From Sulfuricaulis sp. (lineage in GTDB: Bacteria > Pseudomonadota > Gammaproteobacteria > Acidiferrobacterales > Sulfurifustaceae): a DNA stretch of 64,000 nt. The notes under the pieces are model-generated. The model searched no databases. It had not been told where the DNA came from and saw only the letters and a list, made by a program, of their open reading frames with translations. The stretch spans positions 1 through 64,000 of the forward strand of contig NZ_JANLGY010000013.1 in NCBI RefSeq assembly GCF_024653915.1, written 5' to 3'. How positions within the stretch are numbered: position 1 is the first letter of the stretch; every line of letters begins with the position of its first letter. This document shows, piece after piece, positions 1 to 64,000 of this stretch. A program made the translations under genes and the position numbers.

Positions 1-183
1 GGTACCGGCAACAGCGCTACCGGCATTTCAGCCGCGATGCAGGGAACGGACGGCTACAGCGTAGTCGAGACCGGGGCCAGCACGACTGCTTATCGCCCGG
101 CTAATGGCGGCAGCGTCGATTGCCAGGCGGAATATAATTCAAGCACTGCCCAAGTGGCGGTAACGATATCGGATTGTGGGTAA
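1..183 (+). CDS. mshA: MSHA-type major pilin, C-terminal fragment (5' end outside window)
   Basis: The reading frame is open from the window edge and ends in TAA at 181-183, giving the last 60 residues of a protein. The fragment is rich in Gly, Ser, Thr and Ala and carries two cysteines, in VDCQAEYN and at the very end in ISDCG. This is the C-terminal disulfide pattern of type IV pilins. The prepilin leader and hydrophobic helix lie upstream and cannot be seen. The assignment to MshA rests on position: the next genes are mshC, mshD, mshO and mshP, and mshA precedes them in known MSHA operons. A strong terminator follows, as expected for a highly expressed pilin. Confidence 0.8.
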   Translation, partial: GTGNSATGISAAMQGTDGYSVVETGASTTAYRPANGGSVDCQAEYNSSTAQVAVTISDCG

Positions 184-225
184 TCTGTAGACGAACTCTT
201 CATTTCTTGAGATGAGGCGATTGTT

Positions 226-308
226 TAGGGACTAAGCAACGCCAGTTAAAAACCGGCGCAACCTTTCGAGAGGGGTTGCCATTTCAAGGCCGGTGAAACC
301 GCAAACTT
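226..308 (+). other. Structured spacer RNA downstream of mshA
   Basis: Between the mshA stop and its terminator the transcript can fold into several small hairpins. They are CGCC/GGCG around 250-268, an 8-bp stem CAACCTTT/AGGGGTTG (two G-U pairs) with a CGAG loop, and CGGT-GAA-ACCG. I do not recognise a riboswitch class. It may be a processed or stabilising 3' UTR, or a small RNA. Confidence 0.35.
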
Positions 309-342
309 GGGGCGCTGGCAGGAGTCAGCGCCCCATTTTTTT
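309..342 (+). terminator. Rho-independent terminator after mshA
   Basis: A perfect 9-bp GC-rich stem, GGGGCGCTG (309-317) against CAGCGCCCC (326-334), closes an 8-nt loop and is followed by a run of seven T at 336-342. It should end most mshA transcripts and so lower expression of the minor pilin genes downstream. Confidence 0.9.
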
Positions 343-352
343 GGTGTGACCG

Positions 353-580
353 ATGACAAGAATTTCTGGCATCACGTCTGCCGGCGAGGCAGGCTTCACC
401 CTGGTGGAGCTGGTGGTCATTATGGTGCTCGTTTCCATCCTGGCGTTCTCCGCTTCAGCACAACGAAATCTGAGACCTAAGGCAAATACTCGCTGCAACC
501 GGCCAAAAACCCTTTCGAAAGCCATTGACCCGCGTGTTATTCAGAGTCCGTGGCCATGTAATCGGCGCAAGTTTTGCTAG
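353..580 (+). pseudogene. Truncated type IV prepilin remnant
   Basis: The frame starts MTRISGITSAGEAG and continues FTLVELVVIMVLVSILAF, a bona fide prepilin peptidase site (Gly before Phe, Glu at +5) and the start of the hydrophobic pilin helix. After about 35 residues the pilin character disappears into a basic, unstructured tail, and the frame stops at 75 residues, half the length of a minor pilin. It lies between mshA and mshC, where MSHA loci often carry extra pilin genes. It is most likely the 5' end of a decayed mshA-like or mshB-like gene. A very short functional pilin-like peptide is less likely. Confidence 0.6.
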
Positions 581-624
581 TCTTGTCTGAAAGTCCAATA
601 GTTCATCTGGTTATTAATCGATTC

Positions 625-1107
625 ATGCAAATGCGTTTCGGCTGCCCCAAAGGATTCACCCTCGTCGAGATGATCGTGACGCTGATCATCGTCGCGCTGA
701 TCGCGGCGGTGAGTGGTCCACGGTTTTTCAATCTCAGCGCCTTCCAGGAAAGCGGGTTTTTTGACGAGACGGTCTCCGCGGTGCGCTACGCGCAGAAATA
801 TGCGGTGGCGACGGGTTGCCCCGTGCGTGTGCAAATAACTGCAACCGGATTTACCCTGTATCGCCCCGGTAATGTCGGGGCATGTCAAACCGGACCTTAT
901 AACATTCCGATCGCTGATCCGTCCGGTAACGCGACGACCTTCATACGTACGGCACCGAGCGGCGTGACATTCAATCCGACAGCTGACTTCATTTTCACCG
1001 CTAGCGGTACCGCAATTCTCTTGACGGATCCACTCACGATAAATATCGTCGGCAGTAGTCATTTGTTCCGAGTTTTCGGCGAGACCGGATTCGTGCAGCG
1101 ACAATGA
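625..1107 (+). CDS. mshC: MSHA minor pilin MshC
   Basis: This is a type IV pilin-like protein of about 160 residues. A short leader (MQMRFGCPKG) is followed by FTLVEMIVTLIIVALIAAV, with the prepilin peptidase site Gly/Phe and Glu at +5. The globular part contains ATGCPVRVQI and the GACQ cysteine pair, a common MshC/GspH-like pattern. Minor pilins prime assembly or cap the pilus in the inner membrane and periplasm. The ATG at 625 gives a normal leader length; an ATG at 574 in the same frame would make it unusually long. Neither start has a good ribosome site. The 3' end overlaps mshD by 4 bp. Confidence 0.82.
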   Translation: MQMRFGCPKGFTLVEMIVTLIIVALIAAVSGPRFFNLSAFQESGFFDETVSAVRYAQKYAVATGCPVRVQITATGFTLYRPGNVGACQTGPYNIPIADPSGNATTFIRTAPSGVTFNPTADFIFTASGTAILLTDPLTINIVGSSHLFRVFGETGFVQRQ

Positions 1108-1565
1108 AACTTATGCAACCCCGTTTTTACACACTTGGTGTGACGCTGGTGGAGCTGATTGTCTCCATCGTGGTAATCGGAGTCGCGCTGGCCGGCATCA
1201 TGGTTGTCATCGTACGCAACACCAGCGCCAGCGCCGACCCGCTGATCTGGCATCAGGCCGTGATCGTCGGCGAGGCTTACCTGGAGGAAATCCTCACCAA
1301 AAATTTCACCGCCGACGGGGTCGAGGCGTCTCGCGATCTCTACGATGACGTGATGGACTACAATGGTCTCACGGACAGTCCTCCTCGCGACCAGAACGGC
1401 ACTGCCATCGCGGCGCTGGCGGGTTACTCGGTGAATGTCCAGGTGACCACCGAGGCGCTGAATGACATCACCCTCGCCAGCGGCAATGCCGTGCGCGCGC
1501 AGGTGACGGTCACGATGCCGACCGGCAGCAGCGTCGTCGTCAGCGGTTACCGGACGAACTACTGA
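1104..1565 (+). CDS. mshD: MSHA minor pilin MshD
   Basis: This 153-residue prepilin has leader MKLMQPRFYTLG and then VTLVELIVSIVVIGVALAG, with the consensus Gly-1 and Glu+5. The remainder is a small soluble domain with AYLEEIL near residue 55, typical of MshD/PilV-like minor pilins. The start overlaps mshC (ATGA), so translation is probably coupled. It should be processed by the prepilin peptidase and take part in pilus initiation with MshC, MshO and MshP. Confidence 0.85.
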   Translation: MKLMQPRFYTLGVTLVELIVSIVVIGVALAGIMVVIVRNTSASADPLIWHQAVIVGEAYLEEILTKNFTADGVEASRDLYDDVMDYNGLTDSPPRDQNGTAIAALAGYSVNVQVTTEALNDITLASGNAVRAQVTVTMPTGSSVVVSGYRTNY

Positions 1566-1566
1566 T

Positions 1567-2574
1567 ATGCGCCCGTTTCTGTCCGCTTCCCGGTTAAATG
1601 CTTTTGGTGTGTGTCGCAGCCGGGGCGTGAGCCTCATCGAGCTTGTCGTCGTGATCACCATCAGCGGGATCATCGCCACGGTACTGGGCGCGATCATCGT
1701 GCGTCCGATCCAGGGCTACGAGGCGCAGGTGCGCCGCGCGCAACTGGTGGACGCGGCGGAGATGGCGGTGCGGCGTCTGGGGCGCGACATCCGCCAGGCG
1801 CTGCCGAACAGCGTGCGCATCGTCGATTCGCTTGGTAACACCGACAACGTGAGCTGCACGACGGCGGGTACAACATGTACTATCGAAATGCTCAATACGC
1901 TTGACGGCGCGCGTTACCGCTTCGATCCGGGTACGGTTCCCGGCGGCCATCCGCATCCTGCCGGCGTCCCATGGACCATCTACAGATTGCAAGTTCCCGG
2001 TTTGGACAGTAACGGATTCAATATCGTCGGGCAGTTTGAAAATTTCCAGCCCACGTTGCCGTTCACCTCGACCACGGAACGGCTCGCGATTTATAACCAG
2101 TCGGCCAACGGCGCCAATAGCGCTTATGCCGATGCCGTGCTCGCCGCAGGCCCGTACGTGATAACCAATCCTGATGCTCCACAGAACACAAGATTTACTT
2201 TGCAAGACGATGGTGGTGGCGACGAATGGCGGATCACGCCGTCCGGCAATCCCAATTTTAATTTCCGCTGGGCATCGCCCTATCAGCGAATCTATGTCGT
2301 CGACACACCGGTGAGCTATGTTTGCAGCGCCGGGCCGAACGGAAATATCACGCGCTACTCGAGTTATCCGATTACCGCTGCGCAGGCCGCGACACCGGTT
2401 GGCGCGACCAACACAGCCTTGCTCTCGACCCCGGTCTCAGCCTGTTCCTTCTCCTACTCGCCGGGCACGAACCAGCGAGCTGGTCTCGTGACACTCGATA
2501 TCACCGTGCGGGACAACGCCAGCGGCGAACAGGTCCGCTTGCTGTACCAAGCGCACGTGGATAACTCCCCATGA
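1567..2574 (+). CDS. mshO: MSHA minor pilin MshO
   Basis: This 335-residue protein has a long prepilin leader ending CRSRG, followed by VSLIELVVVITISGIIAT. It then has the heptad-like AEMAVRRLGRDIRQALPNSVRI helix region typical of MshO/PilW-type large minor pilins. The rest is a beta-rich periplasmic domain with several cysteine pairs. It begins one base after the mshD stop codon and overlaps mshP at its end. By family knowledge MshO is part of the minor pilin tip complex. Confidence 0.85.
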   Translation: MRPFLSASRLNAFGVCRSRGVSLIELVVVITISGIIATVLGAIIVRPIQGYEAQVRRAQLVDAAEMAVRRLGRDIRQALPNSVRIVDSLGNTDNVSCTTAGTTCTIEMLNTLDGARYRFDPGTVPGGHPHPAGVPWTIYRLQVPGLDSNGFNIVGQFENFQPTLPFTSTTERLAIYNQSANGANSAYADAVLAAGPYVITNPDAPQNTRFTLQDDGGGDEWRITPSGNPNFNFRWASPYQRIYVVDTPVSYVCSAGPNGNITRYSSYPITAAQAATPVGATNTALLSTPVSACSFSYSPGTNQRAGLVTLDITVRDNASGEQVRLLYQAHVDNSP

Positions 2575-3017
2575 TGTGTCTCGTGTCAGTTCCTCGGCGG
2601 CACGAACGCGGCTTCGCGCTGGTCGCGGCCATCTTTATCGTCGTGGTGCTGGCCATGCTCGGGATCATGATGGTGACCATCGGTGGCATGGAACGGGCCA
2701 CTGCGAGCGCGGCGGTGCAGGGCACACGCGCTTTCTATGCCGCGCGCTCGGGAATTGAGTGGGGCATATTCCAGGCGATGCCACCAACGAGTAGCTGTGC
2801 AGCATCCTCAAGCTTCACGCTGACGGTGCCTGGCCTCGACAGTTTCAACGTGACTGTTCAATGCGCACTCACGCCTCCGGGAATACAGCACCGCGAACGC
2901 GGCGACACGTATAATGTCTACGTCGTCACCTCCACAGCCACCTCAGGGAATTTCGGCGACGCCGACTATGTCTCGCGCACCCTGCAGGTGACGGTGACCG
3001 ACGCGCCGGCGCCATAA
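2571..3017 (+). CDS. mshP: MSHA biogenesis protein MshP (PilX-like)
   Basis: This 148-residue protein begins with a basic segment and then GFALVAAIFIVVVLAMLGIMM, a prepilin-like helix lacking the canonical Glu+5 as in PilX/MshP proteins. FYAARSGIEWGIF is the conserved motif after the helix (AxSGxEWG) seen in PilX/MshP. The ATG overlaps the mshO stop by 4 bp. It is probably a minor tip pilin and the last gene of the pilin block before the sigma factor gene 15 bp downstream. Confidence 0.82.
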   Translation: MMCLVSVPRRHERGFALVAAIFIVVVLAMLGIMMVTIGGMERATASAAVQGTRAFYAARSGIEWGIFQAMPPTSSCAASSSFTLTVPGLDSFNVTVQCALTPPGIQHRERGDTYNVYVVTSTATSGNFGDADYVSRTLQVTVTDAPAP

Positions 3018-3031
3018 GCTTAATCCATACA

Positions 3032-3562
3032 ATGCGGGATCCGGTCGATCTCATCCGCCTGTATTGTTACGACGGCGATGCCGCCGCGTTTCGCGAGTTC
3101 TATCGTTCCCAGTCGCCGCGGTTGTGGAAGTTCCTGGTCGCCCGCGGCTGCCTCCCGGAGGACGCCTACGACCTGGTCTCCGAAGCCTTCATCCGTTTCG
3201 TCCAGACCGTCTGCCGCGACCCGCGGGCGCCGCGCGCGTTTCTCTACCGTATTGCCATCAACCTGCGGATAGACAGTTTGCGCCGGGCCCGTGCCCGGCC
3301 GACCGAGCCGCTGCCGGAGGAAATCGCCGATGTCACGGATGGGCTAGCGCGGGAGGAGGCCGCCTATCTGCGCGAACTGGTGGGCCGCCTGCCCGAGCGT
3401 GAACAAAACCTGCTCCTGCTGCGTTATTGGATAGGACTGAATCATCGCGAGGTGGCGCAGGCACTGGACCTGCCGGAAGGCACGGTGCGGCGCCAGTGCG
3501 CCGAGGCCATCGCCAAGTTGCGGCAACATTGGAGTAAGGATGAAACGCGAAGTACCGGCTGA
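3032..3562 (+). CDS. ECF-type RNA polymerase sigma factor
   Basis: This 176-residue protein has the two-domain ECF layout. Region 2 spans about residues 10-85 (FREFYRSQSPRLWKFL, EDAYDLVSEAFIRFV, AFLYRIAINLRIDSLRR). Region 4 spans about residues 105-165 (LPEREQNLLLLRYWIGLNHREVAQALDLPEGTVRR, a helix-turn-helix). It starts 15 bp after mshP and overlaps the following membrane protein gene by 23 bp, the usual sigma/anti-sigma arrangement. Its place inside the MSHA operon suggests it controls pilus or surface genes, which is inference. No signature identifies a known ECF group. Confidence 0.9.
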   Translation: MRDPVDLIRLYCYDGDAAAFREFYRSQSPRLWKFLVARGCLPEDAYDLVSEAFIRFVQTVCRDPRAPRAFLYRIAINLRIDSLRRARARPTEPLPEEIADVTDGLAREEAAYLRELVGRLPEREQNLLLLRYWIGLNHREVAQALDLPEGTVRRQCAEAIAKLRQHWSKDETRSTG

Positions 3563-3926
3563 GCGCGAAATCGCGGACTTGATAGCGTCGGCCTTCGACC
3601 GATTGCCGGCGCCCGATGCGCGGCGTTTGGCGGCGATCGAGCAGCGATTGTTGGAGCAGCCGCGCCTGCGCGGGCGCACGAAGTTCGCCTGGTGGTGGCT
3701 CGCAGCCGCGCTGGTGGCAGGCGCGGCCAGCGCGCTGTGGTGGGCCGTGGACTACGATTCAGGCAAGGGTCGGGAAGCGCCGGTACCGGCGGTCACGTCG
3801 CCGTCGGTGGCGCCATCAACGGCGGACCAGCCCACACGTCCAAACCGGTCCGAAGGCGCGGAATCGAAACTCGAAGGTGAGTTGGCGCAGAAAAAAGGGC
3901 CAGTGATTTACCGGAAGGAGCAATAG
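3540..3926 (+). CDS. Putative anti-sigma factor, single-pass membrane protein
   Basis: This 128-residue protein has a cytoplasmic N-terminal segment of about 48 residues. One membrane helix follows at about 50-70 (FAWWWLAAALVAGAASALWW), and then a Pro/Ser/Thr-rich periplasmic tail. It lacks a visible zinc-binding HxxxCxxC motif. The call as anti-sigma factor rests on its 23-bp overlap with the ECF sigma gene and its topology, not on a family match. It could be a membrane tether that releases the sigma factor when pilus assembly or envelope state changes. Confidence 0.6.
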   Translation: MKREVPAEREIADLIASAFDRLPAPDARRLAAIEQRLLEQPRLRGRTKFAWWWLAAALVAGAASALWWAVDYDSGKGREAPVPAVTSPSVAPSTADQPTRPNRSEGAESKLEGELAQKKGPVIYRKEQ

Positions 3927-4004
3927 TTTTTGAGTTTGCCGCCGCGAGGCAAACAAACGATCCAACGGTTACAGCGCTGTCTGGGATGCAGAAAGGAAAA
4001 CAGC

Positions 4005-7000
4005 ATGAGTGCGACGAAATCAGTTTTGAAAAAACGTGGTTTGTTCCAGATTGGTAGCAAGCTACTGGCGCTGTGCATCGCGCTGGTGTGGAGCCATGCC
4101 GTCAGTGCTTTAACGCAAACCGCGAGCCCCAGCACTTGCGTAACGGTTGCGGGCACCAACAATGATTGGAGTAATGCTGGCTTGGCCGTTTCCAGTGATG
4201 GCAATGACGCCACGGCATCGGTAAACGATGGCCAGAGAACCGATTACCTGCAGTGCACGGGTTATGGATTTACTATCCCCGCCGGCGCAACGATCAACGG
4301 CATTACGGTTAACGTTGAACGCGCATCAAGTAACACGGGCACCCAGGATTTTGCTATGCGGGTCGTCAAAGCCGGAGTTATCGGGACAACCGACCGATCG
4401 ACAGCGACTGCCTATCCCACTACTGACGCTTATGAGGCCCATGGAGGCGCTGCCGATCTGTGGGGGACGACTTGGACAGTGACGGACATCAACGCCGCGA
4501 ATTTCGGCGCCGCCTTCGCCTCGCAGAAACCAGGTAGCGCCGGTGGAGCGCGCACGATCAGCGTGGATCATGTCGAGATCACGGTTGATTACACGCCCGT
4601 GATCTCTGTTTCATCTATCAACCGTGCCAGTACCAACCCGACGGAACCGGCAACGGCAGTTTCCTGGACGGTGGTTTTCACTGCCAGTGTGTCCGGCGTG
4701 GATGCGTCAGATTTCGCACTGGTTCAAGGTGGCGGGGTGACTGGAGCCACCATTACCTCTGTGACCGGCAGCGGCACCACGTGGACAGTGACGGCGAACA
4801 CCGGCACGGGAACCGGCACCTTGGGGCTCAATCTGGTGGATACCGATTCGATATACGATTCGGGCAGCATCCCGCTCGGTGGTGCGGGCGCCGGCAATGG
4901 TAATTTCACCGGGCAGGTCTATACCGTCTCGCCGCCTTTCTGCACACCGCCGTCCAATATTCCCGCGGGCGTCACGGTGAGCTGCGTATGCGACACTTTC
5001 GGCCGTGCCAGCCTCAATCCTTCCACCATTTTTGGCGCCAACTGGTCGGTCTCAAACAGTGATGGATTGGGAAATCCAGGTATCAGCCCTATCACCGGCC
5101 TGCTGCGGTTGACCGAGAAGACCAACAACAATGCCAAGGCCGCCACGGTGCCTGGCATCTTCCCTGCCGCCGGTAACTATATCTCGGTGGAATTCAATCA
5201 TTACGCCTACGACGGTTCGGCCACAGGGGCTGACGGCATCGTGGTAACGCTCTCCGATTATTCCGTCCCCGCCGTGCCCGGTGCCTTCGGCGGTTCATTA
5301 GGTTACGCGCAGCGGACAGGCGTTGTTGGTTTCGCCGGCGGTTGGGTTGGCGTGGCGCTTGATGAATATGGCAATTACCAGAGCTCAACCGAGGGTCGGG
5401 TCCTGGGAGCGTGCGGCACAGCTGCATGCCGACCACAATCTGTAGGAGTGCGCGGCCCGGGGAGCGGCGCGAACGGTTATCGCTGGATGGGAGGCACAGC
5501 CAGCAATCCGGGCGGCCTGCGTATCGATGCCGCCAATCGCACGTCCACCACGCCGGGACCCGGCTACATGTTCCAGGTGATAGTCGACGCCCGGAACTTT
5601 GGTTCCGGCGCAGTCGACGTCAGCGTCAACCGCGATGCCACAACCATGAATGGTGCCAACTATGTGTCCCTGTTCGGTCCGTTCAATGCTTACGCGGAAG
5701 CCAATAACGCCTTGACCCAGGGCTGGATTACCCAACTGGTGCCGGACTATTGGAAAATTTCTTTTACCGGTGCCACCGGCGGTTCCACCAACGTTCACGA
5801 AATCGGCGGCCTGCGCATCTGCGCCCAGACGGTCTACCCGCCCACCGGCGGGACGGCGAGCGGATTTTCCGCCATCGACGAGGCGTACCCGGGAGCGCCC
5901 ACCGTTCCCGCTTACCCGAATTTCCAGACCGGCAACATCTACATGAAGTTGGCCGGGACGCCGTTCAACCTCTGGGTGGCGGCCCTGACCAGCACCGGGA
6001 TTTCGACTGGCTATTCCTCCGTCAGCAACAAGTATGTGTCCGTGAAGCTTGTCGATAACAGCGACAACGCCTGCGGCCCCGATTCCGCCCGCACTTGTAA
6101 TAGCACTTGCACGAACAAGACGGCGGTGGAGGCCGGCGCTACCCAGATTGCTACCTTCCCCTCGGGCGGTACTACGGGAGTTGCCACGCCGTCTCCGACG
6201 TTTACCCTCAACTCAGCATGGAAGAACCTGATTGCCGTCATGAAGGAGTGCACGACTTCCGCTTGCAGCGCCTTTACCGCCACCGCGCCGGCGTGCGCGG
6301 CGGATTCGTTCTCGGTGCGGCCGGCGAGCATTGCCTCGGTGACCTCCTCCAACGCCACCAATACCGGCGCGACCGGCACGCCTATCTTCAAGGCCGGCGC
6401 CGACACCTTTTCCCTGACGGCGACGACTACCGGCATCGTCGGCAGTCCGAGCGGCTATACCGGAATCCTCAAGATCAACGGCAACACGAGCGGCGCGGTG
6501 CTGGCGCTGAGCCCGGCCACGAACATCGGCACGATCGCGCCAACCACTTTCCCCGCCGCTACTTCAGGGACACCCTCGTCCACCGCGACGGGCAACAACT
6601 TTACCTACAGCGAGGTCGGGGGGTTCTATTTCCGGGGTTACAACCCAGCCACCAACGCTACGGCGTCGCGGGGTATTTACGATGGAGTGGACACGGTGAC
6701 TGAGTGTGCGGCGCCGGTGACGCTGGCCCAGTGCGATACCCTGAGAGCCGCCACCTGGACGGGTATCGATAGCATCAGCACCGAGGCGGATTGCGTCTCC
6801 AACAATTATTCGAACACCAAGGTCGGCGGCAAGTATGGATGCAGCTTTGGCATCGTCGCCGACACCGGGGGCTTCGGCCGCTTCACCCCGGCTTACTTCG
6901 ACGTTGCCTACATCGATGGCTGCTCCGGGAGCGCCACCTTCACTTACTCGGGTCAGCCTTTCACCGTGATCGCGACCGCGCGCAACCTTGCCGGCGCGCC

Positions 7001-7751
7001 GACGCTCAACTATCACGGGGCCTTTGGCTACTCCAAGGACACGATCATCTCCGACGCTGGCAATGCCGCTAACTTCACCAACAATGTTCTGGCGGCGGGC
7101 AATTTCGTGAATGGCGCGAGGACCCAGAGTACCGTGACCTACACCTTCCCCGTCAAGGAGACCGCGCCGGCGACGCTCACCTTGCGCGCGACCGATGCCG
7201 ACGGCGTGAGCTCCGTTGGTTACGAAGGCGTGGCCAACGCAGCCGAAATCCGCAGCGGCCGCATCCACCTTTTTAACGCCTACGGATCGGAATTGGTGGA
7301 CCTGCCCATGCCCCTGCGGGTCGAGTATTACTCAGCAGCCGATGGATGGATAACGAATACCACTGATACCTGCAGCGCGGTCAGTCTGAGTGTGCTTTCC
7401 AACTATCAAGGCAACCTGAATCCTCCACCACCGCCACCCCCGAATGAAGAAACCTGTGTTCAGGATACAGGTAACCCAGGGGTCAGCGGTCAGGGATGTG
7501 TCACGCCGGGACCGCTTGTACCGGTAAACAAACGTTATCTCGCGCTACCTTCAGCCGGCAGCTATAACCTCTACCTGCGGGCACCGGGCTCGGGTAACGA
7601 GGGCAGCGTGGACGTCACGGCCAATCTTGCCTCGAAAACCTGGCTGCGCTTTGACTGGAATGGAACGGGGGACGTTGACCCCACGGGCAAAGCCACTTTC
7701 GGCCTGTATCGCGGCAGTCCTAAGCACATCTACCTGCGGGAGCGATACTAA
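4005..7751 (+). CDS. mshQ: MshQ-like surface/adhesin protein, paralogue 1
   Basis: A secreted protein of about 1248 residues. The ATG at 4005 follows GAAAGGAAA and gives a signal peptide (LLALCIALVWSHAVSA). An in-frame TTG at 3930 would add 25 hydrophilic residues and is less likely. The N-terminal third is Thr/Ser-rich beta repeats with an Ig-like unit (VSSINRASTNPTEPATAVSW). The middle contains a lectin-like beta-sandwich region (NYISVEFNHYAYDGS, DGIVVTLSD). The C-terminal region (FGRFTPAYF, GCSGSATFTYSGQPFTV, EIRSGRIHLFNAYGSEL) is the MshQ/DUF6701-type module and ends GSPKHIYLRERY. A PPPPPPP linker lies near residue 1145. It is probably exported to the cell surface or pilus tip. Confidence 0.78.
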   Translation: MSATKSVLKKRGLFQIGSKLLALCIALVWSHAVSALTQTASPSTCVTVAGTNNDWSNAGLAVSSDGNDATASVNDGQRTDYLQCTGYGFTIPAGATINGITVNVERASSNTGTQDFAMRVVKAGVIGTTDRSTATAYPTTDAYEAHGGAADLWGTTWTVTDINAANFGAAFASQKPGSAGGARTISVDHVEITVDYTPVISVSSINRASTNPTEPATAVSWTVVFTASVSGVDASDFALVQGGGVTGATITSVTGSGTTWTVTANTGTGTGTLGLNLVDTDSIYDSGSIPLGGAGAGNGNFTGQVYTVSPPFCTPPSNIPAGVTVSCVCDTFGRASLNPSTIFGANWSVSNSDGLGNPGISPITGLLRLTEKTNNNAKAATVPGIFPAAGNYISVEFNHYAYDGSATGADGIVVTLSDYSVPAVPGAFGGSLGYAQRTGVVGFAGGWVGVALDEYGNYQSSTEGRVLGACGTAACRPQSVGVRGPGSGANGYRWMGGTASNPGGLRIDAANRTSTTPGPGYMFQVIVDARNFGSGAVDVSVNRDATTMNGANYVSLFGPFNAYAEANNALTQGWITQLVPDYWKISFTGATGGSTNVHEIGGLRICAQTVYPPTGGTASGFSAIDEAYPGAPTVPAYPNFQTGNIYMKLAGTPFNLWVAALTSTGISTGYSSVSNKYVSVKLVDNSDNACGPDSARTCNSTCTNKTAVEAGATQIATFPSGGTTGVATPSPTFTLNSAWKNLIAVMKECTTSACSAFTATAPACAADSFSVRPASIASVTSSNATNTGATGTPIFKAGADTFSLTATTTGIVGSPSGYTGILKINGNTSGAVLALSPATNIGTIAPTTFPAATSGTPSSTATGNNFTYSEVGGFYFRGYNPATNATASRGIYDGVDTVTECAAPVTLAQCDTLRAATWTGIDSISTEADCVSNNYSNTKVGGKYGCSFGIVADTGGFGRFTPAYFDVAYIDGCSGSATFTYSGQPFTVIATARNLAGAPTLNYHGAFGYSKDTIISDAGNAANFTNNVLAAGNFVNGARTQSTVTYTFPVKETAPATLTLRATDADGVSSVGYEGVANAAEIRSGRIHLFNAYGSELVDLPMPLRVEYYSAADGWITNTTDTCSAVSLSVLSNYQGNLNPPPPPPPNEETCVQDTGNPGVSGQGCVTPGPLVPVNKRYLALPSAGSYNLYLRAPGSGNEGSVDVTANLASKTWLRFDWNGTGDVDPTGKATFGLYRGSPKHIYLRERY

Positions 7752-7782
7752 TCCGGATGTTATCGCTAATTGAAAGGTGCGC

Positions 7783-10700
7783 ATGATTTCACGAAAGCGT
7801 AAAGCCGTTCTGCAAGTTGGCTTGCTGGGGTTGCTATTTCTGTGTGCCAACGCCGCCAACGCCGTCACCTACTCGAATGCGCCGACCACGTTCAGCTGGG
7901 TCGATCCCGCTGCGCATACCGCCGTGGTTTGGTCGAATCCAACGCAAGGCACCGGCGGATGCGACACGGGCGGCGACGACAGCGTTACGGCGCTGATCAA
8001 TATCGGCTTCACCTTCAATTTCGGCGGGGTTAATTACACGCAACTGCGCATCATGTCGAACGGACGTGTGCAGTTCAATAATACCTACTGTTACGCGGGA
8101 TCGGCGAACAGTAGTGCCACGGCGCGGACCTACACGCTTCCTTATCCCAACGCCAATATAGTTCGCACGATGAAGGTCTATGGGGCGGATATCGATACCA
8201 CCGTGAATGGCTCCGGCGGCGGACCGGGTCCCACGGCCTGTCCGCCCGCCACCTGTTCCGTGCGCTATACGGTCACGCCTTTGGGTACAGCTCCCAATCG
8301 GCAGTTTGTCGTGACGTGGGTCAACACGCCGGACTGGGGTTCCACCAGCAGCTTTTATAATTTTCAGGTTATCCTGAATGAAGACGGCAGCTTCATATAC
8401 CAGTATGGCGCAAGCAACAATCCGGATAACGGCAAGCCGGACATCGGCTGGGAAGTGACTACCACGGATTACGGCCTTTACACTTATGCCAACATCGGCG
8501 CGCTGGCGAACACCGCCGTGCGCTTTTTCATTCCCAACGCCGTGGCCGAGTACCGCATGGAAGAAGCCATCTGGAGCGGCGCTAACTCGGTGGTGGATAG
8601 TTCCGGCAACAACAATAACGGCAGTCCCGTGGGCGGCGCGCAGACCGTGGCGGGAGGTTATATCTGCCGGGGGGCGAGCATTCCCAACAATACGTCAACC
8701 GTCACGATCGACGCCATCAATGCCGGTCTCGACGTGGACACCGCGATCGGCAGCCGGGGCACGATAACATTCTGGTACCAGCTGGCCGAGGCCTGGGGCG
8801 CGAACGATCGCCAGCTCTTCGACGCGACCACCGTCAACAACCGCTGGTTTTTCCTGACGAAGCGCAGCAACCGCCAGCTTCGCTTCGTGCTGACCGATAG
8901 CGCGAACGCCAACATCGTGCTCACGTATAACGCAACGAACTACGCAGCCAACACTTGGGTGCACATTGCCGTCACCTGGAATCTGACGACCAACCGGTAT
9001 TACCTATACGTCAACGGCGCGCAGGTGGCGAACTCGACGACCGCCAGCAGTGGATCGCTCAATAGCAGCATTAACACGCTTTACCTGGGAGATAACCGTA
9101 GCTTGGTGACCGGGCAGAGCGGCACGGGCAACTCCGCCAACGGGGTGCTCGATGAGGTGCGAATCTACAATTACGACGGCGGCATCGGATTGATCCAGCG
9201 CGACTACAACAACACCCGCTCGTGCGTGCCGCCGATCGACAATTTTCTGATCGACGTCGGCGCGGCCGCCGCCAGCACTTGCTCCCCCAAGAACATCACG
9301 ATCACCGCGCGCGACGCCAGCAACCTCACCCTGACGACCTATACCGGCACGGTAAACCTGGCTACGTCGGCGGCGCATGGAGACTGGGCGGTCGTGACGG
9401 CGAACGGGACGCTGACCAACGGCGTGGCGGATGACGGCGCGTCGACTTACACGTTTGCGGCTGCCGACAACGGGGTCATTACGTTAAGCCTGTCCGATAC
9501 TCACGCCGACGACACCACGGTCAGTGTGGTCGACAACGCTGTCCCAGCCACGCTATCGACGTCCGCAACCATCAATTTCCGCGATAACACGTTTGTGATC
9601 ACGAACGATCCCATCCAAGTGGCGGGGCGCGACCAGGCGATGACGGCGGCGCTGTGGCAACGCGATTTGACCACGGGCAATTGCTCGATCGCGACTGGCT
9701 ACACCGGCGCCAAAAACCTCGACGCCTGGCTGACGCGCGACGTCTCCGATCCCGGCGGCGCGGCGCCCACGATCGGGGCCGTAAGCCTGCCGAGCGCCGC
9801 GCCGCCGATAAATCCGGCGTCGAACAACCTGGCGCTCACCTTCACGGCCGGATCGGCGGGATTCAACCTGTCCACGACCGATGTCGGTAAATATGTTCTG
9901 AACCTGCGCGACGACACACGGCTGTACGCGACGGGCGTGGACATCGTCGGGGCGTCGAATGCGATGACCACCCGCCCGTGGCTGCACGTCGCGGTGAGCG
10001 GCAATCCCGGCGCCAGTGCCGCTACAGGTATGGTCTTCACCTCGGCCGGCACTGACTTCACCGCCACCGTGCGAGGCGTCTTATGGCAGGCGGGAGACGA
10101 TGGCAATAACGATGGCGCCCCGGACATCGGAGCGAACTTGGCGGATAACGGCGTCACACCGGGTTACGCGTGGGATACCGTATTGTCGCCGACGACGCCT
10201 TTTACGCCGGCGACTCCTTCGGACGCTCCTCCCGGCACCGGCACGGCCGGTGTGCTGAACAACGGCACCATTGCCCAAGCCGCTTTCAGCGGTGGCGCCG
10301 CGACGGTGGCGAGCCTGCAATATACCGAGGTGGGCAGTTTCACGATGTTGGCAACGGCAAACAATTATCTGAACAGCGCCGGTGTGGACTTATCGGCGGC
10401 AAACGGGGTGGTCGGCCGTTTCACGCCGGCCTATTTCAACGTAACCAAGATAGACGGCTGCTCCGGCGGAGCCACCTTCACCTACTCCGGTCAGCCGTTC
10501 ACCGTAATCGTTATCGCCAAGAACGCCCTCGATGCCACGACGACCAATTATGCCGGTGTACTCGGCTTTGCCAAGGACGCCACCGTGTCCAATGCCGGCG
10601 ATGCCAGCAACTTTACGAACAATGCGCTCGCCGCGGCCAATTTCGTGAGCGGGGTGAGAAATCAGATCAACGTGACTTACACTTTCCCGACCCCTCCGGG

Positions 10701-11259
10701 GAAGGACGTGGTACCGCTGACGCTCACGCTGCGCGCCGTCGAAGATGCGCCCGCCGGCGACGGTGTCACCTCCGCCACCGGCGGCACCGAAGAAACCGCC
10801 GAGATCCGCAGCGGCCGGGTCCGGATCGTCAATGCCTACGGTTCGGAGCTGGTGTCCATGGCGGTTCCGATGCGGGTGGAGTACTACTCGTCAGACGGAT
10901 GGGTGACGAATACCGTAGATACTTGCACGTCTGTGATTGATACGAGCCTCAGTCTTTCCAACGCTACTGCGCCAACGCCGGTGTCGCCGCCGATTTTGAA
11001 AAAGTTGAATGCAACCGTCGCCACCACAGGAGCCAGTATTGCCAACTCGCCCTTCCTGCTAGGTGACGCCGGACTGTCGTTCAGCGCTCCGGGTGCGGGC
11101 GGAGATGGTTATGTGGATGTAACCTCGGACCTGAGCGCCAAAACCTGGTTGCGCTATGACTGGGACAACGACTTGACGGAAGACGATCCCACCGGACGTG
11201 CCACTTTTGGGCTGTTCCGCGGCAGTCCGAAGCATATCTACCAGCGCGAACGATATTGA
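7783..11259 (+). CDS. mshQ: MshQ-like surface/adhesin protein, paralogue 2, with LamG-like domain
   Basis: This protein of about 1158 residues starts at ATG 7783, six bases after TGAAAGG. A signal peptide (LLGLLFLCANAANA) follows. Residues about 265-495 form a LamG/concanavalin-like domain (AEYRMEEAIW, TITFWYQ, TWVHIAVTWN, YYLYVNGAQV, GVLDEVRIYN). The C-terminal module (GRFTPAYFNV, GCSGGATFTYSGQPFTVI, AEIRSGRVRIVNAYGSELV, GSPKHIYQRERY) is clearly homologous to the end of the preceding gene, so the two are tandem paralogues with different N-terminal heads. It probably acts at the surface as an alternative adhesive tip. Confidence 0.78.
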   Translation: MISRKRKAVLQVGLLGLLFLCANAANAVTYSNAPTTFSWVDPAAHTAVVWSNPTQGTGGCDTGGDDSVTALINIGFTFNFGGVNYTQLRIMSNGRVQFNNTYCYAGSANSSATARTYTLPYPNANIVRTMKVYGADIDTTVNGSGGGPGPTACPPATCSVRYTVTPLGTAPNRQFVVTWVNTPDWGSTSSFYNFQVILNEDGSFIYQYGASNNPDNGKPDIGWEVTTTDYGLYTYANIGALANTAVRFFIPNAVAEYRMEEAIWSGANSVVDSSGNNNNGSPVGGAQTVAGGYICRGASIPNNTSTVTIDAINAGLDVDTAIGSRGTITFWYQLAEAWGANDRQLFDATTVNNRWFFLTKRSNRQLRFVLTDSANANIVLTYNATNYAANTWVHIAVTWNLTTNRYYLYVNGAQVANSTTASSGSLNSSINTLYLGDNRSLVTGQSGTGNSANGVLDEVRIYNYDGGIGLIQRDYNNTRSCVPPIDNFLIDVGAAAASTCSPKNITITARDASNLTLTTYTGTVNLATSAAHGDWAVVTANGTLTNGVADDGASTYTFAAADNGVITLSLSDTHADDTTVSVVDNAVPATLSTSATINFRDNTFVITNDPIQVAGRDQAMTAALWQRDLTTGNCSIATGYTGAKNLDAWLTRDVSDPGGAAPTIGAVSLPSAAPPINPASNNLALTFTAGSAGFNLSTTDVGKYVLNLRDDTRLYATGVDIVGASNAMTTRPWLHVAVSGNPGASAATGMVFTSAGTDFTATVRGVLWQAGDDGNNDGAPDIGANLADNGVTPGYAWDTVLSPTTPFTPATPSDAPPGTGTAGVLNNGTIAQAAFSGGAATVASLQYTEVGSFTMLATANNYLNSAGVDLSAANGVVGRFTPAYFNVTKIDGCSGGATFTYSGQPFTVIVIAKNALDATTTNYAGVLGFAKDATVSNAGDASNFTNNALAAANFVSGVRNQINVTYTFPTPPGKDVVPLTLTLRAVEDAPAGDGVTSATGGTEETAEIRSGRVRIVNAYGSELVSMAVPMRVEYYSSDGWVTNTVDTCTSVIDTSLSLSNATAPTPVSPPILKKLNATVATTGASIANSPFLLGDAGLSFSAPGAGGDGYVDVTSDLSAKTWLRYDWDNDLTEDDPTGRATFGLFRGSPKHIYQRERY

Positions 11260-11365
11260 CCCCTCGAAGTAGTTCTACTGTATCGGCGGTAAGTCCCGTA
11301 AGCGGCGTGTCCGAAAAAGCGAGTGTTTGTCAGGCATTTCGCCATTTTCCGTCCCGGAAACTGCA

Positions 11366-11394
11366 TTGACAACAGGGGGTTATTGGACGATTCT
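11366..11394 (+). promoter_or_regulatory. Candidate sigma-70 promoter for mshI-mshN
   Basis: TTGACA (11366-11371), a perfect -35 hexamer, is followed after 17 bp by GATTCT, a weak -10 match. It lies in the 235-bp gap between the second mshQ-like gene and mshI, the only large break in the locus, so a separate promoter here is plausible. Confidence 0.4.
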
Positions 11395-11518
11395 TAACTG
11401 AAACCTCAGAAAATCAGGCAATACTGCTGATGTCTGGGAGTTTGGCTACTTTTTTGCATAGTAAAGGGACTCATTCGGGAAAAGGAGATATCCCCTGTTA
11501 CCGTTTCTGAAAAAGAAA

Positions 11519-12427
11519 ATGCTGCCCGGGCTGACCGGTGTCGGACTGCTGTCCGACGGTGTGTGCGTGGTGCGCGTCGAGCGCACGATCGGGCGCATGC
11601 CGGCGTTGACGCTGGTGGATTTTCGTCCGTGGGGCGATCAGGGCCAGGACAAGGTGCTGGCGCGCGCGGCCGCCGATTACGATCTGGCGCATTCACGCTG
11701 TACCACCGTTCTCGACTCAAACGAATACTCGCTGCTGCTCACCGAGGCGCCGGACGTGCCGCCGGATGAACTGCGCGCCGCCATCCGCTGGCGCATCAAG
11801 GACCTGATCGATTTTCATATCAACGATGCCACGCTCGACGTCTTCGACCTGCCGGGCGATAAGGCCACCGGCCGGGCGCGCTCAATGTACGCCGTGGCGG
11901 CGCGCAGCACCGCGATCCAGAAACGCGCGGACATGATGAGCGCGGCCGGCATTAATCTCGATGTCATCGACATTCCCGAGATGTCGCAGCGCAATCTGGC
12001 CTCACTGCTGCCGGAAGATGCGAAGGGCGTCGTGCTGTTGTCATTCACGCCCGGTGGCGGTTTGATCACCATCAGCAAGCAATCGGATATTTATCTCAGC
12101 CGCAATATCGACATCGGTTTGGATTTGCTCTCCTCGTTCCAGGATTCCAACGAATTATTTGACCGCATTGCGCTGGAGATCCAGCGCTCGCTCGATTACT
12201 ACGACAGTCACTTCCGTCAGGCGCCCATCAATACGATCGCGCTGGCACCCATGCCCCGGGAAGTGCCAGGACTGGTGGACTACCTCAAAGCCAATCTCAG
12301 CGCCAACGTGATTACGATGGACCTGACGAAACTCATGGAATGCGAAGTGGATCTCAAGCCCGAGCTTCAGTCGGTTTGCCTCACGGTGCTGGGTGCGGCG
12401 CTGCGGCAAGAGGAGAAGGCGCTGTGA
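11519..12427 (+). CDS. mshI: MSHA biogenesis protein MshI (PilM-like)
   Basis: An actin-like PilM/MshI protein of 302 residues from this ATG. It contains LTGVGLLSDGVCVVRVE near the start, TVLDSNEYSLLLTEAPDVP, a RWRIKDLIDFHINDATLDVFDLP segment and LLSFTPGGGLITISK. The family is a cytoplasmic scaffold that binds a PilN-like partner, encoded next. The ribosome site AAAGGAG (11481-11487) is too far from this ATG but 7 bases from an in-frame CTG at 11495, which would add eight residues (LLPFLKKK), so the true start may be CTG. The gene overlaps the next one as GTGA. Confidence 0.85.
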   Translation: MLPGLTGVGLLSDGVCVVRVERTIGRMPALTLVDFRPWGDQGQDKVLARAAADYDLAHSRCTTVLDSNEYSLLLTEAPDVPPDELRAAIRWRIKDLIDFHINDATLDVFDLPGDKATGRARSMYAVAARSTAIQKRADMMSAAGINLDVIDIPEMSQRNLASLLPEDAKGVVLLSFTPGGGLITISKQSDIYLSRNIDIGLDLLSSFQDSNELFDRIALEIQRSLDYYDSHFRQAPINTIALAPMPREVPGLVDYLKANLSANVITMDLTKLMECEVDLKPELQSVCLTVLGAALRQEEKAL

Positions 12428-13038
12428 GCCAGCAGATTAACCTTTATCAGCCGATATTCCGCAAGGAAGAGAAGAAATTTTCGACGGTGGCCATGCTCCA
12501 GTCTGTCGGGCTGGTGGCAATCGGCGTGGTGGCGCTGTATGCCTTCACCTGGTGGCAGACGGGAGCGCTGCGAGACGAACTGAAGCGCGTGGAGCAAAAT
12601 CACGCCGCGGCCAGCAAGCGGCTCGCGGATGCCTCGGATAAATTCGGCCAACATGAAGGCCCCAGCGCGCTCGACAGCGAAATCGCGCGCCTGGAAGGCG
12701 AGATCGTCGCCAAGCAGCAGATTCAGGAAATTCTCAAGCGCGGCGTTTTCAGCAACACCGGCGGGTTCTCGGATTACCTCGTTTCCTTTGCGCGTCAGCG
12801 CATTTCGGGAGTTTGGCTGACGGGATTCGACATCACCGGCGCGGCCGAGCAGATGTCGCTGTCCGGACGCACCACCAATCCGGAACTGGTGCCGCGCTAC
12901 ATGCAAAAGCTTTCATCGGAAAAAAGACTTTCCGGAATCGAGTTCAGGACGTTCCAGATGAGTCGGCCGGATCCGGATGCCAAGAACCCGGAATCCATGT
13001 TTGTCGAGTTCCAGGCGAAAACCGCCAATCCGGGATAG
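12424..13038 (+). CDS. PilN-like MSHA biogenesis protein
   Basis: A 204-residue protein starting at GTG 12424, overlapping the mshI stop (GTGA). The N-terminal SQQINLYQPIFRKEEKK is the short cytoplasmic motif by which PilN-type proteins bind PilM-type partners. One membrane helix follows (about 22-43), then a coiled coil (about 48-105, LKRVEQNHAAASKRL) and a small periplasmic ferredoxin-like domain. A longer in-frame upstream start would lie inside mshI and is rejected. The role is inner-membrane alignment of the pilus machine, from family knowledge. Confidence 0.82.
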   Translation: MSQQINLYQPIFRKEEKKFSTVAMLQSVGLVAIGVVALYAFTWWQTGALRDELKRVEQNHAAASKRLADASDKFGQHEGPSALDSEIARLEGEIVAKQQIQEILKRGVFSNTGGFSDYLVSFARQRISGVWLTGFDITGAAEQMSLSGRTTNPELVPRYMQKLSSEKRLSGIEFRTFQMSRPDPDAKNPESMFVEFQAKTANPG

Positions 13039-13040
13039 CC

Positions 13041-13712
13041 ATGATATCTGACGATCTGAAAAAACAGTTTCAGGGGCTGACCAACCGGATCGATGCCATG
13101 TCGATCCGCGAACGCGGGATGATTTTTATTACGATCCTGGTGGCGGTGTATTTTCTGGCGGTGAATATCCTGTTTGGCCCCCTGAATACACAAAAGGATC
13201 GCCTTCAGCAACAGGTCGACCTGAAGCGCCAGGAGACCCAGGCGCTGGAAGCGCAGGTACAGGCCATGGCGCTGACGGGGGGAGAAGGCCCCGAGACTGC
13301 CAAGCGTAAAAAACTTGAATCACTGCGGGAAAACCTGAAAACCATGGACACAGAGCTGGTCCGCGTCACGGCCGGGCTGGTGCCGCCCAAGGAGATGACG
13401 CGGCTCATCGAGCAGATGCTGCTCAAGAATCGTGGCCTGCAGGTGATGAGAGTCGAAAGCATACCTGCTACCTCATTGCTGGAAGAAGGCGCGAGTGGCA
13501 CGGCTTCCGGCGTCATGGTCTACAAACACGGCATGCATATCGAGATTAAGGGCGGTTATCTGGACATTCTGCGCTATTTGAAGTCTCTGGAAGCGCTGCC
13601 TTGGAAGGTTTTCTGGGGCAAGGTGACATTGAAAACGGAGAAATATCCGGATTCGCGAGTCAGTCTGCTGATTTATACCCTCAGCACACATGAAGCCTGG
13701 ATTGGACTGTAA
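13041..13712 (+). CDS. mshJ: MSHA biogenesis protein MshJ (PilO-like)
   Basis: A 223-residue protein with a cytoplasmic N-terminus, one membrane helix (about 27-45, MIFITILVAVYFLAVNILF) and a coiled coil (about 50-115, TQKDRLQQQVDLKRQETQALE). The C-terminal periplasmic domain contains LDILRYLKSLEALPWKVFW, the PilO/MshJ signature. It begins two bases after the PilN-like gene and overlaps mshK by one base (TAATG). It probably forms heterodimers with the PilN-like protein. Confidence 0.85.
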   Translation: MISDDLKKQFQGLTNRIDAMSIRERGMIFITILVAVYFLAVNILFGPLNTQKDRLQQQVDLKRQETQALEAQVQAMALTGGEGPETAKRKKLESLRENLKTMDTELVRVTAGLVPPKEMTRLIEQMLLKNRGLQVMRVESIPATSLLEEGASGTASGVMVYKHGMHIEIKGGYLDILRYLKSLEALPWKVFWGKVTLKTEKYPDSRVSLLIYTLSTHEAWIGL

Positions 13713-14149
13713 TGGCTGTCTCTGGCATGAAACTTGATATAAAAAACAGTAAGAAGACCGGCATAGGCGCTAGTCTGTTGCGGACGGTTTTCGTGGTGGC
13801 CGGTTTGGCGGGAATGATGACGGACAGTCAGGCGGATGATTTCGCCGGTCTCGTGGACCCGACGCAGCCGGCGAATATCATGGCGATGGCTTCGGGTGCG
13901 GCTAATGCCAGACCGATGGGTCCGGTATTGCAGTCAACCTTTATTTCGGCGAGCCAGCGGCGCGCCGTGATCAGTGGGCGGACTTATGCGGTGGGTGAAA
14001 AATTTGGCGGCGGGATGATCACGGACATACAGCCGTACGAAGTGGTGTTGAAGAAAGCGGACCGTGAAACACGATTACGTTTGTTGCCAAAGCTGGCGAA
14101 AGAAACGTCCGTGGTGAAGGTACCGGCGAACAGCCAAGAAGGCAGGTAA
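13712..14149 (+). CDS. mshK: MSHA biogenesis protein MshK (PilP-like)
   Basis: A 145-residue protein with an N-terminal hydrophobic segment (about 22-37) and a periplasmic part. That part carries the VDPTQP motif and LQSTFISASQRRAVISGRTYAVGEKFGGGMITDI, the compact beta domain of MshK/GspC-like proteins. The family links the inner-membrane complex to the secretin. It ends two bases before mshL, so it is in the same operon. Confidence 0.82.
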   Translation: MAVSGMKLDIKNSKKTGIGASLLRTVFVVAGLAGMMTDSQADDFAGLVDPTQPANIMAMASGAANARPMGPVLQSTFISASQRRAVISGRTYAVGEKFGGGMITDIQPYEVVLKKADRETRLRLLPKLAKETSVVKVPANSQEGR

Positions 14150-14151
14150 AA

Positions 14152-15849
14152 ATGAGAAGCACAGATAATATCGGGATGAGTATCCGGCGCACGCTGGTCG
14201 TGTTGCTGGGTATGTTGTTGGTGGGATGTCAGAGTGTTTCGCCCGGTTGGCGGGACTCTGTCAGCGCCAGCGTGGACGAAAGTCTTACACAGGCGCGTGC
14301 CGGTAAAGACGGCAAGGCGATCCCCCCGGATGTAAGCAGCGCCTTGCTGCCCCCGATGGAAATTACGCTGCCCCAGGGTGGTACGGCACCGCTCGAAGCG
14401 CGCTTCGATCTCACCGTGAACAATGCGCCCGCGCGCCAGGTGTTCATGGGCCTGGTCGAAGGCACGCCGTACAGCATGATTCTGCATCCGGAAGTGAGCG
14501 GCACGATTTCGCTCAATATCAAGGAAGCCACCGTGCCGGAAGCGCTGAATGTTATCCGCCAGGTTTATGGCTATGAGTACCGGCGCGAGAACAACCGTTT
14601 CTTTATTCTCGGGAGCGACATGCAGACGCGCATGTTCCCGGTGAACTATCTCAATCTCTCTCGCAAGGGTATGTCGGATACGCGTGTGTCGGCGAGTGGT
14701 CTGAATGCCACCGGAGGTACGACAGGCTCCTCTGGCGCGACAACTACAGGAACATCGAGCAGTGGTGTGCAGATTCAAACGCAGACGCTGTCAGATTTTT
14801 GGAAGGACCTGACCACCTCTCTGTTGGCCATTGTGGGTGGGGAGGGTGGAAGAAAGGTAGTCGTCAATCCACAGGCCGGTGTGGTGCTGGTGCGCGCCAT
14901 GCCGGATGAGCTGCGTCTCGTGGAAGAATATCTGGGCATGACCCAGACGAGCATGAATCGTCAAGTTATCCTCGAAGCTAAAATTGTCGAGGTCCAGCTC
15001 AAGGATGGTTTCCAGAGTGGCATCAACTGGGCTGGTATTGCCAGCAAGAATGGCAAGAGTGTCACCGTCGGTCAGGTGGGGGGTGGGTCATCCGTAAGCT
15101 CCTCCACGGGACTCAGCTCGATTGCCGGCAATACCGGTAACCTGAACCCTACGACCGGCATCTTCAGTGCGATTTCCGGAACCAATAGCTCCGCCTTTGG
15201 TGGCGTGTTCACGCTGGCAGTACAGGCCAACAACTTTGCGGCGTTTTTTGAATTGCTGAAGACTCAGGGCGACCTGAACGTGCTCTCCAGCCCGCGCGTC
15301 TCCACCATGAACAACCAGAAGGCGGTGATCAAGGTGGGCACGGATTCGTATTTCGTGACCAAACAGGACAGCACGGCCAGCACCGTATCGGGCGGTTCGC
15401 CGACGATATCCACCGAGCTGTCGCCGTTCTTCTCCGGTATTGCCCTGGACGTGACACCGCAAATCGACGAGGCCGGCAACATCAATTTGCATATCCATCC
15501 TTCCGTGAGCGAAGTCTCGGAGAAACAGATTACCGTCGCTTCGAGCCAGACGGTCTCCACGGCGCTGAGTTCGGTGCAGGAGTCGGATAACATCGTGCGC
15601 GCCACCAGTGGCCAGATCATCGTGATAGGCGGTCTGATGAAAGAGGCCAGCACGGAGGACAACATCTCCGTGCCCCTGCTCGGGGATATCCCGCTGATCG
15701 GCAATCTGTTCAAACACAAGAAGGTGACGCGCATCAAGCGCGAACTGGTCATATTGCTCAAACCAACGATTATCAATGATGGTCAGGATTGGAACGACGC
15801 GACCGGCGAGTCGCAGGAACGCATTCGGAAAATCCGCATCGGATCCTGA
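14152..15849 (+). CDS. mshL: MSHA outer-membrane secretin MshL
   Basis: A 565-residue lipoprotein secretin with a signal sequence ending LLVGC (lipobox). The N-terminal secretin/TonB short domain is at about 85-140 (ARQVFMGLVEGTPYSMILHP). A Ser/Gly/Thr-rich linker lies near 185-205, followed by the N1-like domain and the secretin beta domain at about 265-550. The near-terminal motif VPLLGDIPLIGNLFKHKK and ELVILLKPTII are hallmark secretin sequences. It forms the pore for the pilus. ATG 14176 is an alternative start eight codons downstream. Confidence 0.92.
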   Translation: MRSTDNIGMSIRRTLVVLLGMLLVGCQSVSPGWRDSVSASVDESLTQARAGKDGKAIPPDVSSALLPPMEITLPQGGTAPLEARFDLTVNNAPARQVFMGLVEGTPYSMILHPEVSGTISLNIKEATVPEALNVIRQVYGYEYRRENNRFFILGSDMQTRMFPVNYLNLSRKGMSDTRVSASGLNATGGTTGSSGATTTGTSSSGVQIQTQTLSDFWKDLTTSLLAIVGGEGGRKVVVNPQAGVVLVRAMPDELRLVEEYLGMTQTSMNRQVILEAKIVEVQLKDGFQSGINWAGIASKNGKSVTVGQVGGGSSVSSSTGLSSIAGNTGNLNPTTGIFSAISGTNSSAFGGVFTLAVQANNFAAFFELLKTQGDLNVLSSPRVSTMNNQKAVIKVGTDSYFVTKQDSTASTVSGGSPTISTELSPFFSGIALDVTPQIDEAGNINLHIHPSVSEVSEKQITVASSQTVSTALSSVQESDNIVRATSGQIIVIGGLMKEASTEDNISVPLLGDIPLIGNLFKHKKVTRIKRELVILLKPTIINDGQDWNDATGESQERIRKIRIGS

Positions 15850-15879
15850 TCGAAACAACCAGGGAACGGGTAACGGAAA

Positions 15880-16827
15880 ATGTACGGAACACATTTCGGG
15901 CTGCAAGAGCTGCCATTCACCATCACGCCGGACACGAGCTTCTTTTTTGCCCATTCGTCGCATCAGGAAGCGCTGAACACGTTGTTGGTGGCGGTGCGCA
16001 GCGGCGAAGGTTTCATGAAGGTAATCGGCGAGGTTGGTACGGGTAAAACTCTGCTGTGCCGTAAATTCCTCAGCGCGCTCGATCACCGCGAGTTTGTCAC
16101 GGCGTATATTCCGAATCCCTATTTGCAACCCATGACCCTGTTGCTCGCGGTCGCCGATGAGCTGGATATCAAGTATCCGCAGCACATCAACCAGCACCAA
16201 TTACTCAAGTTACTCAATCGTTATCTTATCGACAGCTATGCCGAGGGCAAGCGTGTATTACTGTGCCTGGATGAGTCGCAAGCCATCCCGATCGAAACCC
16301 TGGAGAGCCTGCGACTGCTCTCGAACCTCGAGACGGAGCGGCGCAAATTGGTGCAGGTGGTGCTGTTCGGCCAGCCGGAACTGAATGCGCGGCTCGACAA
16401 CCCCTCGATCCGCCAGCTCAAGCAGCGCATCAGTTTTGCCTGCCAGCTCTCACCGCTCAATCTGAGCGAAGTGGAATTTTACCTATCACACCGTCTGGCC
16501 GTGGCCGGATATCGTGGCCCGCGCCTGTTTCCGCACAAGGTAGTGAAGCGGATTTATCGCATCAGCAACGGCATCCCGCGGTTGGTGAATATCATCTCGC
16601 ACAAGTCCCTCATGGCGGCGTTTGGCGAAGGTGCGCGCGTGGTGGCCGACAGGCATGTGCGCATGGCAGTGGAGGATACTGAATCCACGCAGGGGGCGCT
16701 GACAGTGAAGGCGCGGATCAAAAGGTATCTGACCGCGTTGGTGTCGATTGTGGCGACCGTCAGTTTGCTGCCGCTAACAACCATGGTGCTTACCGGCACG
16801 ACGTTGGTGACAGGTGGTCCGGTGTGA
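15880..16827 (+). CDS. mshM: MSHA biogenesis ATPase MshM (ExeA-like)
   Basis: A 315-residue AAA ATPase. It begins MYGTHFGLQELPFTITPD, typical of ExeA/MshM. Walker A is GEVGTGKT at residues 50-57, Walker B is VLLCLDESQ near 125, and a hydrophobic C-terminal helix spans about 287-312. ExeA-type proteins work with a peptidoglycan-binding partner to place the secretin. Here MshN, encoded downstream with a 4-bp overlap, carries a LysM domain and could be that partner. Confidence 0.9.
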   Translation: MYGTHFGLQELPFTITPDTSFFFAHSSHQEALNTLLVAVRSGEGFMKVIGEVGTGKTLLCRKFLSALDHREFVTAYIPNPYLQPMTLLLAVADELDIKYPQHINQHQLLKLLNRYLIDSYAEGKRVLLCLDESQAIPIETLESLRLLSNLETERRKLVQVVLFGQPELNARLDNPSIRQLKQRISFACQLSPLNLSEVEFYLSHRLAVAGYRGPRLFPHKVVKRIYRISNGIPRLVNIISHKSLMAAFGEGARVVADRHVRMAVEDTESTQGALTVKARIKRYLTALVSIVATVSLLPLTTMVLTGTTLVTGGPV

Positions 16828-18260
16828 GCCTGATCAACAAGATGCTCCAGGACCTGGAGTCGCGCAAGAATCCCCAGGCCGAAGCAGCCCAGAAGAAATC
16901 CGTTTACGAAGACCTCAAGCCCCTGAGCCGGGTTCCGTCGTCGCGCGCCTCTCCACGCCGATTGGTAATGTTGTTGGCAGCGATTGCGGTCGTCGGCGTC
17001 GGCGCTTATGGTTGGACGCAGTGGGGCGACAGTCTCGTTACAAGGCTGTTTCCTGACCAGATGGCAACCAAGTCACCATCGGTGGTGGCGCGCAAAGCAC
17101 CGCCGCCCATGCCAGTGTCCGTGCCCGCTCCTGCTCCGGCACCAGTCGCCACCGTTACTCAGGTGACCGAAGTAAAAACCGCGCCAGCAGCGCCGGTAGT
17201 GGCAACAACCAAAGCGGCTGAAACCACTGTGAAAGTGGCGCAGGCTCAAGTGGCGCCACCCGCCGCTGTGGAGCAGAAAAAACCTGAAGCAGCACCTGCC
17301 GCGGCGGCGCCCAAGAAAGTGGCGATGGCAAAAACCAAAGTCGCTGCCGTGGAATCCGGTTTCTGGACTGTGTCTCGCGGCGAGACGCTCTATGGCATTT
17401 CTGTCAAAACGGGTGTTGATCTATGGAATCTGTCCAACTGGAACAAGCTGGGCCGCGAGCATGTGATACGTCGCGGTCAGCGCTTGCGTCTGACGCCGCC
17501 GGCAACGGCCTCGACAAAAGCTGAGAAGGCCAGTCCGGCTGACAAGCAAAAAACAGCAGTCGCCTCCATGGGGACGGCCGACGCGCAGAAATCTGAACCG
17601 GAGAAGAGGCCGACCGTGGTGCCCGCCGTCAGGGAGATTCATGCCGGTGATGCGGTCATGGACAAGAAAGTCAAACCGTTCAGTTCGGATGAAAAAGCAG
17701 AAAGTGAATATCGCCGGGCGGTTGATTTGTTGCAGAAAGGGCGCATGGCCGATGCCGAGAAACAACTGAAGTCAACATTAAGTGCCAATGGAGCACACAC
17801 ACCGGCGCGTGAATTGCTTGCCGGTGTGATGTTGCAACAAGGGCACTGGCGCGAGGCGCAGCAGATTCTGGAAGAGGGCGTCGACAAGGTACCGGCCTAT
17901 TATCCGTTCGCACAATTGCTTGCGCGGGTTTATGTCGAGCACGGCGCGGATCAGAAAGCCTTGACCGTCATGGAAGCCAGCCGACGGGCCGCTGCCGACA
18001 ATCCCGATTACATAGCGTTTCAGGCTACCTTGTATCAGCGCGTCGGGAAGCATGCCGAAGCAGTTAAAGCCTATACAGAAGCTGTTACGCTTAATCCTCA
18101 GGAAGGACGCTGGTGGCTGGGCATGGGTATCTCGCTTGAAGCAGCTCAGGACTGGGATAGCGCCGAGAAGGCATATCAGCGTGCCATCGATAGCGGCGTG
18201 TTGGACAACAACCTGCTCAAGTATGCGCGCCAGCGCCTGACAATTGTTAAAAATAAGTAG
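16824..18260 (+). CDS. mshN: MSHA biogenesis protein MshN with LysM and TPR regions
   Basis: A 478-residue protein starting at GTG 16824, overlapping the mshM stop (GTGA). SLINKMLQDLESRK is the conserved MshN N-terminus. One membrane helix (about 47-67) is followed by a Pro/Ala/Val-rich linker. A LysM domain follows at about 173-222 (FWTVSRGETLYGISVKTG, NKLGREHVIRRGQRLRL), then TPR-type helices from about 290 (ESEYRRAVDLLQKGRMADAE) to the end. The LysM is an extra feature compared with short MshN proteins and suggests peptidoglycan binding next to the MshM ATPase. It is the last gene of the locus. Confidence 0.85.
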   Translation: MSLINKMLQDLESRKNPQAEAAQKKSVYEDLKPLSRVPSSRASPRRLVMLLAAIAVVGVGAYGWTQWGDSLVTRLFPDQMATKSPSVVARKAPPPMPVSVPAPAPAPVATVTQVTEVKTAPAAPVVATTKAAETTVKVAQAQVAPPAAVEQKKPEAAPAAAAPKKVAMAKTKVAAVESGFWTVSRGETLYGISVKTGVDLWNLSNWNKLGREHVIRRGQRLRLTPPATASTKAEKASPADKQKTAVASMGTADAQKSEPEKRPTVVPAVREIHAGDAVMDKKVKPFSSDEKAESEYRRAVDLLQKGRMADAEKQLKSTLSANGAHTPARELLAGVMLQQGHWREAQQILEEGVDKVPAYYPFAQLLARVYVEHGADQKALTVMEASRRAAADNPDYIAFQATLYQRVGKHAEAVKAYTEAVTLNPQEGRWWLGMGISLEAAQDWDSAEKAYQRAIDSGVLDNNLLKYARQRLTIVKNK

Positions 18261-18261
18261 C

Positions 18262-18340
18262 ACGTATCAAGTGGCAAGTAGCAAGTAAAACAAATTCAAA
18301 AGTCATCTTGCTACTTGTAACTTGCCACTTGCTACTGCTT
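18262..18340. repeat. Intergenic palindromic repeat, CAAGT family
   Basis: The left arm (about 18267-18288) is built of short units CAAGTGG-CAAGTAG-CAAGTA. The right arm (about 18308-18335) contains the inverse units TTGCTACTTG and CTTGCCACTTGCTAC, around a 20-bp centre. It lies between convergent mshN and comF and can serve as a bidirectional terminator hairpin. Confidence 0.75.
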
Positions 18341-18341
18341 T

Positions 18342-19055
18342 TCAAGCCCGCGCCACGACCCACACCCGCACATCCCGGGCCCCACTCTGGAGAAGGCTCT
18401 CCGCGAGGGCGTTCACAGTGTGTCCGCTGGTCATCACATCATCAACGATGGCAACACGCTGGCCGGCGAAAGCCTTGCTGGCGGTGAATGCGCCGTGCAC
18501 GTTGTTGCGTCGCTGATCGCGCGGCAGTTCCGTTTGTGGCGCCGTCGGGCGGATGCGTTGCGTACCCCGCCAGTCGAGCGGGATTTGCAGTCGCTTGGCG
18601 ACGAACCGGGCGATCTCGAGCGACTGGTTGTAACCTCGCTCGCGCAAGCGCGACACGTGCAGTGGGACCGGTAAAATTATGTCAGGGAGGGGATCATTGA
18701 GTGTTAGCAGATGTTCAGCGAGATACCCGCCCAATACGCGCGAGAGTTCGAGACGGTCGTGGTATTTCAGGTGTTGAATCAGTCTGTCCACCGGTGAGGT
18801 ATAGCGGAAAACCGCGCGCGTGTCGTCGAAGGCGGGCGGGTGTTTCTGGCACTCGCCGCAATTTGCCGCCTGTGTTCCCATCACCGCGCCCGCCGCACCA
18901 CAGCACGGACAGGCCGCGTGCGTTCGCGGTAAAGATCGATCGCACGCCGTACAAAAATCCTTTTCCGCTGATGTCCGCGCATGGCACAGCAGGCAGATTT
19001 TCGGCCACCAAGCGCGGCGCGACTCTTTTAGGCTGATGTCAACTTCTTCTATCAT
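18342..19055 (-). CDS. comF: ComF family phosphoribosyltransferase-like protein
   Basis: A 237-residue ComF-type protein. The N-terminal zinc-finger-like region has paired cysteines (CLLCHAR, CTAC, CPCCG, CGECQ at about residues 22-70). The C-terminal PRTase domain includes PDIILPVPLH, RLRERGYNQSLEIA and the PRPP-binding motif VAIVDDVMTSGHT. The family is required for natural DNA uptake in several bacteria; its chemistry is unclear. It is transcribed divergently from bioF, a common arrangement in Gammaproteobacteria. Confidence 0.93.
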   Translation of the reverse strand: MIEEVDISLKESRRAWWPKICLLCHARTSAEKDFCTACDRSLPRTHAACPCCGAAGAVMGTQAANCGECQKHPPAFDDTRAVFRYTSPVDRLIQHLKYHDRLELSRVLGGYLAEHLLTLNDPLPDIILPVPLHVSRLRERGYNQSLEIARFVAKRLQIPLDWRGTQRIRPTAPQTELPRDQRRNNVHGAFTASKAFAGQRVAIVDDVMTSGHTVNALAESLLQSGARDVRVWVVARA

Positions 19056-19120
19056 GTTCTGTTGACTGATATCGGGGAAGCACTACACTGCCGTTATTTA
19101 GAACCTATCACAAAACGAAT

Positions 19121-19203
19121 TTAAACCACGGGGGGACACGGGGAAAGACGGGTAAAAAGGGGCACGAACGACCTCCATGTCTTTCTGGTAATTTTCACCC
19201 CCC
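19121..19203. repeat. Degenerate palindromic repeat, CCACGGGG family
   Basis: The left arm AACCACGGGGGGACACGGGGAAAG (from 19123) matches copies near 41519 and 58172. Part of the interior (CATGTCTTTCTGGTAATTTTCACCCC) resembles the 58172 copy, but the right arm CCCCGTGGTT has been lost. It occupies the comF-bioF divergent spacer. Confidence 0.6.
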
Positions 19204-19221
19204 TTGTTTTGCGACATTTTT

Positions 19222-20370
19222 ATGAAACCACTGGAAGACGATCTCTCCCGGCGTCATGAGCAGAAGCTGTATCGCGAACGCCTGGTGCTTGAATCGCCTC
19301 AGGGCGCGGAGGTCCGCGTCGGCGAGAATTTACTGCTGTCCTTCTGCAGTAACGATTACCTGGGGCTGGCCAATGACCCGCGAGTAATCAGGGCCTTCCA
19401 GCAAGGTGCAGAGCGCTATGGTGTGGGCGCCGGCGCTTCGCATCTCGTCAGCGGTCATAGTCGCGCGCATCACGCACTTGAAGAAGAGCTTGCGGATTTC
19501 GTCGGCGCCGAGCGTGCATTATTGTTTTCCACCGGTTACATGGCGAATCTGGGCGTGATGAGTGCGCTCACGGACCGCAACGACGCGATTTTCGAGGACC
19601 GTTTGAATCACGCCTCGCTGATCGATGCCGCGCGCCTGGCCCGTGCCAAGGTGACACGCTTCCCGCATGCCGATGTGCACCGGCTGGCCGACATGCTGGC
19701 CCATGCGCCCCGGCCCCAACTCATTACGACGGACGCGGTTTTCAGCATGGACGGCGATATCGCGCCACTGGCCGAACTTTCAGATCTGGCAGTCAAACAT
19801 GACACGCGGTTACTGGTGGATGATGCCCACGGGCTCGGCGTCCTGGGACAAAATGGTCGCGGAACACTTGAACACCTGGACCTACCGCTTGTATCACCGG
19901 TGATCCTGATGGGCACGCTGGGCAAGGCCCTCGGGGTTTTCGGAGCCTTTGTGGCTGGCGAGGAAGTCTTGATTGAAACACTGATCCAGCGGGCGCGTAC
20001 CTATATATATACCACCGCGCTGCCGCCGGCCGTGGCCGAGGCGGTGCGCGCGAGTCTGCGCATCGTGCAGGAGGAAGGCTGGCGGCGTGAACGCTTGCGG
20101 ACGCTGGTGGCGCAATTCCGCTCCGGCGCCGAACGGTTGGGCCTGGTTCTGTTGCCATCGCCGACGCCGATCCAGCCGGTTGTGCTCGGCACGGTCGAGG
20201 CGGCGCTAAGAGCGAGCCAACACTTGCGCGAGCAGGGTATTCTCGTGCCGGCGATCCGTCCACCCACGGTGCTGGAAGGTTCGTCACGTTTGCGTATCAC
20301 CTTTTCCGCCGCGCATGAAGAAGCACATGTCGATCGGTTACTGGAAGCACTTTCAGCAGTACGGATTTAA
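19222..20370 (+). CDS. bioF: 8-amino-7-oxononanoate synthase
   Basis: A 382-residue PLP enzyme that condenses pimeloyl-ACP with alanine to form 8-amino-7-oxononanoate in biotin synthesis. Motifs seen: LLSFCSNDYLGLANDP, GVGAGASHLVSGH, DRLNHASLIDAARL, FSMDGDIAPL, LLVDDAHGLGVLG, and the PLP lysine in GTLGKALGVFG. ATG 19222 (MKPLEDD) matches the family N-terminus; an upstream TTG at 19204 is unlikely. It is the first gene of bioF-bioH-bioC-bioD. Confidence 0.95.
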   Translation: MKPLEDDLSRRHEQKLYRERLVLESPQGAEVRVGENLLLSFCSNDYLGLANDPRVIRAFQQGAERYGVGAGASHLVSGHSRAHHALEEELADFVGAERALLFSTGYMANLGVMSALTDRNDAIFEDRLNHASLIDAARLARAKVTRFPHADVHRLADMLAHAPRPQLITTDAVFSMDGDIAPLAELSDLAVKHDTRLLVDDAHGLGVLGQNGRGTLEHLDLPLVSPVILMGTLGKALGVFGAFVAGEEVLIETLIQRARTYIYTTALPPAVAEAVRASLRIVQEEGWRRERLRTLVAQFRSGAERLGLVLLPSPTPIQPVVLGTVEAALRASQHLREQGILVPAIRPPTVLEGSSRLRITFSAAHEEAHVDRLLEALSAVRI

Positions 20371-20381
20371 ATAATTTTCTT

Positions 20382-20467
20382 GAAACCGCTGATGAACGCA
20401 GATAAACGCGGATAAAAGGCAAGAAACAGGTTTTAATCGGCGTTCATCTGCGTTTATCTGCGGTTCC
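20382..20467. repeat. Intergenic palindromic repeat, GAACGCAGATAAACGCGGAT family
   Basis: The left arm AACCGCTGATGAACGCAG-ATAAACGCGGAT (20384-20413) faces the inverse right arm ATCGGCGTTCATCTGCG-TTTATCTGCGGTT (20436-20465), with a 22-bp centre. It sits between bioF and bioH, inside an otherwise compact operon. Confidence 0.85.
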
Positions 20468-20476
20468 ACAAATCTT

Positions 20477-21244
20477 ATGAAAATATATTACGAACAGAGC
20501 GGTCACGGCCCGGACGTGGTGCTGGTGCACGGCTGGGGATCGCACGGCGGGGTCTGGACGGATATCGCGCGCGCCTTGTCGGCGGATTACCACGTCACCG
20601 TACCCGATCTTCCCGGCCACGGACGCTCGCGCGATTTTATGCCCACGGCCTACACGCCGGAAGTGCTTGCTGAAGGCGTGCAGCTTGGATTTTCCGGACC
20701 GGCCGTATGGGTCGGCTGGTCCATGGGCGGTCTGGTGGCGCTGGCCGCGGCACAAAAATATCCAAGCGAGGTGACCCGGATGGTGCTGGTCGGCGCCACG
20801 CCGAAATACGTGCAGTCGGCAGACTGGCCGCACGCCATGTCGCCCACGGTGCTGGAGCAGTTCGCACGCAGTCTCAATCAGGATTATGCCGGTACACTCG
20901 ATCGCTTTCTGAGCCTGCAAATGGCCGCCGGTGAAAATCGCGATGTGCTGCGCCGCCTGCGCGATGAAATGTTCCGTTACGGTGAGCCGCCAACGAAAGC
21001 ACTACAAGCGGGCCTGCACCTATTAATGGAGGAGGATCGGCGCGAAACACTTTCCGGGGTGGCCATACCGGTGTTGGTCATTCATGGTGGCCGCGACCGC
21101 CTCGCGCCAGTAGGAGCGGCGCGCTACCTGGCGCAGCAGCTGCCGCAGGCGCGTCTGGAAATCATTCCCGAGGCCGGGCATGCACCGTTTCTGTCGCACC
21201 CGGAGGTTTTCCTGGAAAAGTTGAAGGATTTTATTCGTGACTGA
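20477..21244 (+). CDS. bioH: Pimeloyl-ACP methyl ester carboxylesterase
   Basis: A 255-residue alpha/beta hydrolase. VVLVHGWGSHGGVW is the oxyanion-hole region, the nucleophile Ser lies in GWSMGG (about residue 82), the Asp in LVIHGGRDRLAP (about 206) and the His in PEAGHAPFLSHP (about 234). BioH cleaves the methyl ester of pimeloyl-ACP, ending the chain elongation started by BioC, which is encoded next with an 8-bp overlap. The genomic context makes the BioH call firm among many similar hydrolases. Confidence 0.93.
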   Translation: MKIYYEQSGHGPDVVLVHGWGSHGGVWTDIARALSADYHVTVPDLPGHGRSRDFMPTAYTPEVLAEGVQLGFSGPAVWVGWSMGGLVALAAAQKYPSEVTRMVLVGATPKYVQSADWPHAMSPTVLEQFARSLNQDYAGTLDRFLSLQMAAGENRDVLRRLRDEMFRYGEPPTKALQAGLHLLMEEDRRETLSGVAIPVLVIHGGRDRLAPVGAARYLAQQLPQARLEIIPEAGHAPFLSHPEVFLEKLKDFIRD

Positions 21245-22112
21245 ATTGATGGTGCTCGACAAACGCCGCCTGCGCCAATCCTTTGCGCATGCCGCGGATA
21301 CCTACGACGCGGCCGCCGTGTTGCAGCGCGAAATTGCCGATCGCCTGCTGACGCGTCTGGAGGTGGTTCGGCTCCAGCCGCAAGTAATACTCGATATAGG
21401 TTGTGGCACCGGTTACGACTTGCATCAGCTGTCGAAGCGCTATCGACGCGCGCAGGTACTGGGTCTGGACATCGCCGAGACCATGGCACGGCGTGCGCGC
21501 AGCCGTGCCGGTCTTTGGCGCAGATTGACGGGACGCAGCGTCTTTGTTTGCGGCGATGCTGAACGCCTACCCGTTGCGACGGCCTCCGTGGATATGGTGG
21601 TCTCCAATCTCGCGCTGCAATGGTGCGATCCACGTATCGTGTTCACCGAGGTGCGGCGCGTATTGCGTCCCGGCGGCCTGATCATGCTCACTACTTTTGG
21701 GCCGGATACCTTACGTGAGTTGCGCGAGGCTTGGCGCGCGGCGGACAACGCGGCACATGTACACACCTTCATCGATATGCACGACTTGGGCGATATGCTG
21801 ATAAATGCCGGTTTTGCCGATCCGGTCATGGACATGGAAGCGTTCACGCTGACGTATGCTGACGTGCGCGGCGTGATGCGCGACATCAAACAGCTCGGCG
21901 CGCATAACGTAGCGACATCCCGCGCGCGCGGGCTGACCGGCAAGGCGCGCTTTGCCCGGTTTCGCGCGGCCTACGAAGCGCTGGCGCAAGATGGAAAAAT
22001 TCCGGCGACATTTGAGGCGGTCTACGGGCATGCCTGGGTGCCCGAAACCGAGCCTGCGCATAACGGTGTTGTCGGCATTCCTGTGGGTCGCATCGGACGC
22101 CGCAGGCCATGA
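21237..22112 (+). CDS. bioC: Malonyl-ACP O-methyltransferase
   Basis: A 291-residue SAM-dependent methyltransferase starting at GTG 21237. It begins DKRRLRQSFAHAADTYDAAA, the BioC N-terminus. The SAM motif is ILDIGCGTGYDLHQL (about residues 45-60), followed by VLGLDIAETMARRAR, CGDAERLPV and LRPGGLIMLTTFGPDTLRELR. BioC methylates malonyl-ACP so that the fatty acid machinery can build pimelate. It overlaps bioH upstream and bioD downstream (ATGA). Confidence 0.94.
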   Translation: MTELMVLDKRRLRQSFAHAADTYDAAAVLQREIADRLLTRLEVVRLQPQVILDIGCGTGYDLHQLSKRYRRAQVLGLDIAETMARRARSRAGLWRRLTGRSVFVCGDAERLPVATASVDMVVSNLALQWCDPRIVFTEVRRVLRPGGLIMLTTFGPDTLRELREAWRAADNAAHVHTFIDMHDLGDMLINAGFADPVMDMEAFTLTYADVRGVMRDIKQLGAHNVATSRARGLTGKARFARFRAAYEALAQDGKIPATFEAVYGHAWVPETEPAHNGVVGIPVGRIGRRRP

Positions 22113-22807
22113 GCGGCGGCTGGTTTGTTACCGGTACCGATACCGGTGTGGGCAAAACGCTGGTTTCGCGTCTTTTGCTGGAAGCGCTGGGGCAAGCCGG
22201 GCATTCGGCCGTGGGCATGAAACCGGTGGCGAGCGGATGCCACGCCACGGATGAGGGTTGGCGCAGCGACGATGCGCGGGAACTGATAGCGGCGAGCGGC
22301 GTATCGGCCGATTACGACGATGTGAATCCTTATGCCCTGGGTACCGCGTGCGCGCCGCATATCGCTGCGCGCGAGATGGGCATTGAAATACAGCAGGAGC
22401 ACATTCTCCAGAGCTTCCGGCGCTTGCAGCAAAAATCCCCGTGGGTGGTGGTGGAAGGCGTGGGCGGCTGGAGGGCGCCGCTCGGCGAGCGCCTGACCAT
22501 GGCGGATGTCGCTTGTGCCATGCGCCTTCCCGTGATTCTCGTGGTGGGTCTGCGACTGGGTTGTCTCAACCATGCGCTGCTGACGGTGGAAGCGATAAGG
22601 CTGGCGAATGTGCCGCTCGCCGGCTGGGTCGCCAATCAGATCGATCCTGCCATGACGCATGTGCCGGAGAATATTGCTGCGCTGGAACAGAGAATCGGCG
22701 CGCCCTTGCTGGCGCAATTTCCATTTCAAGCCGCTGCAAAACCTGATGCCACAGTGTCCGCGAGAACAATCCAGATGTTAATGCGTTTCACTTCCATGGC
22801 TGACTGA
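22109..22807 (+). CDS. bioD: Dethiobiotin synthetase
   Basis: A 232-residue P-loop enzyme that closes the ureido ring of dethiobiotin using ATP and CO2. Motifs: the N-terminal GTDTGVGKTLVSRLLLEAL (Walker A), GMKPVASGC, ALGTACAPHIAAREMG, VVVEGVGGWRAPLG and LRLGCLNHALLTVEAI. It overlaps bioC by 4 bp and ends the operon. bioA and bioB are not in the window. Confidence 0.94.
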   Translation: MSGGWFVTGTDTGVGKTLVSRLLLEALGQAGHSAVGMKPVASGCHATDEGWRSDDARELIAASGVSADYDDVNPYALGTACAPHIAAREMGIEIQQEHILQSFRRLQQKSPWVVVEGVGGWRAPLGERLTMADVACAMRLPVILVVGLRLGCLNHALLTVEAIRLANVPLAGWVANQIDPAMTHVPENIAALEQRIGAPLLAQFPFQAAAKPDATVSARTIQMLMRFTSMAD

Positions 22808-23129
22808 ATCACTCGGTTGTTGCCGTTTTTTATCCGGTTTTATTCCCTGAAAAACAAGTGTTTTTGCCTTAAAACGTGTATTGCGGCAGTTTGACGCATG
22901 TGATAATTTGCGCGCGCCAAAATGGCTTGATCTAGATCAATTATTTCCTGATTCAGCGGGAGAAAGACGGATTTCCATGGTGGCGTGGGTGAGGATGGAC
23001 GCACACACGCTATACGCACGAGAGCGACCCTGAGCGAGATCTTGCGACGGATTGACCCCGGAAAAACCGGAATCAACCCGAAGATCAGTCAGTAAAGATT
23101 CGATATATACATCATTACGGGAGATAGGC
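22808..23129. other. Intergenic region upstream of ctaC (no gene)
   Basis: A 322-bp spacer. It holds the FNR-type box described separately and an extended-10-like TGTGATAAT (about 22899-22907). It also has a long untranslated leader ending in the ribosome site GGGAGAT before ctaC. The ctaC frame stays open upstream to 23052 but without a signal peptide. No RNA gene was recognised. Confidence 0.6.
22927..22940. promoter_or_regulatory. FNR/Anr-type operator upstream of the oxidase operon
   Basis: TTGATCTAGATCAA is a perfect match to the FNR/Anr consensus TTGAT-N4-ATCAA and is fully symmetric. It lies about 190 bp before ctaC and about 20 bp downstream of a -10-like TGTGATAAT. If that is the promoter, binding would repress the aa3 oxidase when oxygen is low. 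Confidence 0.7.
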
Positions 23130-24299
23130 ATGTCGATGATTTTTGTTAAACGGCTCCCAGGCGTTGTTTCCCGCCTGATCTTGGGTTTGAGCCTGTGGTT
23201 TACGGTACCTACCGCATTTGCCGAATACGGTCTGAACTTTCAAAGACCAGTTAGCGCGATTGCGCACAAGCTGCTGGATTTGCACAATTTGATCCTGATT
23301 ATATGCGTGGTCATTTTCGTGATCGTGTTCGGTTTTATGTTTTATTCCATTTTCGCGCACCGCAAGAGCCGTGGGCACAAGGCCGCCCAATTCCACGAGA
23401 ACGCCAAGCTGGAAGTTGTCTGGACGGTTATCCCCTTCGTGATCCTGGTAAGCATGGCGCTGCCGTCCACCGCCACACTGTTGGAAATGAGCGACACCAG
23501 CAAATCCGACCTGACGGTCAAGATCACCGGTTATCAGTGGAAGTGGAAATACGATTATCTTGATCAGGATATTTCCTACTTCAGTTCGATGACTACACCG
23601 CCTGACCAGGTTGGTTCCCCGCGTTTTTCCAAAGAAGGTTTCAAGCCCGGTGCTGATAAGAACAAGGAATACCTGCTGGAAGTGGATAACCCGATTGTGC
23701 TGCCGGTGGGCAAAAAAGTCCGGCTCTTGGTGACCGCCAACGACGTGATTCATGCCTGGTGGGTGCCGCAATTGGGCGTGAAGAAGGACGCCATCCCCGG
23801 CTTCATCAATGACATGTGGACCCGCATCGATGAGCCCGGTATCTACCGTGGCCAATGCGCCGAGCTGTGTGGCAAGGATCATGGTTACATGCCGATTGTG
23901 GTCAATGCCGTGACTACCGAGGATTTCACCAAGTGGGTCGCCATGCAGAAGAACAAGGCCGCGGCCGAATCCGCCGGCGGAGCCAAGACCTGGGGTAAAG
24001 ACGAACTGATGGAGAAGGGCAAGAAGGTCTATGCCACCACCTGCGCTGCCTGTCATGGCGCCAATGGCGAAGGCATGGGTCCGTTCCCGAAAATGACGGG
24101 TAGCCCGGTCTCCAACGGCCCGCTCGACGCGCACCTGAATATCGTTATGAACGGCAAGGCCGGCACCGCGATGCAGGCGTTCGCCGCCCAATTGAACGAC
24201 ACCGATATCGCCGCCGTGGTGACCTTTGAACGCAACGGGTTCGGTAACAAGACCGGTGACGTGGTGCAACCGTCCCAGGTCAAGACCCTGCGCAAGTAA
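23130..24299 (+). CDS. ctaC: Cytochrome c oxidase subunit II with fused cytochrome c domain
   Basis: A 389-residue protein. A signal peptide (about 1-31) is followed by two membrane helices (about 55-77 and 95-116). The periplasmic cupredoxin domain carries the CuA ligands (HAWWVPQLG and GQCAELCGKDHGYM). A C-terminal cytochrome c domain follows (about 295-385) with heme motif CAACH and GTAMQAF. It accepts electrons from cytochrome c for subunit I. ATG 23130, after GGGAGAT, is chosen over an in-frame start at 23052 because it places the signal peptide at the N-terminus. Confidence 0.95.
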   Translation: MSMIFVKRLPGVVSRLILGLSLWFTVPTAFAEYGLNFQRPVSAIAHKLLDLHNLILIICVVIFVIVFGFMFYSIFAHRKSRGHKAAQFHENAKLEVVWTVIPFVILVSMALPSTATLLEMSDTSKSDLTVKITGYQWKWKYDYLDQDISYFSSMTTPPDQVGSPRFSKEGFKPGADKNKEYLLEVDNPIVLPVGKKVRLLVTANDVIHAWWVPQLGVKKDAIPGFINDMWTRIDEPGIYRGQCAELCGKDHGYMPIVVNAVTTEDFTKWVAMQKNKAAAESAGGAKTWGKDELMEKGKKVYATTCAACHGANGEGMGPFPKMTGSPVSNGPLDAHLNIVMNGKAGTAMQAFAAQLNDTDIAAVVTFERNGFGNKTGDVVQPSQVKTLRK

Positions 24300-24330
24300 C
24301 ACATCGAATTCCGAGAGGAGATAGCTAAAC

Positions 24331-25890
24331 ATGGCAACCGCACATCACGCAGATCATCCCACCGGCATTTCCCGCTGGTTGTTCACCACTAACCACAAGG
24401 ACATCGGCACGCTGTACCTGGTGTTCGCCTTCGTCATGGCCATCATCGGCGGCCTCATGTCGCTGGTGATCCGCGCCGAACTCTGGCAGCCCGGCTTGCA
24501 GATGGTGGATCCGCATTTCTTCAACCAGATGACCACCGTGCACGCGCTCGTCATGATTTTCGGTTTCGCTATGCCCGGGTTCGTGGGCCTGGCCAACTGG
24601 CAGATCCCGATGATGATCGGCGCGCCGGATATGGCGCTGCCACGCCTGAACAATTGGTCATTTTGGCTGCTCCCGTTTGCCGCCACCCTCCTGATCCTGG
24701 GCCTGTTCATGCCCGGCGGCGGTCCGGCCGCGGGCTGGACGCTGTATCCGCCGCTGTCGGTCCAGGGTGGTATCGGTACGGACTTCACCCTGCTGTCCAT
24801 TCATATGCTCGGCATGTCGTCGATCCTGGGCTCGATCAACATCATTGCCACGATCCTTAATATGCGCGCCCCCGGCATGACCCTGATGAAAATGCCGCTG
24901 TTTGTGTGGACCTGGCTTATCACCGCGTTCCTGCTGATCGCCGCCATGCCGGTGCTGGCCGGCGCGGTCACCATGCTGATTACTGACCGCCATTTTGGCA
25001 CGTCGTTCTTCGATGCGGCGGGCGGCGGTGACCCGGTTCTGTGGCAGCACGTGTTCTGGTTCTTCGGCCACCCGGAGGTGTACATCCTGGTGCTGCCGGC
25101 GTTCGGCGTGTTTTCGCAGGTCATCCCGACCTTCGCGCGCAAGCCGCTGTTTGGTTACGACTCGATGGTCTATGCCACGGCCTCGATCGCGTTTCTGTCG
25201 TTCATCGTGTGGGCGCACCACATGTACACCGTCGGCATGCCGATGGCGGGCGAACTGTTCTTCATGTACGCCACCATGCTGATCGCGGTGCCGACCGGCG
25301 TGAAGGTATTCAACTGGGTTTCGACCATGTGGCGCGGCTCGATGACTTTCGAGACCCCGATGCTGTGGGCCATCGGCGGCGTGTTCACGTTCACCATCGG
25401 CGGCTTGTCGGGGCTCATGCTCGCGATCACGCCGGTGGACTTCCAGTATCACGATACCTATTTCGTCGTGGCGCATTTCCACTATGTCATCTTTGGCGCC
25501 TCCGTCTTTGGGCTGTTCGCGGCGGTTTATTACTGGCTTCCGAAGTGGACTGGCCACATGTACAACGAGACGCTCGGCAAATGGCATTTCTGGTTGACCA
25601 TGATTGGTTTCACGCTCACGTTCTTCCCGCAGCATTTTCTCGGGCTGGCCGGCATGCCGCGGCGCATTCCCGATTACGCGCTGCAGTTCACCGAGTTCAA
25701 CCAGTGGTCGACGGTGGGCGCGTTCATGACCATTGCCGCCCAGTTCCTCTTCTTCTATCTGGCGATCCGCTGCATGAAGGGCGGATCCAAGGCGACCGAC
25801 AAGGTCTGGGAAGGCGCCGACGGCCTGGAATGGACCCTGTCCTCACCACCGCCGTATCACAGCTTCACGGTGGCGCCGAAGGTAAAATAG
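24331..25890 (+). CDS. ctaD: Cytochrome c oxidase subunit I
   Basis: A 519-residue, 12-helix heme-copper oxidase subunit. Visible are HALVMIF (low-spin heme ligand), WFFGHPEVYILVLPAFG (CuB His, cross-linked Tyr and the Glu of the D-channel), VWAHHMYTVG (CuB His pair) and HDTYFVVAHFHYV (both heme ligands). GAPDMALPRLNNWSFWLLP supplies the D-channel entrance. This marks an A-family proton-pumping oxidase of the inner membrane. GAGAGGAGAT precedes the ATG. Confidence 0.96.
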   Translation: MATAHHADHPTGISRWLFTTNHKDIGTLYLVFAFVMAIIGGLMSLVIRAELWQPGLQMVDPHFFNQMTTVHALVMIFGFAMPGFVGLANWQIPMMIGAPDMALPRLNNWSFWLLPFAATLLILGLFMPGGGPAAGWTLYPPLSVQGGIGTDFTLLSIHMLGMSSILGSINIIATILNMRAPGMTLMKMPLFVWTWLITAFLLIAAMPVLAGAVTMLITDRHFGTSFFDAAGGGDPVLWQHVFWFFGHPEVYILVLPAFGVFSQVIPTFARKPLFGYDSMVYATASIAFLSFIVWAHHMYTVGMPMAGELFFMYATMLIAVPTGVKVFNWVSTMWRGSMTFETPMLWAIGGVFTFTIGGLSGLMLAITPVDFQYHDTYFVVAHFHYVIFGASVFGLFAAVYYWLPKWTGHMYNETLGKWHFWLTMIGFTLTFFPQHFLGLAGMPRRIPDYALQFTEFNQWSTVGAFMTIAAQFLFFYLAIRCMKGGSKATDKVWEGADGLEWTLSSPPPYHSFTVAPKVK

Positions 25891-25907
25891 GCGACACCTG
25901 AATCACC

Positions 25908-26024
25908 ATGTCTGATGTTCAGATTCAAAAACAGCGGCAACGCATCCATCTCACGGTGGCAGCGCTGGTGACGCTGGTGGCGGTGATGTTCATATCTGCG
26001 GCATTCCTGAGGCTTGGCGCATGA
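25908..26024 (+). CDS. Cytochrome oxidase small assembly protein (38 aa)
   Basis: A small ORF running MSDVQIQKQRQRIHL, then a single hydrophobic helix (about 16-34), ending LRLGA. It lies 17 bp after ctaD and its stop overlaps the ctaG start (ATGA), indicating coupled translation. Single-helix proteins of this size are found between ctaD and ctaG in many Proteobacteria and are annotated as small assembly proteins. The exact role is unknown. Confidence 0.75.
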   Translation: MSDVQIQKQRQRIHLTVAALVTLVAVMFISAAFLRLGA

Positions 26025-26644
26025 CGGTAAACCAGGGCAGGAAGCAGGCCAATCGCCGGATGGCAATGAAGCTGGCTGTGGTGACCGTGGCCATGTTCGG
26101 TTTCGGTTACGCGCTGTCGCCGATGTATGACCTGATGTGCAAGGCCTTCGGACTCAACGGTAAAACCGGGCGCATCGAAGAGCAGGCCGTTGCGCAAAAT
26201 GTGGATTTGAACCGTACCGTGACCGTGGAATTCACCGGAATGGCCACCAGTGGCCTGCCTTGGGAATTCAAGCCGCTCGTGAAAAAGCTCGAGGTGCATC
26301 CGGGCGAAACCATGGAGGTGAAGTATCTTGCCCGTAATCTGGCGCAAGAGGAAATCACCGGCCAGGCTATCCCGAGCGTGGCGCCCGGCATTTCCGCGAT
26401 GCATTTCAAGAAGATCGAGTGTTTTTGCTTCACCCAGCAGACCCTGAAGCCGGGAGAGACGCGCGAGATGCCGGTACGGTTTGTGGTCGATGCCGGGTTG
26501 GACAAGGACGTGCAGACGATTACGTTGTCGTATTCGTTCTTCAATACCAACAAGCTGTCAGCGAAGAAATACGGTGGTGAAGCGCTCGGGCAAGGTGAAG
26601 AACATGCCCAACACGTGCATCCGGTCACGGCGTCCGGTAGTTAA
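26021..26644 (+). CDS. ctaG: Cytochrome c oxidase assembly protein CtaG/Cox11
   Basis: A 207-residue copper chaperone for the CuB site. One N-terminal membrane helix is followed by LSPMYDLMCKAFGLNGKTG. The periplasmic beta domain contains the copper-binding pair KIECFCFTQQTLKPGE and EMPVRFVVDAGLD, ending with TLSYSFFN. It sits between ctaD and ctaE as in most Proteobacteria and is translated in overlap with the small protein upstream. Confidence 0.93.
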   Translation: MTVNQGRKQANRRMAMKLAVVTVAMFGFGYALSPMYDLMCKAFGLNGKTGRIEEQAVAQNVDLNRTVTVEFTGMATSGLPWEFKPLVKKLEVHPGETMEVKYLARNLAQEEITGQAIPSVAPGISAMHFKKIECFCFTQQTLKPGETREMPVRFVVDAGLDKDVQTITLSYSFFNTNKLSAKKYGGEALGQGEEHAQHVHPVTASGS

Positions 26645-26663
26645 ACACTTAAGTTATGATTAT

Positions 26664-26733
26664 CTACCGCAGAGGGCGCAGAGAAAAAATCATGAAAATT
26701 AACTGGAAAATCTCTGCGATCTCTGCGGTGAAA
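26664..26733. repeat. Intergenic palindromic repeat, CCGCAGAG family, copy 1
   Basis: The left arm ACCGCAGAGGGCGCAGAGA (26666-26684) faces the right arm TCTCTGCGATCTCTGCGGT (26711-26729), with an AT-rich centre. It splits ctaG from ctaE. A longer relative lies at 47527-47613. Confidence 0.85.
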
Positions 26734-26781
26734 ATTCATATTTCAAAGATTCCTAAGCAATTCTAATTAGAGGATATAAGC

Positions 26782-27663
26782 ATGTCCGCTGCCCACTCTG
26801 GTAACAATTATTATCTGCCCAATCCGAGCGCCTGGCCGGTTATCACTTCGGCCGGACTGTTTTCGCTGGCGCTGGGCTTTGTTCTGTTCATGAACGACAT
26901 CAAGGCTGGATCCTGGGCCATGCTGCTCGGGGCGGCGATTATCATCTTCATGATGATCCGCTGGTTCGGTCAGGTGATCGGCGAGTCCGAAAGCGGCATC
27001 TATAACGCCCAGGTGGACCGTTCCTTCCGTTGGGGCATGGCGTGGTTCATCTTCTCCGAGGTCATGTTCTTCGCCGCCTTCTTCGGCGCGCTGTTCTACG
27101 TTCGCCAGTTTTCCACTGTCTGGCTGGGCGATACCGAATTATTGTGGCCCGGTTTTGATGCCGCCTGGCCGACCGCTGGACCGAAGGGGCCGACAGCGAT
27201 CGTCGCGGACACGGTTCCCGGCATGAACCAGTTTTCACCGATGGGTGCCTGGGGTATTCCCGCGATCAATACCCTGATCCTGCTGAGCTCGGGCGCCACC
27301 GTAACTTGGGCGCACTGGGGCCTGCTGAAGGACAACCGCGCGCAGCTCATTACCGGCCTGTTCCTTACCGTCACGCTGGGCATCACGTTCCTGTCGTTAC
27401 AAGCCTACGAATACATCCATGCCTACACGGAACTGGGGCTCACGCTCAAGACCGGCGTTTACGGTGCCACCTTCTTCATGCTTACCGGTTTCCACGGAAT
27501 GCACGTGACCTTGGGCACGATCATGCTGATCGTCATTCTGGGCCGCTCAATCGTGGGACATTTTCGTCCGGACCATCACTTTGGTTTCGAGGCCGTGGCC
27601 TGGTACTGGCATTTTGTGGACGTGGTCTGGCTCGGCCTGTTCATCTTCGTGTACTGGTTCTGA
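26782..27663 (+). CDS. ctaE: Cytochrome c oxidase subunit III
   Basis: A 293-residue, seven-helix protein. Motifs: WGMAWFIFSEVMFFAAFFGALFY, GMNQFSPMGAWGIPAINTLILLSSG, TGFHGMHVTLGTI and AVAWYWHFVDVVWLGLFIFVYW at the C-terminus. Subunit III stabilises proton uptake by subunit I. GAGGATATAAGC precedes the ATG. A bidirectional terminator follows, so ctaE ends the first transcription unit. Confidence 0.95.
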   Translation: MSAAHSGNNYYLPNPSAWPVITSAGLFSLALGFVLFMNDIKAGSWAMLLGAAIIIFMMIRWFGQVIGESESGIYNAQVDRSFRWGMAWFIFSEVMFFAAFFGALFYVRQFSTVWLGDTELLWPGFDAAWPTAGPKGPTAIVADTVPGMNQFSPMGAWGIPAINTLILLSSGATVTWAHWGLLKDNRAQLITGLFLTVTLGITFLSLQAYEYIHAYTELGLTLKTGVYGATFFMLTGFHGMHVTLGTIMLIVILGRSIVGHFRPDHHFGFEAVAWYWHFVDVVWLGLFIFVYWF

Positions 27664-27683
27664 CCGGGAACAGGTTTTAAAAT

Positions 27684-27718
27684 AAAAAAGGCGCTGCCAA
27701 AGTGGCAGCGCCTTTTTT
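27684..27718. terminator. Bidirectional rho-independent terminator
   Basis: GGCGCTGCCA (27690-27699) and TGGCAGCGCC (27703-27712) form a perfect 10-bp stem with a 3-nt loop, flanked by A6 and T6. It can terminate ctaE on the plus strand and the DUF2909 gene on the minus strand. Confidence 0.92.
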
Positions 27719-27747
27719 ATTTAAGGGCAGCATTTATTCTGATTTTT

Positions 27748-27963
27748 TCAGCGCAAAACGTTCAGTCCCTGGGGCGGGATAATGCCGAAGTGATAGCCAG
27801 CCATCAGCAGCAAGAACAGTGTGATGGAAAGTCCAATGCGCCAGGTGAGTGCCTTGGCCGTGCGCGTGCCGCGCCCCTTGTCCCGGTAGAGGAAAACCAG
27901 AGCCGAGAACAGGCTGGCAAGGATCAGCACCAGCATGAGAATGACGGCAATCTTGATCAGCAT
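27748..27963 (-). CDS. DUF2909 family twin-transmembrane protein
   Basis: A 71-residue protein with two predicted helices (about 3-24 and 42-58) joined by a basic loop (LYRDKGRGTRTAKALTWRIG). It starts at ATG 27963 on the minus strand; longer reading frames upstream would run through SURF1 and are rejected. Proteins of this type are regularly encoded between ctaE and the SURF1 gene, often in this opposite direction. A role in oxidase assembly is inferred from position only. Confidence 0.8.
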   Translation of the reverse strand: MLIKIAVILMLVLILASLFSALVFLYRDKGRGTRTAKALTWRIGLSITLFLLLMAGYHFGIIPPQGLNVLR

Positions 27964-28041
27964 CAAACAGAATGTCCGGTAACGGGAGGAAACTGCATTA
28001 TACTGAAGATCCCGATGAATTACTGCGCCGCTTTCACCTGA

Positions 28042-28782
28042 ATGTTTTTCCCCCGACACTTCCGGCTGAGACTGATCCCGAGCCTGATGGTGGCGGTACT
28101 GTTGCCGCTGTTTCTGTATCTGGGCTATTGGCAGCTGCAACGAGCGGAGGAAAAGCGCCTGATGCAGTCGGAGTATGATACGCGTGCGAACGGCCCGGCT
28201 GTGCAAGTCGAAGGGCGCGTGCAGCGTCCGGATGAACTTCAGTTCTACCGTGTGGTTGCCAAGGGACATTACGAAACCGGTTACCAGGTCCTGATAGACA
28301 ACCGCGTGCAGCAGGGGCGTGTTGGCTATCATGTCATCACGCCGCTCAAGCTCCAGGACAGCGAGGTGCGGCTGCTCGTCAATCGCGGCTGGATCGCGAT
28401 CGGTGCCGATCGCCGTCAGCTGCCGGCATTCGAAACGCCCACGGGCTTGCAGCAGATCACCGGCGTGGCTACCGTGCCGGCGGAAAAATATTTCACGCTG
28501 GCCCAGCCGGAACCAGGCTGGCAGCGCGTGTGGCAGAACATGGACATGGCGCGTTATAGCGCGTCCGTGCCGTTTCCGGTGCAGCCGGTGGTGGTGTTGC
28601 TCGATCCCGCGGATGCCGCTGGTGGATTTATCCGCGACTGGAGCCGGCTTGATGCCGGAATCTCCGTGCATCAGGGGTATGCCTTTCAGTGGTTCATGCT
28701 GGCCGCGGCGCTGTCCAGCATCTATATTTTCTTAAGCCTGCGCCGCCGTGACGCGGGCCTGCAGGAGGAAAAAGAATCATGA
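28042..28782 (+). CDS. SURF1 family cytochrome oxidase assembly protein
   Basis: A 246-residue protein with an N-terminal helix (about 12-30) and a C-terminal helix (about 218-238), and a periplasmic domain between. Motifs: GYWQLQRAEEKR, YQVLIDNRVQQGRVGYHVITPL, LLVNRGWIAIGADRRQLP, and HQGYAFQWFMLAAAL at the end. SURF1 assists heme a insertion into subunit I. It overlaps the following gene (ATGA). Confidence 0.92.
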   Translation: MFFPRHFRLRLIPSLMVAVLLPLFLYLGYWQLQRAEEKRLMQSEYDTRANGPAVQVEGRVQRPDELQFYRVVAKGHYETGYQVLIDNRVQQGRVGYHVITPLKLQDSEVRLLVNRGWIAIGADRRQLPAFETPTGLQQITGVATVPAEKYFTLAQPEPGWQRVWQNMDMARYSASVPFPVQPVVVLLDPADAAGGFIRDWSRLDAGISVHQGYAFQWFMLAAALSSIYIFLSLRRRDAGLQEEKES

Positions 28783-29390
28783 CCGCATCCGTCAAACGCG
28801 CTGCCGCGCGCCGGAAAATTCTTATGCTGGCGGCCTTGTTCGCCTTGCCCGTCATCGTCGCCTATGGGTTGTATTTCAGCGGCTGGCGTCCCGCCGCGTT
28901 CGGCAATCATGGCGAGCTGGTGCAGCCGGCGCGCCCGATCGTGGATGCCGCGCTAACGCTGCTCGACGGCAAGACCCTGCACTTCCGCGAGCTGCGCGGC
29001 AAATGGACGCTGATCGTGTTCAGCCCGGCCGAATGCCTCAGCCCCTGCGAGCGCAATCTGGTGAAAATGCGCCAGGTCATGGCCGCGCAGGGCCAGAATG
29101 CCGAGCGTGTCCAGAGTCTTATTGTAGTGACGGATGCTAAAGCGCGTGACTGGCTGAAGTATGCCATCAAGGATTATCCTGGCCTGCGCGCGGTCGTTGG
29201 CTCGTCGGAGGCGATGGAAGCGCTGGCGCGCCAGTTCGCACTGTCTGTCGGCAGCCCGCTCGACAACCTGAATCGCATTTATTTAGTCGACCCGCTGGGC
29301 AACTTCATGATGAGCTATCCTGCCGATGCCGATGGGAACGGCATTCGCAAGGACCTGGCGCGCCTGCTGCGCGTCTCGCGCATCGGTTGA
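28779..29390 (+). CDS. SCO-like thioredoxin-fold membrane protein
   Basis: A 203-residue protein with an N-terminal helix (about 13-34) and a thioredoxin-like periplasmic domain. LRGKWTLIVFSPAECLSPCERNL contains a CxxxC pair in the position of the SCO copper site. The end, RIYLVDPLGNFMMSYPADADGNGIRKDLARLLR, matches the usual SCO1/SenC end region. This type of protein is often encoded between SURF1 and ctaA/ctaB. It may deliver copper or reduce CuA cysteines; the second SCO protein at 30576 is the more canonical one. Confidence 0.8.
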   Translation: MTASVKRAAARRKILMLAALFALPVIVAYGLYFSGWRPAAFGNHGELVQPARPIVDAALTLLDGKTLHFRELRGKWTLIVFSPAECLSPCERNLVKMRQVMAAQGQNAERVQSLIVVTDAKARDWLKYAIKDYPGLRAVVGSSEAMEALARQFALSVGSPLDNLNRIYLVDPLGNFMMSYPADADGNGIRKDLARLLRVSRIG

Positions 29391-29489
29391 GATGGCGGAA
29401 ATACCGGAAATTTCAGGGTTTTTTCGGTGCGACCGGCTTGATCTGGGGCATACCATGTTTTTCCATACCCACGTAAAATAACCCGCCCA

Positions 29490-30440
29490 ATGGAACCCGC
29501 GAGCAAAATCGAATCCGTCAACACCGCCGCGAACCCGCGCCGGCTGCGTAGCCGCGCCGGCGAATATTATGAACTGACCAAGCCGCGCGTGGTCTCGTTG
29601 ATTGTCTTCACCGCCGTGGTGGGCATGTTTCTGTCGGTGCCGTCCGGTCTACCAGCGCTGCCCTTGCTGCTCGGGACGCTCGGTATCGCGCTCGCCGCCG
29701 GGTCCGCCGCCGCCATTAACCAGATTCTCGATCTGCGTTTCGATTCCGGCATGACGCGCACCAGCTTCCGTCCGTTGCCGACCGGCACGCTGACCACGCG
29801 CGAGGCGCTGATCTTCGCGTTGATCCTGGGTGTGGCCTCGATGGCTATTCTGGTGCTGTGGGTCAACATGCTCACTGCCGTGCTGACGTTCATTTCGCTC
29901 ATCGGTTACTCGATCGTCTACACCGTGTATCTCAAGCACGCCACGCCGCAGAATATCGTCATTGGTGGGGCCGCTGGCGCCGCGCCGCCGGTCCTCGGTT
30001 GGGCCGCCATTACCGGCGAAGTTACCTCCGATGCGCTGCTGCTGTTCCTGATCATCTTCCTGTGGACCCCGCCGCATTTTTGGGCGCTGGCGCTGTACCG
30101 CGAGAAGGAATACGCCAAGGTCGGTATCCCCATGCTGCCGGTCACCCATGGGCGCAAATTCACCCAGCTCCAGATTTTGCTCTATACCGTGCTGCTGGTA
30201 GCGGTGACGATCATGCCGTTTGCCACGCACATGAGCGGCTGGCTGTATCTCGTCGGCGCGGTGGTGCTGAACGCGGGCTTCCTGTATTACGCCGTGCGGC
30301 TGTATCGGAATTACAGCGATGAGCTTTCACGCAAGACTTTCCGCTACTCGATCAACTACCTCGCCCTGTTGTTCGCGCTGCTGCTGGTCGACCATTACCG
30401 CGTCTATATCCACGAGGCGCTGCAATCCGCGCTGTATTAA
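29490..30440 (+). CDS. ctaB: Protoheme IX farnesyltransferase (heme O synthase)
   Basis: A 316-residue, multi-helix UbiA-family prenyltransferase. [20 protein letters not shown] opens the catalytic core. The first Asp-rich motif is [16 protein letters not shown], then FRPLPTG, the second conserved loop [27 protein letters not shown], and [15 protein letters not shown] at the end. It makes heme O from heme B. The heme A synthase gene ctaA, usually just upstream, is absent: only 99 non-coding bases separate this gene from the SCO-like gene. Confidence 0.94.
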
Positions 30441-30451
30441 GAAAGATTGAA

Positions 30452-30550
30452 TAGACAGGATTTACAGGATTAAAACCAAGGCACGTTAATCTCTAATCTT
30501 GTTAATCTTGTTAATCTTGTTAATCTTGTTAATCCTGTAAGTCCTGTCCA
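30452..30550. repeat. Intergenic palindromic repeat, ACAGGATT family, copy 1
   Basis: The left arm GACAGGATTTACAGGATTAA faces a right arm containing four tandem TTAATCTTG 9-mers and then TTAATCCTGTAAGTCCTGTC. The right arm appears expanded compared with the copies at 45690 and 60798. It lies between ctaB and sco. Confidence 0.85.
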
Positions 30551-30575
30551 TTAATTGGTTTTTGTTTCTTTTTCC

Positions 30576-31172
30576 ATGAATAAACCCTGTTATTTACGAT
30601 CTCTGGTCTTTTTCCTGGTGGCATTGTTTATTGCCGCCTGCACGCCGGCGCCGACGTTCAAATCCATGGACATCAGCGGCGTGGAATGGGGCAGCGATTT
30701 CACGCTCACCGCGCACACCGGCAAGCCGGTCAGGGCCTCCGAATTCAGCGGAAAAGTCGTGATCATGTTCTTCGGCTACACCCACTGCCCGGATATCTGC
30801 GCGCCGACCCTGGTGAGGCTCGATCAGGTAATGAAGCGCCTTGGCGATGAAGCCAAGGATGTTCAAGTGCTGTTCGTCACGGTGGATCCCGAGCACGACA
30901 CCGTGAAACAACTGGCGGGCTTTATTCCTCCGTTTAATCCTTCCTTTATCGGCCTCACCGGCAGCGACAAGGAAATCGCCGCCGTTGCAAGCGAATACAA
31001 GGTGGCTTACGGCAAGAATCCCCAAAGCATGACCGGGAAGATTCTGGTGGACCATTCCACGGGGATTCTGGTCAAAGACAAAAAGGGGAAGCTACGGTTG
31101 CTGGTGAAAAATGATGTCGCGGTCGATGATCTTGAACATGATGTCAGGGTTTTGTTGAGAGAGAAGAATTAA
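30576..31172 (+). CDS. sco1: SCO1/SenC family copper chaperone, lipoprotein
   Basis: A 198-residue protein. ATG 30576 gives a lipoprotein signal ending IAAC. The thioredoxin-fold domain has FFGYTHCPDICAPTL (CxxxC copper ligands, about residue 73) and the distal histidine in ILVDHSTGILVKDKKG (about 157), as in Sco1. It loads the CuA centre of subunit II. An upstream ATG at 30555 adds seven residues before a signal sequence that is complete without them. Confidence 0.92.
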   Translation: MNKPCYLRSLVFFLVALFIAACTPAPTFKSMDISGVEWGSDFTLTAHTGKPVRASEFSGKVVIMFFGYTHCPDICAPTLVRLDQVMKRLGDEAKDVQVLFVTVDPEHDTVKQLAGFIPPFNPSFIGLTGSDKEIAAVASEYKVAYGKNPQSMTGKILVDHSTGILVKDKKGKLRLLVKNDVAVDDLEHDVRVLLREKN

Positions 31173-31202
31173 ATTCCGTTGCCCTCATTATCTTACATGT
31201 AG

Positions 31203-31234
31203 GGTGGGTTAGGCGCTTTTTGCCGTAACCCACC
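31203..31234. repeat. REP-like palindrome GGTGGGTTA/TAACCCACC
   Basis: Perfect 9-bp arms (31203-31211 and 31226-31234) surround GGCGCTTTTTGCCG. Motifs of this kind are frequent as REP-like elements in Gammaproteobacteria. It follows sco1 and could act as its terminator. Confidence 0.6.
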
Positions 31235-31306
31235 GAACAATCTGTTGTGTCGGCTTCGCCAATGATGAAAAGCTAATTGCGGGTTGCTCCGCCATGCACT
31301 CTGGGT

Positions 31307-31401
31307 GACTTTTGACCGAAGCCATCCCTGGCTTCGGCCCTGCGGACGCGCTGAAGCGCACCCAATTTTGTTCCCGACAAAATTGTGTTTCGGCAAAAGT
31401 C
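31307..31401. other. Cloverleaf-like nested inverted repeats
   Basis: The outer arms GACTTTTG-a-CCGAA (31307-31320) and TTCGGCAAAAGTC (31389-31401) enclose three hairpins: GAAGCCA/TGGCTTC (31318-31335), GCGC-TGAA-GCGC (31348-31359) and CAATTTTGT/ACAAAATTG (31363-31385, perfect 9 bp). This could be a structured RNA or a DNA element recognised by a recombinase. I do not recognise its family. Confidence 0.5.
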
Positions 31402-32031
31402 ACCAAAACCACTCCCCCCGGAGCCGCCGACCTTTCCCGCTATGTATCCCGCTCCGCGGGAAAGTCCAGGGCGCACATCCCTGTGCGCCCGTTCGCGCTG
31501 CCACTGGCAGCGCTCACCCTTGCGCTTCTCGCCCGCCTCGGCGCTCGCCTAACTCGCCGGGCGCTAGACAACGCGCCTCGGGCTCGATCAAAAGTCTCGC
31601 GACACCCCCGAGGCGGACTGCGATGCTCGGCGGCGGCTACGGGGTATGGAGCAACATCTTGCCCTGCCAAATTTGCACTTTGGTGGCCTTGCAGGGTTTG
31701 TCGAATCGGTTAATACTGCATCGCCATACCGACTTATGACCTAAGTTCATGTTGGCAAACAACTTATGGTCTTCTGGCCCCGCTAGGTTATACGCCACGG
31801 GTCCAAGTTACGTTGTGCGCCGGCCCTCGCTATAACGCGACAGGACTTCCCAGTCCCTCTCGCGTACTCGGGCACGGCGCGTTTGTTCTGCTGCGCAGGC
31901 CCCGGCCGTCCTGCGGCTGAGAAACGCCACAGTGACTCTACGCCTCGCGAAGCTCGGCTGCCGGGGACTACGCGCCATCGCTTCGCTCTCCCTGGCGCGC
32001 AGCGTACGTCAAAAAGTGACATCTAAATTAC

Positions 32032-32038
32032 GTTAGAG
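32032..32038 (+). other. Integron core site GTTAGAG at the start of cassette 1
   Basis: GTTAGAG fits the core-site pattern GTTRRRY in all but the last base. Its reverse complement CTCTAAC is exactly the inverse core at the start of the first attC (32398), as expected if cassette 1 begins at this point. No attC fold or attI element is evident just upstream. Confidence 0.65.
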
Positions 32039-32046
32039 ATCAAAAT

Positions 32047-32403
32047 ATGGCCGAGCCTTCTGATAGAGCATTCCAAGATAAAGTCGAATCAATATCTTTA
32101 TCCATAATCGGGTGTAGTTTTTTGGCAGGGGCTTTCATCGTTGGGTATCAATGTTTCCAGTGGCTAAAAACCGGTGTCTGGCCCGAATTGCCTCTCGTAT
32201 ATCTCTTCATCTGGTCACAAATAGACATATCTTCTATCTCTTATATGCAGTGGGAAGGAATAAAGAAAATACTCACATGGCTGTTAATAGAAACACCGCT
32301 TTCACTTTTTACTGTTGGGGTAGGTGCGGTAATTGGTGTTCTATTCAAAGAAGCATGTTTGACTTGGCAAGTACCCAACAAACCGACATCAAATGATCTC
32401 TAA
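32047..32403 (+). CDS. Cassette-encoded hypothetical membrane protein (cassette 1)
   Basis: An 118-residue protein of unknown family. It has two or three hydrophobic segments (about 17-35, 48-66, 75-98) and charged ends, so it is probably an inner-membrane protein. Its stop codon TAA lies inside the attC inverse core CTCTAAC, a typical gene-cassette layout, and the start is only 9 bp after the core site with no strong ribosome site. It is clearly more AT-rich than the surrounding chromosome, consistent with acquisition by integron recombination. Confidence 0.75.
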   Translation: MAEPSDRAFQDKVESISLSIIGCSFLAGAFIVGYQCFQWLKTGVWPELPLVYLFIWSQIDISSISYMQWEGIKKILTWLLIETPLSLFTVGVGAVIGVLFKEACLTWQVPNKPTSNDL

Positions 32404-32487
32404 CTTCGTGTTCGAGGCCGACGCGGTAAGCTGCCGCACCGTTTCTTGTTGGCGCCGTGGCCCGCGCGGCTCAACGCGGCGTTATGT
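32398..32487 (+). other. attC site 1 (90 bp)
   Basis: It begins with the inverse core CTCTAAC (32398-32404) and ends with the core GTTATGT (32481-32487). The internal sequence is imperfectly palindromic, with GGCTCAACGCGGC close to the 3' core as in known attC sites. The mismatch between its two outer cores is as expected for the junction of two different cassettes. Confidence 0.8.
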
Positions 32488-32506
32488 GTAAAAAAGGAAT
32501 TTAGAT

Positions 32507-33052
32507 ATGAGCTATATCAAACATACACTAATGATAATCCTGCTAATCTCATCAACGACAAATGCGGGCTGGGTTGATAAACAAGGCAATAAAATACCTG
32601 ATTCTGACAATATGAAATCAGCTGGTGATTTGATTGCACAGTTAGTTATTACAGACAACGAAGCACAGGTACTCAAAAACTGGAGCACACCATCGCAAAG
32701 CGTTTATTTTCCAACTGCTGACAAAATCGAAAGAAATAAAATAATTACAGCTTTTATTGTTTTCGGCGGCTGTGCTGTCGATGCTAATGGAAATTGTGAT
32801 CTAAGAATGCAAATCACAGTGTATCAACCGGACGGTAAAATATACTCAAAATTGCCAGTTATGGAGGTCTGGTCAGGTAAACCAGTGCCGCCAAATAGAA
32901 GTCTTGGCCTAAGTGTTGAGTATATGCGGATCATAATTGAGCCTGGCGAACAACTAGGGAAGTATAAAATCGACACTAAGGTTGTTGATAAAATAAGCAG
33001 TAATAGCATGATTCTTACATCACACTTTACGGCAGTAGAAGCAAATGAGTAA
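32507..33052 (+). CDS. Cassette-encoded hypothetical secreted protein (cassette 2)
   Basis: A 181-residue protein with an N-terminal signal peptide (TLMIILLISSTTNA, cleavage near residue 20). The soluble domain has a single Cys pair (GGCAVDANGNCDL) and a beta-rich look (MQITVYQPDGKIYSKLPVMEVW). A good ribosome site (AAAAAGGAATT) precedes the ATG 20 bp after the attC core. I do not recognise the family. It is strongly AT-rich relative to the host. A periplasmic or envelope-stress role is only a guess. Confidence 0.8.
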   Translation: MSYIKHTLMIILLISSTTNAGWVDKQGNKIPDSDNMKSAGDLIAQLVITDNEAQVLKNWSTPSQSVYFPTADKIERNKIITAFIVFGGCAVDANGNCDLRMQITVYQPDGKIYSKLPVMEVWSGKPVPPNRSLGLSVEYMRIIIEPGEQLGKYKIDTKVVDKISSNSMILTSHFTAVEANE

Positions 33053-33055
33053 AAC

Positions 33056-33127
33056 ACATAACAGGGCGCTCGTTCGGATGCAAACTACGCTGCGCTTCGT
33101 TTGCACCGCACAGCTTGGCCGTTAGGT
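33056..33127 (+). other. attC site 2 (72 bp)
   Basis: The inverse core ACATAAC (33056-33062) is the exact complement of the core that starts this cassette (GTTATGT at 32481). The 3' core is GTTAGGT (33121-33127). The centre holds GCAAAC...GTTTGC. Size, cores and symmetry match attC sites. Confidence 0.88.
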
Positions 33128-33177
33128 TGCCAAAAAATAGTGGCCACAATGAGCACAACGAATATCCAAATAGAAGG

Positions 33178-33681
33178 ATGAATATCCTTGGTTTCAACCT
33201 CAGCAATAGTGATCTTTGGCTCCTGGGAGCCGCTGGAGTTTGTCTTGCTTGGCTGGTTCAACATAGGCTTTCGTTCTGGCGAGAGCGCGAAGCTCGCCGG
33301 GCTGCCGCCTGCGTGAAATTTCAGAATTCCGTTATTACTATTCTTTCCGGTCTCTATCCAGTCCCTAGCGATTGGCCAGATGAGAAAATTACAATAATCA
33401 AAATTCTTGAAGGTCGGTTCCAAACCCTCCAAGCCGCAGTCGCCGAGTTCCGTACAAGTCTGCCTTGGTATAAAAAGTTCTTTTTCGACCGCGCTTGGCG
33501 CATATATCGTCTTGGCAAAGACGGGCGAGAAATTGACGGCCAGTACTACTGGCAGTATGTGCCGCACAAAGGAGACGGTATTGAACATGGAAGCTATTAC
33601 AAACATGACAATACGAATACATACAAAGATGACTTCAAGAAAAACGTTGGCCGTCTTCTCAACTATGCAAAGGCAACCTAA
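33178..33681 (+). CDS. Cassette-encoded hypothetical membrane-anchored protein (cassette 3)
   Basis: A protein of about 167 residues. A hydrophobic helix near the N-terminus (about 12-28, DLWLLGAAGVCLAWLV) is followed by a soluble alpha/beta part rich in aromatic residues (WRIYRLGKDGREIDGQYYWQY). The start at ATG 33178 follows AGAAGG. An in-frame TTG at 33115 lies before the cassette boundary and is rejected. The stop TAA lies within the inverse core ACCTAAC of the next attC. No family was recognised. Confidence 0.72.
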   Translation: MNILGFNLSNSDLWLLGAAGVCLAWLVQHRLSFWREREARRAAACVKFQNSVITILSGLYPVPSDWPDEKITIIKILEGRFQTLQAAVAEFRTSLPWYKKFFFDRAWRIYRLGKDGREIDGQYYWQYVPHKGDGIEHGSYYKHDNTNTYKDDFKKNVGRLLNYAKAT

Positions 33682-33742
33682 CCACCGCTTCCACGGGACG
33701 TCTGCGCTAACGCGCCGTCGCCCGTGAAGCTGGGCGTTAGAC
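33676..33742 (+). other. attC site 3 (67 bp), end of array
   Basis: The inverse core ACCTAAC (33676-33682) is the exact complement of the core starting this cassette (GTTAGGT at 33121). The 3' core is GTTAGAC (33736-33742). The inside has CTTCCACGGG...CCCGTGAAG arms. No further cassette follows; a palindromic repeat half-copy and a minus-strand gene come next. Confidence 0.87.
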
Positions 33743-33769
33743 GCTATCTACATACTTAGCTTTTTCACT

Positions 33770-33790
33770 TTCCCCGTGCTCCCCGTGGTT
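33770..33790. repeat. CCACGGGG-family repeat, half copy
   Basis: Only the right arm TTCCCCGTGCTCCCCGTGGTT is present, identical in type to the right arms at 41585 and 58243. It directly follows the cassette array. Confidence 0.6.
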
Positions 33791-33794
33791 CCAG

Positions 33795-34217
33795 TCAATT
33801 TTTAATGGGACCGGTGGAGGTCAACCGGCCCACGATCAATCCGTGGAAATAATCGGCTTCTGACTGGAAGCGCCAGCCAAGGTGTGTGCGGCAGTTCGCG
33901 CACAAGACGATGCGCCAGGCGTATCCCGCAAACCAGGTGAATTCCGCCGTTGATTCACCGACAACGGCGCAGCCGGTGGCCTCGCGATAACAGCCGATGT
34001 GATAGGTGATGCCGTGGGGATTGGCGAAGCGGTGTTCGTGCCCGCCCTGTACAGGGACGCGTTCGTCCTGATGCGTGATGAAGTGACGGCAGGCGGCGCA
34101 GAACAGGCGCTTTTCTTTTTCTGGTTCTATGTTCTCTTGTTGTTTAACCGTATGTTTATTGTCTTCCTCCGTCTGGGGATCGAAAAAAAGCAGGGTGGGG
34201 GCAAGCGCCATCGCCAT
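33795..34217 (-). CDS. CULT-domain (cereblon-like) zinc protein
   Basis: A 140-residue protein. Residues about 37-136 form a CULT domain, the thalidomide-binding fold of human cereblon. Zinc ligands are Cys40-x2-Cys43 and Cys106-x2-Cys109. The three cage tryptophans W95, W101 and W115 (EFTWFAGYAW...HLGWRF) have the same spacing as W380, W386 and W400 of cereblon. The N-terminal 30 residues are charged and probably flexible. Bacterial stand-alone CULT proteins exist, but their natural ligand is uncertain (pyrimidine- or cyclic imide-like compounds bind in vitro). It lies next to and in the same direction as a FIST sensor gene, 11 bp downstream of it. Confidence 0.85.
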   Translation of the reverse strand: MAMALAPTLLFFDPQTEEDNKHTVKQQENIEPEKEKRLFCAACRHFITHQDERVPVQGGHEHRFANPHGITYHIGCYREATGCAVVGESTAEFTWFAGYAWRIVLCANCRTHLGWRFQSEADYFHGLIVGRLTSTGPIKN

Positions 34218-34228
34218 GGCCGTTCCGC

Positions 34229-35344
34229 TCAGGAGAACAGGGTCAATACTCCGGTGAAGCCGTACAACCGGTTATGTGAGATTTCACCGTTGGCGAAAAA
34301 GCCCACCAGCGGGATGTCGCCCAGTTCCTGGCGGATGGCGCGCAATTCCGCCGAGTCTTCCCCAAACATGTGCACGCCGCGGCCAAGGCAGGAATAGTAA
34401 ACGCCGCCCTTGGGGCGGCCGACCAGGCGTGACTTTATGTCACGCAGCATGCGCAGCAGGTCTTCGTAGGCCGTGTTGATGTCGCGCCGGCAGAACATGA
34501 TAGTGTCCCCGGGATTCAGGTAGCCACCCACGGCCAGCAGCTTGTTCTCCGTGTCCACGCCCATCAGGTTGCGCACCACATAATCCCCGGTGTCCGATCC
34601 CTTGATGGGGAAACCCGCGAAGATGTATCCCGCGGCGCGCGACAGGTCACGCGCCAGGACCTCGCCCACTTCCTCGTTGAACACATCGAGCGCCGGCCGG
34701 TCGTCGATGCGGATGGCGATGTTGTTCTGGCATTCGGTGACCTGGTGTTTCTGACCCAGCGGCGAGCAGCCTTGCGTGTGCGCGGTGGCGACCGGCACTT
34801 TCGAGGAAAATACCACGCCCGACAGGCCGCCCTCGGTCAGGCCACCGGCGATCTGGAAATTCGGCCCGCGCGAAGAGCTCAGTCCGCCGACCAGGTAGCC
34901 GTCGTTGATGGCCTCGGCCAGCTCGGCGATGAAGGTTGGCGTTTTCGGATTGCGCGGATCGCCGTGTACCACGCCAAAGTGCGCATCAAATTTTTCGCAC
35001 CAGACACGGTGTTCGGCGAATTCATCGATATCGGCTTTGATTGCCGGGAATACGCGGAAACTGTCCGGCGGGAAGTCGGCGATCATCACACTGAGCGCGG
35101 GCTCGTCGTTGTATTCCTGCGAGGTGGCGCAGACCCCGACGCCGACGCTGCCGACCCAGTGAATAATGTCGGTCTGTTCTTTGAAAAATGTGAGGATGTT
35201 GGGCAGATCGGTGGCCAGAAGGTCGGTGACATAGAGAAAGCCGAGATTAGCCTCCGGAGGGACATTGCCGATCTGGGCCAGGCAGGCATTGGCGGCTAGC
35301 CGCCAGTCCGTGGCCGTGGCATGTGCCACGCGGAACATGTCCAT
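34229..35344 (-). CDS. FIST domain sensory protein
   Basis: A 371-residue protein with FIST_N (about 15-210: GFLYVTDLLATDLPNIL, VGSVGVGVCATSQEYNDEPAL) and FIST_C (about 220-360: DNRPALDVF-like IDDRPALDVFNEEVGEVL, YSCLGRGVHMFG, IPLVGFFANGEISHN). FIST proteins are proposed to sense small ligands such as amino acids. The start at 35344 follows AAGGGA at a good distance. A longer frame to 35401 lacks a ribosome site. Confidence 0.88.
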   Translation of the reverse strand: MDMFRVAHATATDWRLAANACLAQIGNVPPEANLGFLYVTDLLATDLPNILTFFKEQTDIIHWVGSVGVGVCATSQEYNDEPALSVMIADFPPDSFRVFPAIKADIDEFAEHRVWCEKFDAHFGVVHGDPRNPKTPTFIAELAEAINDGYLVGGLSSSRGPNFQIAGGLTEGGLSGVVFSSKVPVATAHTQGCSPLGQKHQVTECQNNIAIRIDDRPALDVFNEEVGEVLARDLSRAAGYIFAGFPIKGSDTGDYVVRNLMGVDTENKLLAVGGYLNPGDTIMFCRRDINTAYEDLLRMLRDIKSRLVGRPKGGVYYSCLGRGVHMFGEDSAELRAIRQELGDIPLVGFFANGEISHNRLYGFTGVLTLFS

Positions 35345-35454
35345 ATCAAATCCCTTGAACGAGGATGGGCTTAAGCCCGATGGGAGAGATAATATAGACA
35401 ATTGGATTGGGTTAGAACCCGCTCCCTCAAACCCCGAAATAAAAAGGAATTTTT

Positions 35455-36519
35455 ATGACCCGGCTGGTGCAAAAACGCTCACGCAAGACCGGTTTGCCGC
35501 CCGGCACCGCCGTGCACATCGGCGAGAAGAAAAGCGAACAGACGCGCATCCAGCTGTTGCATTACGACGCCGTGCAGGTGACGGAGAGGGAGCTTGAGGA
35601 CATCGAGGATGGCGAGAGTTTGCGCCCGGGAACGGGTGTGACCTGGGTGCATGTCACGGGTGTGCACGACGTGGCGTTGCTGGACAAGATCGGCCGCGGC
35701 TTCGGGCTTCACCCGCTGGTGCTGGAGGACATCTCGAACACCGACCAGCGTCCGAAGTTCGAGGATTACGGCGACTATATCTATGTCGTGCTCAAGATGC
35801 TGCACGACGGTCCATCCAGCCGCGACATCGAGGCGGAACAGGTGAGCGTCATTTTCGGCAAGGATTTCGTGTTGTCTTTCGAAGAGGCCGAGCCGACGGT
35901 TTTCGATCCGGTGCGTGAGCGTATCCGCGCCGGGCGTGCCCGGGTGCGCGAACGTGGCGCGGACTATCTTGCGTACAGCTTGCTGGATGCGGTGGTGGAC
36001 AATTATTTTTCACTGCTGGAACAGGTCGGTGAGCGCATGGAGCTACTCCAGGATGAACTGCTGACGTTGCCGACGCCCCGGATGCAGCAGAGCCTGCATC
36101 GGCTCCGGCGCGAGATGGTGCTGCTGCGCAAATCGGTATGGCCCCTGCGCGAGGTGCTGAGCGGGTTGGAGCGTGGCCGATCCGGCCTTATCAGGGAAGA
36201 TACGTATATATATCTGCGGGACGTGTACGACCACACGGTGCACGTGATCGATACCATTGAAACCTTTCGTGACATGATTGGCGGTCTGATGGACATCTAT
36301 TTGATGAGCCTGAGCAATCGCATGAACGAGATCATGAAGGTGCTAACGATCATTGCCACTATCTTCATGCCGCTGTCTTTTATCGCCAGCCTTTATGGCA
36401 TGAATTTCCGTCACATGCCCGAGCTGGACTGGCCCTGGGGCTATCCGCTGGTGTTGCTGCTGATGGTGGCGGTGACCGGAGGCTTGCTGCTGTTCTTCCG
36501 GCGGAAGAAATGGATCTAA
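35455..36519 (+). CDS. corA: CorA-type magnesium/cobalt transporter
   Basis: A 354-residue protein. A cytoplasmic funnel domain (about 1-285) contains HPLVLEDISNTDQRPKFEDYGDYIYVVLKML. Two C-terminal membrane helices follow, the first ending with the signature YGMN (in SLYGMNFRHMPEL) and the second about 325-345. The C-terminus RRKKW is basic, as usual. It forms a pentameric Mg2+ channel in the inner membrane. It is convergent with the rsbS-like gene. Confidence 0.94.
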   Translation: MTRLVQKRSRKTGLPPGTAVHIGEKKSEQTRIQLLHYDAVQVTERELEDIEDGESLRPGTGVTWVHVTGVHDVALLDKIGRGFGLHPLVLEDISNTDQRPKFEDYGDYIYVVLKMLHDGPSSRDIEAEQVSVIFGKDFVLSFEEAEPTVFDPVRERIRAGRARVRERGADYLAYSLLDAVVDNYFSLLEQVGERMELLQDELLTLPTPRMQQSLHRLRREMVLLRKSVWPLREVLSGLERGRSGLIREDTYIYLRDVYDHTVHVIDTIETFRDMIGGLMDIYLMSLSNRMNEIMKVLTIIATIFMPLSFIASLYGMNFRHMPELDWPWGYPLVLLLMVAVTGGLLLFFRRKKWI

Positions 36520-36535
36520 AGTGGCGCGCGATCAG

Positions 36536-36874
36536 CTAACGCAGGCTATGAATGTCGAGGGCGCAGGTAAATGATGGGGATTTGTTGAGCGTCAGCGACA
36601 GCGCGTAGGCGGCTGCCGGTTGCATGTTTACCGTGACCATTTCGACGTTAGCGATGCGGCAGGTGGCGCTGAGCTTGGTGAGCCAGTCGTAGTACACCTC
36701 GTCGATCAGGCGCACGCTCTTGAGGTCGTACACCAGGCGGCGTGCCTCGTTATGCTGGAGAAAATCGAGCACTGGGGCGACCATGGACTCCGGGTTGCTG
36801 GGGTCCAATCCTTCGCCGGGTTCCAGCAGCACATTGCCGTCCCCGATGGGTGTCAGATGAATGCCTTCAATCAT
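36536..36874 (-). CDS. STAS-domain protein, RsbS-like antagonist
   Basis: A 112-residue single STAS domain (MIEGIHLTPIGDGNVLLEP, ARRLVYDLKSVRLIDEVYYDWL, ANVEMVTVNMQPAAAYAL). The start at 36874 follows AAAAGGAACC; the longer frame overlaps the upstream gene and is rejected. By context it is the RsbS-like core subunit of a partner-switching complex with the RsbR-like and RsbT/RsbX-like proteins encoded upstream. The usual phosphorylated Ser after D-x-[ST] is replaced here by Asp-Glu (LIDEVY), so regulation by phosphorylation may differ. Confidence 0.78.
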   Translation of the reverse strand: MIEGIHLTPIGDGNVLLEPGEGLDPSNPESMVAPVLDFLQHNEARRLVYDLKSVRLIDEVYYDWLTKLSATCRIANVEMVTVNMQPAAAYALSLTLNKSPSFTCALDIHSLR

Positions 36875-36932
36875 GACGTCCGGTTCCTTTTCATTTGTTG
36901 CATTACAATCCTTTAGTGGTTGGCAGTGAAGC

Positions 36933-37811
36933 TTACTTGCCGGGGCGACTGACCTCAATGTTCAGCTGACGGAACGCCTCTTTCAGGCCCTCGGACAACT
37001 TGGAGCGCGTGGTCACGCTGGTCAGGTCGATATTCAAGCTGGTCAGCGCGCGCGCGATCTCCGGCCGGATGCCGGTCAGGATGGCGGTGGCGCCCATGAG
37101 GCCGGTGGCGCGGATCATCTGTATCAGGTGATGTGACACCTGCGAGTCGATCGCCATCACGCCGGTAACGTCGATGACCACCACGCGCGCACGGTCCGAT
37201 TCGATGCGCGACAGCAGCTTTTCCATGACAATCATGGTGCGCGAGGAATCGAGCGAGCCGATGATGGGCAACGTCAGTACGCCATCCCAGATTTCGGTGA
37301 TGGGCGTGGAGGTCTGTTTCAGCTCCTCCTGTTGTGCCTGAATGGTCTTTTCCTTGGTTTCCAGGTAGATGTGAAATACTTCCAGGATGATGTCGTTGAA
37401 GATACTTCCGAGCAGCATCAGGATCTCACGCGATTTCTCAAAGTCGACCGACTTGTCGGCCTCGAGATTTTCCAAAAAGGTGCTCTGAAGGAAGTGGACA
37501 TAGCGTACGAATTCGTCCATGTCGCCGCCGCGCACCTGGATTTGCTGCGAGAAATTGGCAAAGAATTGCCGCAGTGCCTTGTATTCTGCGCCACGCCGGT
37601 CCACTTTATCGCCGGCTTGTAGCAACATGGTCAGCAGCTCGAGAAATTCAAGACTGTAATCGTTGATCTCGTTGTTCGAGAGCAGGTTCTTGTGTCCGAA
37701 GATGCTCTGCCCCTGTTTCTCGATGATGGCCGAGATCTTCCCCACGTTAAGCATGAGCTGTTCAATCAATATCTGATTGGTCGTTTTTTGCTGCGGTGTT
37801 TCCTTGGCCAT
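36933..37811 (-). CDS. RsbR-like STAS sensor protein
   Basis: A 292-residue protein. The N-terminal helical region (about 15-170), with FLELLTMLLQAGDKVDRRG, resembles RsbR-type sensor domains. The C-terminal STAS domain (about 180-285) has TPITEIWDGVLTLPIIGSLDSSR, VVVIDVTGVMAIDSQVSHHLIQMIRATGL and LTGIRPEIA. These motifs define stressosome RsbR paralogues. GAGGAAATAGTC precedes ATG 37811. The next gene upstream in the operon (RsbT/RsbX-like) ends 2 bp before it. Confidence 0.85.
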   Translation of the reverse strand: MAKETPQQKTTNQILIEQLMLNVGKISAIIEKQGQSIFGHKNLLSNNEINDYSLEFLELLTMLLQAGDKVDRRGAEYKALRQFFANFSQQIQVRGGDMDEFVRYVHFLQSTFLENLEADKSVDFEKSREILMLLGSIFNDIILEVFHIYLETKEKTIQAQQEELKQTSTPITEIWDGVLTLPIIGSLDSSRTMIVMEKLLSRIESDRARVVVIDVTGVMAIDSQVSHHLIQMIRATGLMGATAILTGIRPEIARALTSLNIDLTSVTTRSKLSEGLKEAFRQLNIEVSRPGK

Positions 37812-37813
37812 GA

Positions 37814-38842
37814 CTATTTCCTCGTATTTTGGTTTACGCGAATGGTTAATGCGGACCGGTCGTCGTTGTGCCGGCCCACGACTTGCCCCAGTACCAGCGC
37901 GATCACCTGCGGATGGAGCCGCCAAAGATCGGGAAAGGTACGCAGGGTCATGCTTCGCCGCAGGCCGTCGGAAGCGGTAATGAGCAGGGCCTGGTCGGGA
38001 AAGTCATAATTGAAGGTTTCCAGCGAGCGGTGGGCATGACCCAGCACACCGGGAGAAAACGAGATGGCTTTTTTATCGCCCTTGGAGATCAGGTGAGCGA
38101 CCATGTCGCCGACGCCGCAAATCGTCATGTTGTGGGAGATATTATCGACCTCGCAGATCATGGCGACGGCGCCGCGTGTCCCCTGAAGTTTTGTGCTCAG
38201 GCGCTGCATCAACCCGTCCACCGGCGTTTCGTCGTCGAGGAAATAACCGACGCCCTCCACAACCTCTGCCGCCTCGCGACCGTGACCGAGCCCGTCCATG
38301 TGCAGCCAACGGGTTCTGGTTGCCCCGGTGCGGACCTGGATCAGGTCACCGTTGAATGTGCTGTCCTGGTAGGCTCGTGAGTAGACGCCGAGGTCGTGAA
38401 AATACTCCGGATCCGGATTATGTTGATAAAAACGTGACCACACGGCCGTGCCGTGCCAATCCGAATCCTTGGCGTGTTCGACCGGCAGGCTGTAAATCTC
38501 GCATAGATCGGACAAGCGCTTGATGGCACCCAATCCCTTGCCCATGGTACCGGCGGTGGTGAAGCCGTCCTGGATAGCATTCTGCACATTCAGAATGCCC
38601 TTTCCGTAATCGAAAGCGAACAGATCCAGGGCCGGCGCGGGATCGCTGGCCTCCCATATCTGCACCAGACCGTTGCCTTCGGCGTATTTGTTCTGATTCG
38701 TCACCATCTCATTGCATACCAGTTCCATATGTTCCCGTTTCAGATCGCTGAAACCCATGCGGCGCGACACGGCCCGCAGTTTCGAACGCAACAACACGAG
38801 CCCACTGTCACCCTTCGCCCCCTGCTCGATGAGCAATTTCAT
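37814..38842 (-). CDS. RsbT-like kinase fused to RsbX/SpoIIE-like phosphatase
   Basis: A 342-residue two-domain protein. Residues about 10-140 form a GHKL kinase domain of the RsbT/RsbW class (MELVCNEMVTNQNKYAEG as N box, DYGKGI as G1 box, TMGKGLGAIKRLSD as G2 box). Residues about 155-340 form a PP2C phosphatase domain (HMDGLGHGREAAEVVE, LITASDGLRRS, NDDRSALTIRV). The kinase would phosphorylate STAS partners RsbR/RsbS and the phosphatase would reset them. Joining both in one chain is a compact version of separate RsbT and RsbX. Confidence 0.85.
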   Translation of the reverse strand: MKLLIEQGAKGDSGLVLLRSKLRAVSRRMGFSDLKREHMELVCNEMVTNQNKYAEGNGLVQIWEASDPAPALDLFAFDYGKGILNVQNAIQDGFTTAGTMGKGLGAIKRLSDLCEIYSLPVEHAKDSDWHGTAVWSRFYQHNPDPEYFHDLGVYSRAYQDSTFNGDLIQVRTGATRTRWLHMDGLGHGREAAEVVEGVGYFLDDETPVDGLMQRLSTKLQGTRGAVAMICEVDNISHNMTICGVGDMVAHLISKGDKKAISFSPGVLGHAHRSLETFNYDFPDQALLITASDGLRRSMTLRTFPDLWRLHPQVIALVLGQVVGRHNDDRSALTIRVNQNTRK

Positions 38843-38868
38843 TTCGTCCCTGTAAAGCTATCTGCTAC

Positions 38869-39810
38869 TTAAACGACCTTGACTCGAGACTCCTTGAGCT
38901 CATCGGATACAAAGCGGCCGCGGCCGAGATGCTTGGCCTCGTACAGGACCGTATCGGCGCGCCCGACCAGGCTTTCGATGCTTTCGTTTTCCTGTAACTG
39001 GGCGATACCGATACTGACCTTGCATTCCATCAAGTTGAGTATTTTGCTGGCGGCGCGCTGGGCAACCACTAAATCTGAATACAGAATAATGGCGAATTCA
39101 TCACCCCCCATGCGGCAGGGGTGGTCCACGTGTTCGCGCACGCTGGCGCGCAGGGCCTTGGCCATTTTCTTCAGGTATTCGTCACCGTACTGATGCCCGT
39201 GGGTGTCGTTGACCTGCTTGAAAAAATCGAGGTCGAGCAGCATCAGGCTGAGCGGCTCGCCCTGGTGTTTGCAGCGCAGGAAGGCCTCGCGCAGGCGCGT
39301 GTCATAACCGCTGCGGTTGTACAGTCCCGTGAGGGCGTCGGTCTGGGCAGCCAGAATGGATTTGTTGAGTTCGTTCTTTTTCATCTCCAGCAGCGTTTCA
39401 AGTTCTTCCATCTCGATGCGCGCGCGTTGTTTGGCGCTTTCAAGGTCGGCGATGATTTGTTCATTGCGCCGCTTGAGCAGCGTTGAATCGGCGGACTCGC
39501 TGGCATTCTTGAGTCGCATGGTGAGGGCCTTGATGGTGTCGGCGGAGGGCGGCTTGGTCAGTGTGGCCAGGACTTCGTGCCGTTCTCCCCAAGCGAGACA
39601 CAGGGACAGTTCTTCTATTATGTGAAGATTGACTTCCACGGGAGTCTTGGCCTTGGCGCAATCGTCGCGCAGGAGACGCAGCATACTTTCGAGCATGTTG
39701 GCCGAGGCAAAAACATTCCCGCCAAGCGCCTCGACGGCGTCCATCGCAAAGCGCGCGAGACGTTGCCGGTCGGGCTCGACAATAATGGTCAATGTCAGCA
39801 TATTCTGCAT
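38869..39810 (-). CDS. Diguanylate cyclase (GGDEF)
   Basis: A 313-residue protein. The N-terminal half (about 1-150) has no recognised sensor and ends in a coiled coil (ESAKQRARIEMEELETLLEMKKNELNKSI). The GGDEF domain (about 155-300) has DALTGLYNRSGYD, LMLLDLDFFKQVNDTHGHQYGDEYL and an intact active site GGDEF at 235-239. The inhibitory I-site RxxD is shifted (REHVD instead of RxxD before GGDEF), so product inhibition may be lost. It heads the operon with the partner-switching genes, suggesting that the module controls c-di-GMP synthesis. Confidence 0.9.
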   Translation of the reverse strand: MQNMLTLTIIVEPDRQRLARFAMDAVEALGGNVFASANMLESMLRLLRDDCAKAKTPVEVNLHIIEELSLCLAWGERHEVLATLTKPPSADTIKALTMRLKNASESADSTLLKRRNEQIIADLESAKQRARIEMEELETLLEMKKNELNKSILAAQTDALTGLYNRSGYDTRLREAFLRCKHQGEPLSLMLLDLDFFKQVNDTHGHQYGDEYLKKMAKALRASVREHVDHPCRMGGDEFAIILYSDLVVAQRAASKILNLMECKVSIGIAQLQENESIESLVGRADTVLYEAKHLGRGRFVSDELKESRVKVV

Positions 39811-39956
39811 TTATCGAGATCAGTGGTTTTGCCGCTGTAGTCCCGGAATTACACCTAATGCGTTGATTTATAGTGAGTGTAGTGCATAGGTCATGCCAGT
39901 CTGACCGTACCGTTCCGGCAGGAAATTAGCCTGATTTCAGGCCGGATTCGGCCTGT

Positions 39957-41504
39957 TTACCAAGGACTTAGTGGGGGTAACTGGCAAGGGGGGAGGGGTG
40001 CGGCCGGGATAGTTACTTCTTGCCCCCCCCATAACGATCCGAGCACGCCGCGGATGATACTGCGGCCGACCTGGCTGCCGATGGAGCGGGCCGCACTTTT
40101 GGCCATGGCCTCGCTTATGGATTGGCGTGGTCGGCCGCCCTTGCCGCTGGAGCTGCCGCCAAGCAGCCCGCCCAGGAAACCACCGCCGGATTGGGGTTCC
40201 TGGGGATTGGCGACGGGAGGCGGGGCAGTTTTATCGGCACGGGCCTTGAGCATTTCATAGGCGGATTCGCGGTCGACGGTTTTTTCGTATTGCCCGCGGA
40301 CTGGCGAAACGGAAAGGATGGATTTGCGTTCGGTCGCGTCAATCGGGCCAATCCGGCTCTGCGGCGGGCAGATCAGGGCGCGCTCCACCACCGTCGGGCT
40401 ACCTTTCTCGTCCAGCATGGAAACCAGCGCCTCGCCCACGCCGAGCTCGGTGATGACCGTCTCGATTTTCAATTTGGGGTTGGCGCGAAAGGTTTCCGCG
40501 GCGGCCCGCACTGCTTTCTGGTCGCGCGGGGTGAAGGCGCGCAGCGCATGCTGCACGCGGTTACCAAGCTGTCCCAGCACGTCATCCGGAATGTCGAGTG
40601 GATTCTGAGAAACGAAATAAACGCCCACGCCCTTGGAGCGTATCAGGCGCACGACCTGCTCGATCTTTTCCATCAGCGCCCGGGGTGTGTCGTCGAACAG
40701 CAGGTGAGCCTCGTCGAAGAAAAATACCAGTCTCGGCTTGTCACGGTCGCCAACCTCGGGTAGACGCTCGAAAAGTTCGGCCAGCAGCCACAGCAGAAAC
40801 GTGGCGTAGACCTTGGGCGATTGCATGAGCTTGTCAGCGGCGAGCATGTTGATCATGCCGCGACCGTTGTCCGTTTGCATCAGGTCGTCGAGATTCAGTG
40901 CCGGTTCGCCGAAGAATTTTTCCGCGCCTTGATTCTCCAGAGTAAGCAGGGCGCGCTGGATGGCACCGACGGAGGCACCGGAGATATTGCCGTATTCGGT
41001 CGTGAAATCCTTGGCGTTGTCGCCGACATGCTGGGCCATGGCGCGCAGATCTTTCAGGTCCAGCAGCACCATGCCGCCGTCATCGGCGATCTTGAATATC
41101 AGATTGAGCACGCCTTCCTGCGTATCGTTGAGATTGAGCAGGCGCGCGAGCAGCAGCGGACCCATTTCGGAAACCGTGGCGCGCACCGGGTGACCTTGTT
41201 CGCCGAATACATCCCAGAAGGTCACGGGAAAACCCTGGTAGTCGAAACCCCCGGGCTTCATCTGTTTAATGCGTTCTTCCACCTTGGCATTGCCGCCACC
41301 TTTCTAGCTGATGCCGGCGAGGTCGCCCTTTACATCGGCCATGAATACCGGCACGCCGATGGCGCTGAAGCGTTCGGCCATCACTTGCAGCGTGATGGTT
41401 TTACCGGTGCCGGTGGCGCCCGCGATCAGCCCGTGGCGATTGGCCATTTTGGGCAGGAGGTAAATCGGCTCCTTGGCTTTAGCGATAAGCAGCGGTTCAG
41501 TCAT
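39957..41504 (-). pseudogene. HerA/DUF853-type ATPase interrupted by an in-frame amber codon
   Basis: Two collinear frames form one gene of 516 codons. The first part (41504-41304) has [13 protein letters not shown], Walker A GATGTGKT and [14 protein letters not shown]. It then meets TAG, and the same frame continues [14 protein letters not shown] to the end (Walker B region [40 protein letters not shown]). Related proteins read through here with a normal residue, so CAG to TAG is the simplest explanation. It is a recent nonsense mutation, a sequencing error, or a suppressed codon. Gly/Pro-rich residues precede the C-terminus. Confidence 0.8.
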
Positions 41505-41516
41505 GAGGTTAGATTC

Positions 41517-41607
41517 TTAAACCACGGGGAGCACGGGGAATAAAAATTGTCAGAGAAATGGGATACCATTTTTGACTTGCCTTTCCCCGTGTCCCCGTGG
41601 TTCAAAT
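41517..41607. repeat. Intergenic palindromic repeat, CCACGGGG family, full copy
   Basis: The left arm AAACCACGGGGAGCACGGGGAA faces the right arm TTTCCCCGTGTCCCCGTGGTT around a 44-bp centre. It lies between the aminotransferase and the HerA-like gene. Confidence 0.85.
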
Positions 41608-41614
41608 TGGTTTT

Positions 41615-42796
41615 TTAATTCAAAATAGCCACGCTCTGCGCGGCATTCATGGCCACGCCAGTGCGGATCGGGGCGCGCATATCGGCCAGCACGGCTTCGA
41701 GCGCTTCCAGGCAGTACATGACGTTTTTCATGTTGGCGCCGTAACCCATGAGGCCGATGCGTACAATCTTGCCGGCCAGTGTCCCGAGCCCAGCGCCGAT
41801 TTCGAGATTGTAATCGTTGAGCAGACGGCTGCGCAGCACGGCATCGTCCACGCCTTCCGGTACCATGATCGCGTTCAGTTGCGGCAGGCGCACGGGCTCC
41901 TTGACGAGGAAGGAAAGCCCCATGGCCTCGATGCCCGAGCGCAGCGCCAGATGATGGTGCTGATGGCGGGCCCAGGAATGCTCCAACCCCTCTTCCTGCA
42001 GCATGGCCAGCGCCTCGTGCAGACCATATAAGGTGTTGACCGGGGCCGTGTGGTGGTAGGCGCGCTTGCCCGAGCCCCAGTAGCCCATCAACAGGTTGAG
42101 GTCGAGGAACCAGCTCTGGATTCTGGTTTTGCGTTTCTTGATCTTGTCCACCGCGCGGTCGTTCAGCGTGAGGGGGGCCAACCCCGGGGAACAGGACAGG
42201 CATTTCTGTGAGCCGGAGAAGACGGCATCGAGGCCCCATTCATCCACCTTCAGAGGCGAGCCACCGAGCGAAGTCACGGTGTCCACGATGGTCAGGCAGC
42301 TGTGACGGCGTGCGATTTCGGCGAGGGTTTTGGCATCCGATTGCACGCCGGTGGAAGTCTCGGCGTGCACGAAGGCGACGATTTTGGCGTCGCGATGGGC
42401 CTTGAGCGCATCCTCGAGCTTGTTCGGATTCACGGCGGTGCCCACGGCGTCCTCCACCACGATTGGCACGCCGCCGGCACGCTCAATGTTTTCCTTCATG
42501 CGCGCGCCGAAGACGCCGTTGATGCACAAGACGACTTTTTCGCCCGGTTCCATCAGGTTGACGAAACAGGCCTCCATGCCGGCCGAGCCGGGTGCGGAGA
42601 TGGGAATCGTCAGGGCATTGCTGGTCTGGAAGGCGTATTGCAGCAGTCCCTTGATTTCTTCCATCATCGCGATGAAAGCGGGGTCGAGGTGGCCGATGGT
42701 CGGGCGCGCCATGGCCGTGAGCACGCGCGGATGCACGTCCGAGGGTCCCGGCCCCATCAGAGTGCGGACCGGGGGGTTGAAGGAGGTGTAACTCAT
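41615..42796 (-). CDS. Serine- or alanine-glyoxylate aminotransferase
   Basis: A 393-residue class V PLP enzyme. It has NPPVRTLMGPGPSDVHPRVL at the start, SAPGSAGMEACFVNL, HAETSTGVQSD, LTIVDTVTSLGGSPLKVDEWGLDAVFSGSQKCLS (PLP Lys in GSQK) and HHTAPVNTLYGLHEAL. It transfers an amino group from serine or alanine to glyoxylate, giving glycine. Its place beside gcl, hyi and glxR supports serine-glyoxylate exchange, which would also supply hydroxypyruvate to Hyi. Confidence 0.9.
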   Translation of the reverse strand: MSYTSFNPPVRTLMGPGPSDVHPRVLTAMARPTIGHLDPAFIAMMEEIKGLLQYAFQTSNALTIPISAPGSAGMEACFVNLMEPGEKVVLCINGVFGARMKENIERAGGVPIVVEDAVGTAVNPNKLEDALKAHRDAKIVAFVHAETSTGVQSDAKTLAEIARRHSCLTIVDTVTSLGGSPLKVDEWGLDAVFSGSQKCLSCSPGLAPLTLNDRAVDKIKKRKTRIQSWFLDLNLLMGYWGSGKRAYHHTAPVNTLYGLHEALAMLQEEGLEHSWARHQHHHLALRSGIEAMGLSFLVKEPVRLPQLNAIMVPEGVDDAVLRSRLLNDYNLEIGAGLGTLAGKIVRIGLMGYGANMKNVMYCLEALEAVLADMRAPIRTGVAMNAAQSVAILN

Positions 42797-42935
42797 GCTT
42801 GATCTCGTTCCTGGGCTGCGGAAAGCGTGCAGTATAAGGATATTCAGATGGCAAGACGAGAGAAGCAGGCCTCACTTAAATTCATGGCGCTAACGTGTTG
42901 TGTACGCGCCGACAGCAGGGATGGGGGGGGTAAAT

Positions 42936-43700
42936 TCAGTTCTTGGCGCTGTAACCGAGCCGGGCGGACAAATCGGCGCCGGCCTTCTTGATCAGGGCCA
43001 CCCAGGACTGCTGCCGTCGTTCCCGCGGCGCGGAGATGGACAGACCCGCCATCATGATGCCATGGGCGTCACGTACCGGCACGCCGATGCAGCTCACGCC
43101 CGTTTCCGCTTCCTCGTTGTCGAGTGCGAATCCCTGCTTGTGCGTGTTGGCGATCTGGGCCCAGAGCTTGGTGACCTGGGTGAGGGTATTGGGAGTGTAG
43201 CGTGGCAGACCGGTGCGGCGGGCATACTCGCGGCAGGCCTTCTCGCCGCTCTCGGCCAGGAACAGCTTGCCCACCGCGGTCACGTGCAACGGTGCGCGAC
43301 TGCCGATCACCTGTTCCACGCGCATCATGCGGTTGGGGATCACGCGTTCAACGTACACCACTTCGTCACTTTCGCGCACGGTGAGATTTACGCTCTCGCC
43401 AATCTCTGCGCACAGCGATTGCATGATCGGTTTGGCCTCGCGCAACAGATCCACCTTGCCATGCACGTGGCTGCCGAAATGCAGCAGCTTTACCCCCAGC
43501 GCGTAGCGGCCGGCCTGCGTGCGCTCCACGAGGCCATGACACGCCAGCGCGTTGAGAATGCGGAAGGCGGTGGAAGGATGCAGGCGGGTTTCAGCCGACA
43601 AGAATTTCAGGCTGGACGGTTCCGGATGCGTGGTGATGGCCTCGAGCAGGGCGGTGACCCGGTCGATGACTTGAATGGAAGAAGCGGCGGGTTTATTCAT
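42936..43700 (-). CDS. IclR family transcriptional regulator
   Basis: A 254-residue regulator with an N-terminal winged helix (about 8-70, SSLKFLSAETRLHPSTAFRILNALACHGLVER) and a C-terminal effector domain (about 80-250: ESVNLTVRESDEVVYVERV, LHVTAVGKLFLAE, GVPVRDAHGIMMAGLSIS). IclR regulators of this context respond to glyoxylate or related acids. It is divergent from gcl, with two operator-like palindromes between, so it probably controls gcl-hyi-glxR and itself. Confidence 0.9.
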   Translation of the reverse strand: MNKPAASSIQVIDRVTALLEAITTHPEPSSLKFLSAETRLHPSTAFRILNALACHGLVERTQAGRYALGVKLLHFGSHVHGKVDLLREAKPIMQSLCAEIGESVNLTVRESDEVVYVERVIPNRMMRVEQVIGSRAPLHVTAVGKLFLAESGEKACREYARRTGLPRYTPNTLTQVTKLWAQIANTHKQGFALDNEEAETGVSCIGVPVRDAHGIMMAGLSISAPRERRQQSWVALIKKAGADLSARLGYSAKN

Positions 43701-43701
43701 A

Positions 43702-43716
43702 TTTCATATAGTGAAA
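43702..43716. promoter_or_regulatory. Operator-like palindrome next to the iclR-type gene
   Basis: TTTCA-TATAG-TGAAA is a perfect inverted repeat with 5-bp spacing, immediately before the regulator start codon. A further half site, TGTGAAATA, follows at about 43729. It is the candidate autoregulatory operator. Confidence 0.65.
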
Positions 43717-43809
43717 TCGATTATGTATTGTGAAATATGGTAACCTGCGTTAGCCTTTCTGGCAAGCGTGCCCTTTGTTACCGGCACAGGTAGAATGATT
43801 CCTGTTTGA

Positions 43810-43824
43810 TTTCACATCGTGAAG
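43810..43824. promoter_or_regulatory. Operator-like palindrome upstream of gcl
   Basis: TTTCA-CATCG-TGAAG has the same TTTCA-N5-TGAA layout as the site at 43702, 108 bp away, in the divergent promoter region. It is the candidate binding site of the IclR-type regulator for gcl. Confidence 0.6.
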
Positions 43825-43908
43825 TCGAATGGCAAGACGAGCGAGTAGCGAACAGAGCTACTTTTCCGAATCACAGTCCCGCGTTGTGAATAATCGAGGA
43901 AACAGGCG

Positions 43909-45672
43909 ATGGCAAAAATGACCGCAAGTGAAGCGGCGATCCGCGTAATGGAAAGCGAAGGCGTTTCGCTGACGTTCGGCGTGCCGGGCGCAGCGATTCT
44001 GCCGCTGTATCAGGCCATGAACGGGAGCAAGATCAAGCACGTGCTGGTGCGCCATGAAGAAGGCGGCACCCATTCGGCAGAAGGTTACACGCGCGCCGCG
44101 AGCGGGCGCATCGGTGTTTGCATCGGTACTTCCGGACCGGCCGGCACCAACATGATCACCGGACTGTATTCGGCCATGGCCGACAGCATTCCGATTTTGT
44201 GCATTACCGGTCAGGCGCCGCGCGCCAAATTGCATAAAGAGGATTTCCAGGCGGTCGATATTGCCGCCATTGCCAAGCCCGTGACCAAATGGGCGATCAC
44301 CGTCATGGAAGGCGCCCAGGTGCCGCGCGCATTCCGCTATGCATTTCATTTGATGCGTTCGGGCCGCCCCGGTCCGGTGCTGATCGATCTGCCGATTGAT
44401 GTCCAGAAGGAAATCATCGAATACGACCCCGACTCCGATTTTCCGCTGGAGGTATTCAAGCCGCGTCCGCACCGGAAACAGATCGAGAAGGCGCTCGACA
44501 TGATGATGACGGCGCAGCGGCCGCTGATTTTTTCCGGCGGTGGCGTGATCAACGCCGATGCTTCCGGCCTGCTTGTCGAGCTGGCCGAGCTGACCCAGAC
44601 GCCCGTCATCCCCACGCTCATGGGCTGGGGCAGCATTCCCGACGATCACCCGCTGAATGCCGGCATGATGGGGCTGCAGACCATGCATCGTTACGGCAAT
44701 GCGACTTTTCTGCGCAGCGATTTCGTGCTCGGGATCGGCAACCGCTGGGCCAACCGCCAGACCGGCAGCGTCGACGTCTTCACCAAGGGACGCAAGTTCG
44801 TTCATGTTGACATCGATCCGATGCAGATAGGCCGTATCTTCTGTCCCGATCTCGGCATCGTGGGGGACGCCAAATACGCACTTGAGGAGTTCGTGGCCGC
44901 GGCCCGGGCGCGCAAGCAGGCCGGCAAGATTGTCAGCCGCAAGCAATGGATCGACGAGGTTCAGGAGCGCAAATTCACCATGCAGCGGCGCACCGATTTC
45001 GACAACGTGCCGATCAAGCCGCAGCGTGTGTTCCAGGAAATCAACAACGTGTTCGATGACGATACCTGTTTCGTCACCGCCATCGGCCTGTACCAGATTG
45101 CCTCGGGCCAGTTCCAGAAGGTCAACAAGCCGCGAAACTACATTGTTTGCGGTCAGGCCGGTCCGCTGGGCTGGGAAATCTCGGCGTGCATCGGCGCCAA
45201 GCTGGCCGATCCGAGCAAGGAAGTCGTCGGTGTCGTCGGCGACTATTCATTCCAGTTCCTTATCGAGGAACTCGCGGTCGCCGCCCAGCATAAGGTGCCG
45301 TTCGTGATGGTGCTGATCAACAATGCTTATCTCGGGTTGATTCGCCAAGGAGAAATCGCTTATAAAATGGATTATGAGGTCCAGCTGAGCTTCAACAACA
45401 TCAATTGCCCCGAGATCGGCGACTATGGCGTCGATCACGTCAAGGCCGTGGAGTCGATGGGCTGTATTGCCGTGCGCATTTTCGATCCGAAACTCATGGC
45501 GGACGCCTTCCGGGAAGCGCGGCGCCTGAGCAAGGAAAAGAGCGTACCGGTCGTGGTAGAAGTGATCACCGAGCGCGTGACCAATATCTCCATGGGCCCG
45601 GAGATCGACAAGATCAACGAGTTCGAGGAGATTCTCGACCGCAAGCCGGAAAAGAAAACCGAGGCGGCCTGA
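43909..45672 (+). CDS. gcl: Glyoxylate carboligase (tartronate-semialdehyde synthase)
   Basis: A 587-residue ThDP enzyme that joins two glyoxylates to tartronate semialdehyde with CO2 release. Gcl motifs: [64 protein letters not shown], the ThDP/Mg region [18 protein letters not shown]...[10 protein letters not shown], and [10 protein letters not shown]-like [15 protein letters not shown]. Unusually, residue 50 is Glu (VRHEEGG), where E. coli Gcl has its signature Val51 (ARHVEGA). The neighbours hyi and glxR, encoding the next steps, fix the function. Confidence 0.92.
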
Positions 45673-45689
45673 TCGCGCCGCCTGTAAAA

Positions 45690-45797
45690 AATGAACAGGA
45701 TTAACAGGATTTTTCAGGATTTACAGGATTAGTCTAAATTTTCTAAAGTTTTAATCCTGTTAATCCGGCTTTTAATCCTGTGAATCCTGTCTGATTT
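45690..45797. repeat. Intergenic palindromic repeat, ACAGGATT family, copy 2
   Basis: The left arm GAACAGGATTAACAGGATTT plus TTCAGGATTTACAGGATTA faces the right arm TTAATCCTGTTAATCC...TTAATCCTGTGAATCCTGTC. It lies between gcl and hyi. Confidence 0.85.
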
Positions 45798-45823
45798 TTT
45801 TTGGGATTCTTAGAGGAACGACG

Positions 45824-46606
45824 ATGCCCAAGTTTGCCGCCAACCTGACCATGCTGTTCAACGAGGTCGAATTCATGGACCGCTTCGACGCCGCCGCCAA
45901 GGCCGGCTTCCGCGGGGTCGAATACCTGTTTCCCTACGCCAACGACAAAAATCAGCTGGCCGATAAACTCAAGACACTCAAGCTCACCCAGGTACTGCAT
46001 AACCTGCCCGCGGGTGACTGGGGCGCCGGTGACCGCGGTAATGCCTGCCAGCCGGCCCGCGTCGGCGAATTTCAGGATGGCGTGGGCAAGGCCATCGACT
46101 ACGCCACCGCACTCGGGTGCCAGCAGGTCAACTGCCTGGCCGGTATCGCGCCCAAGGATGCCAAGCCGGATCAGCTGCGCAAGACCTTTGTCGAAAACCT
46201 GAAATTCGCCGCCGGTAAGCTCAAGGCCGCCGGCATCAAGCTTTTGATCGAGCCGATCAATACTTACGACATTCCGGGTTTCTATCTCTCGCGCAGCGCG
46301 CAGGCACTGGAAATCATGGACGAGGTGGGATCGGATAATCTGTTCCTGCAATACGACATCTACCACATGCAGCGCATGGAAGGTGAGCTCGCGGCCAACC
46401 TGAAGAAACATCTTGCCCGCATTCGCCACATCCAGCTCGCGGACAACCCGGGGCGCAACGAGCCCGGTACCGGTGAAATCAATTATCCATTTCTGTTCAA
46501 GCATATTGACCAGATCGGCTACGACGGCTGGATCGGTTGTGAATACAAACCGGCCACCACGACAGTCGCGGGTCTCGGCTGGGCTGCGGCTTATCTGTCG
46601 CACTAA
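45824..46606 (+). CDS. hyi: Hydroxypyruvate isomerase
   Basis: A 260-residue TIM-barrel enzyme interconverting hydroxypyruvate and tartronate semialdehyde. It has MPKFAANLTMLFNEVEFMDRF, GFRGVEYLFPYA, VNCLAGIAP, LLIEPINTYDIPGFYLS (metal-ligand Glu), LQYDIYHMQRMEG (Asp/His) and HIQLADNPGRNEPGTGEINY. These are Hyi hallmarks. It follows gcl after a repeat and precedes glxR by 20 bp. Confidence 0.93.
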   Translation: MPKFAANLTMLFNEVEFMDRFDAAAKAGFRGVEYLFPYANDKNQLADKLKTLKLTQVLHNLPAGDWGAGDRGNACQPARVGEFQDGVGKAIDYATALGCQQVNCLAGIAPKDAKPDQLRKTFVENLKFAAGKLKAAGIKLLIEPINTYDIPGFYLSRSAQALEIMDEVGSDNLFLQYDIYHMQRMEGELAANLKKHLARIRHIQLADNPGRNEPGTGEINYPFLFKHIDQIGYDGWIGCEYKPATTTVAGLGWAAAYLSH

Positions 46607-46626
46607 ATAATCTTAGGAGAACAATC

Positions 46627-47505
46627 ATGAAAATCGGATTTGTCGGTCTCGGTATCATGGGTCGCCCAATGGCCCATAACCTGATGAAGGGCGGTCACAC
46701 CGTCTATCTCTACAGCCTCCCCAGCGTTCCCCCGGACCTGATCGGTGACAAGGGCATTGCCTGCAAGAGTTCCAAAGAGGTTGCCACCAACGCCGAAATC
46801 ATCATCACCATGGTGCCGGACACCCCCCATGTTGAAGCTGCCCTGTTCGGCAAGGACGGCGTGGCTGAAGGTCTGTCGAAGGGCAAGATCGTGGTGGACA
46901 TGAGCTCCATCGCGCCGCTTGAGACCAAGAAATTCGCCGAGAAGATTAACAAGCTCGGCTGCGAGTACATCGACGCACCGGTATCCGGTGGCGAAGTCGG
47001 TGCCAAGAACGCCGCATTGACCATCATGTGCGGCGGCAATCAGCCGGCCTTCGACAAGGTCAAGCCGCTGTTCGAGCTGATGGGCAAGAACATCACGCTG
47101 GTGGGTGGCAACGGCGACGGCCAGACCTGCAAGGTCGCCAACCAGATCATCGTGGCACTGACCATCGAGGCTGTCGGCGAGGCGTTGCTGTTTGCCTCCA
47201 AGGCCGGAGCCGATCCGGCCAAGGTGCGCCAGGCGCTCATGGGTGGATTCGCCTCATCGAAAATCCTGGAAGTGCACGGCGAGCGCATGATCAAGCGCAC
47301 CTTCGATCCCGGTTTCCGCATCGAATTGCATCAAAAGGATTTGAATCTGGCCTTGTCCGGCGCGCGCGCTCTCCAGATCAGCCTGCCGAACACCGCCACC
47401 TGCCAGGAGCTGTTCAACGCCTGTGCCGCGAACGGTGGCAGCGCTTGGGATCACTCGGCCATGGTGCGCGCGCTGGAAATGTTGGCCAAGCACGAGATCC
47501 ATTAA
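46627..47505 (+). CDS. glxR: Tartronate semialdehyde reductase (2-hydroxy-3-oxopropionate reductase)
   Basis: A 292-residue beta-hydroxyacid dehydrogenase. The N-terminal NAD(P) site is IGFVGLGIMGRPMAHNLMKGGH, followed by the substrate loop DAPVSGGEVGAKNA, the catalytic Lys in NGDGQTCKVANQIIVAL (about residue 170) and HQKDLNLALSGARAL. It reduces tartronate semialdehyde to D-glycerate, completing the glycerate pathway with Gcl and Hyi. AGGAGAACAATC precedes the ATG. Confidence 0.93.
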   Translation: MKIGFVGLGIMGRPMAHNLMKGGHTVYLYSLPSVPPDLIGDKGIACKSSKEVATNAEIIITMVPDTPHVEAALFGKDGVAEGLSKGKIVVDMSSIAPLETKKFAEKINKLGCEYIDAPVSGGEVGAKNAALTIMCGGNQPAFDKVKPLFELMGKNITLVGGNGDGQTCKVANQIIVALTIEAVGEALLFASKAGADPAKVRQALMGGFASSKILEVHGERMIKRTFDPGFRIELHQKDLNLALSGARALQISLPNTATCQELFNACAANGGSAWDHSAMVRALEMLAKHEIH

Positions 47506-47526
47506 GAAATCTCTGAAGTATGAGTT

Positions 47527-47613
47527 TTCACCGCAGAGCACGCAGAGGTCGCAGAGATTTTCCGGTTAATTTTCATTATTTTTCTCTGCGTCTTCTGCGC
47601 TCTCCGCGGTTGA
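47527..47613. repeat. Intergenic palindromic repeat, CCGCAGAG family, copy 2
   Basis: The left arm ACCGCAGAGCACGCAGAGG then TCGCAGAGA faces the right arm TTCTCTGCGTCTTCTGCGC then TCTCCGCGGT, so this copy has three units per arm where the copy at 26664 has two. It lies between glxR and glcF. Confidence 0.85.
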
Positions 47614-47692
47614 GAATTAATAAATCGGACTTTCTTAGAACTTGCGCCGTGAATTAGGGTATCGTTGCCTATCATCGCAATAGGCGCGAATC

Positions 47693-48919
47693 ATGCAGAC
47701 AGCCCTAGCCGATTTCATCCGGGATACCGAATCCGGCCAAGAGGCCAATGCCATCCTGCGCACTTGCGTGCACTGCGGCATGTGCAACGCCACCTGTCCG
47801 ACCTATCAGCTGCTGGGCGACGAGCTCGATGGTCCGCGCGGCCGCATTTACCTGATCAAACAGATGCTCGAAGGCGCGGATGTCACGCGCAGTACTTTGA
47901 CGCATCTGGATCGCTGTCTCACCTGCCGCAATTGCGAAACCACCTGCCCCTCGGGTGTGCGTTATGGACAATTGCTCGAAATCGGCCGTGAACTGGCTGA
48001 ACAGAAGATCAGCCGGCCTGCGCCGGACCGGCTGGCCCGTTGGGTGTTACGGAACATCATCCCTTATCCTGCGCGCTTCATGCTTTTGCTGCGGTTAGGG
48101 CAATTATTTCACCCCCTGATGCCGCTTTGGCTGAAGCGTTCCGTGCCCCCACGCCGGGTGGCGGATCCGTGGCCCACCACGGCGCATAGTCGCAAAATGC
48201 TGGTCCTCCAGGGTTGCGTTCAGCCCGCCATCGCACCGAACATCAACGCCGTCACGGCACGCGTACTGGACCGCCTGGGTATTTCCCTGATGGCCGCTGC
48301 GGGTGCCGGCTGTTGTGGCGCGGCCAGCCATCACACCTCCGGAATGGAAGACGGGCTCGATTTTGCCCGCCGCAACATCGACGCCTGGTGGCCGCTTATC
48401 AAATCCGGCGCCGAGGCCATTGTCATGACCGCGAGCGGTTGCGGTGTGCACGTCAAGGAATATGGCCATCTTCTGAAAGACGATCGCGTCTACTCCGCTA
48501 AGGCGCGGAAGGTTTCGGAATTGACCAAAGATATCAGTGAAATTTTGTCGCAAGAGGATTTATCGAAATTATCTTCAGATGCGAAGCCTCAAATGAAAGT
48601 CGCTTTTCATTCTCCATGTTCGCTGCAACACGGACAGAAATTGAACGGCGTCGTGGAAAAGATATTGCGTGGAGCCGGTTTGATTCTGGTGGCAGTGCCG
48701 GATGCCCATCTCTGCTGCGGGTCAGCAGGCACGTATTCCATTTTGCAGAAGCGCCTCTCGCAGTCGTTGCTCACCAACAAAGTAACCTCACTGGAATCCG
48801 GCGGACCCGATGTCATTGCCACGGCCAACATCGGTTGCCTGGCGCATATACAAAGCGGGACGACGCTTCCGGTCCGGCATTGGATTGAAATCTTGGATAA
48901 GCTCGCTGTTCCGCGCTGA
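47693..48919 (+). CDS. glcF: Glycolate oxidase iron-sulfur subunit GlcF
   Basis: A 408-residue protein with two 4Fe-4S motifs in the first 95 residues (CVHCGMCNATCP and CLTCRNCETTCP). The two CCG (cysteine-rich) domains contain VLQGCVQPAIAPNINAV, GAGCCGAASHH, SPCSLQHGQKL and LCCGSAGTYSI. GlcF passes electrons from GlcD/GlcE, which oxidise glycolate to glyoxylate, to the quinone pool. glcE is found at the right edge on the other strand, so the glc genes are split here. Confidence 0.92.
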   Translation: MQTALADFIRDTESGQEANAILRTCVHCGMCNATCPTYQLLGDELDGPRGRIYLIKQMLEGADVTRSTLTHLDRCLTCRNCETTCPSGVRYGQLLEIGRELAEQKISRPAPDRLARWVLRNIIPYPARFMLLLRLGQLFHPLMPLWLKRSVPPRRVADPWPTTAHSRKMLVLQGCVQPAIAPNINAVTARVLDRLGISLMAAAGAGCCGAASHHTSGMEDGLDFARRNIDAWWPLIKSGAEAIVMTASGCGVHVKEYGHLLKDDRVYSAKARKVSELTKDISEILSQEDLSKLSSDAKPQMKVAFHSPCSLQHGQKLNGVVEKILRGAGLILVAVPDAHLCCGSAGTYSILQKRLSQSLLTNKVTSLESGGPDVIATANIGCLAHIQSGTTLPVRHWIEILDKLAVPR

Positions 48920-49017
48920 AAAACCGCTCATCTGGTTCCTCGGCCAGTGGCCTTCGTTTTCATCAGGCAAAAAAGCGTTTCATTCGGCGCTCAATCTTCT
49001 TGAGTTGCCCGGGTTCT

Positions 49018-49038
49018 CCCGTTACATTGAGTAACGGG
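49018..49038. other. Hairpin in the glcF-tctC spacer
   Basis: CCCGTTAC (49018-49025) and GTAACGGG (49031-49038) are perfect arms around ATTGA. There is no T-run, so it is an operator or a weak terminator. The rest of the 48920-49211 spacer shows nothing else. Confidence 0.4.
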
Positions 49039-49211
49039 ATTCTGGACCATTCAAACAATACATCCCGTCAGTTGTTCAGAGATGTGCAGTCAAACCGGGA
49101 TCCTGCCGCTTGGCAATCATCATCGGATGTTTGAACTTCCGCGGGAAATCCGCCGCGGTGCCGACGGCAGAAAAGACAGAGAACATTTACCCATAAGGAT
49201 CAGGAGGCGTA

Positions 49212-50225
49212 ATGAAAACGAATCGTGTAAATACCTTGTTCAGATCGATGGTTGCTGCCACGGCGACATTGGGCATGCTGGCCCCGGTATCCGTGCTGGC
49301 GTGGGAGCCGACCAAGCCAGTCGAATTCGTCGTTCCGGCCGGTACCGGCGGTGGCGCCGACCAGATGGCGCGCCTGATTCAGGGCGTGGTCACCAAGCAC
49401 GAACTGATGAAGCAGCCAATGGTGGTGGTAAACAAATCGGGCGGTGCTGGCGGTGAGGGCTTCCTTTACGTCAAAGACAGCAAGGGCGACCCGCACAAGA
49501 TCATCATCACCTTGAGCAATCTTTTTACGACGCCGTTGGCGACCGGAATCCCGTTCAACTGGAAAGAGATAACGCCGGTGGCGATGCTGGCACTCGACGA
49601 GTTCGTGCTGTGGGTCAACGCCGATTCGCCGCACAAGACCGCCAAGGATTATCTGGCAGCAGTGAAGGCCGGCACCGACAACCAGTTCAAGATGGCGGGA
49701 ACCGGCTCGAAACAGGAAGACCAGATCATTACGGTCGCTCTCGACAAGTTCACCGGCAAGAAATTCATCTATGTCCCCTTCAAGGGCGGCGGTGACGTTG
49801 CCGTGCAACTGGTCGGTGGGCACGTGGATTCCACGGTGAACAATCCGATCGAAGCCGTCGCCCACTGGCGCGCCGGCAAACTGCGTCCGCTGTGCGTGTT
49901 TGACGATCAACGCATGCCGTACAAGGGAAAGGTCACCGACACCATGTCGTGGAATGACATCCACACCTGCATGGAAGCCGGCGTGAAAGTGGACTATCTG
50001 ATGTTACGTGGTATTTTCATGCCCGGCGGTGTCAGCCAGGACCAGGTGAAATTCTATGTAGACCTGTTCAAGAAGGTGCGCGAAACGACCGAGTGGAAGG
50101 AATTCATGGAGAAGGGCGCGTTCAACCAGAGCTTCATGGCTGGCAAGGAATACGCCGACTGGGTGAAGAAGGCCGAGGACACGCATAAGGGCCTGATGAA
50201 GGATGCCGGGTTTCTCGCCCCGTAG
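49212..50225 (+). CDS. tctC: Tripartite tricarboxylate transporter substrate-binding protein
   Basis: A 337-residue periplasmic protein of the Bug/TctC family with a signal peptide (ATLGMLAPVSVLA, cleavage near 30). It has WEPTKPVEFVVPAGTGGGADQMAR (family N-terminal motif), VVNKSGGAGGEGFLYV, FVLWVNADSPHKTAKDYLAAV and YVPFKGGGDVAVQLVGGHVD. It binds a carboxylate and delivers it to the TctA/TctB permease. Substrate cannot be told from sequence; the neighbouring glyoxylate genes suggest a C2-C4 acid. A terminator separates it from tctB, fitting higher expression of the binding protein. Confidence 0.9.
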   Translation: MKTNRVNTLFRSMVAATATLGMLAPVSVLAWEPTKPVEFVVPAGTGGGADQMARLIQGVVTKHELMKQPMVVVNKSGGAGGEGFLYVKDSKGDPHKIIITLSNLFTTPLATGIPFNWKEITPVAMLALDEFVLWVNADSPHKTAKDYLAAVKAGTDNQFKMAGTGSKQEDQIITVALDKFTGKKFIYVPFKGGGDVAVQLVGGHVDSTVNNPIEAVAHWRAGKLRPLCVFDDQRMPYKGKVTDTMSWNDIHTCMEAGVKVDYLMLRGIFMPGGVSQDQVKFYVDLFKKVRETTEWKEFMEKGAFNQSFMAGKEYADWVKKAEDTHKGLMKDAGFLAP

Positions 50226-50272
50226 CAGGTCAGGCGGATGGTTTCGGTAGCGGTTTAGGGTAATACAGGGAG

Positions 50273-50311
50273 CGGGGTGGAGATCGTCGTCCGATCTTCA
50301 CCCCGTTTTTT
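50273..50311 (+). terminator. Rho-independent terminator/attenuator between tctC and tctB
   Basis: A 14-bp stem (one G-U pair) from CGGGGTGGAGATCG (50273-50286) to CGATCTTCACCCCG (50292-50305) with a 5-nt loop is followed by T6. It should reduce permease expression relative to tctC. Confidence 0.88.
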
Positions 50312-50358
50312 GCTTCAGGTGCCGGAGCAGTGAAATAGCGAGCAGAGTGTAGTCAGCC

Positions 50359-50877
50359 ATGAGCGAAGACAACAACACTGAACACGACAAGCATCACCAC
50401 GGTGTTTTCACCCGGACGGTGGAAATTGGCGTGGCAGTGTTCACGCTGATTCTTGGCATAGTGGTAATCATAGACAGCCGGCGTGTCGGAGCCAGTTGGG
50501 CCGAGGATGGGCCGCAGGCCGGCTATTTCCCGTATTACATCGGTATTTTCCTGTGCCTGGCAAGCGTCTGGACAATATGGCGTGCCTTGTTTTCCGCCAA
50601 GGACGTCGCCGGCGTTTTCGTGAGTCACAAGAAATTCCGGCTGGTCCTGTCGGTATTCATTCCCGCCATGATCTATGTCGCCGCGACGTATTTCATCGGC
50701 ATTTATGTCGCCTCCGCCCTTTTTATCGGTGCGTTCATGTACTGGCACGGGCGCTTCGCCTGGACGAAAATCATTCCGGTCAGCCTGTCCGTGCCCGTGG
50801 CCGTGTTCCTGCTGTTCGAGGTGTGGTTTCTGGTGCCCTTGCCCAAGGGCCCGCTGGAGACATTGATCGGTTATTGA
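50359..50877 (+). CDS. tctB: Tripartite tricarboxylate transporter small subunit TctB
   Basis: A 172-residue protein with four hydrophobic segments: about 15-35, 58-76, 90-112 (RLVLSVFIPAMIYVAATYFIGIYVASALF) and 138-165. The N-terminus is His-rich. Length and topology match TctB subunits, and it sits between tctC and tctA as usual. Confidence 0.87.
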   Translation: MSEDNNTEHDKHHHGVFTRTVEIGVAVFTLILGIVVIIDSRRVGASWAEDGPQAGYFPYYIGIFLCLASVWTIWRALFSAKDVAGVFVSHKKFRLVLSVFIPAMIYVAATYFIGIYVASALFIGAFMYWHGRFAWTKIIPVSLSVPVAVFLLFEVWFLVPLPKGPLETLIGY

Positions 50878-50975
50878 CGTCGGGGCGATTGTCGCTGGCG
50901 CAGATTTTTTGATTTTTCAGGATGACGGAGATAACTGTCCGTCGCCCGAAACCGCAAGGGGAGGGGAGCTGAGAC

Positions 50976-52502
50976 GTGGAAGAATTCAGTAACCTGATGC
51001 AGGGCTTCAGTATCGCCTTTACGTATCAGAATCTGTTGTTCATGTTCGTCGGCATCCTGCTGGGGGTGCTGATCGGGGTGCTTCCCGGGCTCGGTGGCGC
51101 CAACGGCGTGGCGATCCTGCTGCCGCTCACGTTCACGATGTCGCCCACGAGCGCCATCATCATGCTTTCCTGCATCTACTGGGGCGCGCTGTTCGGTGGC
51201 GCGATCACCTCCATCTTGTTCAATATCCCAGGCGAGCCGTGGTCGGTGGCGACCACCTTCGACGGCCACCCGATGGCCAAGGATGGCCGCGCCGGTGAGG
51301 CGTTGACCGCCGCGTTTACATCCTCATTCGTCGGAGCCCTGTTTGCGGTCATGGTGATCACGTTTCTGGCGCCGCTGGTGGCGAAATTCTCCCTGAAATT
51401 CGGGCCGCCTGAATTCTTCGCGGTGCAATTGCTCACCTTCTGCAGCTTCGTCGGTCTTGGCAAGGGCCACCCGGCCAAGACCATTGCCGCCATGATGCTC
51501 GGTTTCGCGCTTGCTTCCGTGGGGCTCGACACCGTCACCGGCACGCTGCGCATGACCTTCGGCACCGGCGAACTCCTGCGTGGTTTCAACTTCCTGATCG
51601 CGGTCATCGGCCTGTTCGGCATCGGCGAGATCCTGCTCACCATGGAGGAGGGGCTGGCATTCAAGGGTGTGCACGCGCGCATCAATCCACGCGTGGTCTG
51701 GCAGACCTGGAAGCTGCTGCCAAAATACTGGCTGACGGCGCTGCGCGGCACGTTGATTGGCTGCTGGATGGGAATCACGCCGGGAGGCGCCACGCCAGCC
51801 TCGTTCATGAGCTATGGCATTGCCAAGCGTTTCTCCAAAACCGGTGAAAAATTCGGTACCGGTGAAATCGAAGGAGTGATCGCGCCGGAAACCGCCGCGC
51901 ACGCTGCCGGCACCAGCGCGCTGTTGCCCATGCTGACGCTCGGCATTCCGGGTTCCCCGACCGCGGCGGTGCTGCTGGGTGGCCTGCTGATCTGGGGCCT
52001 GCAACCCGGGCCGTTGCTGTTCGTGGAACAGAAGGAATTCGTGTGGGGCCTGATCGCGAGCATGTATATCGGAAATGTTGTCGGCCTGATCATCGTGCTG
52101 ACCACGGTGCCGTGGTGGGCGGCGATCCTGCGCGTGCCCTTCTCCATCATCGCGCCGATCATCATCGTGATCTGCGCCATCGGCGCCTACACGGTCAACA
52201 ACGCCATGCTGGATGTGGTGCTGATGCTGGTGTTCGGCGTCGTCGGCTACCTGTTCAAGAAGCTGGATTATCCGCTGGCGCCATTGGTGCTGGCGCTGGT
52301 GCTGGGCGACATGGCGGAAAGCTCGTTCCGCCAATCCATGCTGCTGTCGCGCGGCGAAGTGTCGATTTTCTGGTCCAACGGCCTGGTGGGCAGCATTTGT
52401 GGTCTGGCCATGCTGATGCTGTTCTGGCCGGTAATCACGAAGCTTCTCGCGCGCCTGCGCCGCGGCAATAACGATCTGGACGAAGCGCGTCCGGTGGAAT
52501 GA
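50976..52502 (+). CDS. tctA: Tripartite tricarboxylate transporter large permease TctA
   Basis: A 508-residue, 10-12 helix permease. It has GILLGVLIGVLPGLGGANGVAILLPLTF (the Gly/Pro-rich TctA signature), IYWGALFGGAITSILFNIPGEP, IGCWMGITPGGATPASFMSYG and LTLGIPGSPTAAVLLGGLLIWGLQPGP. The start is GTG 50976, after an AGGGGAG ribosome site. It forms the transporter core with TctB. Confidence 0.93.
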   Translation: MEEFSNLMQGFSIAFTYQNLLFMFVGILLGVLIGVLPGLGGANGVAILLPLTFTMSPTSAIIMLSCIYWGALFGGAITSILFNIPGEPWSVATTFDGHPMAKDGRAGEALTAAFTSSFVGALFAVMVITFLAPLVAKFSLKFGPPEFFAVQLLTFCSFVGLGKGHPAKTIAAMMLGFALASVGLDTVTGTLRMTFGTGELLRGFNFLIAVIGLFGIGEILLTMEEGLAFKGVHARINPRVVWQTWKLLPKYWLTALRGTLIGCWMGITPGGATPASFMSYGIAKRFSKTGEKFGTGEIEGVIAPETAAHAAGTSALLPMLTLGIPGSPTAAVLLGGLLIWGLQPGPLLFVEQKEFVWGLIASMYIGNVVGLIIVLTTVPWWAAILRVPFSIIAPIIIVICAIGAYTVNNAMLDVVLMLVFGVVGYLFKKLDYPLAPLVLALVLGDMAESSFRQSMLLSRGEVSIFWSNGLVGSICGLAMLMLFWPVITKLLARLRRGNNDLDEARPVE

Positions 52503-52513
52503 AATATGATTTT

Positions 52514-52595
52514 AAACCGCCAAGTCGCCAAGGCGCCAAGAAAGGCGGTTTTTTTCAACAGTAAAAACTTGGCGTTCTTGGCGTCTTGGCGGTTA
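52514..52595. repeat. Intergenic palindromic repeat, CGCCAAG family
   Basis: The left arm AAACCGCCAAGTCGCCAAGG then CGCCAAGAAA faces the right arm ACTTGGCGTTCTTGGCG then TCTTGGCGGTT, i.e. three CGCCAAG units in each arm. It lies between tctA and the kinase-like gene. Confidence 0.87.
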
Positions 52596-52644
52596 AATTT
52601 CTTTTAGGGGTTCCAATTCTTAAGCGGTTCTGAGGAGAAATGCC

Positions 52645-53478
52645 ATGCCGGTAATCGCCATGAATCAGGAAATGGGCTCGCAGGGAAAGTTCGTCGCCGA
52701 GAAGCTCGCCGAAGAGCTGGGCCTGGATATCGTGCGCCACGAGATCATTGATCACGTGGCCGAGAAGATGCACGTGCGCAAGAGCATGTTGCAACGCTTC
52801 CTCCAGGGCAAAGCCGGTTTGCTGGAACGCTGGGGCACGGATGAGGCCAGCCTGGCACTGTTCAAGGTCGAGGAAATTCTCGAGCTGGCGGCCAAGGGCA
52901 ACGTCATCATTCGCGGCTGGGGCGCCACCCACGTCCTGCGCCCCATCCCGCATATCCCGTGCGTGCGTGTGGGCGCGCCGTTCGCCACGCGCCTCAAGTG
53001 GGTCATGAATTCGCTCGGAACGTTTGACGAGGATATGGTGGCCGAGGAGATTCGTCACAGCGACGCGGCGCACCGCGCCAACATGCAGCACCAGTTCGGC
53101 GTGGGCTGGGGCGAACCCATGCAGTACGACATCACGCTCAACACCGAGCGCCTGTCAGTGGCAACCTGCGTCGAGATGATCAAGGAACTGTTGAAGCGAC
53201 CCGAGTTCAAGGAAACGCCGAAGTCACGCGCCGTGCTCTCCAACCTGACGCTCGAATACCGCGTGCGCGCGGCCGTGCGTGCCAGCCCCAAGACCCCTGA
53301 CGTCAAGATCTCGATTAGCGCCGACAGCGGCAAGGTGACGATGGAGGGTATTGCCGCCAGCACCGAGGAGCGTCACGCCATTGCCGAAGTCGTGAAGCAT
53401 GTTTCCGGGGTGAAGAGCGTGGATAACAAGCTCAAAACCATGAAGTACACCAAGATGTTTCCCTCGTCCAAAACCTAG
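52645..53478 (+). CDS. Cytidylate kinase-like protein with C-terminal BON domain
   Basis: A 277-residue protein. Residues about 1-185 resemble the cytidylate kinase-like family (VIAMNQEMGSQGKFVAEKLAEELGLDIVRHEIIDHVAE, VIIRGWGATHVL, CVRVGAPFATRL, YDITLNTERLSV). The P-loop-like EMGSQGK is degenerate compared with GxxGxGKS/T. Residues about 200-268 are a BON domain (RVRAAVRASPKTPDVKISISADSGKVTMEGIAAS, VSGVKSVDNKL), usually found in periplasmic lipid-binding proteins. There is no signal peptide, so both parts are probably cytoplasmic. The function is unknown. Confidence 0.78.
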   Translation: MPVIAMNQEMGSQGKFVAEKLAEELGLDIVRHEIIDHVAEKMHVRKSMLQRFLQGKAGLLERWGTDEASLALFKVEEILELAAKGNVIIRGWGATHVLRPIPHIPCVRVGAPFATRLKWVMNSLGTFDEDMVAEEIRHSDAAHRANMQHQFGVGWGEPMQYDITLNTERLSVATCVEMIKELLKRPEFKETPKSRAVLSNLTLEYRVRAAVRASPKTPDVKISISADSGKVTMEGIAASTEERHAIAEVVKHVSGVKSVDNKLKTMKYTKMFPSSKT

Positions 53479-53567
53479 GTGTGCGCTGAGGCAGTGCTCC
53501 TCCCATTGTAGCGGGAGCTCTGCCCCCAGTATTGGGCTCCACTTTCTGCCACTTGAAGATCGGCGGC

Positions 53568-53933
53568 ATGGCAGTTCAAGATAGCGAAATGATTCGACTG
53601 ACGAGAGCATTAAACGCCTGGGGGACTTCTGATTTTGAAGGCGTCCTCAAGGAAGAAATTGCGCAAATGGATGCAGAGCAACTTCCCTTGCAACAGGGAT
53701 TGTCTGCGGGCAGCTCTGTTGTTGACGGTCAGCGCCAGACGATGATTATCGGTGTTTCCGAGGCCGCCGGTTTTATCCGCGTGAAGGCCGGTATTTTTTA
53801 TTCAGGAATAATCGGGGGTTGCAGTTGTGCCGATGACCCCACGCCCGTCAATGAAGAAAACGAGTACTGCGTAGTACAATTTGACATCAACAAGCAAACG
53901 GCCGAGACGACCGTCGCGCTTCTGGCAGAATAG
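53568..53933 (+). CDS. Hypothetical protein, 121 aa
   Basis: A small soluble acidic protein with no recognised family. It has a helical N-terminus ([26 protein letters not shown]), then a beta-rich part with a Cys pair GGCSCADDP and the ending [19 protein letters not shown]. It looks coding: the composition matches its neighbours and the stop lies 13 bp before the yebC start. The start is uncertain: ATG 53568 or 53532 in the same frame, both with weak ribosome sites. Confidence 0.65.
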
Positions 53934-53946
53934 CGGGGATGTAAAC

Positions 53947-54648
53947 ATGGGCGCGCAGTGGAAAACAAAAAACAAAGAAGTGGCGGCCAACGCCAAGGGC
54001 CGCATCTTCACCAAGTTATCCCGGGAAATCATGGTGGCCGCACGCGCGGGCGCCGACCCAGACATGAATCCGCGATTGCGTCTGGCGGTGGAGCAGGCGA
54101 AAAAGGCCTCCATGCCCAAAGACACCGTCGAGCGCGCCATCAAAAAGGGCGCCGGTTTGCTTGACGCCGGGGTGAGCTTCGAGAAGCTCACTTACGAAGG
54201 TTTTGCGCCGCACAAGGTTCCCGTGATTGTTGAGTGCCTGACGGACAACGTGAACCGCACGGTCACCAATATTCGCATCCTGTTTCGCAAAGGGCAGCTC
54301 GGCAACTCGGGATCGGTTGCCTGGGATTTTGACTATCTCGGGATGATTGAAGCCAGCCCAGCATCCGCCGGAGCGGACGCGGAGTCCGCCGCCATTGAAG
54401 CCGGCGCCCGTGATCTGGAGCCCGGCGAAAATGGCGCCACGCTGTTTCTGACCGAACCAACAGATCTGGATGCGGTGTCGCGTGCCTTGCCGAAGCATGG
54501 ATTTGTCGTGCAGTCGGCCCAATTGGGTTACCGACCCAAGAATCCCGTGACACTAGGGGACGCGGAGCGTGCCGAAGTCGAGGCGTTTCTGGAAGCGGTC
54601 GATGCCGATGATGATGTGCAAAAAGTATTTCCGGGGCTGGCCGGTTAG
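53947..54648 (+). CDS. yebC: YebC/PmpR family (DUF28) protein
   Basis: A 233-residue protein. It has [75 protein letters not shown] and [14 protein letters not shown], the three-domain YebC fold. The family acts on transcription or on ribosomes stalled at proline stretches. It begins GAQWK where most YebC begin AGHSKW, marking a divergent (YeeN-like) branch. ATG 53947 is chosen because the conserved N-terminus starts there. Confidence 0.9.
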
Positions 54649-54857
54649 AATCAGATTTATTTCAGCTTGCCTTTTTTCTCGTTCCTTTCTTGGTCCGCTT
54701 CTGACCCAAAGCAGACATCTAAGCGACCAGACCCCGTCGGAGGGTCTTATGGCCATGCCGTTTTTCGTCAGATAACTCACGCTATTTCGTCGAATTCACC
54801 GGCGCGGCCATGTCGTAATCTGGCAAATTAGTAAGTGTTTTCAATGCCGAGATGCAC
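54649..54857. other. Spacer between yebC and the sigma-54 promoter
   Basis: No gene was recognised. It includes a pyrimidine-rich stretch (CCTTTTTTCTCGTTCCTTTC) that may end yebC transcription, and TTCTGACCCAAAGCAGACAT, which reads like a relic of a repeated element. Confidence 0.45.
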
Positions 54858-54873
54858 TGGCCCGAATTATGCA
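54858..54873 (+). promoter_or_regulatory. Sigma-54 promoter candidate
   Basis: TGGCCCGAATTATGCA fits TGGCACG-N4-TTGCA with two mismatches and keeps the invariant GG (-24) and GC (-12) at the right spacing. The predicted transcript would start near 54884, just before the riboswitch. Confidence 0.6.
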
Positions 54874-54895
54874 CGTTTTGCATGAGGTATTCGTG

Positions 54896-54985
54896 TTTCG
54901 TTACAAGGGCAAACCATCCGAAAGGATGGGACGCAAAGCCACCTGCCTGGGGTCGCAAGACGACGGTAGAGGGGCCGCAGAAGGG
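54896..54985 (+). ncRNA. c-di-GMP-I (GEMM-I) riboswitch
   Basis: The core AGGGCAAACC-ATCC-GAAA-GGAT-GGGACGCAAAGCC matches the GEMM-I P2 arm almost base for base, including the GAAA tetraloop and the GACGCAAAGCC junction. The second arm runs CTGCC...GACGGTAG and then GGGGCC, which can close with upstream bases. It senses c-di-GMP in the nascent mRNA. It lies about 200 nt before the membrane protein gene at 55188. I see no clear terminator or sequestered ribosome site, so the direction of control is open. Confidence 0.92.
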
Positions 54986-55187
54986 GCACTCGGTTTCTGC
55001 AAGGACCGGTGGCGTACGCACAACGGTGCCGCGTCATCCCGGCGAGTCTTCTGCCGGCCTGTTTCTCTGTCCCTCGTTACCCCCTGCATGTGTGCCCAGT
55101 GGTCGTTACCGGCTGCCGCTTCGGTGCGCCCTGACTGACGCTACACGAAGCCGCTGTCAAACAGACGTTCAATCGGGGGTGATTTCC

Positions 55188-55640
55188 ATGCGCAGGCTGC
55201 AAGCGATCGCAGAGGTAAGACGGATGTACGCAGATCCTTATACCCGTGCCGTCACGCGTTGGCAGCGACTCGCTGCCGGCATGACCGGGTTCAGTCTCTT
55301 CACCTCCGTGGCGGTATTTATCGCCTGTGCGTTGCCGGTCTTGATCGGAATGCTCGGGCCCGAAGCCGCAGTGGCGGCATTGACGAAGACAGCGCTGTTT
55401 CTCACGATCGTTGAATACAAGAATTGGATATTCTGGATCTCGGGGTTGCTGCTCCTGCTGGCGGCCCTGGCTGTGTGGAACGCCCGCTACCCGCGCACGC
55501 TCGATCCGGATATTACGCGACAGTGCCGGAGGGTACGGCACTTGTACCGGTGGATGCTGAGAATCTCGACCGGGCTCTGGCTCGCCGGCATCTTGAGCGT
55601 TTACCTCGTGATACCGGTGCGCGTGGCGCTCGGATGGTGA
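55188..55640 (+). CDS. Riboswitch-controlled hypothetical inner-membrane protein
   Basis: A 150-residue protein. The ATG at 55188 is preceded by GGGGGTGA. It has a basic N-terminus (MRRLQAIAEVRRMYADPYTRAVTRWQRL) and three predicted helices (about 31-55, 81-100 and 120-145), with a cytoplasmic loop containing YPRTLDPDITRQCRR. The family was not recognised. Its place behind a c-di-GMP riboswitch and before two PilZ genes suggests a role in c-di-GMP-dependent surface behaviour. The frame is open further upstream through the riboswitch, which I take as chance. Confidence 0.75.
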   Translation: MRRLQAIAEVRRMYADPYTRAVTRWQRLAAGMTGFSLFTSVAVFIACALPVLIGMLGPEAAVAALTKTALFLTIVEYKNWIFWISGLLLLLAALAVWNARYPRTLDPDITRQCRRVRHLYRWMLRISTGLWLAGILSVYLVIPVRVALGW

Positions 55641-55691
55641 AACCGCCACGGCGCATGTTCATTACCCCGCTCAATATGTTGGGAGTTCGTC

Positions 55692-55808
55692 ATGAAAAAA
55701 GTTGCCCTTACTGGCGAGAATCACGCGTGTCAACCCATTGCTATAGCCGCCAAAAGCAAGATTGAAGGGGATATATACGTATACGGGCAGGGTCGCCCAC
55801 AACCATGA
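55692..55808 (+). CDS. Small protein (38 aa) upstream of the PilZ pair
   Basis: The frame starts MKKVALTGENHACQP and ends VYGQGRPQP. It has a ribosome site GGGAG six bases before the ATG, and its stop overlaps an ATG of the following PilZ frame (ATGA at 55805). These features suggest a real, translated leader or small protein. It has no membrane segment and no recognised family. Confidence 0.45.
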   Translation: MKKVALTGENHACQPIAIAAKSKIEGDIYVYGQGRPQP

Positions 55809-55819
55809 GGATTATCAGC

Positions 55820-56200
55820 ATGCCAGCCAAACAGTCGAAGTTGAATCCCGCGGAACGTCGTCGCGCCCCGCGCGAGGTGGTGACGCCGAATCCGAAAGAA
55901 AAGTTGCAGCTCTACACGTCGTATCGATGCCTCGATGTGACCCAGATACGCGACATTTCACCGTTTGGCATCGCCCTTCAGTTGAAGGACACCATCGATG
56001 ATGATGCACCGGTCCGGTTGAGGTACACCTGCGATGGTATGCAGATCGAGGTCTCGGGAACGGTTATCTGGAGAAAGGTCGTAAGATTGCCCGAGCCCAA
56101 TCCATTTGCGGCATACGGTTGCTGGGTGGGTATTTTTTTGCACCCCAGCGACATCGATGCGAACTTCGCGCTTTACCAGGCGATCATGGGCGGGGCATGA
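55820..56200 (+). CDS. PilZ domain protein 1
   Basis: A protein of about 126 residues made of one PilZ domain. The c-di-GMP-binding motif is RRRAPREV (RxxxR) near residue 15 and RDISPFG (D/NxSxxG) near residue 47. The end is CWVGIFLHPSDIDANFALY. The start at ATG 55820 (MPAKQ) has GAGGA eight bases upstream; an ATG at 55805 in the same frame is the alternative. It probably binds c-di-GMP and signals to a partner. A paralogue follows directly. Confidence 0.85.
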   Translation: MPAKQSKLNPAERRRAPREVVTPNPKEKLQLYTSYRCLDVTQIRDISPFGIALQLKDTIDDDAPVRLRYTCDGMQIEVSGTVIWRKVVRLPEPNPFAAYGCWVGIFLHPSDIDANFALYQAIMGGA

Positions 56201-56223
56201 GGACCATCATGAGGATTATCAGC

Positions 56224-56646
56224 ATGCCAGCCAAACAGCCGAAGCCGAATCCCGCGGAACGTCGTATTGCCAAGCGCGAAGTGTTGGTGCAGCAGCCAAA
56301 GGGCACACTGCAACTCCACATCGAAAATCGATGCCTCGATATCGATCGGATACGTGACATCTCGCCATTTGGGGTTTGTCTTAAGCTGAAAGCCGTCGTC
56401 GATAAGGGTGCGCAAGTCCGGCTGAAGTACAGCTATCACGGTACCCAGATCGAGGTTTTGGGGACGGCCGTATGGGGAAAAGCCGCAAAATCGCCGTACC
56501 CGAATTCACTCGATACGCTTGGTTGGTGGGTCGGCATTTTTCTGCACCCTAGCAGCATGGATGCGAACTTCGCGCTTTACCGGACGATCGTGGAAGGTCG
56601 GAATGACGGGCTGCTCGACGAGTCGGGTAACGCCTTCTATTGGTAA
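56224..56646 (+). CDS. PilZ domain protein 2 (tandem paralogue)
   Basis: A protein of about 140 residues with one PilZ domain: ERRIAKREV (RxxxR, with Lys before Arg) and RDISPFG. The middle is YHGTQIEVLGTAVWGKA and the end WWVGIFLHPSSMDANFALY. The first 30 bases, including the GAGGATTATCAGC leader, are nearly identical to those of the gene before it, so this is a recent tandem duplication that copied the translation start. It has about 15 extra C-terminal residues (NDGLLDESGNAFYW). Confidence 0.85.
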   Translation: MPAKQPKPNPAERRIAKREVLVQQPKGTLQLHIENRCLDIDRIRDISPFGVCLKLKAVVDKGAQVRLKYSYHGTQIEVLGTAVWGKAAKSPYPNSLDTLGWWVGIFLHPSSMDANFALYRTIVEGRNDGLLDESGNAFYW

Positions 56647-57134
56647 CGAATGAAGCACAGCCGCACAGCCTGATGGCGCGGCATGATCGGCTAACGTCAA
56701 CCCGTGTCAAAACGTTAATCCGGACAAGCTAGTCCACGTGATTCAGGAGAACCATCTTGCCAATGACTCATCGTAAAGTAAAAAGGGACGGAGTGAGGTG
56801 TACTGCGCCCCTCAGCTTAAACGGTTTACCAAGAACGGCTGCTATTGGCCTATTGTGTTGAAAAACTCGAAAATCTTCAGAGCCGTTTTTTCGTCATCAT
56901 TGATTTCTGTCGGATGTTTGAAGTTATTACAATACCTAAGCTCACGGGAGGCTTCTCGCGGCGAAATCGCAGCGACACTACTATCCCCCCATTCGTCCGA
57001 GAAGATAATTCGCTGACGGGGCTAATATTTTCGGGCCTCGATCAACAATGGAGTTTTTCAACAGAATAGGCCGAAAGCGGACACTGCCCAATACAGAAGA
57101 GGTTGCCTAGCGATGTATTGCTGCCGTGTTTGAT
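56647..57134. other. Gene-free region holding a MITE-like element
   Basis: About 490 bp with no convincing gene. Open frames at 56798 and 56845 overlap the mobile element and have no conserved features. Besides the inverted-repeat element at 56847-57072, nothing was recognised. Confidence 0.6.
56847..57072. mobile_element. MITE or IS remnant with 22-bp terminal inverted repeats
   Basis: GGCCTATTGTGTTGAAAAAC (from 56847, arm 22 bp) and its inverse ending at 57072 match at 21 of 22 positions and delimit 226 bp with no transposase. The TTGAAAAACTC end type resembles termini seen on IS elements. No target-site duplication is evident. Confidence 0.7.
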
Positions 57135-58145
57135 TCAGCCGATTTTCTCCACTCTCAGTTTCCCTTTCTCCTCACCTAAAGTTTTCGCGAGCAGCTTGAC
57201 GCAGGCATAAACCGAATCGATATGCGGCGTTGGGGTCTTGGTGAGCCTGCCCAGTTCGATCACGGCGCCGACCAGGGCGTCGATCTCGATGGCGCGGCCG
57301 ATCTCGATGTCCTGCAACATGGAAGTCTTGTGCTTGCCGACTTTTTCCGCGCCGGCGATGCGCTTTTCCAGGGACACGCGGAACTCGACGCCAAGCTTGT
57401 TCGCGATGGTTTGCGCTTCGGTCATCATGTTGGCGGCGAGCTGGCGCGTCAGCGGGAATTGGCAGATGTCCACCAGCGTGGAATGGGTCAGGGCGCTGAT
57501 GGGGTTGAAGCTGAGATTGCCCCAGAGCTTGAGCCAGATTTCCGCGCGGATATCTTTCAAAATCGGTGATTTAAATCCCGCTTTGGTGAACGTCGCCGTG
57601 ATGTTTTTGACGCGCTCGCTCTCGGAGCCGTCCAGCTCGCCCACCGGGAAGCGGTTGCCTTCGATCAGTTTGATCACTCCCGGGGATTCGATCTCGGCCG
57701 CGGGAAAGACCACGCAGCCGAGGATGCGATCGACCTCGATGCTGGCCATGAGGTTGCCGTTGGGATCTACGGTCTCGACGCGCCGGCCTTCGAATTCACC
57801 GCCGTGCTTCTGAAAATACCACCAGGGAATGCCGTTCTGGGTCGTGACCACGATGGTCGTATCGTGGAACAGGCTGGGAATTTCCTTTGCCATGGGCTCG
57901 ACCTGATGCGCCTTGAGCGCCAGGATCACGACGTCCTGTTTGCCGGCCTCGCTCAGCTTGTTCGTCGCTTTGACGTTCTTCGCCACGTGTTCGCTGCCGT
58001 CTTCCTCGATCAGCTTCAGGCCGTTCTTTTTCATGGCCTCGAGATGCGCACCGCGCGCGATCAGCGTGACTTCTTCGCCCGCGAGCGCGAGTTTGGCGCC
58101 CATCAAACCGCCGATAGCGCCGGCGCCGACGATGCAGATCTTCAT
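57135..58145 (-). CDS. 2-dehydropantoate 2-reductase family protein
   Basis: A 336-residue PanE/ApbA-type NAD(P)-dependent reductase. The N-terminal MKICIVGAGAIGGLMGAKLALAGEEVTLIARG is the nucleotide site. It also has ILALKAHQVEPMAKEIPSL, TTQNGIPWW, a catalytic Lys/Asn region IWLKLWGNLSFNPISALT and HKTSMLQDIEIGRAIEIDALVGAVIELG. Because it stands among C2/C3 acid genes, it may reduce another 2-keto acid instead of ketopantoate. Confidence 0.85.
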   Translation of the reverse strand: MKICIVGAGAIGGLMGAKLALAGEEVTLIARGAHLEAMKKNGLKLIEEDGSEHVAKNVKATNKLSEAGKQDVVILALKAHQVEPMAKEIPSLFHDTTIVVTTQNGIPWWYFQKHGGEFEGRRVETVDPNGNLMASIEVDRILGCVVFPAAEIESPGVIKLIEGNRFPVGELDGSESERVKNITATFTKAGFKSPILKDIRAEIWLKLWGNLSFNPISALTHSTLVDICQFPLTRQLAANMMTEAQTIANKLGVEFRVSLEKRIAGAEKVGKHKTSMLQDIEIGRAIEIDALVGAVIELGRLTKTPTPHIDSVYACVKLLAKTLGEEKGKLRVEKIG

Positions 58146-58170
58146 GAGTCAAACCTCCAAATGAATGTAT

Positions 58171-58267
58171 TCGAACCACGGGGGGCACGGGGAAAAACTT
58201 TAAGGGGTAAAAATGGACATCTCTGTTTTCCTGGCATTTATTCTTCCCCGTGTTCCCCGTGGTTTAA
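58171..58267. repeat. Intergenic palindromic repeat, CCACGGGG family, full copy
   Basis: The left arm GAACCACGGGGGGCACGGGG faces the right arm TTCCCCGTGTTCCCCGTGG. The interior resembles the copy at 19121. It lies between the FAH-family and PanE-like genes. Confidence 0.85.
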
Positions 58268-58278
58268 GACGTAGTCCT

Positions 58279-59043
58279 TCATTTATATTCGTTGGACAGC
58301 GTGCCGATGCCGTCAATAATGACCTCGACCTTGCTGCCCGGTTTCATGGAGCCGACGCCCACGGACGTGCCGCAGGAGATGACATCGCCGGGATTCAGCG
58401 TCATGTCGCGCGAGATCAGGCTCACGATCTGCGCCGGTTTGAAGATCATGTCGCTCACCGGGTAATTCTGGCGCTCCTTCCCGTCCAGCAGGGTTTTCAC
58501 GCTGAGATCGAGTGGATTCACCTCGGTGGCGATTACCGGCCCGAACACGCCGAAGGTGTCAAAACCCTTGGCTCGCGTCCACTGGGCGAAGGTCGGGTCC
58601 TTCTGGATAATCTCGGCGGCGGTGACGTCGTTGGTGCAGGTATAGCCGAAAATATATTTGGCGGCATCGTCCTCGGAAACATTCGAGGCACGCTTGCCGA
58701 TCACGATCCCGAGTTCGCCTTCGTACACGACCTTGCCGGTATAGGACGCCGGCACGCGGATGGTCTGGCCTCCGGCGAGGAAGGAGTTCGGCGCCTTCAA
58801 CAGATACAGGGGTTCGGGTGGTGGCGTCAGGTTCAGCTTGGCCGCGAGCGCATGGAAATTATTCCACAGCGCGAACATTTTTCCGGGCACGCAGGGTGTG
58901 AGCAGCGTCACCTCGGCGAGCGGCACAGTCGTGTCCGTCGCGCGGCTGTCCTCGAACATGTTGCCTTCGTTGATCCGGATGACGCCGTCATGCAGTGTCC
59001 CGAATCCAATTTTCCCGGCGTGTTCGAAACGTATCCAGTGCAT
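58279..59043 (-). CDS. Fumarylacetoacetate hydrolase family protein
   Basis: A 254-residue FAH-family enzyme. It has KMFALWNNFHALAAKLN, KAPNSFLAGGQTIRVP, VVYEGELGIVIGKRA (metal-ligand Glu residues), YTCTNDVTAAEII, FDTFGVFGPVIAT and NPGDVISCGTSVGVGSMKPG. Members hydrolyse C-C bonds or decarboxylate or isomerise 2-oxo acids with Mg2+. The substrate is not predictable; neighbours point to small dicarboxylates. Confidence 0.88.
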   Translation of the reverse strand: MHWIRFEHAGKIGFGTLHDGVIRINEGNMFEDSRATDTTVPLAEVTLLTPCVPGKMFALWNNFHALAAKLNLTPPPEPLYLLKAPNSFLAGGQTIRVPASYTGKVVYEGELGIVIGKRASNVSEDDAAKYIFGYTCTNDVTAAEIIQKDPTFAQWTRAKGFDTFGVFGPVIATEVNPLDLSVKTLLDGKERQNYPVSDMIFKPAQIVSLISRDMTLNPGDVISCGTSVGVGSMKPGSKVEVIIDGIGTLSNEYK

Positions 59044-59208
59044 AAAATTCCCTCCGCCGTGTTATCGTGGCGATCCGTTACTGCTGTGGATCTTGAGACG
59101 TATGCTACCTTTTGGCGCTGCGTGTCGCCAGCCGCATCGTGATTGCACATGATGAAACTGGCAACGCGAACACACCAATGTAAAACGGTATTTCATTAGA
59201 CGAAAACC

Positions 59209-60795
59209 ATGCGCGATAACCAATACCCCGGACGTTCCGTTGTCATGAGCACGCGCGGCATGATCGCCACCAGCCAGCCGATGGCGACGCAGGCGGGGCT
59301 CGCGGTGCTGCAAGCCGGTGGCAACGCCATGGATGCTGCGATCGCGGCGAGCGCGGTGCTGAGTGTCACCGAGCCGCAGGCCACCGGCATCGGCGGCGAT
59401 TGCTTCCTGCTGTATCACGAGGCCAAAACCGGGAAGCTCCACGGGCTCAACGGTAGCGGCCGCGCGCCGGCACGCGCCACACCGGAGGAATTCGAGCGAC
59501 GCGGGCTCATGCAGGTGCCTGAATTCGGCATATTGTCGGTGATCGTGCCCGGTGCCGTGGACGCGTGGTACACGGCGCTGGAACGTTTCGGCACGCGCAG
59601 TCTGGAAGAACTGCTGCAACCGGCCATCGTGTTCGCCGAGGACGGCTATGCGGTCACGCCGGTGGTGGCCAAGGCGTGTCAGAACAATACCGCGGTGCTC
59701 GCGCCACATGCCGAGAGCCGGCGCGATTTCATGGTGGACGGCCATACGCCCGCGGCCGGGACCGTGCATCGTCAGCCCCGGCTCGCCAAGTCGCTGCGCC
59801 GGATCGCGCAGGGCGGACGCGATGCTTTTTATCGCGGCCCCATCGCCGAGGAAATCGTGCACTTCAGCCTGAAGCACGATGGTTTATTCGAGATGGAAGA
59901 TTTTTACGAATACCACTCGGAGTGGGTCGAGCCGATTTCCACGGATTACCGCGGCGTCAGGGTGTACGAGATTCCGCCGAACGGGCAGGGCATCACGGCC
60001 CTGATGACGCTCAATATCCTGGAAAAAGTGAAATTGAGCGGGATGAAGCATCTCAGCGTCGATCACCTGCACATGGTGATCGAGGCCTTCAAGCTGGCCG
60101 TGGCCGAGCGCGATGAATTCGTCGCCGACCCGGCATTTAACAAATTACCCGTAGAAGAAATGTTGTCGAAGGAATTCGCCGCGAAGCAATTTGCGCGCAT
60201 CGATCCACAACGCGCTGCGCGCTACCCCATCGCCCCGGCGGCACGTGCGCACCGCGACACAGTCTATCTCAGCGTGGTGGACCGCGACCGCAACGCCGTG
60301 TCCTTTATTAACAGTCTGTATTATCCCTACGGCAGCGGCGTTGTCGCGGGTGATACCGGCATCATGTTGCAAAACCGCGGCGCCGGTTTTGTGCTGGAGC
60401 CCGGGCATTTCAACTGCATCGCGCCGCGCAAGCGCCCAATGCATACCATCATCCCGGCCATGGCCTACCGCGGCGACGACATTTTGAGCTTTGGTGTGAT
60501 GGGCGGGGAGTATCAGCCCATGGGACATGTGACCGTGCTGACCAACTGGCTCGATTTCGGTATGGATTTGCAAGAGGCGATTGACGCGCCGCGTTTCCAG
60601 CCCGGCGGCGGCGTGGTAGCGCTGGAGCGGCCGGTTCCACAGGAAGTGCTCAAGATGCTGCAGCAGCGCGGTCACGTGGTGGGGCGCACCGAGTTGTCAC
60701 TCGGCGGCGCACAGGCGATTTACGTCGACATGAAAAATGGCGTGCTGTCGGCTGGTTCCGACCCGCGCAAGGACGGCTGCGCGCTGGGTTACTGA
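59209..60795 (+). CDS. Gamma-glutamyltransferase family protein, possibly oxamate amidohydrolase-like
   Basis: A 528-residue Ntn-hydrolase proenzyme. It has GGNAMDAAIAASAVLSVTEPQATGIGGDCFLLY, GAVDAWYTALERFG, the autocleavage/nucleophile Thr in HRDTVYLSVVDRDRNAVSFINSLY (near residue 346), and PRKRPMHTIIPAM. It lacks a signal peptide, unlike classical periplasmic GGT. Its length and cytoplasmic location fit the HpxW branch (oxamate amidohydrolase, yielding oxalate). An oxalate-CoA ligase-like gene next door supports this, but it is inference. Confidence 0.82.
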   Translation: MRDNQYPGRSVVMSTRGMIATSQPMATQAGLAVLQAGGNAMDAAIAASAVLSVTEPQATGIGGDCFLLYHEAKTGKLHGLNGSGRAPARATPEEFERRGLMQVPEFGILSVIVPGAVDAWYTALERFGTRSLEELLQPAIVFAEDGYAVTPVVAKACQNNTAVLAPHAESRRDFMVDGHTPAAGTVHRQPRLAKSLRRIAQGGRDAFYRGPIAEEIVHFSLKHDGLFEMEDFYEYHSEWVEPISTDYRGVRVYEIPPNGQGITALMTLNILEKVKLSGMKHLSVDHLHMVIEAFKLAVAERDEFVADPAFNKLPVEEMLSKEFAAKQFARIDPQRAARYPIAPAARAHRDTVYLSVVDRDRNAVSFINSLYYPYGSGVVAGDTGIMLQNRGAGFVLEPGHFNCIAPRKRPMHTIIPAMAYRGDDILSFGVMGGEYQPMGHVTVLTNWLDFGMDLQEAIDAPRFQPGGGVVALERPVPQEVLKMLQQRGHVVGRTELSLGGAQAIYVDMKNGVLSAGSDPRKDGCALGY

Positions 60796-60797
60796 GA

Positions 60798-60902
60798 ATG
60801 GACAGGATTAACAGGATTTACAGGATATATATTCTGAACAACAACAAAAACGATCTCGGAAACCGCTTTAATCTTGTTAATCCTGTAAATCCTGTCTATT
60901 TC
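60798..60902. repeat. Intergenic palindromic repeat, ACAGGATT family, copy 3
   Basis: The left arm GGACAGGATTAACAGGATTT then ACAGGAT faces the right arm TTAATCTTGTTAATCCTG then TAAATCCTGTC. It lies between convergent genes and may terminate both. Confidence 0.85.
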
Positions 60903-60913
60903 GTTTTCTTTTT

Positions 60914-62443
60914 TTAAGCTAACCCGAGCTTCTGCGCCAACCCGATGCGCTGCAACTTGCCGGTCGCGCCCTTGGGGATTTCTTCCAGAATTAATATCTT
61001 GCGCGGTACCTTGAAGTCCGCCAGCCGCTTGGCGGCGAACTCGCGAATCTCCTTTTCATCGGCTTTCTTGCCCTCGCGCAACACCACGGCCGCCGCCACG
61101 TCCTCACCGAGCTTGGCGTGCGGCATGGCGAAGGTCACGACCTGTTGTATCGCCGGATGATCCATCAGCACCTCGTCCACCTCACGCGGCGAGATTTTTT
61201 CGCCGCCGCGATTGATGATCTCCTTCAGCCGGCCAGTGATGCTGAGATAACCCTCGGCGTCGATCACGCCCTGATCGCCGGTGCGGAACCAGCCATGGGT
61301 GAAATTTTCGGCGTTGGCCTTGGGATTGTTCTCGTAGCCCTTGGTCACGTTCGGCCCGCGAATGACGATTTCCCCGGTCGCGTTCGGGCCGAGCACCTTG
61401 CCGTCTTCGCCCATAATCGCCACTTCCGGCCCCGCGGCGATGCCCACGGTTCCGGGTTTGTGCGGGCGCGGTGGCAGCGGGTTGCTGGTCATCTGGTGCG
61501 AGGCCTCGGTCATGCCGTAGGACTCGAGCACCGGCGCGTTGAATACCTGTTCGAGCTCGGTCATCACCTGCGGTGGCAGCGAGGACGAGGACGAGCGGAT
61601 GAAGCGCAACGGGTGGCGCTTTATGACCTCGCGATTGTTGGCAGCGCGTGACAGGATCGCCTGGTGCATGGTCGGTACCGCCGTGTACCAGGTCGGCTTG
61701 CACTCATCCATCCAGGCAAAGAATTTGAGCGCGTTGAAGCCGGGCGTGCACATTACGCTACCGCCGGCGCAGAGCGTGGACAGCACCGAGCCGATGAGGC
61801 CGTGGATGTGAAACAGCGGCATGATGCTGAGCCCGCGGTCGGCGGGCACCAGGCTCAAAATGTCGCGGATATGCCCGGCCGAGGCGCACACGTTTTTCTG
61901 TGACAACGGCACGATCTTGGGGCGCGAGGTAGTGCCGGAGGTGTGCAGCACCAGCGCCACATCGTCGGCCCCGGCGTAGCCGCCTGATTTCGCAGCCGCG
62001 GTCTTGGTGCTTGCGACCGGCACCAGTTCAAACACGCCCGCAGGGTCGGTATTGTTGCGCACGAGTTCAATGACGGGAATATTCAGTTTCGCCGTGACGC
62101 TGAGCGCGGGCGAGGTGCTGCCGCGCTCGACCACCAATGCCTTGGCTTTGAGATCAGAGAGATAGAATTCGAATTCGTCGGCGCGGTAGCCCGGGTTCAG
62201 CGGCGCTGAGGTTGTGCCCGCGGCGATGGCGACGAAGGCGCTGGCCATCTCGGTACCGTTTGGCAGCACGATGGCAACGCGGTCATTGCGTCCGATCCCA
62301 AGCCGGTTGAGACTCGCCACGGTACGTTGCACATGTTCGCGTAGACCACCGTACGTGAGCGACGGACAGCCGCTGCCGACGAAGGCAACGGCGCCGGCCG
62401 GCTTTTTCGCCAGCAGTTCGTGGATCGCGGAGAAAACAGTCAT
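60914..62443 (-). CDS. Acyl-CoA synthetase, oxalate-CoA ligase-like (AAE3/Pcs60 type)
   Basis: A 509-residue ANL-superfamily ligase. It has LVLHTSGTTSRPKIVPLS (ATP/P-loop), MPLFHIHGLIGSVLSTLC, RFIRSSSSSLPPQVM, ESYGMTEASHQMTSNPLPP, GPNVTKGYENNP, WFRTGDQGVIDAEGYLSITGRLKEIINRGGEKISPREVD and the C-terminal Lys in PKGATGKLQRIGL. The SSSSSL and TEASHQMTSNPLP segments match plant AAE3 and yeast Pcs60 oxalyl-CoA synthetases more closely than fatty acyl or acetyl ligases. It would activate oxalate for decarboxylation or reduction to glyoxylate. Confidence 0.85.
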   Translation of the reverse strand: MTVFSAIHELLAKKPAGAVAFVGSGCPSLTYGGLREHVQRTVASLNRLGIGRNDRVAIVLPNGTEMASAFVAIAAGTTSAPLNPGYRADEFEFYLSDLKAKALVVERGSTSPALSVTAKLNIPVIELVRNNTDPAGVFELVPVASTKTAAAKSGGYAGADDVALVLHTSGTTSRPKIVPLSQKNVCASAGHIRDILSLVPADRGLSIMPLFHIHGLIGSVLSTLCAGGSVMCTPGFNALKFFAWMDECKPTWYTAVPTMHQAILSRAANNREVIKRHPLRFIRSSSSSLPPQVMTELEQVFNAPVLESYGMTEASHQMTSNPLPPRPHKPGTVGIAAGPEVAIMGEDGKVLGPNATGEIVIRGPNVTKGYENNPKANAENFTHGWFRTGDQGVIDAEGYLSITGRLKEIINRGGEKISPREVDEVLMDHPAIQQVVTFAMPHAKLGEDVAAAVVLREGKKADEKEIREFAAKRLADFKVPRKILILEEIPKGATGKLQRIGLAQKLGLA

Positions 62444-62566
62444 GGGTAATTCCTGTGTTTATGGCTCGGAACAGGGTGGGTCTCACGCTACGGATGCGGC
62501 TTCATGTTAACAGCATGGTTCACGCTGTAAATCCGGTTTTCATGATGCGGAACAACGAATTGATGT

Positions 62567-62680
62567 CTTGAAATCACCTATTGTGATTTCAAGGTCACAA
62601 AAGATGACCTTGATCGTATGTCACGAATTTTAGGTCACAATTTGTGACCTCAAATTTGAGGTTCCAAATGGGTACCTCAA
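62567..62680. promoter_or_regulatory. Chain of five overlapping palindromes upstream of the oxalate-CoA ligase gene
   Basis: P1: CTTGAAATCAC-ctatt-GTGATTTCAAG (62567-62593). P2: TCAAGGTCA/TGACCTTGA (62589-62613). P3: AGGTCACAA-t-TTGTGACCT (62632-62650). P4: ACCTCAAATTTGAGGT (62647-62662). P5: TTGAGGT/ACCTCAA (62656-62680). P1/P2, P3/P4 and P4/P5 share arms. The region is the leader of the minus-strand ligase gene and overlaps the stop of the gene before it. Confidence 0.75.
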
Positions 62681-63129
62681 GTTACGCCCGCATTGGCATT
62701 AAACGCTTCAAGAATCTTTTTGCCTGCGGCCCCCCGGAAAAACAGACGCTTTTCGAAGCCACGGATATTCACCGCGACATGGTTCACCAGCCACGACCGC
62801 TCGCGTTGCGCGGATTCCACCGCTGACCAGGGGATGAAAAGGGGCGGATGCAATAAGCGATACGGAAAAATCACTGACAAGCCCACGCCGGTAGGCTCCA
62901 CCGTGACAAACAGCACGCGGCGGTAGCGTGCCGGGAAAAGGCCAGTTCCAATCGTCATCGAAGCAAACCGGATTTCTTCGCCGTTGATAGCGGAGTCCGA
63001 TCGGAACTTCGCTGCCAGTCGGTGCCACCCGCCCATGAGCGAAATCATGGCGCAGGCGAACAGCCAGGCGACGATGATCAGCAGCATCAGCCACCCGAGG
63101 TGGACGCTTAAGTCCGGGGCGGGATCCAT
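62677..63129 (-). CDS. Hypothetical membrane-anchored protein next to glcE
   Basis: A 150-residue protein. One N-terminal helix (about 10-33, LGWLMLLIIVAWLFACAMISLMGG) is followed by a soluble beta-rich domain (FASMTIGTGLFPARY, LFVTVEPTGVGLSVIFPYR, HPPLFIPWSAVESAQRER) that resembles PH-like folds in bacterial membrane proteins. Its ATG directly follows the glcE stop codon, so it is co-transcribed with glcE. The function is unknown. Confidence 0.75.
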   Translation of the reverse strand: MDPAPDLSVHLGWLMLLIIVAWLFACAMISLMGGWHRLAAKFRSDSAINGEEIRFASMTIGTGLFPARYRRVLFVTVEPTGVGLSVIFPYRLLHPPLFIPWSAVESAQRERSWLVNHVAVNIRGFEKRLFFRGAAGKKILEAFNANAGVT

Positions 63130-64000
63130 TCAGGCGGCGCTCTGGGCGGGGTAGGGGAGTCCGGGATTGAGGATGCCGGCGGGGTCGAATGCCCGTTTCA
63201 GATTTTGGTGCAGCTCGACGAGTTTCGGGGGCAACGGGTGGAACCGCGCGCCGTTGTGGTTGGCGTGGCGGAACAGCGTGGCGTGGCCGCCGACACTTTC
63301 TGTTTTCTGCCGGATCTCTCCGGCCGGCGCCACGCTCTTGAGCCAGCGCTGTGCGCCGCCCCAGTCGAGCAGCCACTGGCCCGGCAAGTTCATGGGCGGC
63401 GTGGCCGGCGGGATGGACAGGCGCCACAGCGGCGCGTCATCCTGAAAAAATTCATGCCGCTGCTCGCGGATGTCGCGCCAGAAGTCATCGCTCTTGTCCA
63501 TCGGTTTGCCGCCCAGCTTGGCGCGCGCGGCCTGTATTCCCAGTTCGGTCCCGGAGAGACGTATATATAGAGTCTCGCTCGCGTGGCAGGCGGCGGACAG
63601 CGGCAGCGGCTGCGCGCCCAAGCCGTTCATGATGGAAATCCCCTTTTCGGCCGGCATCTCGAAACACAGCGTGACCTCGCGTGCCGGTTTCGGCAGCACC
63701 TTGAGCGAGACTTCCAGCAGCACGCCGAGGCTGCCGAGCGCGCCCACCATCAGGCGCGAGACGTCGTAACCGGCCACGTTCTTCATGACTTCGCCGCCAA
63801 AATGCAGCACCTCGCCCTTGCCGTTGATGATGCGTGTGCCCAGCACGAAATCGCGTGCGGCCCCGGCATAGGGACGGCGCGGGCCGGAAAAACCACAGGC
63901 GATAGTGCCGCCGAGTGTCGCGCCCTCACCGAACCACGGCGGCTCGAAGGCCAGCATCTGGCCCTTGTCGGCCAGCGCCGCTTCCAGTTCCGCCAGCGGC
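63130..64000 (-). CDS. glcE: Glycolate oxidase FAD-binding subunit GlcE (5' end outside window)
   Basis: About 290 C-terminal residues of a FAD-linked subunit. The visible part begins PLAELEAALADKGQM and continues LAFEPPWFGEGATLGGTIACGFSGPRRPYAGAARDFVLG (FAD-binding PCMH signature), INGKGEVLHFGGEVMKNVAGYDVSRLMVGALGSLGVLLEVSLKVLP, and FDPAGILNPG near the end. It pairs with GlcD and GlcF to oxidise glycolate to glyoxylate. glcD should lie just beyond the right edge. Confidence 0.93.
   Translation of the reverse strand, partial: PLAELEAALADKGQMLAFEPPWFGEGATLGGTIACGFSGPRRPYAGAARDFVLGTRIINGKGEVLHFGGEVMKNVAGYDVSRLMVGALGSLGVLLEVSLKVLPKPAREVTLCFEMPAEKGISIMNGLGAQPLPLSAACHASETLYIRLSGTELGIQAARAKLGGKPMDKSDDFWRDIREQRHEFFQDDAPLWRLSIPPATPPMNLPGQWLLDWGGAQRWLKSVAPAGEIRQKTESVGGHATLFRHANHNGARFHPLPPKLVELHQNLKRAFDPAGILNPGLPYPAQSAA

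Follow-up and report, generated by a model that had tools for sequence, protein, structure and literature searches.

Cassette arrays headed by dispersed, probably attI-type sites in the genome of a Sulfuricaulis species

A cassette array between sco and a Yippee/CULT-like gene

The window analyzed here is a stretch of 64,000 nucleotides from the genome of a Sulfuricaulis species, and the array of interest lies in it between two host genes. The 5′ flank is sco (30576..31172, + strand), which encodes a SCO1/SenC protein (Pfam PF02630, E 2e-42) and was matched in seven of the nine genomes of the genus. The 3′ flank is a Yippee/CULT-like gene on the opposite strand (33795..34217, −), named from a Pfam match below the family cut-off (PF03226, E 1.8e-4) and from synteny. 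Between them, three cassettes and three attC sites had been placed within 32032-33742 by a first-pass annotation, and re-reading of the sequence together with a scan using an attC model (R3) recovered all of them at these coordinates. Cassette gene 1 (32047..32403, +) encodes a protein of 118 aa with hydrophobic stretches and is joined to attC1 (32398..32487, +), cassette gene 2 (32507..33052, +) encodes a protein of 181 aa with a signal-like N terminus and is joined to attC2 (33056..33127, +), and cassette gene 3 (33178..33681, +) encodes a protein of 167 aa with a hydrophobic N terminus and is joined to attC3 (33676..33742, +), the last site of the array. The start of gene 3 at ATG 33178 is our own choice; its reading frame is open from 33115, and the form starting at 33115 was used in the family searches. 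As had been claimed, none of the three proteins belongs to a recognized family, with a single Pfam match at E 0.31 among them and none in NCBIfam, and when they were compared with the loci retrieved until then only self-matches were obtained. All three are predicted from their sequences to be membrane or exported proteins.

The core rule is obeyed by all three cassettes: the cores that open them (GTTAGAG at 32032, GTTATGT and GTTAGGT) are the reverse complements of CTCTAAC, ACATAAC and ACCTAAC in their own attC sites. The stop codons of genes 1 and 3 lie inside the inverse core and that of gene 2 lies 3 nt before it, which agrees with the count of two in three given at first. The 15 attC sites from which R3 was derived all come from sister and related genomes and not from the window's genome, which makes the test non-circular. 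In its scan of the window the three sites took ranks 1-3 (E 2.2e-8, 2.4e-5 and 1.4e-3), the next match having an E of 0.14. With the R-box pairs forced, the bottom strand of every site forms an R-type and an L-type stem and has bases left unpaired in its 3′ arm; the fold of attC2 is the least regular. Free folding compared with shuffled sequences gave z values of -1.05 for attC1, -1.45 for attC2 and -3.59 for attC3, which is weak for the first two and clear for the third. Rfam gave no match at E up to 5 over 29000-36000.

The array therefore has what defines an integron cassette array, namely R and L boxes, foldable bottom strands with extrahelical bases, and cores that follow the rule. With three attC sites and no adjoining intI it falls among the CALINs, for which at least two attC are required, and it is not a complete integron, in which intI stands next to attI. 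The description of the locus as a three-cassette array without an adjoining integrase was thus supported.

The attI-type unit at the head of the array and its copies

The first-pass annotation saw no attI at this locus, and in this respect it has to be corrected. The array opens at the core of an attI-type site that occupies 31687-31810 and 32005-32036 and is interrupted by an insert of 194 bp. The left part of the unit (31687..31810, +), which begins at a sharp left end CTTGCAGGGTTTG and reaches to the second direct repeat, matched positions 2-124 of the 158 in a sequence model of the unit (R1; E 3.2e-21). The right part (32005..32036, +; R1 positions 125-156, E 0.004 alone) consists of an inverse L box GTGACATCTAA and the R core GTTAG, with which cassette 1 starts. 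The insert between them (31811..32004) has nearly inverted ends, CGTTGTGCGCC and GGCGCGCAGCG, and a second copy of it, 88% identical, is located at G000:C26:36101-36295, G000 being the window's genome. Upstream, the unit is adjoined by a GC-rich dispersed repeat (31194..31686), pieces of which are found in many positions, whether or not an attI is present. At the other end of the array, the R′ core of attC3 (GTTAGAC) may be the former right half of the attI.

When the 871 bp upstream of the array were searched by blastn against the window's own genome, the last ~30 bases, up to the first core, were found to recur elsewhere. Five full-length copies of a unit of ~157 bp, here designated family C, are present at other places in this genome, ending in TTACGTTRG or a mutated form of it, and a different gene lies downstream of each. 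The 3′ part of the unit reads AGGTTAGACGTCAC-GGGGCC-AGGTTATACGTCAG-AAWGTGACGTCTAA-ATTAC-GTTAGGC, that is, two direct TTAKACGTCA motifs and one inverse copy followed by the core, an arrangement which we take to resemble that of attI1. The direct repeats beside the attI1 core bind the integrase, and by likeness those of family C may do the same. The window thus contains the first cassette core, the inverse L box and the extra direct repeats of an attI layout, in a copy split by the 194-bp insert. A scan of one family-C copy gave no promoter-like site, and the idea that the unit has a promoter at its left end was abandoned.

The likeness of the unit to genuine attI sites was assessed in the regions upstream of 20 intI genes of relatives. 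The pattern CGTCTA-N6-GTTRG, chosen after inspecting the G004, G005, G007 and G078 sites, was present with all eight scored bases in G020, G005, G010, G007 and G004 (loci L009, L012, L018, L022 and L023), and at each of these five sites 0 of 200 mononucleotide shuffles were as good. Seven of the eight bases were present at four further intI loci (p 0 to 0.025), and the pattern was weaker or at chance in the remaining eleven, including that of G016. Alignment of the last 61 nt of the family-C unit to the same 20 regions, scored against 300 resampled sequences, was best with G016 (L010, score 32), which belongs to the same taxonomic family and matches the unit's 3′ ~37 nt, and with G089 (L013, score 30, out of register), 0 of 300 resampled sequences being as good in either case. 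The p value was 0.013 for both G007 (L022, in register) and G014 (L008, over a different part) and 0.047 for L027, and alignment to the other 15 regions was not significant. At the G016 site the final bases are GTTAAGC, and the attC nearest to it opens with the complementary GCTTAAC, being the first of its array, so the alignment is to a genuine attI. In-register likeness to family C is confined to G016 and G007 among the 20 intI loci, which counts against reading the unit as a platform for cassettes. None of the nine genus genomes has an intI-linked copy of family C, and two other families recognized in the genus, A and B, have intI-linked copies in G005 (A) and G007 (B).

Further searches with R1 in 60 genomes, under stricter filters above 40 genomes, located the family-C unit at 24 places (26 rows, two places being each split in two) in five of the nine Sulfuricaulis genomes: six in the window's genome, seven in G006, five each in G007 and G008, and one in G001. 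None of the 51 genomes outside the genus has it. An exact 20-base pattern was matched in seven public contigs, four of Sulfuricaulis, two of Candidatus Muproteobacteria and one of Bathyarchaeota, and in none of the viral contigs scanned; the Bathyarchaeota match (L083), which shows no direct repeats by eye, was taken as chance.

The core rule was counted over the 22 family-C copies that have a 3′ end, two fragments being left out. The core reads GTT in 18 of the 22, the copies having been located by a motif that itself includes GTT. Within 1.7 kb downstream, 15 of the 22 have the reverse complement of their own 7-base core, against a mean of 3.8 and a maximum of 11 in 5000 permutations. At 13 of these 15 it starts an attC, of which one is a truncated site recognized by eye (at C9) and 12 are matches at E<=0.03 to our first attC model (R2), six of them having served to build that model; at C11 and G006_C118 the complementary core falls in coding sequence. 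The nine copies without a rule-obeying attC comprise four whose cores are mutated or unreadable, two near a contig edge and three others.

Altogether, at least three attI families are known as solo copies without intI. With the intI-linked attI of G005 and G007 as queries across the genus, solo copies were found for family A in G000, G001, G005, G006, G007 and G008 and for family B in G000, G001, G005 and G007. An exact complementary core at a clear attC was present for 6/12 family-A and 6/7 family-B copies, intI-linked ones included. Two more core matches of family A are not clear attC sites. The copies also share their left ends: mean column identity jumps from 0.44 to 0.94 in 13 of the 22 copies of family C and from 0.39 to 0.79 in six of the seven of family B, and in family A (12 copies) it rises from 0.26 to 0.64 at the left end and falls back before the attI. 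A CTGT-N8-ACAG box, presumably a LexA site, is present in the intI-linked copy of family A and in C6, and absent from the three other solo copies checked. The GC-rich repeat was considered as a mobilizer of the units and not built on. It precedes about half of the copies of family C. At four of the family-C units, two of them orthologous, the repeat also lies downstream in inverted orientation, and near the family-A and family-B units only C13d of eight loci has a piece. The match to the repeat in the window is to itself. In G020, which lies outside the family to which the genus belongs, the attI occurs a second time without intI, and a rule-obeying attC follows 652 bp further along.

attC clusters and integrase genes

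The R2 model, which included the window sites and two others of the same genome, detected 28 attC sites at E<=0.01 in the window's genome, five of the 28 being in the model, and these form 15 clusters by our grouping. The array reported at first is real, and the finding is wider than was then described, this cluster being one of about fifteen in the genome. An attI-type core, mutated in one case, opens ten of the 15 clusters, and an inverse L box stands 6 nt from it, as it does in attI sites linked to intI. Five are headed by family C (the window, C5, C9, C13:112-116 kb, and C8 with the mutated core), two by family-A-like sites (C6 and C5:~41 kb), two by family-B-like sites (C13:263.8 kb and C30), and C4 by a site like that of G014. 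The remaining five clusters (C13:235 kb, C16, C20, C23 and C24) have no recognized attI, and the sixth family-C unit of the genome, at C11, has no attC on the side of this genome.

No intI had been reported in the window, and TIGR02249 gave none over its cut-off in the whole genome, an assembly of 2.73 Mb in 31 contigs with a completeness of 99.78%, in which a gap could hide the gene. The best matches below the cut-off were two ORFs of 304-308 aa, which are taken to be other tyrosine recombinases, and an ORF of 97 aa at C4. The latter matches the IntI proteins of seven relatives over parts of residues 12-96, with 44-59% identity (tblastn E down to 3.6e-8), and is the remnant of an intI N terminus, beside an attI-type site and one attC. 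A tblastx search for a relic of intI in the last part of the window (54-64 kb, the yebC end), which is where the intI locus of G005 lies, found none.

Within the genus, intI over the cut-off is present in three of the nine genomes (G004, G005 and G007). G005, assembled as a single contig, has one intI at E<=1e-60, located at 434 kb. Its solo attI sites lie far from that gene, at 0.82, 1.98, 2.18 and 2.23 Mb, and each of the four has a rule-obeying attC. Among the 18 listed of its 20 attC sites, seven lie beside intI, ten at the four solo attI, and one elsewhere.

Cargo at orthologous loci and the origin of the solo sites

Several loci are orthologous between species, and eight loci of the window's genome were examined in ten between-species comparisons. 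At five loci, DNA homology takes in the attI and breaks off 3-7 bases after the core's first base; on the far side of the array it picks up again, and the DNA enclosed is unrelated. The intervals measure 2.3 vs 0.9 kb for C5b and G007 and 0.9 vs 3.2 kb for C6 and G001, with attC in both species; 4.0 vs 0.7 kb for C9 and G008, with attC detected only on the side of the window's genome; and 1.1 vs 2.2 kb for C11 and G008, with attC detected only on the sister side. At these four the upstream flank is homologous. At C13a and G006 (4.1 vs 1.4 kb, attC in both species) the sister contig begins at the unit, leaving no upstream flank. Six of the intervals were compared, and no tblastx match at 1e-4 and only two short blastn matches, of 67 and 42 bases, were obtained. 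Homology resumes at or near the last core at C5b and at C6 vs G006, and inside the last attC at C13a; at C9 it would resume inside the last attC if a weak site (E 0.32) is real. In the comparisons of C6 with G007_C7 and with G006_C37 the flanks align and nothing else, and at C13d, C30 and C5 only upstream homology was reached. The different content from the core onward may be read, from these alignments, as the footprint of recombination at solo attI sites. The change of content at each locus could predate the loss of intI there.

As regards the window locus itself, the gap between sco and the CULT gene is free of the array in all four sisters that have both flanks (G003, G004, G005 and G007). 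With this absence and the folding of the attC bottom strands, neither of the outcomes named at first as refuting the array came about. It measures 136 bp in G003, carries peroxiredoxin-like and VIT-like genes (named by eye) in G005 and G007, and holds another insert in G004. The same two genes follow sco in G001, with other sequence after them, the G002 contig ends in the repeat, and no sco was found in G006 and G008. Given that the four sisters have no attI at this site, the window platform was either gained in this lineage or lost in the others, and the change of cargo is known from other loci and not from the window platform.

The initial annotation had offered two origins for the array, seeding by an integrase in trans or a relic; the choice was rightly framed, and there is now evidence that bears on it. 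We consider it probable that the window array is borne by one of a number of dispersed solo attI platforms, served by an integrase acting in trans or since lost. The integron integrase would be made elsewhere in the cell, and the intI remnant at C4 suggests that in this lineage it has since been lost. It would pair the folded bottom strand of the attC of a circular cassette with the attI of the platform, and the cassette would be inserted between the G and the TT of the attI core. The attI units themselves would have spread to new places by a copying or transposition process, which is the weakest step of the proposal. With intI lost and its attI interrupted by the insert, the window array is probably frozen now.

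According to the usual view of CALINs, an intI would once have stood beside each solo attI, cassettes would have turned over there, and intI would later have been deleted. C4, with its attI-type site, one attC and 97-aa intI remnant, is one clear case of such decay, and in G005 the intI start comes just downstream of the family-A left end, a boundary of the kind that an intI deletion might leave. However, no significant intI-like sequence was found in the other 15 stretches of the window's genome that were searched (best E 0.35), and seven IntI proteins had no match at E 0.01 in 36 fetched stretches of sister solo loci, some of them overlapping. Moreover, independent deletions would not be expected to give copies at different loci a common left end, and two species without a local intI at one locus have different cassettes. 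Decay of a local integron at every site therefore seems doubtful to us, though it deserves consideration.

Cassettes might also have been set at non-classical attG sites (any G-TT) by an off-target integrase, the upstream repeat being coincidental. Insertion at attG is reported in PMC12901181 and PMC12444791, which cite Loot et al. 2024 for it, and the five of 15 clusters without a recognized attI would fit it, but the other ten start at an attI-type core with an inverse L box 6 nt off, as in intI-linked attI. We regard this reading as unlikely for the window and give it very little credence. It is scarcely credible that the repeat is just an ordinary element of the MITE type, without relation to integrons, beside which cassettes were inserted by chance: the unit is short, repeated, and joined to the GC-rich repeat in about half of its copies, but 18 of 22 cores read GTT (a triplet included in the locating motif), 13 have a complementary attC, the unit aligns with bona fide attI, and families A and B behave alike and resemble intI-linked attI.

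The dispersed solo attI platforms favored here share the attI layout, the core rule and the attC arrays with the sedentary chromosomal integron, and G005 and G007 do have intI, attI and cassettes together; the solo sites differ in having no intI and in forming many platforms per genome. As with attG insertions, an integrase would place cassettes away from the integron, but attG sites are non-classical, while the sites here have an attI layout and belong to a repeated unit. In 2024, Loot et al. reportedly described the insertion of cassettes at attG sites. The likeness to CALINs lies in attC clusters without a neighboring intI, and the difference is that most arrays here begin at attI-type sites of three families, some of them orthologous with changed content. 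Relatively conserved CALIN positions across species in Xanthomonas, as well as CALIN mobilization in trans, are already described in PMC12444791. The delta-attI gene cassettes of mobile integrons likewise carry a displaced attI that is still a recombination substrate; there, according to PMC12901181, the attI belongs to cassettes of mobile integrons, whereas here it heads separate chromosomal arrays. A literature search, with most subscription papers and bioRxiv outside its scope, found no solo or dispersed attI platforms heading CALINs with changed orthologous cargo. According to PMC9024848, IntegronFinder detects no attI outside class 1, so that solo platforms would be listed as plain CALINs. 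In the IntegronFinder 2.0 survey, CALINs and complete integrons are about equal in number (2961 vs 2760).

On the basis of these comparisons, we tentatively propose, as a possibility rather than an expectation, that Sulfuricaulis, and perhaps a second family of the order (G020), has a distributed integron, in which one trans-acting integrase fills many solo attI sites of ~150 bp, and in which the units are mobile, their left end being fixed and their right end being the attI core. The idea of action in trans can be put directly to the test in G005, whose single contig has one intI and, at a distance, four solo attI. If many CALINs are headed by solo attI sites that still exchange cassettes by way of an integrase located elsewhere, then present software overlooks such platforms, cassettes could be placed at many chromosomal positions, and the integron would be a genome-wide system and not a single locus.

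Repeats and an insert around the attI units

A GC-rich composite repeat occupies positions 31194-31686 of the window and recurs at many further places in the genome. Of the family-C attI units (attI-type repeats without an adjoining intI), about half have this repeat ahead of them. Inverted copies were also found downstream of the array at the family-C locus C13a of the same contig, at its orthologous locus G006_C155 and at G008_C85, with a weak copy at G006_C118. The attI unit of the window is itself split by a 194-bp insert (31811-32004) whose ends are nearly inverted. This insert has a second copy at G000:C26:36101-36295 (88%) and a partial, shorter one at C5:2590-2688 of the same genome; no target duplication was evident around it, and it looks MITE-like.

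Truncated, attC-free and possibly lost units

In the sister genome G008, the first ~40 bases of a family-C unit are joined directly to attC-like sequence (G008:C48:39646-39683), a fusion that is the product of deletion or rearrangement. The family-C unit within G000:C11:2800-4600 is followed by a CheB-methylesterase-like ORF (PF01339, E 5.4e-41), and no attC was found after it at this locus. An array with two attC at G000:C13:232000-239500 contains no recognisable attI. Since the DNA flanking it is matched in G007 (C58) and G008 (C87) at loci that both bear a family-C unit, the attI platform may have been lost here.

Integrase traces in the source genome

The intI of the sister genome G005 sits just past the orthologue of the gene at window 53881-54648, which we take to be YebC-like. 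Because synteny between G000 and G005 ends at window position 54641, with no intI trace after this point in the window, G000 may have lost an intI locus here or had it rearranged, or G005 may have gained one. Elsewhere in G000, an intI N-terminus remnant (G000:C4:29810-30111) lies divergent from an attI-type site that resembles the intI-linked attI of the relative G014 and has one cassette; this locus is a decayed integron inside G000 itself.
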